Assembly (NCBI GenBank): GCA_016219285.1
Contig: JACRNJ010000041.1
Location: 1 to 53,720, forward strand
Length of the DNA: 53,720 nucleotides
From: Deltaproteobacteria bacterium
GTDB taxonomy: Bacteria > Desulfobacterota > GWC2-55-46 > UBA9637
Direction: 5' to 3'
In this document: one piece after another, positions 1-53,720 of the stretch
Position numbering within the stretch: the stretch's first letter is position 1
How the letters are laid out: every line of letters starts with the position of its first letter
The notes under the pieces: generated by a model
What the model was told of the DNA's origin: nothing
The model's database searches: none
The model's input: only the letters and a program-made list of their open reading frames with translations
Program-made: the position numbers and the translations under genes

Positions 1-110
1 GACAAAACGGAGCATACTGTTTTAAGTATAGTAGCCTGCCCATTTATGGGCGCTTTTAAAATACGCCGATAAATCGGCAGACTACAGTATTTGGCCAAAG
101 ATTGCGTTTG

Positions 111-136
111 CCAAAAAATGCAACTGCATTTTTTGG
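111..136. repeat. Perfect 12-bp-arm palindrome upstream of ispD
   Basis: Arms 111-122 and 125-136 are exact reverse complements with only two bases between them (arm CCAAAAAATGCA). Bases 1-110 also hold two short inverted repeats: GCCCAT with ATGGGC near 38-51 and GCCGAT with ATCGGC near 65-78. With a 2-nt spacer the palindrome suits a cruciform or protein site better than an RNA loop. No gene is seen in 1-201. Function unknown. Confidence 0.6.
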
Positions 137-201
137 GTTAAGGTGGAAAATTGTAAAAAAGCAATAGATTGAGAAACTATGATAATTGGATTTATAATGA
201 A

Positions 202-888
202 ATGAAGACAGTTGCTATTATTACTGCGGCAGGGAAAGGTAAAAGGATGGGGTCTAAAATTAAAAAGCCCTATCTTATTCTTGACGGCAAGCCTATTCTT
301 GCCCATGCTATTATGCCGTTTGAATACAGCAAGGCTATAAACTCAATCGTTATAGTAACAGCCAGTGGTGATGAAGATTTCTGTTTGAAAAATGTAGTTA
401 AAAGATTTGGATTTAAAAAGGTGTTAAAGATTATATGTGGCGGAAAGGAAAGGCAGGATTCGGTAATGTCGGGCATCATGGCAGTCAGCGGCGAATGTGA
501 TATAGTTGTGGTGCATGACGGCGTCAGGCCGTTTGTTGAAAAAGGTATGATAGAAAGGGTAATCCGGTCTGCTCAAAAATGCGGAGCCGCTACTATAGCC
601 GTTCCTGTAAAAGATACCATAAAACAGGTTTGTTCGGGGCTTGTAAAAAAGACCTTGCAGAGAGAAGAGTTATGGGCTATACAGACCCCGCAGGCATTCA
701 GGTTTGATATACTGAAAAAGGCGCACCATTTGGCTGCCAAGCAGGGTTTTATTGGAACAGATGACTGCATGCTTGTTGAAAGGATGGGGCATAAAGTAGC
801 TGTAGTCAAGGGTTCTTATGATAATATAAAAATAACAACGCCAGAGGATTTGGCGGTGGGAAAGGGAATATTGAAAAGCAGAAGATAG
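202..888 (+). CDS. ispD: 2-C-methyl-D-erythritol 4-phosphate cytidylyltransferase (IspD)
   Basis: Catalyses the third step of the MEP isoprenoid pathway, joining CTP and MEP to give CDP-methylerythritol in the cytosol. The N-terminal nucleotide-binding motif AAGKGKRMG lies at about residues 9-17, with HDGVRPFV mid-protein and a TDDCML segment near the C-terminus, all standard for IspD. Length of 228 residues is usual. The frame stays open upstream to a TTG at 169, but family alignment begins at the ATG at 202. No good Shine-Dalgarno is visible. A hexamer array starts at the stop codon, and ispF, the enzyme two steps later, follows 74 bp downstream; the two are separate genes here rather than the fused IspDF of some proteobacteria. 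Confidence 0.96.
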   Translation: MKTVAIITAAGKGKRMGSKIKKPYLILDGKPILAHAIMPFEYSKAINSIVIVTASGDEDFCLKNVVKRFGFKKVLKIICGGKERQDSVMSGIMAVSGECDIVVVHDGVRPFVEKGMIERVIRSAQKCGAATIAVPVKDTIKQVCSGLVKKTLQREELWAIQTPQAFRFDILKKAHHLAAKQGFIGTDDCMLVERMGHKVAVVKGSYDNIKITTPEDLAVGKGILKSRR

Positions 889-921
889 GCTAAGGCTAAG
901 GCTAAGGCTAAGGCTAAGGCT
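888..921. repeat. Hexamer tandem array between ispD and ispF
   Basis: Five full copies plus a partial of the unit GGCTAA begin at the last base of the ispD stop codon. It is the only clear 6-bp-period array here; most others have period 7. It lies outside both reading frames. Confidence 0.9.
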
Positions 922-962
922 GAGAATCCTTCACCTAAACATTAATCTCAAACTATAAAATT

Positions 963-1436
963 ATGAGAATCGGTTTTGGTTACGATGTCCATAAGCTTGT
1001 AAAAGGCAGGAAACTTGTGATGGGAGGTGTGGAGATACCCTTTGCAAAGGGTCTGCTCGGCCATTCCGATGCAGATGTGCTTCTGCATGCTATGTGTGAT
1101 GCTATCCTTGGCGCATTGGCAGAGGGCGATATAGGAAAACACTTTCCCAATACAGACAGGAAATATAAAGATATATCCAGCCTTAAACTGCTGGCAGAAG
1201 TTTCAAAGCTGTTGAGGGAAAAAGGATATGCCATCTGTAATATTGACTCAACAATCATTGCCCAGAAACCCCATCTTGCCGAACACATCCCTTCTATGAT
1301 AGAAAATATCGCTAACATACTTGGCTGCACTATCTCACAGATAAACATAAAAGCTACAACTTCAGAAGGCCTTGGTTTTGCAGGCACAGGCAAAGGCATG
1401 GCTGCGTATGCCTCTGTATTGATAATGAAAGCATGA
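963..1436 (+). CDS. ispF: 2-C-methyl-D-erythritol 2,4-cyclodiphosphate synthase (IspF)
   Basis: Cyclises CDP-methylerythritol 2-phosphate to MEcPP with release of CMP in the MEP pathway; the active form is a homotrimer with zinc at subunit interfaces. Expected zinc ligands are present at D8 and H10 (GYDVHKL) and H42 (LLHAMCD). The C-terminal half has [14 protein letters not shown], the conserved substrate-binding stretch. At 157 residues it is full length. Its stop overlaps the gltX start (ATGA), so the two are probably translationally coupled. Confidence 0.97.
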
Positions 1437-2845
1437 CTGCGCATAATAAAATAAGGGTAAGATTTGCCCCCAGCCCAACAGGATACCTGCATATAGGAAA
1501 TGCAAGGACAGCCTTTTTTAACTGGCTCTTTGCAAGGCAACAAAACGGACAATTTATTTTAAGGATAGAAGATACGGATACAAAGAGGTCGACAAAGGCA
1601 TTTGAGCAGTCTCTCTTGGAAGACCTGAAATGGTTGGGTCTGGATTGGGATGAGGGGCCTGATAACAAAGGTCATTTTGGCCCTTATCGTCAGTCAGAGA
1701 GGTTTGACCTTTATAAGGATTATGCAGACAGGCTTATTGCTCAAGGCAGGGCATATCCGTGTTATTGTACCCATGAAAGACTAGAAGAGGTGAGGCAAAG
1801 GCAGATAAAGGCCGGCTGGCCCCCTAAATATGACGGCAGATGCAGGATGCTTTCAAAAGATGATAGGCCAAAACATATAAAACCTGTTTTAAGATTTCAG
1901 GTTTCTGAAAATGCCGTTGTTTTTGAAGATAAGATTCACAAGAAACTTTCATTTGATGGCGCGGTATTTGGTGATTTTATCATTGTCGGTTCAGACGACA
2001 TTGCTACGTATAATTTTGCGGTTGTCATAGATGACGCCCTCATGGGGATAACCAATGTTATCCGCGGTGAAGACCATCTTTCAAATACACCGAGGCAGAT
2101 ATTAATCTTTAAGGCATTGGGTTTTCCTGTGCCGGAATATGCACATATGTCATTAATCTTTGGTCCTGACAAGACACCTTTGAGCAAACGTCACGGCGCT
2201 GCATCCATCAATGACTTGAGGGAATCGGGATTCCTCCCGGAAGCTGTTGTCAACCACCTCTGCCATCTCGGCTTTTCGCCTGGCAAAGAGCTTCTGTCGA
2301 TTGATGAGACAATTCAATCATTTTCTTTGCAAAGGCTCTCCAGGTCTCCTGCAATATTTGATATAGAAAGGCTTAAGACATTTAACAGGGCGTATATAGA
2401 AAAGGCAGATACCGAGAGGCTCTTGAATCTTGTAGAGCCGTATTGCGCAGAAGGTGTTTCAAGGGAATGGCTGAGGATTGCTGTAGAGGCTGTAAAAGGT
2501 GAGGCAACGAACTTAAAGGAGATTCCCGATATTCTTTTGCCTTTCTTAAAACAACCTGTTCTTGAAAAAGAGGCAAAGCAGATTTTAGACGAGCCATCTG
2601 CTAGAGAAATATTACTGATATTAGCAGAGAAAATAGAAAGAGAGGCAGACTTAACTGCGGATACCTATACAAGGATTATCACAGCAATTAAGCAAAAAAC
2701 AGGCGCAAGCGGCAGGCGGCTTCTTATGCCCATAAGGGTTGCGCTTACCGGAAAGATGAAAGGTCTTGAGTTAGAAAAGGTGTTTGTGCTTTTGGGAAAA
2801 AAAGAGGTTGTGGCGAGAGCAAAGAAGCATCTGCAAGGTGTTTAA
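1433..2845 (+). CDS. gltX: Glutamyl-tRNA synthetase
   Basis: Charges tRNA-Glu with glutamate (class I aminoacyl-tRNA synthetase). The HIGH signature appears as HIGN near residue 21 ([14 protein letters not shown]) and the KMSKS loop as PLSKRHG near residues 248-254. The 470-residue length and the helical anticodon-binding C-terminal region are typical. Whether it also charges tRNA-Gln (non-discriminating) cannot be settled here; neither glnS nor gatCAB is in the window. It is the last gene of the ispD-ispF-gltX group, with a hairpin terminator about 40 bp past the stop. Confidence 0.97.
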
Positions 2846-2885
2846 GAAAGGATCTGTTGCCCAAATCATAAATGCCAGAAGCCTG

Positions 2886-2913
2886 CCCCTGAATGCTTTA
2901 ATCAGGGGTTTTT
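2886..2913. terminator. Rho-independent terminator after gltX
   Basis: A 7-bp perfect stem (CCCCTGA at 2886-2892, TCAGGGG at 2902-2908) is followed on the plus strand by five T residues. It lies just past gltX and overlaps the end of the folE2 remnant on the opposite strand. Confidence 0.75.
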
Positions 2914-3227
2914 ATTATATCCTCTATCCAGACAAAGCCGTGAAATCTCAGTGCAACCTTCACTGTCCCGCGCTGGTTATGTGCGCCCTGTCTGCTGATT
3001 TCTTTGGAGCAAGGGCATAGTGTTGTAACAGGCACAATCACTTCAAGAATAAAGTCTTTTTTTGCGCTGAGCGTCCCTGCAAACCTGCACCTGTATTCCA
3101 TCAAACCCTTTGCTTTTGAAACAGGCGCCGCCTTTTCAATAAAATAAGGGAATTTCACCTCCATGTGGGCAGTTTCTGCATTGAACCTTGTTTTCATCTC
3201 AGGATGGCTCAGTAACGCTTCACCCAT
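2898..3227 (-). pseudogene. FolE2 (GTP cyclohydrolase IB) remnant, both ends missing
   Basis: This 109-codon frame encodes the centre of FolE2, which makes 7,8-dihydroneopterin triphosphate from GTP for folate or queuosine. Diagnostic segments are FPYFIEKAAPVS and the metal-site stretch TTLCPCSKEISRQGAHNQRG, followed by FVWIED. FolE2 is normally about 260 residues. Roughly the first 65 are missing, as is the last third, which carries a metal-ligand glutamate. The frame runs into the gltX terminator and no lost parts appear in other frames nearby. An ATG at 3227 would allow a short peptide, but a working enzyme is unlikely. Most likely a decayed gene. Confidence 0.8.
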
Positions 3228-3650
3228 TTCTTTTTCTCACATCCATTCAACCTTAACTTTATCCCTCAGCTTCTTAAGCTCCTTGTCTCCTGACCTCTTT
3301 CCCTTATAAGAGATTATCAGCGCATAAGTGCAGTTGTTATCAAGGACACTCTGAAAAACTCTTTTTATGTCATTCCCGCATGTTTTTAGCGGGAATCCAG
3401 TTCTTGTAAATTTAATGACTTATGGATGCCCGACAGAAGCATTCGGGCATGATTTTTAGCGGGAATCCAGTTCTTGTAAATTTAATGACTTATGGATGCC
3501 CGACAGAAGCATTCGGGCATGACAATTTTAAAAAAGGTAGTTTTTCAGAGGTTCCTCAAGGAATTTCGTACAACATGGACGGAAAAGAAAGGCAGGACCT
3601 ATTAAATCATGATTAACCTGGCAATACAGCGATATTTTCAAGCACAGAAA
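3228..3650. other. Gene-poor stretch with a coding remnant and a 70-bp duplication
   Basis: On the minus strand an open frame from about 3374 to 3237 encodes some 45 residues with protein-like composition (part reads TYALIISYKGKRSGDKEL). It has no start codon and looks like the severed C-terminus of an unrecognised gene, adjoining the folE2 remnant. From 3383 it gives way to the 70-bp tandem repeat. Short plus-strand frames here are translations of the repeat and are not called. Confidence 0.5.
3383..3522. repeat. Two-copy 70-bp direct repeat with internal hairpin
   Basis: Copies at 3383-3452 and 3453-3522 appear identical by eye. Each unit starts TTTTTAGCGGGAATCC and contains the inverted repeat ATGCCCGA / TCGGGCAT. 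Just upstream, CATTCCCGC at 3371-3379 pairs with GCGGGAAT inside the unit. It looks like a small dispersed repeat duplicated locally. Confidence 0.9.
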
Positions 3651-5738
3651 TCATCTGATAAAAAATCTTTTACTGCGCTCGTCAAAATCTATAGCTATTA
3701 TCTGCCCTGCTCTTATTTCAATACTGTCTTCAAAGGTATAATCAAAGAGGTTGCCATTTTCTCCATCCCTCATTTTTATAAGAAGGCTGTGGCTTCCGGG
3801 ACTGAGAAGAAATTTTTCATATACAAATGATGAGCCGTCTCTTTTCCACCCCGACGGTTTATAGCTTTTAGTCAGTCTTTTTTCATTATCTATGTACATC
3901 TCCATGGAGACTGGGTGTCTTTCCCTGCTGCAATTGCCAAGCCTTGTAACATCCATTTGCGCCATGCCTGTTTGTTTTAACTCTTGACTGTATTTTTTTG
4001 CCGCTTCTGCCAATAGTTTAAATTCATCGCATTCTACGACCCTTTTCCCGGCATGCTTGATGCCTAATTTCAGCAGGGAGTCGTTTTGATTGGAAAATAT
4101 ATAATTTGCATCTGAGAAATAAAAAACAAGCGCCGCAGGGATTGACAAGGTAATGGATGCGAGGGCAAGGCGGCCTTTTTTCATACGGGATTTTTCGGGC
4201 ATATAATCTTTCTGTCTTTTGGTTTTAATATCCTCCTGAAAAGTCTTAATTTCAGCCAATAAATCTTTTGTCTGCAACGCCGAATGCCAATATACCCTGA
4301 GTAACGACCGGTCTATGTTCTGTCTCAATATCGGAAGTCTTTTTCCCATGAGCCTGTCTTCAAGCCATGTATTGCCGAGCCGGTAGTGGCAATCGCCTAT
4401 TTGACAGCCGCATATAAATACGCCGTTTGCGCCGGAGTTTAATGACAGTTCAATCCATGAAGGCTGAATCATGCCTGCACAGGGAATAGTTATAATCTTT
4501 GCAGTCGGTATTTCTTTGATAGCAGAGGTTGCGGGGTCTATGATTTTACGGATGTCTGTGCTGGAAGAACAGACAATGCCCAGGATATGAGGCTCTTTGC
4601 CGCCGCTCATTCCTGCCGTTATATGTTTAATCTCTTGTACGATATCTTTTTCCGTTTTGTCCGGGAAATTTACCGCATTAAAACTGCAGGAGCCGACGCA
4701 TATTCCGCAGCTTGCGCATCTCTTTGATATTACGAAGGCCTCCATGTCATATGGCCTGCCATCTGTTCTGGGTGTCATGTGAATGGCTTCGTAAGGGCAA
4801 TCCTCAAAGCATTGAGAACATCCTGTGCATGCGCTTTTGATAATTTCTGCCTGTGCCTGTTTTTTGGACCTTATGAGCCACGGAACTATGGTAACGGTTA
4901 GCGTGACGGCACTCATCATAACCCATGATAGCCACGCCGGCATACCATTCAATACAGGATAGATAAAGAGATAAAACCAATCCAGACCTATGATAGAGAT
5001 AAGCTTATTTGTATTCGCCGGTTGTAAGCTGGCCGCAGGTTTTATAACAGCAAGCGCCATGATTATACACACAATAATTGCCGCAATTACCTTTGGCGGA
5101 TTTATAACAGGCTTGGATATTCTTACGACATGGATCCACAAGGCAATAAACAAAAGCACAGGCACCATAATGTGGATAAAAAGCGCTACAAAGAAAAAGA
5201 AATTTGTAATAAGGTTATTGCTTGTGAATGACATTGAGAGCGATTCTCCGAATATTGGGAAATAATCAAGAAGGCCGGCTGTTAAATCAGCTATAATCTG
5301 CGACTTCTCGTCCCATACCATCCAGTAGCCAATAACCCCTGTTATCCATACGGCGCCGAGCAGGGCAATGCCGGAGACCCATGCAACCCACCGCCAGCAG
5401 CGGTACCTGTCTGTAAGATACACATGGAGGAGATGAAGTATCGAAGCAATAACCATGCCGTCGGCGGCATAGCGGTGAATGCTTCTCATGATGCCGCCGA
5501 GATACCACTGCTTTTCGGTAATATATTTGAGCGATTCATAAGGGGCGCCTATCTCATAAAAGATAAAGAGATAGACGCAGCTTATGAGAAGCAGCCATAA
5601 GAAAAATATGGCTATTGCCCCAAGATAATGAAATGGGTTGTAACGAGGTGTAAATATCCTGTCAGCCCAGCCCTCTATTGCCAGGACGCCTTTTCTCCCG
5701 TATGCAAGCGCAGTTTGATACATAGTTTTTAAATGCAA
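3651..5738 (-). CDS. Cytochrome b / 2[4Fe-4S] ferredoxin / FlpD-domain membrane fusion
   Basis: A 695-residue multidomain redox protein. Residues 1-290 are a cytochrome b/b6 N-terminal domain with several membrane helices. Two histidine pairs have the expected 13-residue spacing, H88/H102 and H189/H203, suggesting two b hemes. Residues 304-351 hold two CX2CX2CX3C clusters (C304, C307, C310, C314; C341, C344, C347, C351). Residues 385-470 resemble MvhD/FlpD (C390, C420, C443, C445, C450), the subunit that passes electrons from hydrogenase or formate dehydrogenase to heterodisulfide reductase. A further membrane segment near 525-542 precedes an unrecognised C-terminal domain. Inference: it links the quinone pool to a soluble low-potential partner. 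It stands alone, with a palindromic operator 53 bp upstream. Confidence 0.85.
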   Translation of the reverse strand: MHLKTMYQTALAYGRKGVLAIEGWADRIFTPRYNPFHYLGAIAIFFLWLLLISCVYLFIFYEIGAPYESLKYITEKQWYLGGIMRSIHRYAADGMVIASILHLLHVYLTDRYRCWRWVAWVSGIALLGAVWITGVIGYWMVWDEKSQIIADLTAGLLDYFPIFGESLSMSFTSNNLITNFFFFVALFIHIMVPVLLFIALWIHVVRISKPVINPPKVIAAIIVCIIMALAVIKPAASLQPANTNKLISIIGLDWFYLFIYPVLNGMPAWLSWVMMSAVTLTVTIVPWLIRSKKQAQAEIIKSACTGCSQCFEDCPYEAIHMTPRTDGRPYDMEAFVISKRCASCGICVGSCSFNAVNFPDKTEKDIVQEIKHITAGMSGGKEPHILGIVCSSSTDIRKIIDPATSAIKEIPTAKIITIPCAGMIQPSWIELSLNSGANGVFICGCQIGDCHYRLGNTWLEDRLMGKRLPILRQNIDRSLLRVYWHSALQTKDLLAEIKTFQEDIKTKRQKDYMPEKSRMKKGRLALASITLSIPAALVFYFSDANYIFSNQNDSLLKLGIKHAGKRVVECDEFKLLAEAAKKYSQELKQTGMAQMDVTRLGNCSRERHPVSMEMYIDNEKRLTKSYKPSGWKRDGSSFVYEKFLLSPGSHSLLIKMRDGENGNLFDYTFEDSIEIRAGQIIAIDFDERSKRFFIR

Positions 5739-5790
5739 ACCAAATTATTCTCCAGATGGCAAGTATTTTAAAAACAAAGCAAGTCCTTAT

Positions 5791-5808
5791 ATATGATTTT
5801 AATCATAT
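5791..5808. promoter_or_regulatory. Palindromic operator, FNR/CRP-family-like (copy 1)
   Basis: ATATGATTTTAATCATAT is an 8-bp inverted repeat around TT; its core TGAT-N4-ATCA matches the FNR-type half-site layout. It lies 53 bp upstream of the start of the cytochrome b fusion. The identical 18-mer occurs at 8141-8158 upstream of the cupin gene, so the two genes may share a redox- or oxygen-responsive regulator. Identity of that regulator is inference. Confidence 0.6.
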
Positions 5809-6013
5809 CATAGAAAACAGAGCTTTGTGATGTTCAGAATTAACTATAGGTGATTATATAAGCAGGAATCCGTAAAATAGCTGCCATACTTCGTTATTGG
5901 CCAATTTTTGTTCCTCACCGTATCGGTGAACATACGGCTCGTCGTGAATAACACACCCCTTTAGTCCCCTCTCGAGATGGGATTTAGGAGTGTGTTGTCT
6001 GGCAACCAACTTG

Positions 6014-6042
6014 CCCTTGACAGGTGAAACGTCTGTCAAGGG
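6014..6042. repeat. CTTGACAG hairpin with 9-nt loop (copy 1)
   Basis: A perfect 10-bp stem (CCCTTGACAG at 6014-6023, CTGTCAAGGG at 6033-6042) encloses a 9-nt loop. A second copy with the same core and loop length but unrelated loop sequence is at 40152-40180. Confidence 0.8.
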
Positions 6043-6122
6043 CTTGCAGGTTTCCCCAAAAATGAATGTCTATTTTTGGTGGTTCTGTTGAAAGTATTTT
6101 CTGTATCTGATAGTATGTTCCT

Positions 6123-6557
6123 ATGATTGAAGAGCAGGGCGTTGTCATAGACATAAAAGGCAACAGGGCATTTGTGAAAACCGAGAAAGGAACTTCGTGT
6201 GAAAGCTGCGTTGCAAGAGAAACATGTCACGGCACTATCGGCACAAACGAGGTTATCATAGAGGCTGACAATACTGTAAATGCCAAATTTGGAGACAGGG
6301 TTGTGATCATGGTTGGCACAGCAACACTTCTCAAGGCGAGTTTTATATTGTATCTGGGCCCTATTGCCGGTCTTATTCTTGGTGTCGTCATTGGACAGAT
6401 ACTGGTTAAACAGTTTACCATCAGCATAAATCCTGATTTGCTGTCAGGAATCATGGGAGCGCTGTTTCTGATCATAACCTTTTTCGGCATCAGGCTTTAC
6501 GGTAAATCGCTTGAAAAAAAAGAGGGGTTCAGGCCAGTAGTGGTTAGGGTTGTTTGA
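6123..6557 (+). CDS. rseC: RseC/MucC-family membrane protein
   Basis: A 144-residue protein of the RseC (SoxR-reducing system / sigma-E modulator) family. The N-terminal domain has a cysteine cluster (C25, C28, C34: [10 protein letters not shown]), probably an iron-sulfur or redox site on the cytosolic face. Two hydrophobic segments follow, near residues 72-93 and 104-122, as expected for two membrane helices. In many anaerobes RseC accompanies Rnf-type electron transport, but no rnf genes are nearby. It overlaps smpB by one base (TGATG), suggesting coupled expression. The exact role in this organism is not shown by the sequence. Confidence 0.85.
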
Positions 6558-7018
6558 TGGCTGCGGATATAAAGGTTGTATGCCAGAACAGGAAAGCCTA
6601 TCACGATTACTTCATAGAAGAACCGGTAGAGGCCGGCATTGTATTAGTCGGAACAGAAGTAAAGTCACTGCGGCTTGGGCAGGCAAATCTGAAAGATAGC
6701 TATGCAATGGTAAGAGGCGAAGAGCTTTTTTTGGTAAATGCCCACATAAGCCCATACAAACAGGCGGATAGATTTACCCAGCCGGAGCCTGACAGGACAA
6801 GAAAACTCCTCCTCCACAGACAAGAGATAAATAAACTTATAGGAAAGACCAAAGAAAAGGGTTATACCCTGATTCCGACAAAAATTTATTTTAAGAATGG
6901 GAAGGCAAAAGTAGAAATCGCTCTGGCTAAAGGGAAAAAACTTTTTGATAAACGAGAGGCGATAAAGAAAAAGACCGTTGAAAGAGAGATGGAAAAGGCT
7001 GTGAAGGGCAAACGATAG
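6557..7018 (+). CDS. smpB: SsrA-binding protein SmpB
   Basis: Binds the tRNA-like domain of tmRNA and delivers it to stalled ribosomes. [18 protein letters not shown] at the N-terminus, the GTEVKSLR motif near residues 33-40, LLLHRQEI mid-protein, and the basic tail from about residue 130 identify it. A TTG at 6554 is in frame, but ATG at 6557, overlapping the rseC stop, is the better start and gives 153 residues. The tmRNA gene begins 85 bp downstream, so partner protein and RNA are adjacent. Confidence 0.97.
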
Positions 7019-7088
7019 ATATTCTTACCCAAGCCTTTGGTGTTGGCATTGGGGTAAATAATTGCTAACAGGGGAAAGAATATTGTGG

Positions 7089-7094
7089 TATAAT
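7089..7094 (+). promoter_or_regulatory. Extended -10 promoter element of ssrA
   Basis: A perfect TATAAT preceded by TGG (TGN-TATAAT, an extended -10) ends nine bases before the predicted tmRNA 5' end. No good -35 at normal spacing is visible, as is common for extended -10 promoters. It lets ssrA be expressed separately from smpB. Confidence 0.75.
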
Positions 7095-7102
7095 AAAAAA
7101 AA

Positions 7103-7453
7103 GGGGGCGATCGGTTTCGACGGGATGATCTGATGCCAAGGGAAGCATACCGAGGTCTGGGGACTCGTTAAAACACCAGAAAACAATAGTCGCAAACGAC
7201 TATAATTACGCTCTGGCTGCTTAAGTCAGCTAGCGTCTTTTAGGCCTGCTCCTGCGGGGCTTAAGAGACGACATTTAGCAGGATGGCCTTTCACGCCTTG
7301 TCCAAGCTACTGAAGGGCGAGATTTAAATGGGCGGGTTCCACGATGCCTCGTCTGCAAGGGGTCGTGGGACGAGATTAAAATTGCAGACTAAGTATGTAG
7401 ATGCCCTGGATAAGCATTCTCGGACGTGGGTTCAATTCCCGCCGCCTCCACCA
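7103..7453 (+). ncRNA. ssrA: tmRNA (ssrA), tag ANDYNYALAA
   Basis: One-piece tmRNA. The 5' GGGGGCG pairs with 3' CGCCTCC ahead of the encoded ACCA, forming the acceptor stem. The 5' TCGGTTTCGACGGG stretch and 3' TTCAATTCCCGCC T-arm are standard. The resume frame at 7192-7224 reads ANDYNYALAA then TAA, a normal degradation tag ending ALAA, so products would be routed to ClpXP-type proteases. The length of 351 nt is usual. A minus-strand open frame across the 3' part is an antisense artefact. Confidence 0.97.
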
Positions 7454-7770
7454 TATTGAATTAGCCGCCTCGCCCTCGCCTGCGGATGGGGCTCTCCGGC
7501 GGACAAAATCTTTTTCTTGCCCCACCCAACCAGTGCGCGAGTAACGCAAAGGAACTCCCTGATTTCGTTTAACCAAAGGCTAAAAACTCCATACACTAAA
7601 TAGCCTTTGGCTCAAATCTTGCCTGTGCGCCTGCCTGTGCGTTGCACGCAGACAGGCCAAACAGTGTACTTGCCGATTCATCTATGTTTTCAAAATACGC
7701 CCATTTATGGACATAGGTATTTAGTCAAAACCTGCCGTTGAAGAGATTTAATCAAGGGGGCATTTGCAGC
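7454..7770. other. 317-bp intergenic region with palindromic repeat
   Basis: No gene is supported. At 7630-7656 sits a palindromic repeat, left arm CCTGCCTGTGCG and right arm CGCAGACAGG, of the same family as the one embedded in pyrK at 45847-45876. Around 7689-7708 a fragment resembles the GCCCATTTATGG repeat near position 38. No clear terminator for tmRNA is visible. Confidence 0.55.
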
Positions 7771-8079
7771 TTATGGTCTCGGGGTAATGGTGGCTAAAAA
7801 AACCAGCCTTGTCTTTGCAACATAGCCGTGTGATTCGCATGGTTCCCATATTATAACAGAGCCGGGCCCGCCTTCTATCTCCTCGCCATCGGTTAAAAAA
7901 ACACCCTTGCCTTCAAGAACAGTCATCATGACCCTTGAACTGCTGCAACATTTTTTTACGCCCTGGCCAGGCTCCGAGCAAAAGAGCGCCAATCGCGCCT
8001 GGTCAGAATCGAAGATTAGAAAAGAATTTTTTGAATCAGGAGTGAACTCTATCATTCCCTTTGTGTCCAGTTTTTTCAT
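7771..8079 (-). CDS. Small cupin-domain protein with degenerate metal site
   Basis: A 102-residue single cupin. Motif 2 is recognisable as GGPGSVIIWEPCESHG (about residues 70-85), with the glycine-rich turn LEGKGVF at 55-61. In motif 1, where metal cupins carry HXH, this protein has KKCCSSSR (about 42-49), so the usual two histidines are absent; only the motif 2 histidine remains. It may bind a small molecule without metal, or use its cysteines. A copy of the 18-bp palindromic operator lies 62 bp upstream of the start codon, shared with the cytochrome b fusion, which hints at a redox or stress role. Substrate unknown. Confidence 0.75.
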   Translation of the reverse strand: MKKLDTKGMIEFTPDSKNSFLIFDSDQARLALFCSEPGQGVKKCCSSSRVMMTVLEGKGVFLTDGEEIEGGPGSVIIWEPCESHGYVAKTRLVFLATITPRP

Positions 8080-8140
8080 TATTATTGCTCCTTTGTTTTT
8101 AAACTATTAGAAATATTTATCACATGCATTGAAGGATTTG

Positions 8141-8158
8141 ATATGATTTTAATCATAT
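8141..8158. promoter_or_regulatory. Palindromic operator, FNR/CRP-family-like (copy 2)
   Basis: Exact copy of the 18-mer at 5791-5808 (ATATGATTTTAATCATAT). It lies 62 bp upstream of the cupin start (minus strand) and 37 bp upstream of the ftsY start (plus strand). Position relative to the cupin gene matches that of copy 1 to the cytochrome b gene, so the cupin gene is the more likely target. Confidence 0.6.
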
Positions 8159-8194
8159 TGCAACTGTCTTACATTCTATGTTATCTAAATATAC

Positions 8195-9088
8195 ATGAAA
8201 AACCTTTTTGAACGTCTTAAAACAGGCCTTGCCAAGACCCACAACAGTATTGCTAGCAGAATAGACAGGTTTTTTTCTTCCGGGCCTTCGCGGGAGGAAT
8301 TGGCGGAGATGCTGGAAGAAACCCTCATAGCGGCTGATGTTGGCGTCCAGACATCCAAACTAATTCTGGACGGCATGGGTGGACTTAAAAATTATGATAC
8401 CGATGGGCTTAAGGTTTATTTGAGAGAGGTTATTTTTAATATACTTAAAGATTGTCAAAAACCTTTAGAAATCACAGCAAAACCGTTTGTAATCATGACC
8501 AGTGGTGTAAATGGTGTTGGAAAGACAACAACCATTGGAAAACTTGCAGCCCGGTTTACCTCTCAGGGGCACAAGGTTATTCTTGCGGCAGGCGATACTT
8601 TCAGGGCCGCAGCAATAGAACAGCTGGAGCTATGGGCAAAACGGGCAGACTGCGACATAATAAGGCAGGAGCAGGGAGGTGACCCTGCTGCAGTTGCATT
8701 TGATGCTATGAAGGCAGGGTTAGCAAGAAAGGCTGATATTGTGATTTTAGACACAGCAGGGAGGCTTCACACAAAGGTAAACTTAATGGAAGAGTTGAAA
8801 AAGGTTAAAAGGATCGTGTCTAGAGAAATTCCAGGCGCCCCGCATGAAGCGCTTTTGGTGTTGGATGCGTCCACCGGCCAGAATGCCTTGGCTCAGGCGC
8901 GGATATTCAACGAGGCAGTCGGTCTTACCGGCATAGCCATTACCAAACTGGATGGAACAGCCAAAGGCGGCATAATAGTGGCAATAGCAAATGAATTAAA
9001 GATACCTATTCGTTTTATAGGTATAGGCGAAGGTGTTGAAGACCTGCGGGATTTTGACGCAAAGGAATTTGTGGAGGCGATGATTTAG
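8195..9088 (+). CDS. ftsY: Signal recognition particle receptor FtsY
   Basis: SRP GTPase that docks ribosome-nascent chain-SRP complexes at the membrane. An N-domain of four helices (residues 1-95) is followed by the G domain: P-loop GVNGVGKTT at 104-112, DTFRAAA at 134-140, DTAGR at 186-190, TKLDG at 250-254, and the closing GEGVEDLRDF. Its 297 residues make it the short form without the acidic A domain of Escherichia coli FtsY, as in many bacteria. It is monocistronic, with the start ATG at 8195. Confidence 0.97.
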   Translation: MKNLFERLKTGLAKTHNSIASRIDRFFSSGPSREELAEMLEETLIAADVGVQTSKLILDGMGGLKNYDTDGLKVYLREVIFNILKDCQKPLEITAKPFVIMTSGVNGVGKTTTIGKLAARFTSQGHKVILAAGDTFRAAAIEQLELWAKRADCDIIRQEQGGDPAAVAFDAMKAGLARKADIVILDTAGRLHTKVNLMEELKKVKRIVSREIPGAPHEALLVLDASTGQNALAQARIFNEAVGLTGIAITKLDGTAKGGIIVAIANELKIPIRFIGIGEGVEDLRDFDAKEFVEAMI

Positions 9089-9182
9089 CGCTTTGCTGAA
9101 AAACTCTCATCTACATATTTAAAACAAAAACCTCATATGTTAATACCCGAAATTTAAAACTTGGAGGTTTAACATCGGCAAA

Positions 9183-9902
9183 TTACTTCTCTATTTTGTA
9201 CCTTTCCAGTCTTATCTCTCCATCTTCATAAATTAGATAGCTGAAATTATTTACCCAGTCTCCCGGATTAGCGTAAATCCCCTTTCCGATACTTGTCATC
9301 TCTTCAGATACAACTGGCACATGTGAATGGGCAAGGATGACAATATCAAAACCATCCTTGATTTTCCCCTTTGCAAATTCTTTTTGCAGGTTATCCAGCC
9401 TATCGCCTTTTTGATGGTTTTTGCGGCTTGTTTTTGATAACCACATTGCAACCTTCCAGATAAAAGAAGGCGGTGTAATTTTAACAATTACACTGCAGAG
9501 CGAACTCCTTAAAAATTCACGCCAGATTTTATAACCCATGCTTTGTTCTACAATGTCTCCATGCGCCAAAAAAAATCTTTTTTCATCCAGGCTTATATCT
9601 GTTGAATCAGGATATACTTCGCCGCCCAATATCTCCTTAAAAAACGGCGCTACAGAAAAATCGTGATTGCCTTCAACATATATTATATCTGTCCCTGCCT
9701 TTTTAAGTCTTTTAAATTGGTTTACTATGGGGGCGTAATGATATTCAAGTATTGCATTATAGCCTGTCCAGAATTCAAAAAGGTCGCCAAGGATAAATAG
9801 CCTATCGCTGCCTTTCATGGTTTCCAGAAATGAGCAGAGTTTTTTTTGATTGGGGTCATGCAGGCCTTTCAGGTGTGCATCTGCAATGAATATTGCTCTC
9901 AT
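9183..9902 (-). CDS. LpxH-like UDP-2,3-diacylglucosamine pyrophosphatase / calcineurin-type phosphoesterase
   Basis: A metallophosphoesterase with the five motifs in order: IADAHLKG, GDLFEFW, EGNHDF, AHGD and AHSHVP. GDLFEFW and overall organisation resemble LpxH, which cleaves UDP-2,3-diacylglucosamine to lipid X in lipid A synthesis at the inner membrane surface. Classical LpxH has GNRD rather than GNHD, so this may be an LpxH2-like or related enzyme. The frame runs open to 9968, but those 22 extra codons overlap aroE and a heptamer hairpin; the conserved start is ATG at 9900-9902 (MRAIFIADAH), giving 239 residues. It follows aroE on the same strand. Confidence 0.8.
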   Translation of the reverse strand: MRAIFIADAHLKGLHDPNQKKLCSFLETMKGSDRLFILGDLFEFWTGYNAILEYHYAPIVNQFKRLKKAGTDIIYVEGNHDFSVAPFFKEILGGEVYPDSTDISLDEKRFFLAHGDIVEQSMGYKIWREFLRSSLCSVIVKITPPSFIWKVAMWLSKTSRKNHQKGDRLDNLQKEFAKGKIKDGFDIVILAHSHVPVVSEEMTSIGKGIYANPGDWVNNFSYLIYEDGEIRLERYKIEK

Positions 9903-9907
9903 ATTTA

Positions 9908-9972
9908 TGGAATGCGGGAAATGGAAAGTAGTTTTTACTACCTCCTGCATCCTACTTCCCACCCCCACTCTT
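9908..9972. repeat. Heptamer hairpin between aroE and lpxH-like gene
   Basis: The right part reads with period 7 (CTACCTC, CTGCATC, CTACTTC, CCACCCC, from about 9938). The left part, around 9914-9930, carries a GGAAAGTAG complement. It overlaps the last codons of aroE. Confidence 0.6.
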
Positions 9973-10824
9973 CACTGCTTTCAATGCAGCCTTTCTCATA
10001 ACTTTTGTCGGTGCATCAATGCCTGTCCAGAGTTTAAAACTCTTTGCGCCTTGATGAATCAGCATGCCTAATCCGCCATGAGTTATCAATCCAAGTTTTT
10101 TTGCCCTTTCGAGCAAAGGTGTTTCTAAAGGATTATAGATTATGTCTGATACTATTGCTGTCTTTGGCAACGCTTCTAATGGGGTTTTCAGGATGCCCTT
10201 CTTCTTCATACCTACAGACGTTGTGTTTACTATCAGGTCGGCGTATTGAAAATACGCCTTAAGCATATCTTCATCTATATAAACAGCTTCAAATTTTATG
10301 TTTGGAAATTTTTCTTTAAATATTTTTACCACGGAAACCGCTCTTGCAATAGTCCTGTTTGCAACAATGATCGCTTCTGGTTTCTTTACAGCTAATGCCG
10401 TTAAAATCCCTCTTGCGGCCCCGCCAGCGCCTAGGATTACAATCTTTTTACCTTTAGCGCTAAAATTTAATTCCTCTTTTAATGAGGTAATATATCCGTA
10501 ACCATCAGTATTATGGCCTATCAGGCAGCCATCTTTGTTGACGATTGTATTTACGGCGCCTATAAGTTTTACCTCTTCCGAAATCTTATCAAGAAATTTT
10601 ACTACTGTCTCCTTGTGGGGTATGGTGATGTTGATGCCGAGTATACCAAGTCCTCTAATCCCATTAACTGCATGTTGTAAGTTTGAAGGTTTTACCTCAA
10701 AAGGTAAATACACAATATCAAGCCCAAGCATTTTTATAACTGCATTGTGCATAGGCGGTGAGATTGTATGGTTTACAGGATACCCCAATATGCCTAAGAT
10801 TTTTGTCTTGCCAGTAATATTCAT
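9952..10824 (-). CDS. aroE: Shikimate dehydrogenase
   Basis: NADPH-dependent reduction of 3-dehydroshikimate to shikimate in the aromatic amino acid pathway. The N-terminal substrate domain has GYPVNHTISPPMHN (residues 14-27) and NITIPHKE with the catalytic lysine. GAVNTIV and NTDGYGY carry the conserved asparagine and aspartate. The Rossmann motif is GAGGAARG, followed by VANRT as expected for an NADP-binding enzyme. At 290 residues it is full length. The C-terminal few codons lie within a heptamer repeat. It sits in a leftward run with ribF upstream. Confidence 0.96.
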   Translation of the reverse strand: MNITGKTKILGILGYPVNHTISPPMHNAVIKMLGLDIVYLPFEVKPSNLQHAVNGIRGLGILGINITIPHKETVVKFLDKISEEVKLIGAVNTIVNKDGCLIGHNTDGYGYITSLKEELNFSAKGKKIVILGAGGAARGILTALAVKKPEAIIVANRTIARAVSVVKIFKEKFPNIKFEAVYIDEDMLKAYFQYADLIVNTTSVGMKKKGILKTPLEALPKTAIVSDIIYNPLETPLLERAKKLGLITHGGLGMLIHQGAKSFKLWTGIDAPTKVMRKAALKAVKSGGGK

Positions 10825-10830
10825 AGATGA

Positions 10831-10903
10831 AATTTACGATTTGTGATTTACGAATTACGATTTAAAATCTCAAGACCGGCGACCGCAAATCTAAAATCTC
10901 AAG
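10831..10903. repeat. Paired-arm heptamer element between ribF and aroE
   Basis: The left arm has period-7 units AATTTAC, GATTTGT, GATTTAC, GAATTAC, GATTTAA (10831-10865). The right arm has AAATCT-type units to 10903, reaching into the last ribF codons. Same family as the elements at 19393, 27284 and 48928. Confidence 0.85.
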
Positions 10904-11811
10904 ATTCTCTTTACTTTTTCAATATCTTTTTTTATCTGCATTGCTAATCTTTCCGCATTCTTAAATGTTTTTTCGCCTCTCAGCCTCGCCATAAAGTCCA
11001 TCTTCAGTTTTTTGCCATAGATATTGCCCTTGAAGCCAATAATATGCACTTCAACCGCTCTTTTTCCAGCAGGAAAGGTTGGGGTAAATCCGATATTGGC
11101 AGCTCCTTTGCATAGTTTATTATCTAACAGCACATTAACTGCATAGACACCATCTTTTGGTATTAGTTCATTATGAATTGCAATATTTGCTGTAGGAAAT
11201 CCGAGATGTCTGCCTATATTCCTTCCCTTAACAACTTTTCCCGATATAGTGTAAGGTCTTCCTAATAATCTTGCTGCCTCTTTCACCTTCCCATTTTGGA
11301 TATATTCCCGTATCTTTGAACTGCTTACAACTAACCCTCTTTTTTTATAGGCAGGTATTATATAAACTTTAAAGCCAAACTCTTGCCCAAGTTTTTTGAG
11401 ATATTCTATGGTTCCTTTCTTGCCTTTTCCAAATGCATAGTCATGGCCTACCAACACCTCTTTTACTACCAACTGTTTCACCAGTATATCGCTGACAAAT
11501 TCCCTTGGATGCTGGGCGGCAAATTCTTTTGTGAATTTAGCAAGGATTAGATAATCTATGCCTGCTGCCTTTATCAGCTTCACCTTTTCTTCCAGGGTTG
11601 TGAGAAGAGGCGGGCTTTTGTGAGGCGCAACTACCTTTAATGGGTGAGGCTCAAATGTATAAACAATGGAAGGAAACCTTAATTTTTCAGCCCGCTTCTT
11701 TATTGCCTTTAAAACCTGCCGATGGCCGATATGAACGCCGTCAAAATTGCCAAGGGTAACGACCGGAGATTTGATGCCCTTCAGTTTTTTGATGTTTTTA
11801 ATAAGTAGCAT
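10891..11811 (-). CDS. ribF: Bifunctional riboflavin kinase / FAD synthetase RibF
   Basis: Makes FMN then FAD from riboflavin. The N-terminal FMN adenylyltransferase domain (about residues 1-180) has TLGNFDGVHIGHR with the HIGH-like nucleotide motif and ends with SSSKIREYI. The C-terminal riboflavin kinase domain has GRNIGRHLGFPTANI (about 197-211) and the metal-binding PTAN. At 306 residues it is typical. Riboflavin genes ribBA and ribH are elsewhere in the window at 47.7-49.5 kb. No FMN riboswitch is seen. Confidence 0.97.
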   Translation of the reverse strand: MLLIKNIKKLKGIKSPVVTLGNFDGVHIGHRQVLKAIKKRAEKLRFPSIVYTFEPHPLKVVAPHKSPPLLTTLEEKVKLIKAAGIDYLILAKFTKEFAAQHPREFVSDILVKQLVVKEVLVGHDYAFGKGKKGTIEYLKKLGQEFGFKVYIIPAYKKRGLVVSSSKIREYIQNGKVKEAARLLGRPYTISGKVVKGRNIGRHLGFPTANIAIHNELIPKDGVYAVNVLLDNKLCKGAANIGFTPTFPAGKRAVEVHIIGFKGNIYGKKLKMDFMARLRGEKTFKNAERLAMQIKKDIEKVKRILRF

Positions 11812-11914
11812 AATAGAGTCAGAGAGTCAGTAGGGGAGGGGCTTGTCTTCTCACGCCAACGAGAGGCCACAAAGGCCGCACCTACCCTATTACCCTTTGA
11901 CCATTGTCTTAAAA

Positions 11915-13123
11915 TTATTCCAGCTTCTTTACCGCTTCTTTAATCCGCTTCAGCCCTTGCTTTATATTTTCCATTGATGTGGCATAAGCTAAACGGAGGT
12001 GGCCTTCACCGCCAAAAGCCTCTCCAGGCACAACCGCAACTTCTGCCTCTTCCAAAAGGAATTCAGCAAGGTCGCCGGAGGTATTTATTGCCTTTCCATT
12101 AAATCTTTTGTTTAAGAGCTTTGAGATATTTGGGAATACATAAAATGACCCTGGCGGAAGCATACAGCGAACGCCTTTTATTGTGTTAAGGCCGCTTACC
12201 ATAACTTTGCGTCTTTTATCAAACTCAACAACCATTTTTTTTACAACATCCTGCGGCCCTTTTATTGCCTCTGCCGCAGCCTTTTGACTGATGGATGTGG
12301 GATTTGATGTAGACTGGCTCTGAATATTGGTCATTGCCTTGATAAGCTCTCTGGGGCCTGCTGCATAGCCTATGCGCCAGCCTGTCATGGAATACGTCTT
12401 TGATACGCCATTGAGGACAATAGTCTGTTTTTTTATCTCCTCTGAAAAGGACGCTATGGAGACAAACGGGTGATTATCATAGCAGAGTTTTTCATATATT
12501 TCGTCCGAGATTATAAATACCCCTTTTTTCACCGCTATATCTGCCAATGCCTTTAATTCATCAGGCGTGTATGCTGCGCCGGTTGGATTAGAAGGGCTGT
12601 TTATGACAATGGCCTTTGTAGACGCTGTTATTGCATTGCTGAACTCATCAGGTGTTATTTTAAAACCGTTATCCTCTCTTGCAGGCAGAATTACAGGTTT
12701 TGCACCCGGTATAGCAACCATAACAGGATATGATACCCAATAAGGAGCCGGGATAAGCACCTCATCGCCTTTTTCAAAAAATGCCAGAGAGAGATTGAAG
12801 AACGATTGTTTGCCGCCGCAGGATACCAGTATCTCTTCCTGGGTATAAGCCAGATTGTTATCCTTCTTGAATTTTTCTATTATGGCATCCTTGAGCTCGT
12901 CTATTCCGCCCACGGCAGTATACTTGGTAAAACCTGCCTTTATTGCCTTTATGGCGGCTTCCTTTATATTGTCAGGCGTGTCAAAATCCGGCTCGCCTGC
13001 GCCAAAATCTATAACATCCCAGCCCTTTGCCTTCATGGCCTTTGCCTTAGCAGTGATGGCAAGCGTCGGCGATTCCTTTACATCCTGCATCCGTTTTGCA
13101 AGTTTGAGAATATTATTCCCCAT
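11915..13123 (-). CDS. aspC: Aspartate aminotransferase, class I/II PLP enzyme (AspC/AspB type)
   Basis: A fold-type I pyridoxal-phosphate aminotransferase of subgroup I-gamma, probably interconverting aspartate/2-oxoglutarate and oxaloacetate/glutamate; some relatives also transaminate prephenate. The PLP lysine is K242 in VSKTYSMTGWRIGY, with NSPSNPTG at 175-182, D207 and Y210 in SDEIY, and GAGEPDFDTP at 41-50. The C-terminal R in HLRLAYA binds the substrate carboxylate. At 402 residues it is full length. Only two bases separate it from the coaD stop, so they are one transcription unit. Confidence 0.93.
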   Translation of the reverse strand: MGNNILKLAKRMQDVKESPTLAITAKAKAMKAKGWDVIDFGAGEPDFDTPDNIKEAAIKAIKAGFTKYTAVGGIDELKDAIIEKFKKDNNLAYTQEEILVSCGGKQSFFNLSLAFFEKGDEVLIPAPYWVSYPVMVAIPGAKPVILPAREDNGFKITPDEFSNAITASTKAIVINSPSNPTGAAYTPDELKALADIAVKKGVFIISDEIYEKLCYDNHPFVSIASFSEEIKKQTIVLNGVSKTYSMTGWRIGYAAGPRELIKAMTNIQSQSTSNPTSISQKAAAEAIKGPQDVVKKMVVEFDKRRKVMVSGLNTIKGVRCMLPPGSFYVFPNISKLLNKRFNGKAINTSGDLAEFLLEEAEVAVVPGEAFGGEGHLRLAYATSMENIKQGLKRIKEAVKKLE

Positions 13124-13125
13124 AT

Positions 13126-13605
13126 TTAAAACTTCTCCTTCACCATCTTCGCCACATGCGGAGGAACAAAGCAGTCGAACCTTCCGCCGAGACGGGCGAT
13201 TTCTTTTATAAATCTTGAACTCAGATATGAATAACCTTCAGCGGTCATCATAAATGTGGTTTCAATCTCCGGGGCAAGCTTTCTGTTTGTAAGGGCCATC
13301 TGGAATTCGTATTCAAAGTCTGATATGACACGCAAGCCTCTTAAAATTATATTGGCATTTTTCTTATGCAGATAATCTATCAACAGACAGTCGAAACTTT
13401 CAACTTTCACATTCTTATATTTCTTTACCGCCTCCCTTACCATTTTTATCCTTTCATCCACAGTAAAGAGCGGTTCCTTGACATGGCTTTCTGCAATGGC
13501 AACTATAAGCCCGTCGAAAAGCTTAAGCCCTCTTTCTATAATATCAAGGTGGCCGTTTGTTATTGGGTCAAATGTTCCCGGGTAAACTGCTATACGGTTT
13601 TTCAT
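13126..13605 (-). CDS. coaD: Phosphopantetheine adenylyltransferase
   Basis: Fourth step of coenzyme A synthesis: 4'-phosphopantetheine + ATP to dephospho-CoA. The N-terminal PGTFDPITNGHLDII contains the TXGH nucleotidyl-transfer motif, GLRVISDFEYEFQM is the substrate loop, and YSYLSSRFIKEIARLGG the ISSTXXR-like C-terminal motif. At 159 residues it is standard. It is paired with rsmD immediately upstream, a very common bacterial order. Confidence 0.97.
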   Translation of the reverse strand: MKNRIAVYPGTFDPITNGHLDIIERGLKLFDGLIVAIAESHVKEPLFTVDERIKMVREAVKKYKNVKVESFDCLLIDYLHKKNANIILRGLRVISDFEYEFQMALTNRKLAPEIETTFMMTAEGYSYLSSRFIKEIARLGGRFDCFVPPHVAKMVKEKF

Positions 13606-13646
13606 AATTTATCCATTAGAAGATTGCTGAAAAACGCAACAAGCTT

Positions 13647-14225
13647 TCAACTGGTTGCTGACTGCTTATTCCTATAAAATGATACTACAGTATCTCCGTA
13701 TTTCCTTCTATCAAAAAGCTCAATGTCTTTAAGCCCTCCATCCCATATTATCCGTTTAGATGACTCTGCTACTATAATGCCGTCTGTATTTAAAAACCTA
13801 TTATCGTCTATATGATTCAATGCAGCGCCTGTCAGCGATGAGTTGTAAGGAGGGTCTATAATTATAAGGTCAAATTTTTCGCCTTTTTTGCTCAGCAGCT
13901 TTAATGCTGATTGCACATCTCTATCAATAATAACCGCCCTCTCAGCGAATCCGCATGAATCAAGATTTTTTTTTATAATTTTAACAGCCTTTGGGTCATT
14001 ATCAACAAATGTTACTGTCTCTGCACCCTTGCTCAATGCCTCTATACCCATAGCGCCTGTTCCTGCAAACAGGTCTAAGACGTTTTTAAAAGGAAAACGA
14101 TTATCTTCCGGATGGTGTAAAATATTAAATATGGCCTCTCTTACTTTATCCGTTGTCGGCCTTATAGACATGCCTTTGAAAGAAGCAAGTCTTCTGCCTT
14201 TAGCTGTTCCTCCTATTATACGCAT
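13647..14225 (-). CDS. rsmD: 16S rRNA (guanine(966)-N(2))-methyltransferase RsmD
   Basis: Methylates G966 of 16S rRNA in the small subunit. The SAM motif is DLFAGTGAMGIEALSKGA and the catalytic motif DPPY (IIIDPPYNSS). The N-terminal MRIIGGTAKGRRL is diagnostic. The frame is open to 14246, but its first seven codons come from a heptamer array, so the ATG at 14223-14225 is preferred (192 residues). It lies directly upstream of coaD. Confidence 0.94.
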   Translation of the reverse strand: MRIIGGTAKGRRLASFKGMSIRPTTDKVREAIFNILHHPEDNRFPFKNVLDLFAGTGAMGIEALSKGAETVTFVDNDPKAVKIIKKNLDSCGFAERAVIIDRDVQSALKLLSKKGEKFDLIIIDPPYNSSLTGAALNHIDDNRFLNTDGIIVAESSKRIIWDGGLKDIELFDRRKYGDTVVSFYRNKQSATS

Positions 14226-14237
14226 CTCGTTTAACTG

Positions 14238-14344
14238 AAAACTCAAAAGTCAAAACTCAAAGCTTTAGCCTTAAAACCCAAAACTAAAAACAGTTTTAAG
14301 GTTTTGAGATGTGGTTTTGACATTTGAATTTTGAGATTTGAGTT
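14238..14344. repeat. Paired-arm heptamer element between yjbQ and rsmD
   Basis: Units AAAACTC, AAAAGTC, AAAACTC start at 14238. After a spacer containing CAGTTTTAAGG, the complementary TTTTGAG/ATTTGAG-type units close at 14344. Longer and less regular than most copies. Confidence 0.75.
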
Positions 14345-14349
14345 GTATT

Positions 14350-14781
14350 CTAACTATGTCTGGCAGGTATGCCCATAGCCTTTACAGAGATGAGGCGGTT
14401 TCGCGGGCCGTCAAACTCTGAAAAATATATTGCCTGCCACTGGCCAAGCGCAATTCTTCCCTTGTTTATCGGGATAGTGACACTGTTGCCAATAAGGAGG
14501 GATTTAAAGTGTGCGTGGGCATTTCTACCGTAATCTCCTTTGTTGTGGCGATAACTTGGTTTATTGGGAATAGTTTCGCTTAAAAAATCATGTAGGTCTT
14601 TTGCGAGTTCGGGGTCTGCATTGTTTAAATGAATGCCTGCTGTTGTGTGGCCTGTAAATATGGTGGCAGTGCCTTCGTATATGTCGCTTTCATGCACTAT
14701 GGCCTCTACCATACTGCTGATATTTATATCCTCGCTCTTCTGCGTAGTCTGAAGCCTGATTGTGTCATTAAAAACCTTCAT
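14350..14781 (-). CDS. YjbQ/UPF0047 family protein
   Basis: A 143-residue protein of the YjbQ family, annotated in databases as secondary thiamine-phosphate synthase on the basis of weak complementation. Family motifs are TIFTGHTTAGIHLNNADPE (about residues 41-59), HFKSLLIGNS and GRIALGQWQAIYFSEFDGPR. The trimeric fold with a conserved histidine cluster suggests a metal-dependent enzyme. A strong Shine-Dalgarno AAAGGAGG precedes the ATG at 14781. The thiamine role is knowledge transferred from the family and is uncertain. Confidence 0.9.
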   Translation of the reverse strand: MKVFNDTIRLQTTQKSEDINISSMVEAIVHESDIYEGTATIFTGHTTAGIHLNNADPELAKDLHDFLSETIPNKPSYRHNKGDYGRNAHAHFKSLLIGNSVTIPINKGRIALGQWQAIYFSEFDGPRNRLISVKAMGIPARHS

Positions 14782-14797
14782 GTATCCTCCTTTAAAG

Positions 14798-14870
14798 AAG
14801 TTGTAAGTTTCAGGTTACAAGTTGTAAGTCTTAAGTTTTAACCTGCAACTTGTATCTTGCAACCTGCAAC
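14798..14870. repeat. Paired-arm heptamer element upstream of yjbQ
   Basis: Left arm: AAGTTGT, AAGTTTC, AGGTTAC, AAGTTGT, AAGTCTT, AAGTTTT (14798-14839). Right arm: AACCTGC, AACTTGT, ATCTTGC, AACCTGC (14840-14867). Fills the gap between the sirtuin gene and yjbQ. Confidence 0.9.
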
Positions 14871-14876
14871 TAATTT

Positions 14877-15602
14877 TTACAACAGCTGTGGCAATATATC
14901 CCCTGCCTTTCCAAGAAAGGTTGCATCCGCACTTGCTGAAAGCGGGGTCTTTTCTATATTTATCTCTACAACAAAAGAGCCTTCATCCTTTGCCCTTAAC
15001 GCTATTGACGCGGCAGGATGCACAATTCCTGATGTGCCTATTACAAACATAAGGTCGCAGTTATCGGATGCAGCAAATGCCTTTGTCAGGGCATTGTCAG
15101 ACAACATCTCTCCAAACCACACCACATCAGGTCTTAAAAGCCCACCGCATTTGCAAAAAGGCAATATCTTAATGGGAATAGATATATTTATATTGACCTT
15201 GCTGCAGGAAGTGCATTTTACACGCCATATATTTCCATGAAGTTCTATTACATTTTTGCTTCCAGCAATCTGGTGAAGACCGTCTACGTTTTGTGTAATA
15301 AGCGTAAATTTCTTAACCAGTTTTTCTATCTTTGCAATTGCAATATGGCCCGGGTTTGGTTTCAGCTTAGATAATACCAGCCTCCTAGAGTCATACCATT
15401 CCCAAACAAGCTTGGGGTTTTTAGTAAATGCCTCTGGGGTTGCAAGCTCTTCAGGCTTAAAATTTTTCCAGAGCCCGTCATTTCCCCTGAAAGTTGGGAC
15501 GCCGCTATCAGCTGAAATACCGGCGCCAGTTAATATTACAACAGTCTTTGCGTTATGCAGCCGCTCTTTGATATCTTGAACACTAAATTTTATATTCTGC
15601 AT
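14877..15602 (-). CDS. cobB: SIR2-family NAD-dependent protein deacylase (CobB-like)
   Basis: Removes acyl groups from lysines using NAD. GAGIS at residues 26-30 and GVPTFRG bind NAD; TQNVDGLH at 103-110 and H122 (LHGN) form the catalytic site. Zinc ligands are C130, C133, C150 and C152. Y70 and R73 (WYDSRR) fit the YXXR motif that in SIRT5/CobB-type class III sirtuins recognises succinyl or malonyl lysine, so desuccinylase activity is plausible (inference). At 241 residues it is normal. Stands alone between repeat-bearing gaps. Confidence 0.93.
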   Translation of the reverse strand: MQNIKFSVQDIKERLHNAKTVVILTGAGISADSGVPTFRGNDGLWKNFKPEELATPEAFTKNPKLVWEWYDSRRLVLSKLKPNPGHIAIAKIEKLVKKFTLITQNVDGLHQIAGSKNVIELHGNIWRVKCTSCSKVNINISIPIKILPFCKCGGLLRPDVVWFGEMLSDNALTKAFAASDNCDLMFVIGTSGIVHPAASIALRAKDEGSFVVEINIEKTPLSASADATFLGKAGDILPQLL

Positions 15603-15960
15603 TTGATATGATTAACCGAGCTGCTTTATAGAGCATAGCAGTAATTGTATGCTTTCACAAAAGCAAGTGGTTATCAAGGTTAATATGCCTCGCCAAGCAG
15701 TACTGGAGTATGCAGCAGGTTGTTGCAATTGAATGAGTATATTGAAAAGTTGGTGTTTTGTCAATGGGTTAGGCATTTTATAGTATCCGTAAAATAGCGA
15801 TTAAAAATCTCGCTATTTTACAAGCCTGCGATTTGTCCGGTCCAACTTTGTTATCGGTGTATTTGGATGTGACATTTGTAAAGCTCTAAAAACAGGCATT
15901 TCTTTTTATGAATAGGGCGGCATATGGCGACAAGATAAACCAGCCATCCAAATAATAATG
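15603..15960. other. 358-bp intergenic region with dispersed hairpin
   Basis: No gene is supported on either strand. The only structured element is the 12-bp-stem hairpin at 15789-15821. Confidence 0.6.
15789..15821. repeat. GTAAAATAGCGA dispersed hairpin (copy 1)
   Basis: A perfect 12-bp stem, GTAAAATAGCGA at 15789-15800 and its complement at 15810-15821, encloses a 9-nt loop. The same hairpin occurs inverted at 50803-50835, and a lone arm near 5872. Confidence 0.85.
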
Positions 15961-17553
15961 TTATCTTTCAATGCATACCCCGCATCTGATGCACCTTCCT
16001 GTATCACACGAAGGTGTTGTCTGTCCCTTTAAAGCCCGCTGATATTCCTTCCATAGATATTCTTTCTCAATTCCGGTATCTATAAAATCCCACGGGAGCA
16101 TTTCAGAGAAACCACGTTCTCTGCTGGTATAGAAATCTGGAGTTGGTTCAGATTTTTTTAGCGCCTCTCTCCAGCCTTTTTTGTGCGCATCAACTAATAT
16201 ATTACCTATCCTTCTATCCCCCACAGATAAAAGTGTTTGAATATACCCTTCCCGTGGGGAAAGAAATGAACAATTTATCCCATTCTCATTTTGCAGGCCT
16301 TTTTTAATTATATCCATTTTATTCCTTAATGATTTAATGTCCTCATAGCCGCACCACTGAAACGGAGTAACCGGCTTTGGTATAAATGGGTTTATACTCA
16401 AGGTAATGAGCCCGCCTTGCATTGCGGTTTGTATTTTTAGAACAAGGTCAACAACAGCCGCCATATCCTCAATGGTTTCCGTTGGGAGGCCGATTATAAA
16501 ATAGAGCTTTAATTTCTGTATGCCTGCTTTTGATATAAGGGTTATAGATTCCAGTATGTTTTGTTCAGAGATTTTTTTATTTATAACATCCCTTAATCTT
16601 TCCGAACCTGCCTCAGGCGCTATGGTCATGGTTTTATAGCCGCTGCTTCTAAGGATTTGCAGATTTTCTTGATTCAGCACATCAAGCCTGATGGAAGAGA
16701 GCGTAAGTTCGCCCTCATTTTCTATGACTGTTTTACAGAGTGATATTAAGCCTGAATATTCGGATACAGCAGCGCCAACAAGGCCAACCTTTCCGGTTTT
16801 TTCCATACCTTTCATGACCTCTTTCTTAAGGCCTGCCAATCCCCTTTCCCTTGGCGGCAGATAAATAAACCCCGCCGCACAAAACCTGCATCCTCTGCCA
16901 CAGCCTCTTTCCACCTCCATGAGATAAGTATTTCTAAAGTTTGTCTCGTTTGTGAGTATGTTTGAGGCAGGAGTCGAAAATGCGTTAAGGTTTTTTACCT
17001 TTCTGCTCTTTACCTTTTCAGGCGCTCCTTTTACTGCTTGGACTTTCTCAATAAAGATTTCCTTATATGTAACCTTGTAAAAGCTTGGTATATAAACACC
17101 TTCGACTGGAATGAGCGCTTCAAGAAGATGTTCTTTTGTTTTTGCATTGCATTGTGCTGATTGAAAGACATCTAAAAATTCAGAAACAAACCCCTCGCCC
17201 TCGCCAATGGCAAAGAGGTCAAAAAAATCAGAAATAGGCTCAGGATTTAAAGACACAGCAACACCGCCTGCCATAATAAGCGGTTGTGCGCTTTTTCGCT
17301 CAGATGATAAAAAGGGTATTTTAGCGAGGTCAAAGATTTTCAGGATATTCAGGTAGTCTTCTTCAAATGAGATGGAAAAGGCAATGATGTCAAATTCAGC
17401 GAGGGGTCTTTGGGATTCCAATGAAAAAAGAGGGGTGCTTGTTCTTTCAAACTCTGTTATATCTTTGTCGTCAGACAGAAATGCCCTTTCGCACACAACA
17501 TAATCAAGGCTGTTCAAGAGATAGTAAATGGCCTGAAACCCAAGATTGCTCAT
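15961..17553 (-). CDS. B12-binding-type radical SAM protein (TIGR03960-like), start unclear
   Basis: A radical SAM enzyme with a Rossmann-like N-terminal domain. The [4Fe-4S] motif CX3CX2C is C218, C222, C225 (ERGCGRGCRFCAAG). The C-terminus has a second cysteine cluster (CDTGRCIRCGVC). The segment GEGEGFVSEFLDVF and overall order match the TIGR03960 group often next to Rne/Rng or TIGR03936 genes; its substrate is unknown. ATG at 17553 gives 530 residues, but the conserved beta strand lies upstream: the frame continues open to 17743 and reads KEWGGRISVCLVYPNSYFLG just before this Met. No ATG, GTG or TTG occurs there; an ATT at 17676, 8 bases past an AGGGGG, is a candidate. Confidence 0.88.
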   Translation of the reverse strand: MSNLGFQAIYYLLNSLDYVVCERAFLSDDKDITEFERTSTPLFSLESQRPLAEFDIIAFSISFEEDYLNILKIFDLAKIPFLSSERKSAQPLIMAGGVAVSLNPEPISDFFDLFAIGEGEGFVSEFLDVFQSAQCNAKTKEHLLEALIPVEGVYIPSFYKVTYKEIFIEKVQAVKGAPEKVKSRKVKNLNAFSTPASNILTNETNFRNTYLMEVERGCGRGCRFCAAGFIYLPPRERGLAGLKKEVMKGMEKTGKVGLVGAAVSEYSGLISLCKTVIENEGELTLSSIRLDVLNQENLQILRSSGYKTMTIAPEAGSERLRDVINKKISEQNILESITLISKAGIQKLKLYFIIGLPTETIEDMAAVVDLVLKIQTAMQGGLITLSINPFIPKPVTPFQWCGYEDIKSLRNKMDIIKKGLQNENGINCSFLSPREGYIQTLLSVGDRRIGNILVDAHKKGWREALKKSEPTPDFYTSRERGFSEMLPWDFIDTGIEKEYLWKEYQRALKGQTTPSCDTGRCIRCGVCIER

Positions 17554-18208
17554 ACCAAGGAAGTATGAGTTGGGGTAAACAAGGCAGACGCTTATTCTGC
17601 CGCCCCATTCCTTATAAACGGTTCCCTTCTCCTTTGAAATGAGTTCTTTTGCCTTTTTTTTAAGATGCCAGGAAATAAGAAAGACCCCCTTATTTAGACC
17701 ATTATATAACTTTTTATGTGATTGGTGAAATGGATTTGTTTATTGGCGTAAAATGAGAGCATTTTAGTTAAATTAAGAGGTATGGTGGATTGCGGTAGTG
17801 TTTTTTACAAGGAGACAAATTGCTGATATCTGCATGCATATGTAGCCAAATTTGGATAGGCAGGTACAATGTGGATATGCTAATTTTGGCAAAGATATTT
17901 TGTAATATCAGCTTTCCCCATCATTTTGTCACAGATTTTTGGGAGGCAGGCTGGTGGTTTTGGATTACAGGCAAGAGAGAGAAAATTAGGCAAAACAGTC
18001 TTCAAATGGCTGGAGTAGAGGTGTAGTGGTTGCAATATCAAACTAAAAGAGACAATTCATGCCAAAAAATGTCCCAGATGCAAGATGGAGCAAAAATTAT
18101 ACACCTCCAACTTCTGACATCCCAACATATGTTGAGCGCAGAAGCCGCAGCAACAACGCAGATGGTAAAACCAAAGGCTGAGCCCGGACGTTTTCCAGCG
18201 TGGACTGC
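17554..18208. other. 655-bp region downstream of ftsZ, mostly unassigned
   Basis: The right-hand end of the radical SAM reading frame (17554-17742, no standard start) occupies the left part. From 17743 to 18208 only weak candidates occur, the best being a 40-codon frame at 18059-18181. No clear terminator for the dcw cluster is visible. Confidence 0.5.
18059..18181 (+). CDS. Possible small protein, 40 aa
   Basis: ATG at 18059 opens a 40-codon frame whose product is basic and hydrophilic, with a plausible middle part (YTPPTSDIPTYVERR). Ribosome-binding signal is weak. The composition looks more protein-like than other frames in this gap, but no family is recognised and it could be chance or a gene fragment. 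Confidence 0.25.
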   Translation: MPKNVPDARWSKNYTPPTSDIPTYVERRSRSNNADGKTKG

Positions 18209-19375
18209 TTAATCTGCCTGTTTTCTCAAAAATGTCGGTGTATCATAGGCATCTTCATCTACAGCATTAAAGCCGCCGAGGGGCTTAAGTCTTTGAACTT
18301 CCGCCATTCCTATTTCAGATTTCTTTTCTTTATCCCATCTCACAATAGTCGGGGTATCAAGATCACAGACAATAGTAGCCGGCGCAATATTCTTTACAGA
18401 TGTTATCCTTTTACTTTCATCCCTTCCAAAACCGGTAGCAATGACAGTAACCCTGACCTCTTCTCCCATCTTTTCGTCAATGACTGCGCCAAAGATAATA
18501 TGGGCATCTTCGTGGGTCTCTTCCTGGATAAGCATTGAAGCCTCATTTACCTCATGCAGTGTCAGGTCAGATGCGCCGGTAATATTGATAAGCACGCCCT
18601 TTGCGCCGTGGATGGAAATATCTTCCAGAAGAGGGCTTGATATGGCCTTTCTTGCCGCCTCTACCGCCCTGTTGTCACCGCGGGCAACGCCGGAGCCCAT
18701 AAGCGCAAGACCCATCTCGCTCATTATGGTTCTCACGTCAGCAAAGTCCACATTGACAAGCCCGTGGATTGTTATAACATCTGATATGCCCTTTACAGCC
18801 TGATACAATATTGTGTCTGCCTGCTTAAATGCCCCTGAGAGAGAAGTGTTCTTGTCTGCGATAGAGAGCAGCCTCTGGTTTGGAATGGTTATGACAGTGT
18901 CTACCACTGACTTGAGCGCCTTCAATCCTTCATCTGCCTGCTTCATCTTTTTTTTGGCTTCGAAGGTAAATGGTTTTGTTACTACCGCTACGGTAAGGGC
19001 GCCGAGCTCTTTAGCCGCCTCTGCTACAATGGGGGCTCCTCCTGTGCCTGTGCCGCCTCCCAGGCCTGCTGTGATAAAAACCATGTCTGCGCCAGCCATG
19101 GCTTCCTTAAGCCTGTCCCTGCTTTCTATTGCCGCATTTCTGCCTATGTCCGGGTTTGCCCCGGCGCCGAGACCCTTTGTCAGGTTTTCACCCAGTTGAA
19201 TTTTGACCGGCGCCTTTGATACGCCCAGCGCCTGGCTGTCTGTATTGGCAGCCAGAAATTCTACGCCTTCAAGCTGGGATTCTATCATTGTGTTGATGGC
19301 ATTGCCTCCGCACCCTCCGACTCCTATGACCTTAATCTTTGCCCCTTTATTAAAACTATCAGCAAGTTCAAACAT
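18209..19375 (-). CDS. ftsZ: Cell division protein FtsZ
   Basis: Tubulin-like GTPase forming the Z ring. The tubulin signature GGGTGTG is at residues 106-112, with [13 protein letters not shown] at the N-terminus and the T7-loop segment [15 protein letters not shown] supplying catalytic aspartates. A variable linker leads to the conserved C-terminal peptide ([11 protein letters not shown], last 11 residues) that binds FtsA. At 388 residues it is complete. It is the last gene of the dcw cluster, directly after ftsA with a heptamer element between them. Confidence 0.98.
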
Positions 19376-19392
19376 AGATGCCTCCTTTGTTT

Positions 19393-19445
19393 GATTTACG
19401 ATTTTAGATTTACGATTTTAGATTTTAAATCGTAATTCGTAAATT
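19393..19445. repeat. Paired-arm heptamer element between ftsA and ftsZ
   Basis: Left arm: GATTTAC, GATTTTA, GATTTAC, GATTTTA, GATTTTA (19393-19427). Right arm: AATCGTA, ATTCGTA (19428-19441). It overlaps the ftsA stop region. Confidence 0.9.
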
Positions 19446-20670
19446 AAAAGAACTCCTTCACCCACCCTTTCATTCTATTAAGCAATTTATTAAATATCTG
19501 CTTATCCCCCCTTTCAAATATTGCTGCTGTTGAATGTCTTTTGCCGTACAAAACCAGTCCTACTCCCGTGGAATACATTGGGCTTCTTACAACATCAACA
19601 AGGCCGCCGATGCCTGTAGGCAGGCCTCTTCTAACAGGAAGATTAAAAATTTGTTCTGCCAATTCAACCATGCCGTCCATAATAGCTGTCCCGCCTGTAA
19701 GCACTATGCCGGATGCCATCATATTGTCGCAACCTGCCCTTGCTATCTCTTGATTTACGAGATGAAGAAGCTCTTCTACCCTTGGCTCAATAATTTCCCC
19801 CAGAATCTGTCTTGAAATAATCCTCGGTTTTCTGCCGCCGACACCTGGCACCTCTATTGTTTCATTCTTATCTATCATGGATGTCATGCAGCACCCGAAT
19901 TTTTTCTTGACCTTTTCCGCCTCTTCAGAAGGCGTTCTGATGCCTACAGCAATATCTCCGGTAACCTGATTGCCGCCCAGGGATATGACCGCCGTATGCT
20001 TTATGGTGCCGTTGTGATAGACGGCTATATCCGTGGTTCCGCCGCCGATATCAACCAATGCAACGCCAAGATCCTTTTCATCCTGACCAAGCACTGCCTC
20101 GCTGCTTGCTATCTGCTGAAGGACAATATCAGCTACGGCAAGGCCGGCCTTATTTACGCTCTTTACAATATTTTGCGCCGATGCGACTGCCGCCGTAACT
20201 ATATGGACCTTGGCCTCCAGCCTGGTCCCGCTCATGCCAAGAGGCTCCAGAATGCAGTCCTGCTGGTCAAGTATATACTCCTGAGGTATAACATGTATAA
20301 CCTCTCTGTCTGTTGGAATAGTTATGGCCTGAGCAGCCTCTATTACCCTTGCTATATCAGCCGTGGTTATCTCCTTATCTTTTACAGCTATAACACCATG
20401 ACTGTTAAATCCCTTTATATGTCCGCCGGCAATGCCAACATAAACCGTGTTTATCTCACAGCCTGCCATAAGCTCTGCCTCTTCTATGGCTTTTCTTATA
20501 GACTGGACTGTGGCATCTATATTCACCACAACACCCTTTCGGAGTCCTTTTGAAGGGTGCGTGCCTATGCCTATGATCTCCAACCCCTCTTGTTTTACCT
20601 CTCCAACAATGGCGCATATCTTTGTTGTTCCTATATCAAGGCCAACAATGATGTTATCCTTTTTTGCCAT
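19444..20670 (-). CDS. ftsA: Cell division protein FtsA
   Basis: Actin-like ATPase that anchors FtsZ to the membrane. GLDIGTTKICAIVGE at residues 10-24 is the phosphate-1 motif, DIGGGTTDIAVY the phosphate-2 motif, and SGIVLTGGTAIMDG the adenosine motif. The 1C subdomain specific to FtsA follows the first motif. The C-terminal MKGWVKEFF is amphipathic, as expected of the membrane-targeting helix. At 408 residues it is complete. It lies between ftsQ and ftsZ, the usual order. Confidence 0.98.
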   Translation of the reverse strand: MAKKDNIIVGLDIGTTKICAIVGEVKQEGLEIIGIGTHPSKGLRKGVVVNIDATVQSIRKAIEEAELMAGCEINTVYVGIAGGHIKGFNSHGVIAVKDKEITTADIARVIEAAQAITIPTDREVIHVIPQEYILDQQDCILEPLGMSGTRLEAKVHIVTAAVASAQNIVKSVNKAGLAVADIVLQQIASSEAVLGQDEKDLGVALVDIGGGTTDIAVYHNGTIKHTAVISLGGNQVTGDIAVGIRTPSEEAEKVKKKFGCCMTSMIDKNETIEVPGVGGRKPRIISRQILGEIIEPRVEELLHLVNQEIARAGCDNMMASGIVLTGGTAIMDGMVELAEQIFNLPVRRGLPTGIGGLVDVVRSPMYSTGVGLVLYGKRHSTAAIFERGDKQIFNKLLNRMKGWVKEFF

Positions 20671-20700
20671 GTCTTCTCCTTTTTTAAAATAGGTTGAGAT

Positions 20701-21573
20701 TTATGTTGAGGTTTTCCTATTAGCAACCTTAATCTTTCCTATTTCCTGTTCTGGCTCTCTGTGTGCCAGCTTCACCACTACACCTTTGTTATAGTTCAAA
20801 CCAATAAACTCTATATCTGCAAAGCCGTTTCTTGACTGGATTACCCTTTTAAGTTTTTCAATTTTCTCTGTAAATTCTTCGTCCCCCAGTTCAATCCTTG
20901 TTCCTTGCTGCATGGTATAAAGTGTAAGACCGTAAGCTTTGTCAATATTTATCTCAGACAGTTCTTCATTATTTGCAAAAATTTCTTTCTTTTCCAAGAC
21001 GTGTATGAGGTTGACAGCTTTTATAGCCAATTCGGATGTCTTTACTTCCTCCTCAATGTCTTCCATTTTAAGGCCTGTTATTATGGGGAGGTCAATTTCA
21101 TCTTCTATAGATATTTTTTTAAAGATAATCCCTGTTTCATCAACAAAATAAAGGCTGTCAAGGTTGATAAATGCAACAGGTTTCCTCTCTTTTATCCCTA
21201 TGCTTAATCTGTTGGGAAAATTCCTTGCGACATCCACCTCGGCTATCCATGTATTCAGCCTGAGATTTTTCTGAATATCGCCAGTGTTTATTTTAAGCAG
21301 GTTATCACCTAAATTGATACCTGCCAATTCTAAAACTTCTGCCTTGGATACTCTCATATTGCCGGCAATCCTTATCTCTTTTATTGCAAGATACGGGATC
21401 CTTAAAAGCTCATGGTACAGGCGCCATGCGCCAAATATAATCAATAATACAGATGATAGATATGCCACTGTCTTAATGATACGAAGAACATTTCTTGATT
21501 TAAGCCCATGCTTTATCCTTTTTATAGCAGGTTCTTTTCTTCTAATGTTCCTAGGTTTTTTTCTAAAGACCAT
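20701..21573 (-). CDS. ftsQ: Cell division protein FtsQ
   Basis: Bitopic divisome protein. The basic cytosolic N-terminus (residues 1-33) precedes a membrane helix at about 35-53 (TVAYLSSVLLIIFGAW). The POTRA domain follows (IKEIRIAGNMRVSKAEVLELAG), then the FtsQ beta domain. At 290 residues it is normal. Upstream of its ATG lies a heptamer element ending in AATGGAGCCAAGC, which supplies the Shine-Dalgarno GGAG. It sits between ddl and ftsA. Confidence 0.95.
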   Translation of the reverse strand: MVFRKKPRNIRRKEPAIKRIKHGLKSRNVLRIIKTVAYLSSVLLIIFGAWRLYHELLRIPYLAIKEIRIAGNMRVSKAEVLELAGINLGDNLLKINTGDIQKNLRLNTWIAEVDVARNFPNRLSIGIKERKPVAFINLDSLYFVDETGIIFKKISIEDEIDLPIITGLKMEDIEEEVKTSELAIKAVNLIHVLEKKEIFANNEELSEINIDKAYGLTLYTMQQGTRIELGDEEFTEKIEKLKRVIQSRNGFADIEFIGLNYNKGVVVKLAHREPEQEIGKIKVANRKTST

Positions 21574-21587
21574 CTGCTTGGCTCCAT

Positions 21588-21630
21588 TTTAGATTTACGA
21601 TTTTAGATTTTTGAATCGTAATTCGTAAAT
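21588..21630. repeat. Heptamer element between ddl and ftsQ, carrying the ftsQ SD tail
   Basis: Units GATTTAC, GATTTTA, GATTTTT then GAATCGT, AATTCGT (21592-21626). On the ftsQ side it abuts the conserved tail AATGGAGCnAAGC (minus strand, about 21575-21588). Confidence 0.85.
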
Positions 21631-22532
21631 CATTTACAAGATGCGCTCAATAAAATCTCTTCCACCATATCCGGAAAATTTATGCCTGCACATTTAGCGG
21701 CCTTTGGGAGCAGGCTTAGCTCTGTCATACCAGGTATTGTGTTTGCTTCCAGTACGTAAGGACGGTTCTTACTATCAAGCATGATATCAATTCTTGCCAT
21801 GCTGCTGCATCCAAGGATATTGAATGCGCTGAAGGCAATATCAGCCACCCTTTTCTCCAGCGTCTTTGAGAGGGGGGCAGGGACAACATACTTTGTCATA
21901 CCCTTGGTGTATTTTGCCTTAAAATCATACATTCCGTTTTTGGGTCTTATTTCAATAATAGGCAGCGCCCTGCCGCTTAATATGCCAACTGTCAGCTCCC
22001 TGCCTTTGATAAATTTTTCTATTAGCGCAGTATCGTTGTACCTTAATGCCCTTTTTATAGCAGATGGAAAGTTCTTTTTATCATTTACTATGCTTACGCC
22101 GATGGTAGAGCCCTGCGAATTTGGTTTTATAACAAAAGGCAGTCCAAAACCTTCAATCATCGCATTATTTATTGCATCGCCTTTTTTAACAACCCTAAAT
22201 GCAGGGGTTGGGATATTATTAAACAGGAAAAGCCTTTTTGCCAAGACTTTGTTTATGCTTATGGCGCTCGCCTGAATGCCTGAGCCTGTATACGGAATCC
22301 CCAGTATCTCTAATACTCCTTGGATTGCCCCATCTTCACCATATTTGCCATGAAGGGCTATAAATGCGATATCTATTTTTGAGCTCGTTATTTTATTGTA
22401 AACATCTCTTCCAACATCTATGGCAACGGCATTGTAGCGCTTCTGAATAAGGGCATTATAGACAGCCTTACCGCTCCTTAACGATATTTCCCTCTCAGCT
22501 GACATGCCTCCCATAAGCACGCCAATCCGCAT
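21630..22532 (-). CDS. ddl: D-alanine--D-alanine ligase
   Basis: ATP-grasp ligase making the D-Ala-D-Ala dipeptide for peptidoglycan. N-terminal GVLMGGMSAEREISLRSG, central GEDGAIQGVLEILGIPYTGSG, FVIKPNSQGSTIGVS and C-terminal EANTIPGMTELSLLP are hallmark segments. The Y in IPYTGSG fits D-Ala rather than D-Lac specificity. At 300 residues it is typical. It contains no repeat insertion, unlike the two ATP-grasp paralogues at 41.5-43.9 kb. Located between murB and ftsQ. Confidence 0.97.
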   Translation of the reverse strand: MRIGVLMGGMSAEREISLRSGKAVYNALIQKRYNAVAIDVGRDVYNKITSSKIDIAFIALHGKYGEDGAIQGVLEILGIPYTGSGIQASAISINKVLAKRLFLFNNIPTPAFRVVKKGDAINNAMIEGFGLPFVIKPNSQGSTIGVSIVNDKKNFPSAIKRALRYNDTALIEKFIKGRELTVGILSGRALPIIEIRPKNGMYDFKAKYTKGMTKYVVPAPLSKTLEKRVADIAFSAFNILGCSSMARIDIMLDSKNRPYVLEANTIPGMTELSLLPKAAKCAGINFPDMVEEILLSASCK

Positions 22533-22540
22533 TTTCTTTA

Positions 22541-22568
22541 AATTTGAAATTTGAAATTTGAAATTTGA
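22541..22568. repeat. Heptamer array AATTTGA x4 between murB and ddl
   Basis: Four perfect tandem copies of AATTTGA followed by AATTTT. A one-armed array without a clear complementary arm. Confidence 0.95.
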
Positions 22569-22575
22569 AATTTTC

Positions 22576-23436
22576 CTAGTCCTCCCCCACTACCTGTATC
22601 TCTGTTTCCAAAAGAACGCCCTTTGTCTTAAAAACCCTATCCCTTATCATTGAAAGCAGTGTCAGAACATCCATTGCAGTTGCATTGCCAAGGTTTACTA
22701 TATAATTTGCATGAATCTCTGAAATCTGCGCGCCTCCAACCCTGATTCCCTTCAAACCTGCTTCTTCTATAAGTTTGCCTGCCAAAAGACCATGAGGGTT
22801 TTTAAAGATAGAGCCTGCATTTGGCATATTTATTGCCCGTGTAGTCTTGCGCCTGTCTTTAAATTCTTTAACACGGTCTTGAATCTCTTCCATGCCGGTT
22901 TTTTTAAGTTTCAGATATGCCTTCGTAATAACCATATTTTCAGGTATGCTGCATTTTCTGTAAGAAAAATTCAGAGTTGATTTATCAAAACTATGTTTTT
23001 TACCGCTAATATCAACAGCCTCAACCCTTTCTATTACATCCTTGATTTCACTGCCGTAGGCCCCGGCATTCATGACAACAGCGCCGCCTATTGTGCCTGG
23101 GATGCCTATTGCAAATTCAAGTCCCGAAAGGCCTCTATCCTTGCATAGATTTACCAACTCAACAAGCATTACCCCAGCGCCAACCGCAACCGTGTCATTT
23201 TCTTCCCACGAAATTTTTTTAAAACCTTCAGAGAGGTTTATAACTACGCCCTTTATTCCATTATCCATGACCAGAAGGTTAGTTCCCCGGCCAAAGACAA
23301 ATATGGGGAAACCCTTGCTGGCGGCAAATCCAATAATACTTATAAGGTCGTTTTCATTCTTTGGAAATGCCATTACCTCCGCATTCCCTCCGATTTTAAA
23401 AGATGTGTAATCCTTCATGGGCACATCAAAGAGCAT
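22576..23436 (-). CDS. murB: UDP-N-acetylenolpyruvoylglucosamine reductase (MurB)
   Basis: FAD/NADPH enzyme reducing UDP-GlcNAc-enolpyruvate to UDP-MurNAc. FAD-domain motifs include YTSFKIGGNAE, FGRGTNLLV, GIPGTIGGAVVMNAGAYG, and the catalytic serine region NAGSIFKNP. SYRKCSIP suggests a type II-like MurB. The frame is open to 23550, but the first 38 codons are heptamer-repeat translation that overlaps murC by 64 bp. ATG at 23434-23436 (MLFDVPMKDYTSF) begins the conserved part and gives 286 residues. The repeat sits exactly at the murC-murB junction. Confidence 0.93.
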   Translation of the reverse strand: MLFDVPMKDYTSFKIGGNAEVMAFPKNENDLISIIGFAASKGFPIFVFGRGTNLLVMDNGIKGVVINLSEGFKKISWEENDTVAVGAGVMLVELVNLCKDRGLSGLEFAIGIPGTIGGAVVMNAGAYGSEIKDVIERVEAVDISGKKHSFDKSTLNFSYRKCSIPENMVITKAYLKLKKTGMEEIQDRVKEFKDRRKTTRAINMPNAGSIFKNPHGLLAGKLIEEAGLKGIRVGGAQISEIHANYIVNLGNATAMDVLTLLSMIRDRVFKTKGVLLETEIQVVGED

Positions 23437-23445
23437 GCGGCCTTT

Positions 23446-23518
23446 GAAGTTGCAAGTTGCAAGTTGTAAGTTGTAAGTTTTATTTTTTATCTTGCATCTT
23501 GCATCTTGCATCTTGCAT
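23446..23518. repeat. Paired-arm heptamer element at the murC/murB junction
   Basis: Left arm: GAAGTTG, CAAGTTG x2, TAAGTTG, TAAGTTT (23446-23480). Right arm: CTTGCAT x4 (23491-23518). It supplies the last residues of MurC (ARCKMQDAR) and possible extra start codons for MurB, since the minus-strand unit contains ATG just after AAAGGAG. Confidence 0.95.
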
Positions 23519-24881
23519 CTCCTTTCACCATCTCCTCTGCTACCTGCCATATATTGCCTGCCCCAAGCGTTATAACCATATCACCAGCTTTTGTAATCTT
23601 ATTTAAATAAGCAGGTATGTCTTTTTTGTCGGGGATATAAACCACGTCTCTATGGCCATAAGCCTTTATGCTGGTATAAAGGACCTCTGAAGAAGCTCCG
23701 GTTATCTTCTCTTCGCCTGCCGGATATATATCAGTGAGTATCAATGTGTCCGCATCATTAAATGCAGATAAAAATTCATGAAAAAGGTCCTGTGTTCTTG
23801 AATAGCGATGAGGTTGAAAAACAGCTATTATCTTATTGTCCCATCCATCCTGTGCAGCCTTGAGAGTAGCCTTTATCTCAGCAGGGTGGTGGCCGTAGTC
23901 GTCAACAAATGTAACACCGTTATATTCACCCTTAATCTGAAATCTTCTTTCCACACCGCTGAAGTTCGCTATGGACTCCCTGGCATGTTCAAAGCTTATA
24001 TCAAGCTCCGTTGCCACCGCTATGGCAGCTAATGCATTGTAAACATTGTGATCTCCCGGGGTTTTCACAATAACCCTTTCCATTTTTTTGCCTCTTAGCC
24101 AGACTTCAAAAGAGGTCTTCATCCCTGTTATCTCTATATCTCTGGCGCTAAAATCTGCCTGTGTGGTCAAACCGTAAGTTATATGCCTTCTTGTAACCTT
24201 TGGTATAAGCCCCTGGATATTAGGATGATCCAGACAAAGGATTGCGCATCCGTAAAACGGAATCTTGTTTATAAAGGTAAGATAGGCATTTTTTACCTCA
24301 TCCATATCTTTATAATAGTCCATATGCTCTCTATCAATATTGGTGACAACTGCAATTGTCGGCGATAGTTTTAAAAAACTTCCATCGCTCTCATCTGCCT
24401 CTGCCACAAGGAATTCACCCTTGCCAAGCCTGGCATTGCTTTCCATGCTGTTGAGTTTGCCGCCTATAACAACAGTGGGGTCCATACCATGCGAACCCAT
24501 GATTGTTGCAATCATGGAGGTGGTAGTCGTTTTTCCATGGGTGCCTGCTATTGCTATCCCATACTTCATTCTCATAAGCTCTGCAAGCATCTCTGCCCGC
24601 GGGATAACAGGTATAAGCCTTTCCCGAGCGCTTATAATTTCAGGGTTATCCTTTTTTACAGCAGATGAATAAACAACCACATCTGAGCCATTTATATTTT
24701 CAGGCTTATGCCCTATAAATATTTTGGCTCCAAGACCTTCCAGTCTCCGGGTAGTATCTGATGCTTTAACATCAGAGCCGGTAATTTGATAGTCAAGATT
24801 CAAAAGCACTTCTGCAATGCCGTTCATGCCGCTGCCGCCAATGCCTATAAAATGGATATGTTTTATACGACCCTTATACAT
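23487..24881 (-). CDS. murC: UDP-N-acetylmuramate--L-alanine ligase
   Basis: ATP-dependent addition of L-Ala to UDP-MurNAc. N-terminal Rossmann motif [20 protein letters not shown] loop AGTHGKTTT at 112-120, the HHPAE motif ([15 protein letters not shown]), and FQPHRYSRT near the C-domain mark MurC. The natural end is near VAEEMVKG; the final nine residues are read from a heptamer array that also overlaps the murB junction. At 464 residues it is normal. Its start overlaps the murG stop by eight bases. Confidence 0.97.
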
Positions 24882-26079
24882 AGTTCAAGATGCAAGAGGC
24901 GAGAGGCAAGAGGCAAGCAAGGGTTTTTTGTCCTGCCGCTTGCTTCTTGTTTTTTGCCTCTGATAATTTGTAATTTGCAAGCAATATATTTGCTATCTCT
25001 CTTGCCGCATTCGGCCTTCCAAGCGCCTTTGCGTTTTGTTTTGTTTTTTGCAGCTCGTCACGATTTTTATAAAATTTCCTGATGGCATTTGCCAGCGCAT
25101 CTCCTATAATTTCATCCTGTCTTATCGCGATTGCTGCGCCTTTGCCTGCTAAATAGTTTGCATTCATCTCCTGGTGGTTATTTGCTGCAAAGGGGTAAGG
25201 GATAAGGATAGAGGCAAGCCCCAATGCGGTTATCTCCGCAATAGAGGTAGCTCCTGCCCTGCATATTACTAAATCTGCCAAAGAATATGCCTTAGCCATA
25301 TCATCTATAAATCTCACTACGTCGGCTTTGATGCCCTTTCTTGCATAAGTCTCCTTTACTGATGTATAATCTGCATCGCCTGTTTGGTGGATAATTTTAA
25401 TGGAGTCTCTTACGTCAGCCAGATATTCCATTGCATCTAAAAAGGCGGTATTTACTGCCTTTGCCCCCTGGCTTCCGCCGAAGATTAAAATGCTGAATTT
25501 GTTGGTGGGCATAGCCCACTCTACTCCTGTTTCTTTATCTTCTGACTTCTGACTTCTGACTTCTGACTTCTGTAGTATCTCTCTCCTCACAGGGTTTCCT
25601 GCCAGGATAACCCTTCCTACGGGAAAAAAATTTTTACTTTGTTCAAATGCCACAAAAACCTTGTTTGCAATCCTTCCAAGAATTCTGTTTGTTAAGCCTG
25701 GCACGGTATTCTGTTCAAGAATAGCTGCCCTTATTCTGAGAAGCCTTGCTGCCAGAATAAGAGGGCCTGATGAATAACCGCCTGTGCCTATAACAACATC
25801 TGGCTGGAAATGTTTAAGAATCTTTACAGCAAGGATAACTGCCTTTGCTGCCTTTAAACCTGCTGGTAATTTATTAAACCATCCCTTGTCTTTAAATCCC
25901 TCTATATCTAAAAGTTCCAGTGGGTAACCATATCTTGGAACGATGTCTTTCTCTATACCGGTGGTACTGCCTATAAATAGAATCTCGCATTCTTTATTCT
26001 TAGCTTTAAGCTCATCTGCCAATGCAAGGGCTGGAAATAAATGGCCTCCTGTGCCGCCGCCTGTCAATACAATTCTCAT
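24874..26079 (-). CDS. murG: UDP-GlcNAc--undecaprenyl-PP-MurNAc-pentapeptide GlcNAc transferase (MurG)
   Basis: Makes lipid II from lipid I at the inner membrane face. The glycine-rich [16 protein letters not shown] at the N-terminus, the G-loop [11 protein letters not shown] and C-terminal [12 protein letters not shown] are diagnostic. Two repeat-derived segments break the fold. A loop after NPVRREIL carries SEVRSQKSE from a heptamer array plus a GTGGGC palindrome. The C-terminal tail of about 30 residues comes from a second paired-arm element. At 401 residues it is longer than the usual 355-370, which the insertions account for. Confidence 0.96.
24886..24962. repeat. Paired-arm heptamer element encoding the MurG C-terminal tail
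   Basis: Left arm: CAAGATG, CAAGAGG, CGAGAGG, CAAGAGG, CAAGCAA (24886-24920). Right arm: CTTGCTT, CTTGTTT and a TTGCCTCTG end (about 24939-24962). Lies wholly within the murG frame. Confidence 0.85.
25501..25525. repeat. GTGGGC palindromic repeat inside murG
   Basis: On the minus strand the core is GTAGAGTGGGC-TA-TGCCCACCAA. A second copy, GTAGGGTGGGC-GC-TGCCCGCCAA, lies inside pyrK at 46004-46028. It forms part of the same inserted loop as the neighbouring heptamer array. Confidence 0.75.
25540..25574. repeat. Heptamer array TTCTGAC x4 inside murG
   Basis: Four perfect copies of TTCTGAC and a degenerate fifth, in frame, encode SEVRSQKSE on the minus strand. The same unit recurs at the murD N-terminus (28722-28749). 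Confidence 0.95.
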
Positions 26080-26108
26080 AAATTACCGCTATACGTGAAT
26101 AAATTGTC

Positions 26109-26171
26109 GATTTGAGATTTACGATTTACGATTTTTAAATCCGACATTCGAAAATAGACAATCGAAAATCT
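26109..26171. repeat. Paired-arm heptamer element between ftsW and murG
   Basis: Nine contiguous heptamers: GATTTGA, GATTTAC, GATTTAC, GATTTTT, then AAATCCG, ACATTCG, AAAATAG, ACAATCG, AAAATCT. A textbook copy of the four-plus-five architecture, 63 bp long. Confidence 0.95.
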
Positions 26172-27271
26172 TACGTTTCCCGGTTTCTCCATATATTCAC
26201 CAATATCCCCATGCCTGTCATATTTACTATAAGCGATGTCCCGCCGTAGCTTATAAATGGAAGGGTGAGTCCTTTTGTAGGTAAAAGAGCCAGCACAACT
26301 GCCATATTCACCGCTGCTTGAAGTACAATAAGCATTGTAATTCCTATAGCCAGATATTGGCCGAACAGGTCTGCTGCCTTGAAGCTAATCCTAATGCCTG
26401 AGACTAGAATTATCAGATAAAGTATAAGCAGCGCAGAAACCCCTATGAGGCCAAGCTCTTCTCCAATGACAGAGAGGATAAAATCCGTATGGGCCTCTGG
26501 CAGATAAAATAATTTCTGTTTTCCCTCACCGAGGCCAACGCCCCATATGCCGCCGGCGCCGAAGGCGATAAGAGACTGTACAAGCTGGAATCCAGCTCCA
26601 CCTGGATCCATCCATGGATCTAAAAAAACAAGCACCCGCTTCATTCTGTAATCAACCCTTGTAACCATTAAATATATAATGGGCATTGCAGCAAAAAATA
26701 TTGAAAAAAGGTATCTTAATCGGACACCTGCTATAAACATCATGATTATCGTAATTGCGCCTAAAGTCAGAGCTGTGCCGAAATCAGGTTCTTTCAAGAT
26801 AAAAAGCATAAAAAGTCCGCTCATGATGATTGGCGGTATAACACCTATAGAAAAGGTTTTTATCTTATCCTTTTTGGCTGCAAGGTAATATGCCAGATAT
26901 ATGACTACAGCAAGCTTGGCAGGTTCGGAAGGTTGAAATGTAAGATGCCCAAGCTTTATCCATCTTCGTGCTCCTCCTGCTTCGCTGCTTATGCTGTGGA
27001 CAAAGGTAAGTATTATGAGTGAGACGAGGCTTATAAAAATTATTAAATAAATCCATCTCTTATATAAGCGATACTCTACATTTGCGGCAATAAAAAACAG
27101 CAAAAAGCCCAGGGCAATAAACATGAGGTGCTTTTTTATAAAGAAATACTCGTTTCCGAACCTCTTCATTGCCATTATATAGCTGGTGGAATAGACCATG
27201 ACAAAACCTATTGCTACAAGAGCCATCATGGCAAGTATAAGGGGTTTATCTATTTCACTGGTTTTAATCAT
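26171..27271 (-). CDS. ftsW: Lipid II polymerase FtsW (SEDS family)
   Basis: Septal peptidoglycan glycosyltransferase working with FtsI. A multispanning membrane protein of 366 residues, about ten hydrophobic segments. SEDS signatures include GGARRWIKLGHLTFQPSEPAK, KEPDFGTAL, FGAGGIWGVGLGEGKQK, LPEAHTDFILSVIGEELG and KGLTLPFISYGGTS. Its place between murD and murG supports FtsW over RodA. Confidence 0.96.
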   Translation of the reverse strand: MIKTSEIDKPLILAMMALVAIGFVMVYSTSYIMAMKRFGNEYFFIKKHLMFIALGFLLFFIAANVEYRLYKRWIYLIIFISLVSLIILTFVHSISSEAGGARRWIKLGHLTFQPSEPAKLAVVIYLAYYLAAKKDKIKTFSIGVIPPIIMSGLFMLFILKEPDFGTALTLGAITIIMMFIAGVRLRYLFSIFFAAMPIIYLMVTRVDYRMKRVLVFLDPWMDPGGAGFQLVQSLIAFGAGGIWGVGLGEGKQKLFYLPEAHTDFILSVIGEELGLIGVSALLILYLIILVSGIRISFKAADLFGQYLAIGITMLIVLQAAVNMAVVLALLPTKGLTLPFISYGGTSLIVNMTGMGILVNIWRNRET

Positions 27272-27283
27272 ACCGATATTTTA

Positions 27284-27330
27284 GATTTACGAATTACGAT
27301 TTACGAATTAAAATCTAAAATCGTAAATCT
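27284..27330. repeat. Paired-arm heptamer element between murD and ftsW
   Basis: Left arm: GATTTAC, GAATTAC, GATTTAC, GAATTAA. Right arm: AAAATCT, AAAATCG, TAAATCT. Fills almost the whole gap. Confidence 0.9.
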
Positions 27331-27336
27331 TTGTAT

Positions 27337-28760
<1,424 letters not shown>

Positions 28761-28764
<4 letters not shown>

Positions 28765-29834
28765 CTCAATTTTAGTGTGCTTATTGCTATCAGCGAAAGT
28801 ATTATGGATATTATCCAGAATCTGACTATTATCTTAGGCTCTGGCAAACCGTTTAACTCAAAGTGATGGTGTATGGGGGCCATCTTAAATATCCTTTTGC
28901 CCCTGAGCTTGAACGACCCTACCTGAACTATCACCGACAGCGCTTCCACAACAAACACACCGCCCACAAGGACAAGCAGCATTTCATGTTTGGTAATGAC
29001 CGCCAGAGTTCCCAATACCCCTCCCAGAGACAGAGAGCCTACATCCCCCATAAAAACCTGGGCAGGGTAGCTATTGAACCAGAGAAAACCCAGACTTGCG
29101 CCAACCATTGCGCCTGCAAATATGGTCAGCTCGGCGGCCTTTGGCACATACATAATCTGGAGATATTGCGCTATCTTTATATTCCCAGTAAGATAGGTAA
29201 AAAGCATATAGGTTGCGGCAGCTATGGTTATAGGCCCGATGGCAAGACCGTCTAACCCGTCCGTGAGATTTACCGCATTTGATGCGCCCACAATCACCAG
29301 CACAACAAAAGGGATATAGAGCCACCCTAACGAGATGGTCGCATTCTTAAAAAACGGAACCGTGACAGATGTATTAAATTCTGTGAAGTAGAGGAACAGC
29401 GCCACGCCAAGGGCAATGATAAATTGTCCAAGAAACTTATATCTGGGCAAAAGCCCCCGGCTGTCCTTTTGCGCCATCTTTTTATAATCGTCTATAAAAC
29501 CTACTATGCCAAAACCAAGCGTAACTGCGGTCAAAAGCCAAACATATGGATTTTTCAGATTTGCCCAAAGCAATGTCGGGACAATTACGGCAAACAGGAT
29601 TATGATGCCGCCCATGGTCGGGGTGCCTTGTTTTATGAGATGGTTTTGCGGACCATCCTTTCTTATCACCTGACCTATCTGCATAAGAGAGAGTTTTTTT
29701 ATAATGTAAGGTCCGACTATGAAACTTAAGAGCAGGGCAGTTACAACAGCATAAATAGTCCTGAAGGTAATGTATTGAAATACATTAAATATAGTGTGAT
29801 ATTTATAAAGCGGATATAATAAGTGGTACAGCAT
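28761..29834 (-). CDS. mraY: Phospho-N-acetylmuramoyl-pentapeptide transferase (MraY)
   Basis: Integral membrane enzyme making lipid I from UDP-MurNAc-pentapeptide and undecaprenyl phosphate. About ten membrane helices in 357 residues. Active-site segments are [17 protein letters not shown] with the catalytic aspartates, [20 protein letters not shown] and the C-terminal [12 protein letters not shown]. Stop overlaps the murD start. Confidence 0.98.
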
Positions 29835-29846
29835 AACTACAGTTTT

Positions 29847-29923
29847 GAGTTGCAGGTTTCAAGTTGTAAGTTGGCGGCTTTATTTCTTAACTTGCAACTT
29901 GCAACTTGTATCTTGCAACTTTT
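29847..29923. repeat. Paired-arm heptamer element at the murF/mraY junction
   Basis: Left arm: GAGTTGC, AGGTTTC, AAGTTGT, AAGTTGG (29847-29874). Right arm: AACTTGC x2, AACTTGT, ATCTTGC, AACTTTT (29889-29923). The right arm encodes the MurF C-terminus (LQDTSCKLQVKK). Confidence 0.95.
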
Positions 29924-31376
29924 CTACTACCTCCTCCATCTTCATTCCCCTTGAGCCTTTGACTAGAATATTATCTCCTTGTTTTATTATACTGTTAAGT
30001 ATTTCAACCAGACCGCTTTTATCTGTTGCTTTGTGTATTGTATCAGCCGCCATTCCTGCATCTATTGCGCCGCTCATAAAATTATTGCTAAAATCACCGA
30101 TAGTAAAAAGCATATCTATCCCCATCTCATGCACCAGCCTGCCAATGTTTTTATGGCTGGCTATGGCTATGCTTCCTAATTCAAGCATATCGCCCAGAAC
30201 AGCAATTTTTCTCCCCTTCATATCTGCCAGGGTTTTTAAAGATGCCTCCATGGAAAGGGGATTGGCATTATATGTGTCATCAATTACTGTTATGCCATTT
30301 TCCAATATGACTATTTCCATCCTGCCGTGCATAGGCTCTGTAGAATACAGGCCATCTATTATTTCTTCTTTTGTTGCGCCAAGGGGAATGGTAGCTGCAA
30401 TAGCCGATGCAGCATTATAGAGATTATGCATACCTGCATATTTTAGCCTTACAGGGATTTCTTTTCCCATAACTAAAAAGGCGGCGGCTATGCCTCCTGA
30501 ATTTCTAACCCCTTGCCCTGTGCTTTTTACCTCTTTTAACATCACATCTGCCTTGGATTGCAGGCTAAAGGTAATTTTCTTCATCTTGATATTTTCTGCC
30601 ATATTTCTAAGCTGCGGATCATCAATATTTATTATGGCAGCGCCGTGAGTATCCATATTTTGGAAGAGTTCGCCTTTTGCGGATGCCACACCCTCTACGT
30701 TTCCGAGCGTGGCTGTATGCGCCTCACTGATATTTGTAAGAACAGCCACGTCTGGTTTGCATATTTGAGCAAGTTTTTTCATCTCTCCCTTTTCGCTTAT
30801 GCCGAGTTCCAATACGGCAGCCTTGTGAATGTTGTTAAGACGGAATATCGTGAGGGGGAGACCTATAAGGTTGTTTAGGTTCCCTTGAGTTTTTATAATG
30901 CTGCGCGAGGTTTTGAGTATAGCCGCTATCATTTCTTTTGTTGTTGTCTTTCCGCAGCTTCCGCTAACCGCAATCAGCGGAACAGGGTGCATCTCCCTCC
31001 AATATCGCGCAAGATTGCCAAGCGCAGAAAGCGTATCTTCAACTTGAACTATCCCAAATTGCGGGTTGGAATCGGAGAATCGGAGAATAGGAGAATCGGA
31101 GAAAATTTTTATCTCCCTTTCTCCCTTTCCCCCTTTCTCCGATTCTTTGGCTGCCGGTTCTTCACGTTGAACGATAACCCCCGCCGCCCCTTTTTTCAAT
31201 ACATCATTAACAAAACTATGGCCGTCAAATCTCGGACCTTTCAAGGCAAAGAAAAGCTCACCATTACTGATGTTCCTTGAGTCAGTTGAAACGCCGTTTA
31301 TACAGGCATTTTTATCGCCTTGTATTAAGCGGCCGCCAACTGCGTTTAAAACATCTTTTATTGTCAGTCTTATCAT
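29880..31376 (-). CDS. murF: UDP-N-acetylmuramoyl-tripeptide--D-alanyl-D-alanine ligase (MurF)
   Basis: Adds D-Ala-D-Ala to the tripeptide precursor. N-terminal domain with VSTDSRNISNGELFFAL, ATP loop GSCGKTTTKEM, NISEAHTATLGN, IDDTYNANPLSMEASL and AVLGDMLELG are typical. Within the N-terminal domain, between VIVQREEP and VQVEDTLSALG, an octamer-based paired-arm element inserts about 25 polar residues (KGEREIKIFSDSPILRFSDS). The C-terminal dozen residues are also repeat-derived. At 498 residues it is 40-50 longer than most MurF proteins. Confidence 0.97.
   Translation of the reverse strand: MIRLTIKDVLNAVGGRLIQGDKNACINGVSTDSRNISNGELFFALKGPRFDGHSFVNDVLKKGAAGVIVQREEPAAKESEKGGKGEREIKIFSDSPILRFSDSNPQFGIVQVEDTLSALGNLARYWREMHPVPLIAVSGSCGKTTTKEMIAAILKTSRSIIKTQGNLNNLIGLPLTIFRLNNIHKAAVLELGISEKGEMKKLAQICKPDVAVLTNISEAHTATLGNVEGVASAKGELFQNMDTHGAAIINIDDPQLRNMAENIKMKKITFSLQSKADVMLKEVKSTGQGVRNSGGIAAAFLVMGKEIPVRLKYAGMHNLYNAASAIAATIPLGATKEEIIDGLYSTEPMHGRMEIVILENGITVIDDTYNANPLSMEASLKTLADMKGRKIAVLGDMLELGSIAIASHKNIGRLVHEMGIDMLFTIGDFSNNFMSGAIDAGMAADTIHKATDKSGLVEILNSIIKQGDNILVKGSRGMKMEEVVEKLQDTSCKLQVKK
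31069..31145. repeat. Paired-arm octamer element inside murF
   Basis: Left arm: GAATCGGA x2, GAATAGGA, GAATCGGA (31069-31100). Right arm: CTCCCTTT x2, a C-rich variant, and CTCCGATTC (31113-31145). Same architecture as the heptamer elements but period 8; lies in frame. Confidence 0.9.
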
Positions 31377-31379
31377 GTT

Positions 31380-32921
31380 TTAGCCTGCTACCTTAAGGAT
31401 GTCTCTTTGTTCCATCGCCTTTCTTATCTCCTTTGTATCGTCAAAGGGAAACTTTTTGCTGCCAATTATCTGATAATCTTCGTGACCCTTGCCTGCAACA
31501 AGAATTATATCCTGAGGGGCTGCCATATTGACCGCTGTCTTGATCGCCTCTAACCTGTCTGGGATTACGGTATAACCCTTTGCAATTTCCGATTTTAGAT
31601 TTCTGATTTCCGATTTTAAATCGGAAATGCGCGGACAATCTTTGATACCGCTTTCAATCTCTTTTATAATTTCCATCGAATCTTCGCTTCGCGGATTGTC
31701 GGATGTAATTATTGTGAAATTGCTCAACCGTGTTGCAATTTCTCCCATAATAGGCCTCTTGCCCCTATCTCTATCACCGCCGCAGCCAAATATTGTAATC
31801 AGCCTCCCTTTTGTCAGCGGCCTCAAGGTATTGAGAGCCCGCTCCAGCGCATCGCCGGTATGGGCATAGTCAACAACTGCCTGAAAACCGTCATCAGAAA
31901 TAATCCTCTCAAGTCTGCCTGGAACTCTTTTAAGGTTTGTAATGCCCTGCTCTATAGCCTGCTTATCCAGTCCCAAACCAATGCCGACGCCAACCGCTGC
32001 CATGATATTTTGAAGATTGTACTCGCCTAAAAGAGGTGAAGAAATTTTTACAGAGCCGCTTGGTGTATTGAGGATTGCCTCTATACCCTTTTCAGAGAAT
32101 AATGTCTTTGCAGGCTGAATCTCTGTATCCTGTTTAAGGCTGTATCCGATAAATTTGCAATTTGCAATTTGAAATTTACAATGCAGCAACTTCTTCCCCC
32201 ACGGATCATCCATATTTATTACTGAGAAACCGCTTTCTTCTTTGGCTACAAAATCAGTAAATAGACGGGACTTGCTTTCAAAATATTCATCCATTGTTTT
32301 ATGATAATCCAGATGGTCTTGGGTAAGATTGGTAAATACACTGCCAATAAATCTTGAGCCGTCAACCCTTTTTTGCGCAAGACTATGCGAAGAAACCTCC
32401 ATGACACAGCAAGTGACATTGTTATCAACCATCTCTTTAAAAACCCTTTGCAGGTCAGGCGCCTCTGGCGTTGTATGCGGCGCATTAAATATTTTATCAG
32501 CGTAGCGATAATTAATTGTGCCCACAACTCCGGCATGAAAACCTGCAGCCCTAAAAATTGATTCCACAAGATAGGTAATAGTTGTCTTTCCATTTGTCCC
32601 TGTTACGCCAATAAGCGTCATTTTTTGCGACGGCTCTTCATAAAACAGAGAAGACAGCTTTGCCATTGCCTCTCTGGCATCAGGCACTACGACTTGCGTT
32701 ATGTTGGTATCTGCTGCCTTTTCCGCAAGGATAGCGGCCGCTCCGTGTTTTACCGCGTCATGGATAAAGTGAGCGCCGTCAAGGTGTACTCCTTTAATTG
32801 CAGCAAAGAGAAAATCTTTGCCAACCTGCCTTGAATCATAGGCAATGCCCTCTATAGGTATTTCAGGATTGCCAACAATACGCTTGCTGGGCAAATTTTT
32901 TATGAGTTCCGAAAGTTTCAT
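31380..32921 (-). CDS. murE: UDP-MurNAc-L-alanyl-D-glutamate--2,6-diaminopimelate ligase (MurE)
   Basis: Adds meso-diaminopimelate to the peptidoglycan precursor. GVTGTNGKTT at residues 105-114 is the ATP loop; NAPHTTPEAPDLQ and VMEVSSHSLAQKRV follow. The DNPR motif (TSDNPRSED) that selects meso-DAP over L-Lys is intact. Two in-frame heptamer arrays insert extra residues: HCKFQIANCKF in the central domain and ISDLKSEIRNLKSEI between the DNPR helix and GYTVIPDR. At 513 residues it is slightly long. It is separated from ftsI by 105 bp. Confidence 0.97.
   Translation of the reverse strand: MKLSELIKNLPSKRIVGNPEIPIEGIAYDSRQVGKDFLFAAIKGVHLDGAHFIHDAVKHGAAAILAEKAADTNITQVVVPDAREAMAKLSSLFYEEPSQKMTLIGVTGTNGKTTITYLVESIFRAAGFHAGVVGTINYRYADKIFNAPHTTPEAPDLQRVFKEMVDNNVTCCVMEVSSHSLAQKRVDGSRFIGSVFTNLTQDHLDYHKTMDEYFESKSRLFTDFVAKEESGFSVINMDDPWGKKLLHCKFQIANCKFIGYSLKQDTEIQPAKTLFSEKGIEAILNTPSGSVKISSPLLGEYNLQNIMAAVGVGIGLGLDKQAIEQGITNLKRVPGRLERIISDDGFQAVVDYAHTGDALERALNTLRPLTKGRLITIFGCGGDRDRGKRPIMGEIATRLSNFTIITSDNPRSEDSMEIIKEIESGIKDCPRISDLKSEIRNLKSEIAKGYTVIPDRLEAIKTAVNMAAPQDIILVAGKGHEDYQIIGSKKFPFDDTKEIRKAMEQRDILKVAG
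31587..31628. repeat. Heptamer array inside murE (C-terminal domain)
   Basis: Units TTCCGAT, TTTAGAT, TTCTGAT, TTCCGAT, TTTAAAT, CGGAAAT; the last is a short complementary arm. Encodes SDLKSEIRNLKSEI on the minus strand. Confidence 0.9.
32152..32179. repeat. Heptamer array inside murE (central domain)
   Basis: Units AATTTGC x2, AATTTGA, AATTTAC, in frame, encoding CKFQIANCKF. Confidence 0.9.
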
Positions 32922-33026
32922 ATTAAAAAATAAGTAAAGATATCTAAATAAAAAATTTGAAATTAAAACGATTTTACTTTTTAATTGCTTGTTTAGATAT
33001 TTCTATTGAGGCTGAAAATATTGTAT

Positions 33027-35012
33027 TCATTTAAACCACACCTCTGCCGCCTGTCCATGGTTAATCTTTTCACCTGGCAATGGCTTTTGATATACTGCCT
33101 TCCCGCTGCCCAATATTCTTACCTCGATCTGAACTTCCCTGGCTAGTCTAAGCACTGACCGCACTGTTCTAGCACTGAAATCGGGCATGTGAGAAAAATC
33201 CTTTCTTTCCCAATCCAAAGAATCCGGTTCTTTCTGTGTAATATATAATGATTTTGCAATCCTATCTTTTGGGTATCCAACTGCACCCTTCACCCTGGTG
33301 TTCCAATCTTGGGCCGTAGTCCCCATACCTCTTGGAAATACCCCAAGATATGCCAAACTCTGCGTGGCAACTTCCTTAAAAACAGGCGCAGCAATAGCGC
33401 CGCCGTAGAACTCGCCGGAAGGCTCATCAACTACAACAAGTATGGCAATCTCAGGATTATCTGCAGGAGCAAACCCTATAAACGAACTTACATATTTATC
33501 CGATGAATAACCTCCAACAGAAAAATCAGGCTTTTGGGCAGTGCCTGTTTTACCTGCAACTTCAAAACCATCTATTGCTGCCCTTACACCGGTTCCATCC
33601 GTTTTTGTTACCTCTCTTATAACGTTGGTTACTCTCCTTGCTGTTTCTTCAGATATGACCTTTCTTATCACAGAAGGCCTGAATTCCTCGATTGCATCGC
33701 CTTTTCCATTCAATATCCTCTTTATTACATACGGCCTCATAAGATAGCCATTGTTTGCAATTGCAGAAAATGCAGATAAGAGTTGTATCCCTGTTGTAGA
33801 CATGCCTTGGCCAAAGGATATGTTGCCTATAGTTACCTTAGACCATTCTTTTAAAAGAGGAACTGAACCGCCGACCTCTCCGGGAAGACCTACTCCTGTC
33901 TTGGCTCCGAAACCAAAATCTTTAATATATCTGTATAATCTTTCTTTTCCAAGCCTGTCGCCTGCTTTGGCAGCCCCGATATTGCTGGAGTATTTTATTA
34001 TTTGCGTAAGATTTAACCAACCGAATTTTTTAACATCATGAAATGTTCTGTCAGCTACACTATAATGACCATTTTCACAAAAAAACAGGTCATCGGCCCT
34101 GGCTGCGCCCTCCTCAAAAAGAGCGGCAAGGAGAAAAACCTTAAAGGTTGAGCCTGGCTCGAATGCGTCGGTAGTTGCCTTGTTGCGCCAGATATTTGGG
34201 CTCTTATATTCAAAGAAGATATCAGGGTTAAAATGCGGCGCATTGGCCATTGCAAGGATTTCTCCAGTCCTTGGAGCCATCACTATAACCATGCCGCCTT
34301 TGGCCTGGCTGTTTGCGACAACTTTAAAAAGCTCCTTCTCGGCGATATACTGAATAGTCTTATCTATGGTAAGAACTATATCTGAGCCTTTGGATGATTC
34401 CTGTCTTAAGCTGCCAAGCGAAATCTCATTGCCCAGAGCGTCTCTTTCTCTTATCAGGCGGGAAGATGTTCCTGCCATATATTCTTCATAGCCTAATTCA
34501 ACGCCCTCAAGGCCTTTTGAGTCTACTCCAACAAAACCAATAAGGTGGCTGGCAACCTGTGGATTAGGATAAAACCTCTTCCCCTCCTTAACAAACCCTA
34601 TTCCCTGTATGTTCAATTTTCTAACCTTTTCAGCCTTAGCAAAATCCAGTTGCCTTTTGACCCATACAAATGATTTCTTTGATGTAAATTTAGATTCCAA
34701 CTCCTTCCTGTCAATAGAAAGAGCGGCTGCAACAAGATTTGCTGATTTTCCAGCGTCATCTATCCTGAAAGGTTGTGCATAAATTGAATCAACCTCCATG
34801 CTGACAGCAAGTTCTTTCATTTCTCTATCATATATGCTGCCTCTCATTGGGATAATATTCATGGTCTTCAAATGTTGATTATCTGCCTTGGCCTTAAGCT
34901 TATCACGTTCTAAAACTTGAAGCTCTACGGTCTTAGCAAAAATTATTATAAATATAGAAACAAAAGATAATAAAATAATAATAACACGAAATTTTAGATA
35001 TGGGATAATCAT
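33027..35012 (-). CDS. ftsI: Peptidoglycan D,D-transpeptidase FtsI (PBP3) with PASTA domain
   Basis: Class B penicillin-binding protein cross-linking septal peptidoglycan. After a membrane helix at residues 7-27, the dimerisation domain includes RGSIYDRE. The transpeptidase domain carries STFK (nucleophile S288, K291), SSN at 342-344 and KTGTA from K488. A single C-terminal PASTA domain (MPDFSARTVRSVL onward) ends the protein; PASTA on FtsI is common in Desulfobacterota, Firmicutes and relatives. The frame opens at 35060, but 16 extra codons derive from a heptamer element; ATG at 35010-35012 has GGAG upstream and gives 661 residues. Confidence 0.96.
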   Translation of the reverse strand: MIIPYLKFRVIIILLSFVSIFIIIFAKTVELQVLERDKLKAKADNQHLKTMNIIPMRGSIYDREMKELAVSMEVDSIYAQPFRIDDAGKSANLVAAALSIDRKELESKFTSKKSFVWVKRQLDFAKAEKVRKLNIQGIGFVKEGKRFYPNPQVASHLIGFVGVDSKGLEGVELGYEEYMAGTSSRLIRERDALGNEISLGSLRQESSKGSDIVLTIDKTIQYIAEKELFKVVANSQAKGGMVIVMAPRTGEILAMANAPHFNPDIFFEYKSPNIWRNKATTDAFEPGSTFKVFLLAALFEEGAARADDLFFCENGHYSVADRTFHDVKKFGWLNLTQIIKYSSNIGAAKAGDRLGKERLYRYIKDFGFGAKTGVGLPGEVGGSVPLLKEWSKVTIGNISFGQGMSTTGIQLLSAFSAIANNGYLMRPYVIKRILNGKGDAIEEFRPSVIRKVISEETARRVTNVIREVTKTDGTGVRAAIDGFEVAGKTGTAQKPDFSVGGYSSDKYVSSFIGFAPADNPEIAILVVVDEPSGEFYGGAIAAPVFKEVATQSLAYLGVFPRGMGTTAQDWNTRVKGAVGYPKDRIAKSLYITQKEPDSLDWERKDFSHMPDFSARTVRSVLRLAREVQIEVRILGSGKAVYQKPLPGEKINHGQAAEVWFK

Positions 35013-35027
35013 TGTCGCTTCGCTCCA

Positions 35028-35112
35028 TTGAAAATGAAAATTGCAAATTTTAAATTGCAAATTGAAAAATCAAGATGTTTTTAATTTTGCAATCTGCAAT
35101 TTGTACTCTTCA
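35028..35112. repeat. Paired-arm heptamer element between ftsL and ftsI, with SD tail
   Basis: Units TGAAAAT, TGCAAAT, TTTAAAT, TGCAAAT, TGAAAAA (35035-35069), then complementary TTTTGCA, ATCTGCA, ATTTGTA units. On the ftsI side it ends in AATGGAGCGAAGC, matching the tails before ftsQ and the GNAT gene. Confidence 0.85.
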
Positions 35113-35116
35113 ATCT

Positions 35117-35455
35117 TCACTTTACAATTATTACCTGCTCTCTTTTTGGATAGACCAGCCCCAGCCTGCCTAAGGCAATAGCCTCTATCCTCTGAGGAGA
35201 TTTTAGCGAAAGGACTACAAGTTTAAGCCTTTGGGCATCAGCCATAAGCTCAACCCTTTCTTTATTTGCCTTTGCTATTTCATAACCAAGGCTTACAACA
35301 ATAAGCCTGCTCCAGAGATAAAAGAGTGTAAAAAGCAGGACAATTATAATAGTAGCAGCAGCTACAAAAAGAGGATAGCGGCCGGAGGATGCACGGCTCA
35401 TTTGCCGTGCTGTTGTCTTTGCAGAAAGTATGCTATTTGCTGCTGCACGGGACAT
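35117..35455 (-). CDS. ftsL: Cell division protein FtsL
   Basis: Small bitopic divisome protein of 112 residues. A basic N-terminus, one membrane helix at about residues 30-50 (LFVAAATIIIVLLFTLFYLW) and a periplasmic coiled-coil (VSLGYEIAKANKERVELMADAQRLKL) ending in a short C-terminal segment define it. It forms the FtsQLB complex, though ftsB is not in the window. The stop of rsmH abuts its start, as usual. Confidence 0.9.
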   Translation of the reverse strand: MSRAAANSILSAKTTARQMSRASSGRYPLFVAAATIIIVLLFTLFYLWSRLIVVSLGYEIAKANKERVELMADAQRLKLVVLSLKSPQRIEAIALGRLGLVYPKREQVIIVK

Positions 35456-36442
35456 CTACAATCTCTCTGATGCTCTGAGTTTTGCGCTCCTTGCCCTTGG
35501 GTTTTTAGCAACCTCTTCCCATGACGGAGTAATAGGGTTTTTGGTTATAATTTTAAGTTTTGGCAGATTCCCGCAAACACATTTTGGAAAATCATTTGGG
35601 CATATGCAGCCTTTAGAAAGCCTTCTAAAAGATTGTTTTACAATCCTGTCCTCAAGCGAATGAAAAGATATAATAACCATCCTTCCTCCGGAGCCAAGAA
35701 GATTTACGCCGTCATCAATAGCCTTGTTTAAATTGTTGAGTTCATCATTTACAGCAATCCGTATTGCCTGAAACGTCCGTGTGGCAGGATGGATTTCTCT
35801 TGGATGAAACTTCTTTGGTATGGCGGAAGATGCGAGGTCTGAAAGCTGCTTTGTAGTGGCTATTGGTCCGTGCCGCCTTTCTTCAACCATAGCCTTTGCA
35901 ATCCTCTTTGCCCATCTCTCTTCTCCATACTTCCAAATAATCTCTTCCAGCGTTTTATGAGAGGACTCATTTACAATGTGATATGCTGTCTTTTTTTGTC
36001 TCTTATCCATTCTCATATCCAGTGGCGCATCAAATCTAAAACTAAAACCCCTGTCAGGTCTTTCAAGGTGATAGGAAGATATGCCGAGGTCTAATAAAAT
36101 CCCATCAACACTTTCTATGTCTAAATCTTTCATCACCTTTTTTATATTGGCAAAATTTTCTCTGACTATGGTCATTCGCTCCGAGTAATCCTTAAGACTT
36201 TCTTTTGTTGTTGCAATCGCATCTTCATCCCAATCCATTCCTATCACTTTACCTGTCGGAGCGGCGGCTTTTAGTATCAGGCTGGTATGGCCGCCGCCAC
36301 CCAGCGTCCCATCCACATAGAGTTTGCCGGGTTTACACCCAAGGAATGTTATAACTTCCTCCGGCATGACCGGAATATGAGATATGGGATGTGGGATGTG
36401 GGATTCGAAATCTGAAATCCTAAATCCGAAATCCGAAATCAT
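35456..36442 (-). CDS. rsmH: 16S rRNA (cytosine(1402)-N(4))-methyltransferase RsmH (MraW)
   Basis: N4-methylates C1402 of 16S rRNA. YVDGTLGGGGHTSLIL is the SAM motif, LDLGISSYHLERPDRGFSFRFDAPLDMRM the family core, and HSLEDRIVKQ the C-terminal signature. The first 23 residues (ISDFGFRISDFESHIPHP...) are translated from a nine-unit heptamer run; the conserved HIPVM follows directly with no other start codon between, so the repeat-encoded start ATG at 36442 must be used. The start immediately follows the mraZ TAA stop. At 328 residues it is only slightly long. Confidence 0.96.
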   Translation of the reverse strand: MISDFGFRISDFESHIPHPISHIPVMPEEVITFLGCKPGKLYVDGTLGGGGHTSLILKAAAPTGKVIGMDWDEDAIATTKESLKDYSERMTIVRENFANIKKVMKDLDIESVDGILLDLGISSYHLERPDRGFSFRFDAPLDMRMDKRQKKTAYHIVNESSHKTLEEIIWKYGEERWAKRIAKAMVEERRHGPIATTKQLSDLASSAIPKKFHPREIHPATRTFQAIRIAVNDELNNLNKAIDDGVNLLGSGGRMVIISFHSLEDRIVKQSFRRLSKGCICPNDFPKCVCGNLPKLKIITKNPITPSWEEVAKNPRARSAKLRASERL

Positions 36443-36443
36443 T
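36381..36443. repeat. Nine-unit heptamer run encoding the RsmH N-terminus
   Basis: Consecutive units GATATGG, GATGTGG x2, GATTCGA, AATCTGA, AATCCTA, AATCCGA x2, AATCATT. Its two halves are not clearly complementary. It includes the rsmH start codon. Confidence 0.95.
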
Positions 36444-36886
36444 TAAAGCCCCAGTCCTGTGAGAATCTCTCTGGCCTCATCAACATTTGTCTGAGCCCTT
36501 GCCAGCACTGCTTCCCATCTTATCTTGGCCCAGATTTCAACCTTTTTAAGGGTTCCCGCAAGCACAATATCTTTCTCCAGCTTTGCTTGTTCTCTCAGCA
36601 CCGACGGTATGAGGATCCTTCCCAGTTTGTCTATAGGACACTCTGCTGCGCCGGAGATAAAAAATCTCAGAAAATCTGCCGCCTCTTTTTTTAGTGTCGG
36701 AAGTTTGCTTGCCTTTTCTTCTATAATCTGCCACTCAATAAAAGGGTATGCTACAAGGCATCCGTCGTAGTGATTAGTAATAACAAGTCTTTCATCATAC
36801 TTATCAAGCAGGATGTCCCTGAATTTAGATGGAATACTAACTCTTCCCTTTGGGTCGATGGTATGTTCAAATATTCCTCTAAACAC
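36443..36886 (-). CDS. mraZ: Transcriptional regulator MraZ
   Basis: DNA-binding repressor of the dcw cluster. Two SpoVT/AbrB-like half domains are visible: DPKGRVSIPSKFRD at about residues 12-25 and DKLGRILIPSVLREQ at about 85-99. At 147 residues it is normal; it forms octameric or dodecameric rings in known cases. It heads the dcw cluster, and three 10-bp-spaced repeats at its promoter fit autoregulation. Confidence 0.97.
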   Translation of the reverse strand: MFRGIFEHTIDPKGRVSIPSKFRDILLDKYDERLVITNHYDGCLVAYPFIEWQIIEEKASKLPTLKKEAADFLRFFISGAAECPIDKLGRILIPSVLREQAKLEKDIVLAGTLKKVEIWAKIRWEAVLARAQTNVDEAREILTGLGL

Positions 36887-37019
36887 GGTTTAGTCCCTTT
36901 CTTAAAATCGTCTGTTTATGCCACTTAGCAAGGTTATTTAAATTACTATACCATTGTGAGTTTTCATCATATTTTAGAGAGAACCGTGCAACAGGGTTTA
37001 TACCATCATAGTAGATATT

Positions 37020-37049
37020 TATTCCACTTTATCCCACTTTATTCCACTT
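37020..37049 (-). promoter_or_regulatory. MraZ-box-like triple direct repeat
   Basis: On the minus strand three head-to-tail decamers read AAGTGGAATA, AAGTGGGATA, AAGTGGAATA. MraZ in other bacteria binds TGGG- or AAAGTGG-type repeats at 10-bp period. They start where transcription from the -10 at 37057-37062 should begin, so binding would block the promoter. A fourth related AAGTGGC occurs nearer mraZ at about 36914-36920. Confidence 0.75.
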
Positions 37050-37056
37050 GGCATAA

Positions 37057-37085
37057 ACTATAGTCTTGCTAAATGGGTTTGTCAA
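37057..37085 (-). promoter_or_regulatory. Promoter of the dcw cluster
   Basis: Minus-strand -35 TTGACA (37080-37085), 17-bp spacer, -10 TATAGT (37057-37062): a near-consensus vegetative sigma promoter. The predicted start is near 37050, leaving a leader of about 160 nt before mraZ. Confidence 0.8.
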
Positions 37086-37139
37086 GAGAAATTTAACAAT
37101 AATTAACAATAGGTTAGCAGGGGCGAAAATGATTTATTC

Positions 37140-37169
37140 TTGACAGGAAAAACTTCCTTGTGTTAGTTT
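37140..37169 (+). promoter_or_regulatory. Divergent tRNA promoter
   Basis: TTGACA at 37140-37145, 18-bp spacer, and a weak -10 TAGTTT at 37164-37169 preceded by TGT (extended -10). The predicted start lies a few bases before tRNA-Leu. Confidence 0.6.
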
Positions 37170-37182
37170 GAAAACCACATAT

Positions 37183-37269
37183 GCCGGAGTGGTGAAACTG
37201 GTAGACGCACGGGACTCAAAATCCCGCGGGGGCAACCCCATGTCGGTTCGATTCCGACCTCCGGCACCA
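37183..37269 (+). tRNA. tRNA-Leu (CAA)
   Basis: Acceptor stem GCCGGAG pairs with CTCCGGC, with encoded CCA. The anticodon loop CTCAAAA gives anticodon CAA, reading TTG. The long variable arm (GGGGGCAACCCCAT region) is the class II type expected for leucine tRNA; the T-arm is GGTTCGATTCC. Confidence 0.96.
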
Positions 37270-37401
37270 TAAATATTTAAGCATCGTATTGCCAATGCAG
37301 AAAGCAGCCGTTAAAGATAATTTTTAAATCAATAAAAATCTTGATTTTTACGTTTAGAAATATTAGGCTATAGAAGTTTTAAAAATCAGGAACACCGATA
37401 T

Positions 37402-37477
<76 letters not shown>

Positions 37478-37517
37478 GACTTGACGTCCAGACAAACTCT
37501 TGTCATGGGCTGTTAAC

Positions 37518-37547
37518 GCCCCACCGTTTCCGGTGGGGCTTTTTTTT
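37518..37547 (+). terminator. Rho-independent terminator after tRNA-Asn
   Basis: A perfect 9-bp stem, GCCCCACCG at 37518-37526 and CGGTGGGGC at 37531-37539, with a 4-nt loop is followed by eight T residues. Confidence 0.95.
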
Positions 37548-37946
37548 ATTTAAGGGTGTTCAAATCAAACTCATCTTTTTAAGGAGAACCGCCTCCCATT
37601 TTTTAGTCTCGCAATCACGATGAACACTAACAGGCTGCGGAAAAACCATATTAAAACACAACATTTCGTATGATAGACAAAACTTTTGCCCCTTCAGTAT
37701 GTTTTAAGAATAACATCACGCGCATTGAAAACTCTGATGGAGGGTCTTTCATGTCCCTTATAATGCTGTTTCCGCTTCTTCTTCATGCCACCGCCTCTAT
37801 GGGCATAGGTTTAGCCATTCCGAGGAGGTTATAAGCGCTGCCTGCACTGCTGACGCGCCGGCCAGTATATGCCTGCTCCATTATTTTGGCTAAAACGTAA
37901 CAAATTTTATTGAATTTTGATAATATTTTGTTACTGTAGCATTATT
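37548..37946. other. 399-bp intergenic region, probably a decayed remnant
   Basis: On the minus strand a 32-codon frame from 37881 has coding-like composition, then continues after an in-frame TGA for about 45 more codons. No family is recognised; this is most likely a degraded gene. An AACAGGCTGCnGAAAA repeat fragment lies near 37629, seen also at 42692. Confidence 0.4.
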
Positions 37947-38729
37947 ATGACAAATAAATTTAAAAAAACAGCCATAAACGCAGCCAAAAAAACAGGCCTG
38001 CTTCTTAAGAAAAACATAGGCAAGGCGCATCACATTGAATTTAAAGGTGCCATAGATATTGTAACGGAGATGGACAAAAGGGCTGAAGAGTTAATAATAA
38101 AAATAATTAAACATGAGTTTCCAGAACACGGCATATTGACGGAAGAAAGCCCGGAACAAAAGACTGATTCTGAATATCGCTGGATAATTGACCCACTTGA
38201 CGGCACCACAAACTATTCTCACGGGTTTCCTGTTTTTTGCGTTTCAATTGCATTAGAAAAAAGAGGTGAAATAATATTGGGCGTTGTCTATAACCCAATG
38301 CTCAACGAATTATTTACAGCCCGCATTGGACAAGGGGCATATCTCAACAATAAAAAAATAAAGATATCCAATATTGGCGAGCTTTCCAGAAGCCTGCTTG
38401 CAACCGGTTTCCCATACGATGTAAGGACATCTCCACAAAATAATATTACCCATTTTGCAAACTTCGCTGTAAGGGCTCAGGCCATAAGAAGGGCAGGTTC
38501 CGCTGCGCTGGATATGTGCTATGTCGCATGCGGAAGATTTGATGGTTTCTGGGAATTGAAGCTAAAGCCGTGGGATACTGCGGCAGCAACGCTTATCATT
38601 AAGGAGGCCGGCGGTACGGCAACAGATTTCGGCGGCAAACCATTTTCATTATACACGGGCGAAACCCTTGCGAGCAATGGTTTGATTCATAATGAAATGA
38701 TAAAAGTGCTGCAGGGTAAAGAAAAATAA
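37947..38729 (+). CDS. suhB: Inositol monophosphatase family protein (SuhB-like)
   Basis: Mg-dependent, Li-sensitive phosphatase family acting on inositol 1-phosphate and related sugar phosphates; in Escherichia coli SuhB also binds NusA/RNA polymerase. Metal-site motifs are GILTEES near residue 68, IDPLDGTTNYSHGFP near 92-106, and WDTAAATLIIKEAGG near the C-terminus. A frame open from TTG at 37917 is ignored; ATG at 37947 starts the conserved sequence, giving 260 residues. Monocistronic. Confidence 0.93.
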   Translation: MTNKFKKTAINAAKKTGLLLKKNIGKAHHIEFKGAIDIVTEMDKRAEELIIKIIKHEFPEHGILTEESPEQKTDSEYRWIIDPLDGTTNYSHGFPVFCVSIALEKRGEIILGVVYNPMLNELFTARIGQGAYLNNKKIKISNIGELSRSLLATGFPYDVRTSPQNNITHFANFAVRAQAIRRAGSAALDMCYVACGRFDGFWELKLKPWDTAAATLIIKEAGGTATDFGGKPFSLYTGETLASNGLIHNEMIKVLQGKEK

Positions 38730-39074
38730 AAATGGGTCTATGAATATAAGCAAAGATGATTTGATAAAGATGATATAAAAATTTTAACTTTCCACCTACA
38801 TAATTGACTTTAAAAACCCATCTAAAAAAACCGCTCACGACAAATTCGTTTCTCGTGTTCATGGGATGCTTGATTTGCACAAAAAGGAAAATTTTCTGCC
38901 ACCATCAACGGAGAGAAAAGATTGAAAGGGAAACTAATTTATTTCTTGGTGCAAATAACACGATTCAGGGAAAGTTTATTCCCCTTCTCTCAGATTTCAG
39001 GTCTTAAATTTCTTGACATAAGCGCAAAAAGAAAATATATTCTTTCCTTACAAAATTGAACAAAGGGACATGCC
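38730..39074. other. 345-bp upstream region of the DHS-like gene
   Basis: No gene is supported. The only clear element is the promoter at 39013-39041. Confidence 0.6.
39013..39041 (+). promoter_or_regulatory. Promoter of the DHS-like gene
   Basis: TTGACA at 39013-39018, an exact 17-bp spacer, and TATATT at 39036-39041. A start near 39048 would leave a leader of about 27 nt containing AAAGGGA as ribosome-binding site. Confidence 0.85.
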
Positions 39075-40049
39075 ATGAACAAAGGACCTATTTCACAATT
39101 CATGCAAAAACACTACCTGCATTTTAATGCTGCCGCATTGGTGGATGCAGCCAAAGGGTATGAAAAGCACCTTGCCCAAGGTGGTAGAATGATGGTAACG
39201 TTGGCTGGCGCAATGAGCACGGCCGAGATCGGCATTTCACTGGCAGAAATGATTCGTCAGGGAAAGATGGATATCATTTCCTGCACCGGCGCAAATCTGG
39301 AAGAGGACATCATGAACCTTGTGGCGCACAAACATTACAAACGTGTGCCCAATTACCGCGATCTCAGTCCGCAGGAAGAATGGGAGCTTTTGGAAAATCA
39401 TTACAACCGGGTTACCGATACCTGCATACCGGAAGAGGAGGCCTTCCGCAGGCTGCAAAAACATATCCACAATGTCTGGAAAGACGCAGACAGCAAAGGC
39501 GAACGTTATTTTCCGCATGAGTATATGTATAAGATTTTGTTGTCGGGTGAACTGAAACAGTATTATGAAATAGATTCGAAAAATTCGTGGATGGTGGCGG
39601 CTGCTGAACGTAATCTTCCGCTCGTAGTCCCCGGTTGGGAAGACAGCACCATGGGAAACATTTTCGCTTCTTATGTGATCAAAGGTGAAATTAAGGCAGC
39701 AACCATGAAGAGCGGCATAGAATATATGGTGTGGCTTGCGGATTGGTACCGTAAAAATTCTTCTGGCAAGGGTGTGGGGTTTTTCCAGATAGGCGGCGGT
39801 ATTGCGGGCGATTTCCCTATATGTGTGGTGCCCATGATGTATCAAGACATGGGATGGCATGATGTTCCTTTCTGGAGCTATTTTTGTCAGATATCTGATT
39901 CAACAACAAGTTATGGTTCCTATTCAGGGGCAGTGCCGAATGAAAAGATTACCTGGGGCAAGCTGGATGTAAAAACCCCAAAATTTATCATTGAAAGCGA
40001 TGCGAGTATTGTGGCGCCGCTTTTGTTCGGGTGGGTGCTGGGGTGGTGA
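39075..40049 (+). CDS. Deoxyhypusine-synthase-like protein
   Basis: A 324-residue member of the bacterial DHS-like family, NAD-dependent enzymes that transfer an aminobutyl group from spermidine. Family features include VTLAGAMSTAEIGISLAEMI (39-60 region), TGANLEEDI, VPGWEDSTMGN and the C-terminal FIIESDASIVAPLLF. Bacteria lack eIF5A, so protein modification is unlikely; homospermidine or another polyamine is the probable product. At the position where authentic DHS and homospermidine synthase have the imine-forming lysine (GGGVVKH), this protein has GGGIAGD (residues 239-246), apparently no lysine. The next gene makes agmatine, supporting a polyamine role. Confidence 0.88.
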   Translation: MNKGPISQFMQKHYLHFNAAALVDAAKGYEKHLAQGGRMMVTLAGAMSTAEIGISLAEMIRQGKMDIISCTGANLEEDIMNLVAHKHYKRVPNYRDLSPQEEWELLENHYNRVTDTCIPEEEAFRRLQKHIHNVWKDADSKGERYFPHEYMYKILLSGELKQYYEIDSKNSWMVAAAERNLPLVVPGWEDSTMGNIFASYVIKGEIKAATMKSGIEYMVWLADWYRKNSSGKGVGFFQIGGGIAGDFPICVVPMMYQDMGWHDVPFWSYFCQISDSTTSYGSYSGAVPNEKITWGKLDVKTPKFIIESDASIVAPLLFGWVLGW

Positions 40050-40151
40050 AGACAGTAAATGGTATTAAGAAACCCTAAATCCTAATGTCTAATTTCTCAT
40101 TAAATGTCCAATGACTAAATTTCCAATGTTTTTTTAATATTTGACATTTTA

Positions 40152-40180
40152 TCCTTGACAGATATTCTTCCTGTCAAGGA
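40152..40180. repeat. CTTGACAG hairpin with 9-nt loop (copy 2)
   Basis: Stem TCCTTGACAG (40152-40161) and CTGTCAAGGA (40171-40180), loop 9 nt; same family as 6014-6042. It lies between the two arms of a heptamer element, that is, nested. Confidence 0.8.
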
Positions 40181-40355
40181 TTTATTAGAAATTAGGATTT
40201 AGAAATTTATTGTAGTCTCTACTTATTGTCCACTTCGGGGATTGGGAGAAAAACCCTCGCCTTCAGGCGAAGATTTTAGTTCAATCATCCTATAAAAGAA
40301 ACACACCCTTCCCTTAGTCCCCTCCCGTCAAGGGAGGGGATATTTCTTTTAATTT

Positions 40356-40391
40356 CCCTCTCCCCTTGCGGGAGAGGGTTAGGGTGAGGGG
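40356..40391. repeat. CCCTCTCCC-type dispersed repeat
   Basis: Inverted repeat CCCTCTCCCC / GGGAGAGGG followed by TTAGGGTGAGGGG. This sequence type is widespread across many bacterial genomes as a REP-like repeat. A related CCCCTCCC / GGGAGGGG hairpin precedes it at about 40320-40340. Confidence 0.7.
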
Positions 40392-40459
40392 TAAAGCTGT
40401 TGTATTGCTTTAGTCGGCTTACAGTCGAATTCCAAGCTACCGCCTTCAGGCGGTAGTAG

Positions 40460-40487
40460 TTGACTTTTGTCATTGACTATATATATT
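40460..40487 (+). promoter_or_regulatory. Promoter of the arginine decarboxylase gene
   Basis: TTGACT at 40460-40465, a 16-bp spacer, TATATT at 40482-40487. A Shine-Dalgarno AAAGGAG (40493-40499) precedes the ATG at 40510. Confidence 0.65.
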
Positions 40488-40509
40488 TATAGAAAGGAGA
40501 AATTAAATC

Positions 40510-41058
40510 ATGCTACTTGTCCCAAAGAGGGTGTTTTTTACAAAAGGAGTCGGAACACATAAAGAGGAATTACATTCTTTCGAATTGGCGCTGCGGGATG
40601 CGGGCATAGAAAAATTTAATATTGTTACAGTATCCAGCATCTTCCCGCCCGGCTGCAAGATAACAAGCAGGACGCAGGGGCTTAAGATGCTTTCACCAGG
40701 GCAGGTGCTGTTTTGCGTTATGAGCAGATGTTGTTCCAACGAGCCAAGGCGGCTTATGGCAGCCTCTGTGGGATGCGCAATCCCAATGGATAAAAAGCAA
40801 TATGGATACCTAAGCGAGCACCATGCGTTCGGCCAGACAGATAAGGCTGCGGGCGATTATTCAGAAGACCTGGCGGCAGCCATGCTTGCATCCACGCTTG
40901 GCATTGAGTTGGATCAAAGCCTTGGATGGGATGAAAAAAAGGAGATATATAGGATAAGCGATAAAATAGTAAAAACCACAAATATCACACAATCTGCCAT
41001 TTTACGCGGAGACGGAAGATATACAACAGTCATTGCTGCTGCTGTGTTGATACTGTAA
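40510..41058 (+). CDS. pdaD: Pyruvoyl-dependent arginine decarboxylase
   Basis: Converts arginine to agmatine and CO2. The proenzyme self-cleaves between S42 and S43 in [10 protein letters not shown], turning the second serine into the pyruvoyl cofactor. At 182 residues it is slightly larger than the archaeal enzyme; the downstream segment ([19 protein letters not shown]) is typical of bacterial PvlArgDC. Adjacent to the DHS-like gene but with its own promoter. Agmatinase (speB), often in this neighbourhood, is not in the window. Confidence 0.95.
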
Positions 41059-41077
41059 GGCGAAAAAACTAAAAAGC

Positions 41078-41305
41078 TTAAGAGATTAAAAGAGACGGTT
41101 GCAAAATGGGCAAAATCTTCGAAAGATTATCGCCAAAGACTTTCAACGTGCTGTCTCTTTCAATATCTAAATGCGTCTCTGTTGGGTTATTTGGCTTTGC
41201 CCAATCATTTTTAGTCAATTTATTAACAACATCGTTCCAATCAAGTCCGGCTTTCTCAACTTGGTATTTTGCAACAGTCCATAAAAGGCTAATATGTTTT
41301 ACCTC
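41078..41305 (-). pseudogene. Unrecognised gene remnant
   Basis: An open minus-strand frame of 75 codons with protein-like composition (part reads VAKYQVEKAGLDWNDVVNKL) ends at a TAA at 41078-41080, but begins after a stop with no ATG, GTG or TTG before the coding-like part. Probably the C-terminal end of a lost gene. Family not recognised. Confidence 0.45.
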
Positions 41306-41326
41306 TTAACCTTTGCACGGTGATAG

Positions 41327-41464
41327 TTTGACAATATCGTAGATTTAGCTCTGGCATGGGAGCAGTATCGTGATGGTGTTCCTGATAATGTTGCAGATGA
41401 AATAACCGGCAGGCTTGTAAGCTATGCGGAAAAGAGACTGAAAGGACAAGAAGATAAAAAGTGA
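41327..41464 (+). pseudogene. Unrecognised gene remnant (C-terminal fragment)
   Basis: A 45-codon open frame reads DLALAWEQYRDGVPDNVADE and ends ...KGQEDKK at a TGA. It opens directly after a TAG and has no start codon. Amphipathic and coding-like; probably the tail of a deleted gene. Family not recognised. Confidence 0.45.
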
Positions 41465-41543
41465 ATCCCATTAGATACTGTTAGCATATTGCCTCAAAAC
41501 AAGGAGACTTCTAATCGGGATAATAGAAAGGGTATCTAACGGG

Positions 41544-42686
41544 ATGAAGGTTGGGCTGACATATAATATAAGAAACCAGGGGGCAGGGAAAAGACAAATT
41601 ACGAATTACGATTTACGAATTACGAATTTAAAATCGACAATCGAAAATCGTCAATCGAAAATAGAAGATGGTCAGGAGTCAGGAAAAGACCTGCCGCCTG
41701 ATTTCTTTGCCGAATGGGATGATGAGGATACCATAGAGGCTGTGCGGACTGCGCTGGCTGGAAGACATAATATTGTTATGATAGAGGCTGATGAGTATGC
41801 ATATGAAAAACTAAAATCATTCAGGCCTCAAATTGTTTTTAATATTGCAGAGGGCTTATGGGGGCAAAGCAGGGAGTCTCAGATACCAGCCATGTTGGAT
41901 ATGTTAAGGATACCATATACAGGCTCAGGGCCTTTGTCGCTTGGTATCTGTCTTGATAAAGCACGGGCAAAGGAAATTCTGATGCATCACGGCATCCTAA
42001 CACCAAAATTTACGATTTACGATTTACGATTTACGAATTTAAAAACCTATAATCGGCAATCGAAAATAGAAAATCTAAAATCACTTTCCTTTCCCCTCAT
42101 TGTAAAGCCTCTTTATGAGGGCTCCAGCAAGGGGGTAAGGAATAATTCTGTAGTCAATAATACAGCAGAACTCAAAGAAAGGGCGGGATGGGTAATAGCA
42201 GAATATAAACAGCCGGCCATTGTAGAGGAGTTTCTTGAGGGAAGGGAATTTACTGTTGCCATGATTGGCAACGGCAATGATGTGAAGGCGCTGCCTATTG
42301 TTGAGATAAATTACTCAAGCCTTCCATCGGGCGTAAATCCGATTTATTCATACGAGGCAAAATGGATATGGGATACGCCGGATAATCCGCTTGAAATATT
42401 CAAGTGTCCGGCGGATATTGGCAATAAATTGAAAAAAGATATAGAAACGGTCTGCAAAACTGCTTTTAATATCCTTGATATAAAAGACTGGTGCAGGATA
42501 GATATAAGGCTTGACGCAGAAGATAATCCTCATATACTGGAACTTAACCCTCTGCCAGGGATTCTGCCCGACCCGAAAAGCAATTCATGTTTTCCAAAGG
42601 CGGCAAGGGCTGCCGGCATGGATTATGATAAACTGATAAATACTGTTTTAAATACTGCCTGTAAAAGGCATGGGATTACAATATAA
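41544..42686 (+). CDS. D-Ala-D-Ala ligase-like ATP-grasp protein, paralogue 1
   Basis: A 380-residue ATP-grasp enzyme related to Ddl but not the cell-wall ligase, which is in the dcw cluster. Family segments are VFNIAEGLWGQSRESQIPAML, IPYTGSGPLSLGICLDKA, FPLIVKPLYEGSSKGV, VEEFLEGREFTVAMIG and the metal/ATP end DIRLDAEDNPHILELNPLPG. It probably joins a carboxylate to an amine via an acyl phosphate; substrates are unknown. Two heptamer elements lie in frame: one after the first strand (residues 20-40) and one in the linker before FPLIVKP. Followed 62 bp later by paralogue 2. The start codon lies inside a long inverted repeat. Confidence 0.88.
   Translation: MKVGLTYNIRNQGAGKRQITNYDLRITNLKSTIENRQSKIEDGQESGKDLPPDFFAEWDDEDTIEAVRTALAGRHNIVMIEADEYAYEKLKSFRPQIVFNIAEGLWGQSRESQIPAMLDMLRIPYTGSGPLSLGICLDKARAKEILMHHGILTPKFTIYDLRFTNLKTYNRQSKIENLKSLSFPLIVKPLYEGSSKGVRNNSVVNNTAELKERAGWVIAEYKQPAIVEEFLEGREFTVAMIGNGNDVKALPIVEINYSSLPSGVNPIYSYEAKWIWDTPDNPLEIFKCPADIGNKLKKDIETVCKTAFNILDIKDWCRIDIRLDAEDNPHILELNPLPGILPDPKSNSCFPKAARAAGMDYDKLINTVLNTACKRHGITI
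41601..41664. repeat. Paired-arm heptamer element in ATP-grasp 1 (N-terminal)
   Basis: Left arm: ACGAATT, ACGATTT, ACGAATT x2 (41601-41628). Right arm: AAAATCG, ACAATCG, AAAATCG, TCAATCG, AAAATAG (41630-41664). In frame; encodes NYDLRITNLKSTIENRQSKI. Confidence 0.97.
42009..42083. repeat. Paired-arm heptamer element in ATP-grasp 1 (linker)
   Basis: Left arm: TTTACGA x4 (42009-42036). Right arm: AATCGGC, AATCGAA, AATAGAA, AATCTAA (42051-42078). In frame; occupies the same protein position as the copy in paralogue 2. Confidence 0.97.
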
Positions 42687-42747
42687 GCGCTAACAGGCTG
42701 CTGAAAAGGCATCAACAGCCTGTTGAGATTTGGAGTTTGTCTTTCAT

Positions 42748-43860
42748 ATGAATCTTAAAAAAGTTGCCATAATCTACAATGATGACATGGATATGCTGAT
42801 AGAAAAAGAGCATAGCATTACATCATGGGAAGGTGTTATAGATACAGCCAAGTCAGTGGAAGCGGCATTAAAGTCAGAAGGTTTGTCCACAACCCTCATC
42901 CCATTGAGGGACAAGGTGGAAGATTTTATAAAAACCATTAAGCTGGAGAATGCCGATATTATCTTTAATCTCTGCGAAGGGGCAATGGGAAAGAGCGCTT
43001 TTGAAATGAATGTAGCCGCTGTTTTGGAGCTATTTGGATTTAGATTTACAGGTTCCGGGCCTCTTACCCTCAGTCTTGCATTGAACAAGGCCAGGGCAAA
43101 GGGAATACTTGCCTATCACGGAATCCCAACTCCAAAATTTACGATTTACGATTTACGATTTACGAATTTAGAAATTACAAATCGGCAATCGAAAATCGAA
43201 AATCGAAAATCGCTTTCTTTCCCCCTTATTGTAAAACCCGTTCAGGAAGATGCCAGTATCGGCATTGACCAGGATGCGGTTGTAAAAAATATGTCAACTT
43301 TAAAAAATAGGGTTAATTATGTTATAAAGAGTTACAAACAGCCAGCAATTGTAGAGGAATATATAGATGGAAGAGAATTCAATATTGCTGTAATGGGAAA
43401 TCATAAGCCTAAGGCGCTGCCTGTATCTGAGATAGATTTTTCCAGGTTTTCGGAAAATAACCCAAAGATTTGCACATATGAGGCCAAATGGGTAACGGAC
43501 AGCCCAATATATCTTAAGACCCCGCCCATCTGTCCTGCCGATATTCCAAGAGAATTAGAGCAAAAACTTTTTAGCATAGCATTAAAGGCATACAATGTGC
43601 TTGGATGCAGGGATTATGCAAGAGTAGACATGAGGATGGGAGAAGATGGGATACCAAAGATTCTTGAAGTGAACCCAAATCCAGACATATCGCCAAATGC
43701 CGGTTTTGTAAGAAGCGCTGCCGCGTATGGCTTTAGTTATCCGCAACTAATCCTTGAGATAGTAGGGATGACGTATAACAGATATCAAAAAACAGAAAAC
43801 AGGAAAGAGGAAACAGGAAAGAGGAAAGAGGATTGCTCTTTCCTAATTTCTAATTCCTGA
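42748..43860 (+). CDS. D-Ala-D-Ala ligase-like ATP-grasp protein, paralogue 2
   Basis: Second ATP-grasp enzyme, 370 residues from the ATG at 42748 (a TTG at 42730 is also in frame). It shares with paralogue 1 the FNLCEGAMGKSAFEMN, FTGSGPLTLSLALNKARAKG, FPLIVKPVQEDASIGI, VEEYIDGREFNIAVMG and ILEVNPNPDISPNAG segments. CEG replaces AEG in the substrate loop, so the two probably act on different substrates, perhaps in sequence. A heptamer element interrupts the same linker as in paralogue 1, and another provides the C-terminal tail (NRKEETGKRKED...). Confidence 0.88.
   Translation: MNLKKVAIIYNDDMDMLIEKEHSITSWEGVIDTAKSVEAALKSEGLSTTLIPLRDKVEDFIKTIKLENADIIFNLCEGAMGKSAFEMNVAAVLELFGFRFTGSGPLTLSLALNKARAKGILAYHGIPTPKFTIYDLRFTNLEITNRQSKIENRKSLSFPLIVKPVQEDASIGIDQDAVVKNMSTLKNRVNYVIKSYKQPAIVEEYIDGREFNIAVMGNHKPKALPVSEIDFSRFSENNPKICTYEAKWVTDSPIYLKTPPICPADIPRELEQKLFSIALKAYNVLGCRDYARVDMRMGEDGIPKILEVNPNPDISPNAGFVRSAAAYGFSYPQLILEIVGMTYNRYQKTENRKEETGKRKEDCSFLISNS
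43138..43214. repeat. Paired-arm heptamer element in ATP-grasp 2 (linker)
   Basis: Left arm: TTTACGA x4 (43138-43165). Right arm: AATCGGC, AATCGAA x3, AATCGCT (43180-43214). In frame. Confidence 0.97.
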
Positions 43861-43866
43861 TTTTCA
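43799..43866. repeat. Paired-arm heptamer element at end of ATP-grasp 2, with SD tail
   Basis: Left arm: ACAGGAA, AGAGGAA, ACAGGAA, AGAGGAA, AGAGGAT (43799-43833). Right arm: TTTCCTA, ATTTCTA, ATTCCTG (43839-43859). The tail TTTTCAATGGAGCAAAGC leads into the GNAT start. Confidence 0.9.
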
Positions 43867-43885
43867 ATGGAGCAAAGCAGAGGCA

Positions 43886-44395
43886 ATGAAAATTAAGATA
43901 AGGGAGGTGGTTGCACAGGATAAAGAGGCAATTCAATCCATTATACAAAGAAATGGAAATTTTACCGATGAGGAAAAATGCTGCGCCGTTGAACTGCTTG
44001 ATATTTATCTAAAGGATGTAGCTAAAGGAGAATACCTATTTATCTGTGCGGCAGACGAGAATGAAAAACCAATCGGTTATATATGCTACGGAAAAACTCC
44101 GTTTGCGGATGGTGTTTATGATATATATTGGATAGTCATTGACCCGCCATGGCAAGGCAAGGGGGTTGGCACAATGCTTGTTAAACATCTGGAAAATATA
44201 CTTAAAAGAGAAGGCGCAAGAATGGTTATTGCGGAAACATCGTCACAGTCAAAGTATGATAAAACTCGTTCATTCTATGAAAAGGGCGGATTTAATGAGG
44301 CTTCGAGGATAAAGAACTTTTACAGGGTCGGGGATGATAAGATTGTATACATCAAGACAATAGACCATAAACCGCAGACCACAGACTCAAGATAA
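43886..44395 (+). CDS. GNAT family N-acetyltransferase
   Basis: A 169-residue acetyl-CoA-dependent acyltransferase. The acetyl-CoA loop is in DPPWQGKGVGTMLVKHLE (Q/RxxGxG/A form) near residues 89-106, followed by ARMVIAETSSQ and the FYEKGGF motif of the fourth strand. The substrate is unknown. Its position 25 bp after ATP-grasp 2, behind a repeat that supplies its ribosome-binding GGAG, suggests the three genes act together, for example acetylating the ligation product. The last residues (PQTTDSR) come from the next heptamer element. Confidence 0.87.
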   Translation: MKIKIREVVAQDKEAIQSIIQRNGNFTDEEKCCAVELLDIYLKDVAKGEYLFICAADENEKPIGYICYGKTPFADGVYDIYWIVIDPPWQGKGVGTMLVKHLENILKREGARMVIAETSSQSKYDKTRSFYEKGGFNEASRIKNFYRVGDDKIVYIKTIDHKPQTTDSR

Positions 44396-44446
44396 AGAAT
44401 TTTAATTTTCAGTTTTGAGTTTGAAGCCTGGAGTCTGGTGTCTGAA
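44362..44446. repeat. Paired-arm heptamer element between GNAT and methyltransferase genes
   Basis: Left arm: AGACCAT, AAACCGC, AGACCAC, AGACTCA (44362-44389). Right arm: GCCTGGA, GTCTGGT, GTCTGAA (44426-44446). The left arm is inside the GNAT frame. Confidence 0.85.
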
Positions 44447-44462
44447 TAAAAGGAGATTTAAC

Positions 44463-45080
44463 TTGGAACTTGAAAGCATAAAAAAGATATATGCAGGCTA
44501 TTCTAATGTATATGATGTGATATTCAAAGGGTTCTTTTATCCGAGGATAAAACATGCGATACAATCCATGGGCATAATGCCAGGGGATATGATACTGGAT
44601 GTGGGGGTTGGAACTGGCCTTTCGCTTCCTTTATTCCCAAAGCATTGCAAGGTTGTGGGTATAGACTTGTCAGCCGCCATGCTCAAGCAGGCAAAGCAAA
44701 AGATAAAGAAGCTGCACCTTGACCATATAGAGCTTCGCGAAATGGATGCAATGAGCCTGCATTTTCCGGACAATGTATTTGATAAAGTTTTTATCTCCCA
44801 TGTTGTCAGCGTTGTCCCTGACCCTTACAGGGTAATGTCTGAAGTGAAAAGGGTCTGCAAAAAAGGCGGCCGCATCGTAGTGGTAAATCACTTCAAGAGC
44901 AAAAACAAGGTTATGGCAGGGATGGAGAAGATATTTAATCCGGTGAGCAAGAGGATAGGGTGGAGGTCTGACCTCTGCCTTGATGAGTTTATACAAAAGG
45001 CGCATCTGAAGGTTGACAAGAAATATAAATTGAAAAAGATAGACCTCTGGCATGTAATATTTGCAACCAACAATAAATAA
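44463..45080 (+). CDS. Class I SAM methyltransferase, PmtA-like (phospholipid N-methyltransferase)
   Basis: A 205-residue methyltransferase with the SAM motif ILDVGVGTGLSLPLF (about residues 41-55), acidic loop GIDLSAAML and motif IV region DKVFISHVVSVVPDP. The N-terminal YDVIFKGFFYPRIKHAI and overall length resemble bacterial phosphatidylethanolamine N-methyltransferase PmtA, so a membrane lipid substrate is plausible but unproven. TTG at 44463 is chosen because AAAGGAG lies eight bases upstream; the frame open from 44415 is repeat-derived. Confidence 0.82.
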   Translation: MELESIKKIYAGYSNVYDVIFKGFFYPRIKHAIQSMGIMPGDMILDVGVGTGLSLPLFPKHCKVVGIDLSAAMLKQAKQKIKKLHLDHIELREMDAMSLHFPDNVFDKVFISHVVSVVPDPYRVMSEVKRVCKKGGRIVVVNHFKSKNKVMAGMEKIFNPVSKRIGWRSDLCLDEFIQKAHLKVDKKYKLKKIDLWHVIFATNNK

Positions 45081-45081
45081 A

Positions 45082-45153
45082 ATTTACGATTTGTGATTTA
45101 TGCATTACGATTTATTTTAAATCTGAAATTGTAAATCGTAAATCTGAAATTAT
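45082..45153. repeat. Paired-arm heptamer element upstream of rimI
   Basis: Left arm: ATTTACG, ATTTGTG, ATTTATG, CATTACG (45082-45109). Right arm: AAATCTG, AAATTGT, AAATCGT, AAATCTG, AAATTAT (45119-45153). Confidence 0.95.
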
Positions 45154-45156
45154 GGA

Positions 45157-45666
45157 ATGACAGACACATCCATCCTGAAAAATCTTAAAATCCTTCCAAT
45201 GACTTTTGATGACCTGGAAGATGTCTTGAAGATAGAAAAACTTTCCTTCCCGTCACCATGGCCAAAATCGCAATTTGTAAGGGAAATAGGCAATCCATTC
45301 TCAAATAAATTTACCGCAAAGATTGTGCAGGATGGGAAAGAGGTTGTTGCGGCATATATCATTTTCTGGGTGCTTGCGGATGAAGCGCATATCCTGAATA
45401 TAGCCACACATCCTGAGTTTCGCTGGAGGGGTATCGCGAAAAACCTGCTTGTTTTTACCCTGAACTATTTAGGGGAAGTGAGAGCAAGAGAGGTTTTTTT
45501 GGAGGTCAGGAAGTCAAATACCCCGGCTCAAAGACTTTACAAGGATTTAGGTTTTAAAGAGATAGGCGTAAGAAAAGGCTATTACGGCAATAATAAAGAA
45601 GATGCCATTGTAATGGCATTAACCCTTGCAGATGTTTCTCTCATTGACTTTGAGGAGGAAGGTTAA
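45157..45666 (+). CDS. rimI: Ribosomal protein S18-alanine N-acetyltransferase RimI
   Basis: GNAT enzyme acetylating the N-terminal alanine of ribosomal protein S18 (bTHX-type N-alpha acetylation). The N-terminal IEKLSFPSPWPKSQF is typical of RimI; the acetyl-CoA motif is HPEFRWRGIAKNLL, and EVRKSNTPAQRLYKDLGF is the C-terminal signature. At 169 residues it is slightly longer than usual. The stop is one base before the TTG start of pyrK. Confidence 0.93.
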   Translation: MTDTSILKNLKILPMTFDDLEDVLKIEKLSFPSPWPKSQFVREIGNPFSNKFTAKIVQDGKEVVAAYIIFWVLADEAHILNIATHPEFRWRGIAKNLLVFTLNYLGEVRAREVFLEVRKSNTPAQRLYKDLGFKEIGVRKGYYGNNKEDAIVMALTLADVSLIDFEEEG

Positions 45667-45667
45667 G

Positions 45668-46561
45668 TTGGCAAAGGTTCTCTATAATGAAAAAATTCTT
45701 CCCTTTTATTACAAGCTTGGAATGAGTTGGGAAGGTCTCCCGGCTATTGAACCTGGCCAATTTGTTATGCTTCGTATTACTGAAAATGCTGCCCCCCTCC
45801 TCCGAAGGCCGTTTGGTATATATAAAATACTGGGGCAAGGGGCAAGCCTGCCTGTGCGTGGCCGCACACAGACAGGGGGCAAGGGGCAAGGTGTTGAAAT
45901 TATTTATAAGGTGGTTGGCAAGGGCACTGGTCTGATGACTAATTTAAAACCAGGAGATATTGTTGATGTGCTTGGTCCGCTGGGCAACAGTTTCCAGCCA
46001 ATAGGTAGGGTGGGCGCTGCCCGCCAAAATCAAAGGATTATCATGGCGGCCGGCGGAATTGGCATTGTGCCGTTTTATTTATTAGCTAAAAGCTATCAGT
46101 TATCAGGTATCAGCTTGAAACTGTTATTCGGAGGCAGAGGCAAGGATGACCTTCCCGGTCTTGAGGATTTCAAAAAGCTTGGGATTGAAATAAAAATTTC
46201 CACGCAAGACGGGAGCGCGGGGGAAAAGGGGTTGGTAACCGAACTGTTAAAATCCGAAATCCGAAATCCGAAATCCGAAATCATTTATGCATGCGGGGCA
46301 AAGGCTATGCTGAAAGCGGTTGCAAAAATGGCAGAAGATGCAAATACTCCATGTTATGTATCTTTAGATAATGCAATGGCATGCGGCATTGGCGCTTGTC
46401 TGGGGTGCGCAGTAAAAATAGGAAGTGGGAAGTGGGAAGTGGAAAGTGGGGAAAGCAAACCCACCTCCCACCTCCTACCTCCCACATCCCAGATTTACAA
46501 GATGGTTTGCAAGGATGGGCCTGTTTTTAATGCAAGGGAGATAGCATGGGAAGAAATTTAA
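45668..46561 (+). CDS. pyrK: Dihydroorotate dehydrogenase B electron-transfer subunit PyrK
   Basis: FAD/[2Fe-2S] subunit passing electrons from PyrD to NAD. RRPFGIY (FAD), IMAAGGIGIVPFYLLA (NAD) and the cluster ligands C239, C244, C247 and C281 are present. Repeat-derived sequence is exceptional here: residues about 56-75 (heptamers around a nested palindrome), 114-121 (GTGGGC palindrome), 196-204 (AATCCGA array), and 253-275, between the third and fourth cluster cysteines. Spacing C247-C281 is 33 residues where about 12 is normal. At 297 residues it exceeds the usual 250-265. Start TTG at 45668 follows GAGGAAGG. Confidence 0.93.
   Translation: MAKVLYNEKILPFYYKLGMSWEGLPAIEPGQFVMLRITENAAPLLRRPFGIYKILGQGASLPVRGRTQTGGKGQGVEIIYKVVGKGTGLMTNLKPGDIVDVLGPLGNSFQPIGRVGAARQNQRIIMAAGGIGIVPFYLLAKSYQLSGISLKLLFGGRGKDDLPGLEDFKKLGIEIKISTQDGSAGEKGLVTELLKSEIRNPKSEIIYACGAKAMLKAVAKMAEDANTPCYVSLDNAMACGIGACLGCAVKIGSGKWEVESGESKPTSHLLPPTSQIYKMVCKDGPVFNAREIAWEEI
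45832..45889. repeat. Heptamers flanking a nested palindrome inside pyrK
   Basis: GGGGCAA x2 (45832-45845), then a palindrome with arms CCTGCCTGTGCG and CGCACACAGACAGG (45847-45876), then GGGGCAA x2 (45876-45889). The palindrome matches the intergenic copy at 7630-7656. In frame. Confidence 0.9.
46004..46028. repeat. GTGGGC palindromic repeat inside pyrK
   Basis: Core GTAGGGTGGGC-GC-TGCCCGCCAA, the same family as in murG (25501-25525); encodes GRVGAARQN just before the NAD-binding strand. Confidence 0.75.
46251..46282. repeat. Heptamer array AATCCGA x4 inside pyrK
   Basis: Four perfect copies plus AATC, in frame, encoding KSEIRNPKSEI. Confidence 0.97.
46421..46490. repeat. Paired-arm heptamer element inside the pyrK [2Fe-2S] region
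   Basis: Left arm: GGAAGTG x3, GAAAGTG (46421-46448). Right arm: CACCTCC x2, TACCTCC, CACATCC (46462-46489). In frame between codons for C247 and C281. Confidence 0.97.
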
Positions 46562-47538
46562 AACAAAGGGGCAAGGGGCAAGGGTCAAGGGTCAAGGAAA
46601 ACAAAACTCCGAACTCCGAACTCCCAACTCCTAACTTATCAGTCACGATTGCAGGCATTCAGTTAAAAAATCCGGTGATGACCGCATCAGGGACATTTGG
46701 CTACGGCGAGGAATATGCGCCTTATCTGGATTTAAACAGGCTCGGCGCTATTGTTGTCAAAGGTGTGTCGTTCAAACCGAGACATGGCAATCCGCCGCCG
46801 AGGATTGTGGAGACAGCGGCTGGTATGCTCAATTCTATTGGTTTGCAGAATGTGGGTGTAGAAGTATTTGTAGAAAAAAAACTCCCATTCCTTAAAAAAT
46901 TTGACACAAAGGTCATTGTAAATTTCTTTGGAGATTCTCTTGATGAATATTGCGAAGTGGCAAAGATTTTAGATGGCACAGATGGTATTGCCGGGCTGGA
47001 GATGAATATCTCCTGCCCCAATAAGCAGGAAGGGTGGCTTGAATTTGGCACAAATCCAGATTTGTGCTTCAGGGTTGTAAGTGCAGTTAGGAAATCTACA
47101 AAACTTCCTTTGATTGTAAAACTATCGCCTAATGTTACAGATATAACAGCGCTGGCAAAGGCGGCGCACGATGCAGGGGCAGATGCCCTTTCCTTGATAA
47201 ACACACTTTCAGGCATGGCTGTGGATGCAAATACAAGAAGGCCTAAACTCGGTAATATCATTGGCGGTCTCTCTGGCCCCGCTATCAAACCTGTTGCGCT
47301 GAAGATGCTCTGGCAGGTGTTTAAGGCCGTGAAACTGCCTTTAATCGGCATAGGCGGAATTATGACGGCAGAAGATGCCATAGAATTCATGCTTGTCGGC
47401 GCATCAGCAGTTCAGGTCGGGACCGCTAATTTTATTGACCCGCAAGCCAGCATAAAGATAGTTGATGGAATTGAATACTACTTCAAGAAGAATAAAATTA
47501 AAAATGTGAAGGGGCTGGCGGGGAGTTTGAGGGTTTAG
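46546..47538 (+). CDS. pyrD: Dihydroorotate dehydrogenase B catalytic subunit PyrD
   Basis: FMN enzyme oxidising dihydroorotate to orotate, with PyrK (class 1B). MTASGTFGYGEEY, VKGVSFKPRHGNPPPRI, MNISCPNKQEG (with the catalytic cysteine) and GIGGIMTAEDAIEFMLVGASAVQVGT are diagnostic. The fold starts at LSVTIAGIQLKNPV; the preceding 30 residues are heptamer-encoded. No other start codon lies between, and AAGGGAG stands eight bases before ATG 46546, so the extension is presumably translated. It overlaps pyrK by 16 bp. Confidence 0.96.
   Translation: MGRNLKQRGKGQGSRVKENKTPNSELPTPNLSVTIAGIQLKNPVMTASGTFGYGEEYAPYLDLNRLGAIVVKGVSFKPRHGNPPPRIVETAAGMLNSIGLQNVGVEVFVEKKLPFLKKFDTKVIVNFFGDSLDEYCEVAKILDGTDGIAGLEMNISCPNKQEGWLEFGTNPDLCFRVVSAVRKSTKLPLIVKLSPNVTDITALAKAAHDAGADALSLINTLSGMAVDANTRRPKLGNIIGGLSGPAIKPVALKMLWQVFKAVKLPLIGIGGIMTAEDAIEFMLVGASAVQVGTANFIDPQASIKIVDGIEYYFKKNKIKNVKGLAGSLRV
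46566..46632. repeat. Two-part heptamer element encoding the PyrD N-terminus
   Basis: First part: AAGGGGC x2, AAGGGTC x2, AAGGAAA (46566-46600). Second part: AACTCCG x2, AACTCCC, AACTCCT (46605-46632). The two parts are less complementary than in most copies. Confidence 0.95.
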
Positions 47539-47649
47539 CAGGCCGCTGGCATCTTTTCCAACAGACTGCCTGTTAAATTCCAAGTTTGAGTTTAACCAAT
47601 TTGTGTGCTACCATACTAAAGTTTCTAAAGTTTAATAGTAATAAATTTG

Positions 47650-47667
47650 ATACGGTTTTAACCGTAT
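47650..47667. promoter_or_regulatory. Palindrome upstream of ribBA, variant of the 18-bp operator
   Basis: ATACGGTTTTAACCGTAT has the same 8-2-8 layout as the operators at 5791 and 8141 with two symmetric changes per half. It ends 13 bp before the ribBA start and just before the AGGAGA ribosome-binding site, so it could be an operator or an mRNA hairpin. The other 120 bp of this gap show no riboswitch. Confidence 0.45.
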
Positions 47668-47680
47668 AGGAGATATAAAG

Positions 47681-48919
47681 ATGGCAACAAAAAGGGTTGA
47701 GGCAGCAATCAAAGATATAAAACAAGGTAAGATGGTCATACTTGTTGACGATGAGGACAGGGAAAACGAGGGTGACTTAACAATGTCCGCAGAAAAGGTT
47801 ACGCCTGAGGCCATAAACTTTATGACAAAGTTTGGCCGCGGCCTTATATGTCTGACGCTTACAGAGGAAAAGGCCGATGAGTTGGACTTAAAACCAATGG
47901 TAGCAGATGCAGATAATACCTCTGCATTAAAGACAGCTTTTACGGTATCTGTAGATGCTAAAACAGGTATCAGCACAGGGGTCTCCGCCCATGACAGGGC
48001 GCATACAATTTTGACAGCCATTAAAGATGGTGCAAGACCTGATGAATTGGTAAGGCCTGGCCATATCTTTCCATTGCGTGCAAAGAAAGGCGGGGTTTTG
48101 GTAAGGACTGGGCAGACAGAGGGCTCGGTTGATTTAGCAAGGCTTGCCGGGTTAAAATCCTATGGTATTATCTGTGAGATAATGAAAGATGACGGCACTA
48201 TGGCGAGGATGCCTGATTTAGAAAAGTTTGCCAAAGGACATAATCTCATAATAGTTAGCATTGCTGATATTATTGAATACAGGATAAAAAAGGATAAACT
48301 TGTAAGAAGGGTTGCTGATGCAATGCTTCCTACCCGCTACGGCGGAGAGTTTAAGGCAATAGTATACGAAAATGATGTTGATTCTCATGAACACATGGCC
48401 ATTGTTAAGGGCGAGATAAATCCTGATGAGCCTGTACTGGTCAGAGTTCATTCAGAATGTCTTACAGGGGATGTATTTGGTTCAGAAAGGTGCGACTGCG
48501 GAGATCAGCTTAAATGCGCCATGATGCTCATTGAAAAGCAAGGCAAAGGGGTTGTCCTGTATATGCACCAGGAAGGGAGAGGCATAGGCCTTGCAAATAA
48601 GCTCAGGGCATACGCATTGCAGGACAAAGGCATGGATACTGTAGAGGCTAATGAAAAACTAGGTTTTAAGGCAGACCTTAGAGACTACGGCATAGGGGCG
48701 CAGATACTTCTTGATATTGGAGTAAGAAAGATGCGTCTTATGACTAATAACCCCAAAAAGATAGTAGGACTGGAAGGTTACGGGCTTGAGGTTGTTGAGA
48801 GGGTGCCAATAGAGATTATTCCGCATAAACGCAATGTGGAATATTTAAGAATTAAAAAAGAAAAGATGGGGCACATGATAGGCAATCTTGAAGCGGTTGC
48901 AAAGGGTGAAGACAAGTAG
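47681..48919 (+). CDS. ribBA: Bifunctional DHBP synthase / GTP cyclohydrolase II (RibBA)
   Basis: Supplies both riboflavin precursors. The N-terminal RibB domain (about 1-200) has VDDEDRENEGDL, TAHDRA-like SAHDRAHT and RPGHIFPL. The C-terminal RibA domain (about 205-400) has VRVHSECLTGDVFGSERCDCG with three zinc cysteines and YMHQEGRGIGLANKLRAY. Both catalytic sets look intact. At 412 residues it is standard. ribH follows; ribD and ribE are absent from the window. Confidence 0.97.
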   Translation: MATKRVEAAIKDIKQGKMVILVDDEDRENEGDLTMSAEKVTPEAINFMTKFGRGLICLTLTEEKADELDLKPMVADADNTSALKTAFTVSVDAKTGISTGVSAHDRAHTILTAIKDGARPDELVRPGHIFPLRAKKGGVLVRTGQTEGSVDLARLAGLKSYGIICEIMKDDGTMARMPDLEKFAKGHNLIIVSIADIIEYRIKKDKLVRRVADAMLPTRYGGEFKAIVYENDVDSHEHMAIVKGEINPDEPVLVRVHSECLTGDVFGSERCDCGDQLKCAMMLIEKQGKGVVLYMHQEGRGIGLANKLRAYALQDKGMDTVEANEKLGFKADLRDYGIGAQILLDIGVRKMRLMTNNPKKIVGLEGYGLEVVERVPIEIIPHKRNVEYLRIKKEKMGHMIGNLEAVAKGEDK

Positions 48920-48927
48920 ATGTTATG

Positions 48928-48996
48928 AATTTACGAATTACGATTTACGAATTACGATTTAAAATCTAAAATCGTAAATCTAAAATAGTAAATCTT
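48928..48996. repeat. Paired-arm heptamer element between ribBA and ribH
   Basis: Left arm: AATTTAC, GAATTAC, GATTTAC, GAATTAC, GATTTAA (48928-48962). Right arm: AAATCTA, AAATCGT, AAATCTA, AAATAGT, AAATCTT (48962-48996). Confidence 0.95.
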
Positions 48997-49010
48997 TCAT
49001 GGGAGGTTTT

Positions 49011-49487
49011 ATGCCAAAAATAATTGAAGGTAGTTTGTCAGCAAAAGGGCTCAAGTTTGGAGTGGTGGTAAGCAGGTTTAACGACTTCATAGGCAACAGG
49101 CTTTTAGAAGGTACAGTGGATACGCTTTTACGAAGCGGCGCATCTGAGTCTGATATAGCTATAGTAAAGGCGCCTGGTTCTTTTGAAATACCTGTTGCGG
49201 CCCAGGCCATGATAAAGAATGGCAAGTATGATGCGGTTATATGTCTCGGGGCTATAATTAGAGGTTCAACACCTCACTTTGACTACATTGCATCTGAGGC
49301 TGCAAAGGGTATTGCAAGATTGTCCATGGAAGCAGGGCTTCCAATAGCCTTTGGCATTATAACTGCTGACAGCATTGAACAGGCAATAGAACGGGCTGGC
49401 ACAAAATCAGGGAATAAGGGCAGGGATGCCGCCTTAAATGCAATAGAAATGGCAAACCTGTTTAAGGAACTGGGAAAGAGGAAGTAA
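49011..49487 (+). CDS. ribH: 6,7-dimethyl-8-ribityllumazine synthase (RibH)
   Basis: Condenses the RibB and RibA/D branch products to lumazine, forming icosahedral or pentameric shells. Motifs: [39 protein letters not shown] with the catalytic histidine, and [30 protein letters not shown] at 49011 follows GGGAGG; the frame open from 48999 would overlap that signal. Product 158 residues. Followed by nusB, a common order. Confidence 0.97.
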
Positions 49488-49495
49488 TCTTTCCA

Positions 49496-49560
49496 TCAAT
49501 TGTAAAATGAAGATTGTAAAATGAAAAATTTTAAAATTTATAATCTGCAGCTTGTAATTT
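49496..49560. repeat. Heptamer element between ribH and nusB
   Basis: Units TAAAATG, AAGATTG, TAAAATG, AAAAATT (from about 49502), with a degenerate complementary part to 49560. It leads into CAACGGAGCAA, a variant of the SD tail seen at ftsQ, ftsI and GNAT. Confidence 0.7.
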
Positions 49561-49579
49561 ACAACGGAGCAATGTGACA

Positions 49580-50023
49580 ATGGGGTTGAGCAGACGTAAG
49601 GCAAGGATGATTGTATTAGAAACCCTTTATCAATTAGATGTCGCTGATGGGGATATAGATGACATTATAACCGCACAGGCAGAAACAAGAAAACTTAAAC
49701 AAGATGCAAAAGATTTTATTTTAAAATTGGTGAACGGAGTTTGGAAACACAGGGATGAAATAGACATGCTGATAGGGGCAAATGCTGAGAACTGGTCTAT
49801 AGATAGAATCACTGCTATAGACAAGAATATTTTAAGGCTAGCATCTTTTGAGCTGCTTTATTGCAATGACATTCCCTTTAAGGTCGTTATTGATGAAGCG
49901 GTGGAGCTTGGAAAGATATATGGGACAGAGGATTCCACGGCGTTTATAAATGGTATATTGGATAAGATGGCCAGAAACATTAATTCGAGAAAGAAAGAGG
50001 TAAGTGAAGCTTTACCAGCTTAG
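49580..50023 (+). CDS. nusB: Transcription antitermination factor NusB
   Basis: All-helical RNA-binding protein that with NusE recognises boxA in rRNA leaders. SRRKARMIVLETLYQLD at the N-terminus, IDRITAIDKNILRLASFELL and VVIDEAVELGKIYGTEDSTAFINGILDKM are typical. GTG at 49574 is in frame but too close to the GGAGC signal; ATG at 49580 is chosen, 147 residues. Twelve bases separate it from uppS. Confidence 0.96.
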   Translation: MGLSRRKARMIVLETLYQLDVADGDIDDIITAQAETRKLKQDAKDFILKLVNGVWKHRDEIDMLIGANAENWSIDRITAIDKNILRLASFELLYCNDIPFKVVIDEAVELGKIYGTEDSTAFINGILDKMARNINSRKKEVSEALPA

Positions 50024-50035
50024 CGCATGTGAGCC

Positions 50036-50785
50036 ATGAATATTATGGTCGGACTTATAAAAGAAAGACTTCCTCAACATATTGCCATTATTATGGATGG
50101 TAATGGTCGTTGGGCAAACAAGAGATTTCTTGGCAGGATAAACGGCCATAGAAAAGGGATTGAGGTTGTCAAGGATACAGTAGAGTTCTGTCGAGAGATT
50201 GGCATTGGTTATCTTACGCTCTATACCTTTTCTAAAGAAAACTGGAGTAGACCTCAAACAGAGGTTGGCGCCCTGATGGAATTGCTGGAGCAGCATTTAA
50301 GGAACGAACTTATAAAATTGGTAAGAAACGGTATACGATTCAGGGCAATCGGCAACATAGGGGAGCTTCCGGTCAAGGTGCAGAAGGTTATAAAAGAAGT
50401 TGAGGATAGGACTATAAATAATACAGGAATGGTTCTTAATCTTGCTTTGAGCTATGGCGGAAGGGCTGAGATTGTAGAGGCTGCAAAGAGGATTGCTGTG
50501 GAAGTAAGGCAAGATAAAATTGCTGCTTCTGACATTACAGAAGATGTTTTTGCAAAATATCTCTATACCTCTGGAAACCCTGATCCAGACCTTCTTATAA
50601 GAACAAGCGGCGAATTTAGGATAAGTAATTTTCTTTTATGGCAAATGGCATACACAGAAATATATGTTACGGATGTCTTATGGCCCGACTTTAACAGACA
50701 ACATCTTATTGAAGCATTAATGGATTTTCAAAATAGGGAAAGAAGATTTGGCCTGGTTGGGAAGCAGCTAAAGTTGGGCAGCTAA
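50036..50785 (+). CDS. uppS: Undecaprenyl pyrophosphate synthase (cis-prenyltransferase)
   Basis: Makes the C55 lipid carrier for peptidoglycan and O-antigen. IIMDGNGRWANKR holds the catalytic aspartate; GHRKGIEVVKD, YTFSKENWSRP, LSYGGRAEIV and PDLLIRTSGEFRISNFLLWQMAYTE region (RTSGE and LWQ) complete the five conserved regions. At 249 residues it is normal. An ATG at 50045 is also possible. Product links functionally to the dcw genes. cdsA and dxr, often next, are absent. Confidence 0.97.
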   Translation: MNIMVGLIKERLPQHIAIIMDGNGRWANKRFLGRINGHRKGIEVVKDTVEFCREIGIGYLTLYTFSKENWSRPQTEVGALMELLEQHLRNELIKLVRNGIRFRAIGNIGELPVKVQKVIKEVEDRTINNTGMVLNLALSYGGRAEIVEAAKRIAVEVRQDKIAASDITEDVFAKYLYTSGNPDPDLLIRTSGEFRISNFLLWQMAYTEIYVTDVLWPDFNRQHLIEALMDFQNRERRFGLVGKQLKLGS

Positions 50786-50802
50786 TTAAGAGTATGAAAC
50801 CT

Positions 50803-50835
50803 GTAAAATAGCGAGGTTTTTAATCGCTATTTTAC
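50803..50835. repeat. GTAAAATAGCGA dispersed hairpin (copy 2)
   Basis: Perfect 12-bp stem (50803-50814, 50824-50835) with a 9-nt loop; the loop GGTTTTTAA is nearly the complement of that in copy 1, so the copies are in opposite orientation. Lacks a T-tract, so not a classic terminator. Confidence 0.85.
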
Positions 50836-50916
50836 GGACTTTGCGCATAGTTGCTTTTTTAGTTATTCTCAAAAATATAGTTGTGCATTATAACAAAGCA
50901 TACAATGGGAGGATTT

Positions 50917-51438
50917 GTGAGGATTAATAATATTGATGTGGCAAAGCTCAAAGGCACGGCAGAGGCATTAAAGCAAGACATTTCAAAGGCAAAAAAGACA
51001 AACAGGATAGAGGGGGAGTGGAATTTGGCAGAGGGGCCGCAGTTTAGCGCTGCCATAGAATTTGAAAACGGGAAGATTAAGCTCATGGCAGATCAGCCGA
51101 CTTTTCTTGGCGGCGGCGGCCAGCAGCCAGGGCCGATGATATACTGCCTTTATGGTTCTGCGTCTTGTTATGCTGCGACATTTGCAACCCTTGCAGCAAT
51201 GGAGGGGATAAGCCTGAAAAAGCTTAAGGTAACGGCCGAGAGTTATATTGACTTCTCAAAGGTGTTTGGGCTTTCAGACAACCCCATAGCAGAAAGGGTG
51301 AAGTTTATACTCCAGGTGGAAAGCGATGCGCCTAAAAACAAGCTGCTGGAATTAGAAGAAATGGCAAAGAAGAGGTGTCCTGCTGTCTATTGTCTTACAA
51401 ATCCGATTGAACTTGAGACGTCGTTAGAGGTCAGGTAG
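50917..51438 (+). CDS. OsmC/Ohr-family protein
   Basis: A 173-residue OsmC-like protein, a family of thiol peroxidases acting on organic hydroperoxides, with some members of unknown role. Cysteines at residues 77 and 84 (YCLYGSASCYAATF; C84 on the central helix) and 154 and 159 (RCPAVYCL) fit the family, in which two cysteines are redox-active. GTG at 50917 is chosen because GGGAGG precedes it with the same spacing as at ribH; upstream in-frame ATG at 50905 is the alternative. Stands alone. Confidence 0.88.
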   Translation: MRINNIDVAKLKGTAEALKQDISKAKKTNRIEGEWNLAEGPQFSAAIEFENGKIKLMADQPTFLGGGGQQPGPMIYCLYGSASCYAATFATLAAMEGISLKKLKVTAESYIDFSKVFGLSDNPIAERVKFILQVESDAPKNKLLELEEMAKKRCPAVYCLTNPIELETSLEVR

Positions 51439-51527
51439 CTAATATAAAGCAACTAATATTCTGTATTAACTAAAAACATTTCTGCTTCACATTTTATGGG
51501 ATTTGTGCTAATAGCATAATCTGGAAT

Positions 51528-51824
51528 ATGGTAGAAAAATATTATATACCATGGGTAACCGAAGAAGATATAAAAAGAGAGAAGACAATGGCCCGGGAAT
51601 TAAGAGGCAGCCAGTGGTGGCATAAGAAACGAAGCGCTGGTGTATGCTATTATTGTGGCAAGAAAGTTTATCCTGCCGAGATTACAATGGACCACATTGT
51701 GCCTATAATTCGTGGAGGCAAAAGCGCAAAAGGCAACATTGTTCCCGCCTGCAAGGATTGTAACAACAGGAAGAAATATCTGCTCCCAATGGAATGGCAG
51801 GAGTATATGAAGTCGTTAGAATAG
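51528..51824 (+). CDS. Small HNH endonuclease
   Basis: A 98-residue stand-alone HNH nuclease domain. Zinc cysteines C40, C43, C75 and C78 flank the active site D55-H56 (TMDHIVPI) and N70 (KGNIVPACKDCNN), the standard CXXC-DH-N-CXXC form. Such proteins occur free-standing, in mobile elements and in repair; no phage or intron context is visible here. Function unknown beyond nuclease fold. Confidence 0.9.
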   Translation: MVEKYYIPWVTEEDIKREKTMARELRGSQWWHKKRSAGVCYYCGKKVYPAEITMDHIVPIIRGGKSAKGNIVPACKDCNNRKKYLLPMEWQEYMKSLE

Positions 51825-51859
51825 CCGCAATATATTGATGACTTTAATAAAACATTACC

Positions 51860-53164
51860 TTGAAATACAGACTTACATTAATATATCCTGCACATAAAAA
51901 AAATCTCGGAGATAACAGAAACAAGGGGATATACCCTATTCCGCAATTAAGCCTTCCTACCATTGCCGGTCTGACTGACAATCGTTTTGAAATCACCATT
52001 GCAGATGATAATATAGAGGATATTAATTTTGACACCAAGCCAGACCTGGTAGGGATAACCACCATGACGGCGCTTGCCCCCCGCGCCTATGAGATAGCTC
52101 AGGAGTTCAGAAAAAGGGGTGTGCCTGTAATACTCGGTGGAATACATGTTTCAATGCTGCCCGAGGAGGCGGCAAATTATGCAGACTCTATTGTTTTGGG
52201 CGAGGCGGAGGATGTATGGCCGATTGTGCTGGAAGATTTTATACATGGCAGGTTAAAAAAGATATATAAAGGTACAGGCCAGCATACATTGGTAAATCTG
52301 CCGAAACCTCGTCTGGACTTGTTAAAACGGGATAGATATTTCTCAAGCAGTCTGCTTATGGCTTCGCGTGGATGTCCGCATGACTGCCACTACTGCTCTG
52401 TAACAACATTCTGGGGCAAGGGCTTCAGATACAGACCGATACCTGAGGTAATAGAGGAATTGAAATCGCTCTCTGGGAGGATGGTCTTTTTTGCTGATGA
52501 CAATTTGTATGGCAACAAGGTATACGCAAAAAAATTATTCAGGGAGATGATTCCACTTAGAAAAAAGTGGTCGTGTCAGGGGGACAGCCTGATTGCAAAT
52601 GATGCGGAACTCCTAAAACTGGCCGCTGAAAGCGGCTGCCAGTGGATATTTATAGGCATAGAGTCCATATCCGAAAAAAATCTTGCGCAGATGAGAAAAT
52701 CATTTAACAAGGTCAGGCAGTATAAGGAATCTTTCAACAAGGTACACGATGCAGGCATTAACATATTCGGGTCGTTTATCTTCGGTCTTGGCGAGGATGA
52801 TAAAAATGTATTTAAGGATACTGTGGATTTTGCAATTGACGCAAAGCTGGATGCGGCAAATTTTTATATACTTACGCCTCTGCCGGGCACAAAATTATTT
52901 CAGGAGATGAAGGAGGCAGGCAGACTCCTTCATACGGAGTGGGATAAATACGATGCCAATCATGTGGTGTTTAAACATCCGAAGCTGACTTCCGAGGAGC
53001 TTATGAGCGGTCTGATATTTGCTTATAAATATTTTTATTCCATTCCTTCCATATCAAAAAGGTTGCTGCGGGCAGGAAATAAAAGGCCGCTACAGTCGCT
53101 TACACTAAACCTTGGCCGTTTCTTAAGGAGAAAAAGGTTTGAGATGATATGCAGAATGCAGTGA
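51860..53164 (+). CDS. Cobalamin-binding radical SAM protein (B12-rSAM)
   Basis: A 434-residue class B radical SAM enzyme. Residues 1-140 form a B12-binding-like domain (LSLPTIAGLT, VGITTMTALAPRAYEIAQEF, PVILGGIHVSMLPEEA). The cluster motif CX3CX2C is C172, C176, C179 (GCPHDCHYCSV). FFADDNLYGNK and GIESISEKNL follow, then a C-terminal domain of the DUF4070 type. Related proteins include hopanoid and bacteriochlorophyll modifying enzymes, but the substrate cannot be told. TTG at 51860 is the only suitable start; no strong ribosome-binding site. Confidence 0.88.
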   Translation: MKYRLTLIYPAHKKNLGDNRNKGIYPIPQLSLPTIAGLTDNRFEITIADDNIEDINFDTKPDLVGITTMTALAPRAYEIAQEFRKRGVPVILGGIHVSMLPEEAANYADSIVLGEAEDVWPIVLEDFIHGRLKKIYKGTGQHTLVNLPKPRLDLLKRDRYFSSSLLMASRGCPHDCHYCSVTTFWGKGFRYRPIPEVIEELKSLSGRMVFFADDNLYGNKVYAKKLFREMIPLRKKWSCQGDSLIANDAELLKLAAESGCQWIFIGIESISEKNLAQMRKSFNKVRQYKESFNKVHDAGINIFGSFIFGLGEDDKNVFKDTVDFAIDAKLDAANFYILTPLPGTKLFQEMKEAGRLLHTEWDKYDANHVVFKHPKLTSEELMSGLIFAYKYFYSIPSISKRLLRAGNKRPLQSLTLNLGRFLRRKRFEMICRMQ

Positions 53165-53259
53165 ATAATAAAATAGCTTTTACTTCTAATCACATTTACA
53201 ATTTTTTATCAAAAATATGTGATAGACTTGTGGCAAAATCAAAAAGAGAGGTGTTTCCA

Positions 53260-53643
53260 ATGAAGAAGATTTTATTCTCAGGATTACTTGTTTTCATATG
53301 GACGGCAGCTGCTGTTTTCATATCTTTTGCAGCAGACTACAAACTGATTGATGGTAAAGAGATGGAGGCTATGATGTCAGACGGCAAACCTATGATAATT
53401 GTGGATGTCAGAGAGTCTTATGAGTTTGCAGCCGGACATATAAAGGGGGCTATCAATATTCCCTATGGTCCTGCAAAATCAAGGATATTAAAGGAACTTC
53501 CCCCTAACAACCGCATTGTATTTGTATGTCACGGAGGGCCTATGGGTGATGAACTCAGCGCTATCCTTGTAAAGAACAATTATAAAGAAGTGTATAACCT
53601 TAAGGGCGGTATGAATAAGTGGAGGGGTGCGGTTGTTAAATAG
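53260..53643 (+). CDS. Exported rhodanese-like domain protein
   Basis: A 127-residue protein. The N-terminal KKILFSGLLVFIWTAAAVF is a signal peptide or anchor with likely cleavage near SFAA-DYK, so it acts in the periplasm. A single rhodanese domain follows (PMIIVDVRESYEFAAGHIKGAINIPYG region). The active-site loop is CHGGPM with the cysteine kept but the usual arginine missing. Sulfurtransferase or binding role is inferred. ATG at 53260 follows AGAGAGGTG; the frame open from 53149 overlaps the previous gene and is not used. Confidence 0.88.
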   Translation: MKKILFSGLLVFIWTAAAVFISFAADYKLIDGKEMEAMMSDGKPMIIVDVRESYEFAAGHIKGAINIPYGPAKSRILKELPPNNRIVFVCHGGPMGDELSAILVKNNYKEVYNLKGGMNKWRGAVVK

Positions 53644-53667
53644 CTAGTGTAGTGTTACATAAATAAC

Positions 53668-53695
53668 TTTACTTATGTAAAATACTATGTATAAT
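53668..53695 (+). promoter_or_regulatory. Putative promoter at window end
   Basis: TTTACT at 53668-53673, 16-bp spacer, perfect TATAAT at 53690-53695. An inverted repeat TTACATAA / TTATGTAA (about 53655-53679) overlaps the -35, suggesting an operator. The gene it drives lies beyond the window. Confidence 0.5.
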
Positions 53696-53720
53696 GGTTT
53701 TATGTGTAAAGTAGCAGAAA

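Follow-up and report, generated by a model that had tools for sequence, protein, structure and literature searches.

Two adjacent ATP-grasp genes share a heptamer element

How do two paralogous genes come to carry nearly the same tandem repeat at the same position, when the coding sequence around it is far more diverged? The question is raised by a pair of adjacent genes in the window, the 53,720-nucleotide stretch of DNA that was analyzed. G000 denotes the genome of the window, from a groundwater bacterium, G004 its closest relative, and f1 and f2 two families of the window's own order. Gene A (41544 to 42686, forward strand; 380 aa) and gene B (42730 to 43860, forward strand; 376 aa, with a possible start at the ATG at 42748) code for Ddl-like ATP-grasp ligases, and the tandem pair is kept in many members of the class. 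Both match the D-alanine--D-alanine ligase profile PF07478 (E values of 9e-37 and 5e-36, respectively), solved Ddl structures are matched at an E value of 6e-26 in a fold test of A/B, and the predicted structure of B matches the Ddl fold in a Foldseek comparison (E value of 3e-27). The AlphaFold model of B has a good Ddl fold, with insert residues 145 to 159 at a pLDDT below 50, the low confidence expected of a flexible loop. Neither protein reaches the curated cutoff of the NCBIfam families for bona fide D-alanine--D-alanine ligases (183 bits for A and 170 bits for B, versus 243 bits for the best family). A third Ddl-like gene (21630 to 22532, reverse strand), which shares a cluster with genes for Mur ligase and MurG-like proteins, probably encodes the housekeeping Ddl. 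Another member of the same genus as G000 (G001) apparently has no A-B pair, with a single distant Ddl match found.

The element of the A loop (42007 to 42080, forward strand) has a left arm of (ATTTACG)4 and a right arm of AATCGAA-like units and encodes FTIYDLRFTNLKTYNRQSKIENLKS, and that of the B loop (43136 to 43211, forward strand) encodes FTIYDLRFTNLEITNRQSKIENRKS; in translation, both lie in frame between the motifs TPKF and FPLIVKP. The sequence CCAAAATTTACGATTTACGATTTACGATTTACGAATTTA begins at 42003 in A and an identical stretch begins at 43132 in B; in the right arms, a few units are different (AATCGGCAATCGAAAATAGAAAATCTAAAATC in A and AATCGGCAATCGAAAATCGAAAATCGAAAATC in B). The first-pass annotation had described just this, the same element at the same site with identical left arms and slightly different right arms, and it is borne out. 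It was also correct that the surrounding coding sequence is far more diverged, as A and B are identical at 66 of 75 nucleotides (88%) inside the element and at 469 of 930 (50%) outside. The inside-versus-outside comparison that it had proposed, when run on third codon positions, gives 21/25 (84%) and 104/310 (34%), respectively, and the island of A-B similarity at the loop is real.

Two further features extend this description. A third, diverged copy of the element is present at the N terminus of A (41594 to 41669, forward strand), where G004 has another pair of heptamers, (GTCAGGA)n and (AACTCCG)n, and both loop copies have hairpin potential, with single strands predicted to fold into long imperfect hairpins (z scores of -2.1 for the A loop, -3.4 for the B loop, and -1.1 for the N-terminal copy). 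An (AAAGAGG)n array at the C terminus of B (43786 to 43835, forward strand) is also present in G004. The unit TTTACGA is free of stop codons but its complement contains TAA, so that only one orientation of the element would be tolerated within genes.

The element is younger than the gene duplication

In a search of 59 relatives, the tandem A-B pair was present across many families of the class. With 80 named loci added, 138 homologous loops were extracted, and a period-7 repeat occupies 9 of the 138, all nine of them in f1 and f2; no loop of the 138 has a repeat of period 4 to 6 or 8 to 12. Because pairs without the repeat are widespread and the repeats are confined to the window's own order, the element is much younger than the duplication. 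The first-pass annotation had considered an insertion that predates the duplication and has been homogenized since, which would account for the identical site in both paralogues, but this does not survive the comparison: with repeat-free pairs across the class, native B loops in G004, G005, and G006, and other heptamers at the loop elsewhere, it has almost no likelihood.

All nine A genes examined in f1 and f2 have repeats or repeat-like remnants at the loop, built from units as different as ATTTACG, CTCCGGA-like, CAGCGCT, ACTCTCC, and ATCTCAC. Repeats in the B loop are present in G000, G002, and G003, the last two having repeats in both paralogues, and different heptamers occupy the loop in G002, G003, G008, G009, and G010. 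In G008, G009, and G010, an unrelated insertion is present in the orthologue of only one paralogue, an outcome that the first-pass annotation had named in advance as contrary to its proposal, and a single old shared event therefore cannot explain the pattern. The loop arrays of G008 and G009 cause no net length change relative to array-free relatives. In the A loop of G010 (locus L007), a heptamer-like array is followed in the same loop, and in frame, by the palindrome CCCCGACCTAAAGGTCGGGG. Site-directed insertion into both loops, a further suggestion of the first-pass annotation, holds in a weaker sense only, in that the loop is recurrently occupied by different heptamers in f1 and f2, in both paralogues in G002 and G003. 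As part of our favored explanation, which we consider probable as a whole, the loop between TPKF and FPLIVKP would be a permissive surface position that is re-occupied by arrays, nearly always in A and sometimes in B.

Gene B carries a replaced tract

In G000, the B element lies within a replaced tract of ∼116 bp (43103 to 43218, forward strand) that is 38% identical to the B gene of G004, compared with 95% outside the tract. In G004, which is a Deltaproteobacteria bin from groundwater, the element is present in A, and the B loop is native. The tract boundaries are sharp at 43103 and 43218, with flanks that are 95 to 100% identical between the two B genes, including 164 identical bases preceding the tract. 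The G004 B loop is 69 to 73% identical to those of G005 and G006 in the tract region and 72 to 75% identical outside, which fits vertical inheritance of that loop.

In the G000 B tract, the element is flanked by A-like sequence, and within the corresponding G004 region it is A that aligns best with the tract, at 83%. The tract is also 83% identical to the resident A (74% at third positions), with 31 of 42 nucleotides identical in the remainder of the tract beyond the element. Such sharp borders, with the paralogue more similar between them than beyond, are as in a gene-conversion tract, and recombination with an A-type sequence likely put the tract into B. Ectopic or allelic recombination would have brought in the array together with this A-type tract, long after the divergence of A and B. 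The left flank is short (36 nt) and unspecific, being 72% like the resident A but also showing 61 to 64% similarity to several further A and B genes; the A origin therefore rests largely on the protein motif (ILAYHGIPTPKF, SLSFP) together with the element. Parsimony fits either gain of the A-like B loop in G000 or its loss in G004, and the B loops of G002 and G003 are A-like too.

The donor is unlikely to be the gene next door. A recent conversion in which the resident A was the donor for B has in its favor that the two genes are adjacent in tandem and that A is the best-scoring genomic match of the full-length B element (89%, over an 85-nt shared stretch), but 83% identity across the tract is too low for a recent event when B outside it is 95% like its G004 counterpart, and around the loop the A genes of G000 and G004 are much alike; we regard this origin as distinctly unlikely. 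No donor better than the resident A was found in the genomes searched. The 68-nt core of the B element is 93% identical to a copy on contig 39 (C39), closer than to A, which leaves some probability for an independent insertion. Of the gene conversion offered by the first-pass annotation, the bounded, A-like, element-bearing tract in B thus stands, and the resident A as its recent source does not.

Recombination could be dispensed with if arrays inserted at random and were retained only in permissive loops, A and B then sharing a site through their common fold. The unrelated heptamers in the same loop of other species, the greater similarity of the B core to the C39 copy than to A, and the location of array sites in loops that are variable in all relatives would all be expected from such a sieve, but the A-like flanks of the B tract extending past the element and the 85-nt stretch shared at 89% would not, and we consider the sieve possible but clearly the less probable account. 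With recombination as the preferred origin of the B tract, loop inserts that are common to paralogues need not come from their ancestor.

Heptamer arrays are dispersed through the genome

The window contains 27 period-7 arrays, compared with none in a first-order Markov-simulated control, and arrays of other periods are near zero except for multiples of 7. Stretches sampled with a bias towards the element have 32 arrays per 100 kb; density was therefore taken from an unbiased 185 kb of G000, which contains 21 period-7 arrays (∼11 per 100 kb), three of period 8, and hardly any with other unit lengths (0 to 3 per period). No period-7 array was found in 100 kb of G018, a member of the same class but another family, and loci from other phyla have ∼2 per 100 kb. 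There are 52 unit types among 130 arrays. Arm lengths peak at 30 to 35 nt (arms of ∼32 nt). The 21 unbiased arrays are placed within open reading frames (8), at their edges (7), and between genes (6), with a coding fraction of 0.82. Inverted complementarity between adjacent arms is moderate, at 4.5 of 7 positions over all pairs versus 3.86 ± 0.23 expected, and many arrays have no detected partner arm.

Among the genes that contain arrays in the stretches sampled, Pfam recognized those for PheT, MurG, Mur ligases, TrpE-like, BamA-like, CbiD, and CobQ/CobB-like proteins, and tetrapyrrole methylases; PyrK is a host as well. In pyrK, an (AAATCCG)5 array (46247 to 46285, forward strand) stands where G004 has native codons, with no net length change, and a hairpin of (GGAAGTG)n and (CCCACCT)n (46415 to 46491, forward strand) lies where each of the seven genomes compared has a different peptide, repeat-like or of low complexity; in RNA family searches the pyrK array gave only subthreshold matches to miRNA hairpins, which we read simply as hairpin shape. 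The N terminus of pyrD has (AAGGGGC)n and (AACTCCG)n arrays (46564 to 46637, forward strand), with a different heptamer in G004. Three arrays on the reverse strand are in cell wall genes: one (25534 to 25576) in a MurG-like gene (24874 to 26079), at a site where G004 has an octamer array, (TTTCTCCG)n; one (27970 to 28016) in a MurD-like gene (27337 to 28764); and one (32150 to 32182) in a Mur ligase gene (31380 to 32921), where G004 has a different heptamer.

Other repeats were seen alongside these. Octamer arrays of the same architecture are present at 31067 to 31141 of the window and at several G004 sites; they are more numerous in G004 than in G000, at about 11 per 100 kb in the G004 regions read, and are sometimes at sites of G000 heptamers. 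A 70-bp unit is repeated 2.2 times, with 96% identity, at 3371 to 3522 of the window. Contig 34 of G000 (locus L060) contains members of two dispersed, MITE-like families of ∼200 bp (1255 to 1447 and 1741 to 1977), each with more than a dozen copies in G004 at 79 to 96% identity.

Array content turns over at fixed sites

Array content turns over while the site stays fixed. Every array site in four stretches of G000 was compared with G004 by locating both flanks, giving 42 sites from element-enriched regions and one genome pair. In G004, the array is the same at 14 of these sites, a different tandem array occupies 20, and 8 have none. Of 206 array-free positions mapped likewise, 5 coincide with a tandem array in G004, and the difference from the changed sites (20 of 28 with another array) is highly significant (Fisher P = 3e-18). 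Refilled sites outnumber emptied ones, 20 to 8, which independent loss and gain, as under the sieve, would not favor.

Twenty of the sites are internal to genes (8 with the same array, 9 with another, and 3 with none), and the frame is kept at all 20. Length differences are multiples of three at 19; at the twentieth, in a CobQ-like gene, the alignment slips, and direct translation is in frame with the array registers differing (MIDARCEMQDAR and TQMQDVRCKMQ). The in-frame state is plainly kept by selection. At the three internal sites that are array free in G004, the G000 units are missing, by eye, from the native sequence, so the arrays have not grown locally, and growth by slippage from local sequence was rejected.

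All genomes used here are bins or drafts, and repeat-rich metagenome bins might be misassembled; such an artifact is nonetheless very improbable, given repeats at the same positions in several separately assembled genomes, collinear flanks, and a frame kept at every internal site. As the second part of the explanation that we think probable, arrays in this order would be placed at fixed, tolerant spots in ordinary and even essential genes, with swaps that keep the frame.

Possible mechanisms of array exchange

The repeat shared by A and B would thus belong to a class of short heptamer arrays found throughout the genome in this order, often in pairs of arms with imperfect complementarity, each of ∼32 nt. 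Seven and three are coprime, so three units make seven codons, and whichever frame is read gives the same heptapeptide. A unit free of stop codons leaves all frames open, and an array therefore fits in genes provided that the length changes by a net multiple of three. Our best guess is that exchange would occur during repair of breaks or stalled forks at the hairpins, with a short array copied from elsewhere in the genome and only in-frame outcomes retained by selection. A dedicated process in this order, by which a ∼32-nt arm or hairpin would be removed and an unrelated one written at a fixed site, with in-frame diversification of the surface loops of housekeeping proteins, is a more ambitious and rather doubtful proposal.

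A mobile palindromic element of the MITE, REP, or Rickettsia palindromic element type, moved by a Y1 (RAYT/IS200-like) transposase, would explain the hairpin shape and perhaps the palindrome beside the heptamer array in the G010 A gene, and there are 2 to 12 Y1_Tnp genes in seven genomes of array-bearing families versus 0 to 1 in other class members. Y1_Tnp genes are thus in most but not all array-bearing genomes, as G008 has arrays and no Y1_Tnp match, which makes the transposase a weaker candidate than break repair. Hairpin arms are evident for the two loop copies and weaker in general. Moreover, there is no single sequence family with defined ends but about 50 different units, arrays of unlike sequence replace one another at one site, and no target duplications are seen in the alignments inspected; we consider a mobile element unlikely. 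A reverse transcriptase was rejected as the driver, as the distribution of PF00078 does not track the arrays.

Relationship to known repeats

Rickettsia palindromic elements (RPEs) are short palindromic repeats found in protein genes, where their insertion keeps the frame, and they form sequence families. Unlike RPEs, what is shared here is mainly an architecture, of period 7 and arm size. The best precedent for swapping is the P6b stem-loop of the Nostoc trnL (tRNA-Leu UAA) intron, in which seven-base units form a stem at a fixed site and repeats of class TDNGATT have repeatedly replaced NNTGAGT wholesale (PMC4476775), although that system involves one site in an intron RNA and two unit classes, whereas here there are many sites, many of them in protein genes, and about 50 units.

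Dispersed heptamer arrays of about 4 to 5 units, many per genome, are also known from the cyanobacterial STRR and the GGGNATC repeats of Xanthomonas and Nostoc (PMC4692102). The arrays described here likewise have a unit of exactly 7 and are dispersed in many copies, but unlike STRR they are not mainly intergenic, and unlike the GGGNATC repeats, which are overrepresented in noncoding DNA and underrepresented on the coding strand of open reading frames (PMC4692102), they are often in the middle of essential genes. The TAACTGA repeats of Beggiatoaceae are heptamer direct repeats as well, for which the limits set by orientation and stop codons in genes have already been worked out; unlike the arrays here, they consist of one unit, located mainly upstream of start codons, and are not known to swap content (PMC4679880). 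Fast-evolving tandem repeats of Borg elements are similar in that about half are in genes, where they code for disordered protein segments, but all Borg units within genes have a length divisible by three (PMC9879509), whereas here the unit is seven and the frame is kept through total length.

According to earlier surveys quoted in PMC4679880 and PMC4692102, heptamers outnumber every other class of longer simple repeats in many bacterial genomes. In the literature searched, we found no accepted explanation for the bacterial preference for a seven-base unit; an idea based on polymerase contacts is quoted in PMC4679880. A search of the open-access literature, outside of which most subscription papers fall, found no report of genome-wide swapping inside protein genes. 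Dense, young arrays in essential genes, polymorphic between close relatives, allow gain, loss, and swap to be traced in this lineage at dozens of orthologous sites, and show a route for repeats to become protein segments. Compared with the known heptamer repeats, what looks new is the location inside protein genes and the turnover of content at fixed sites.
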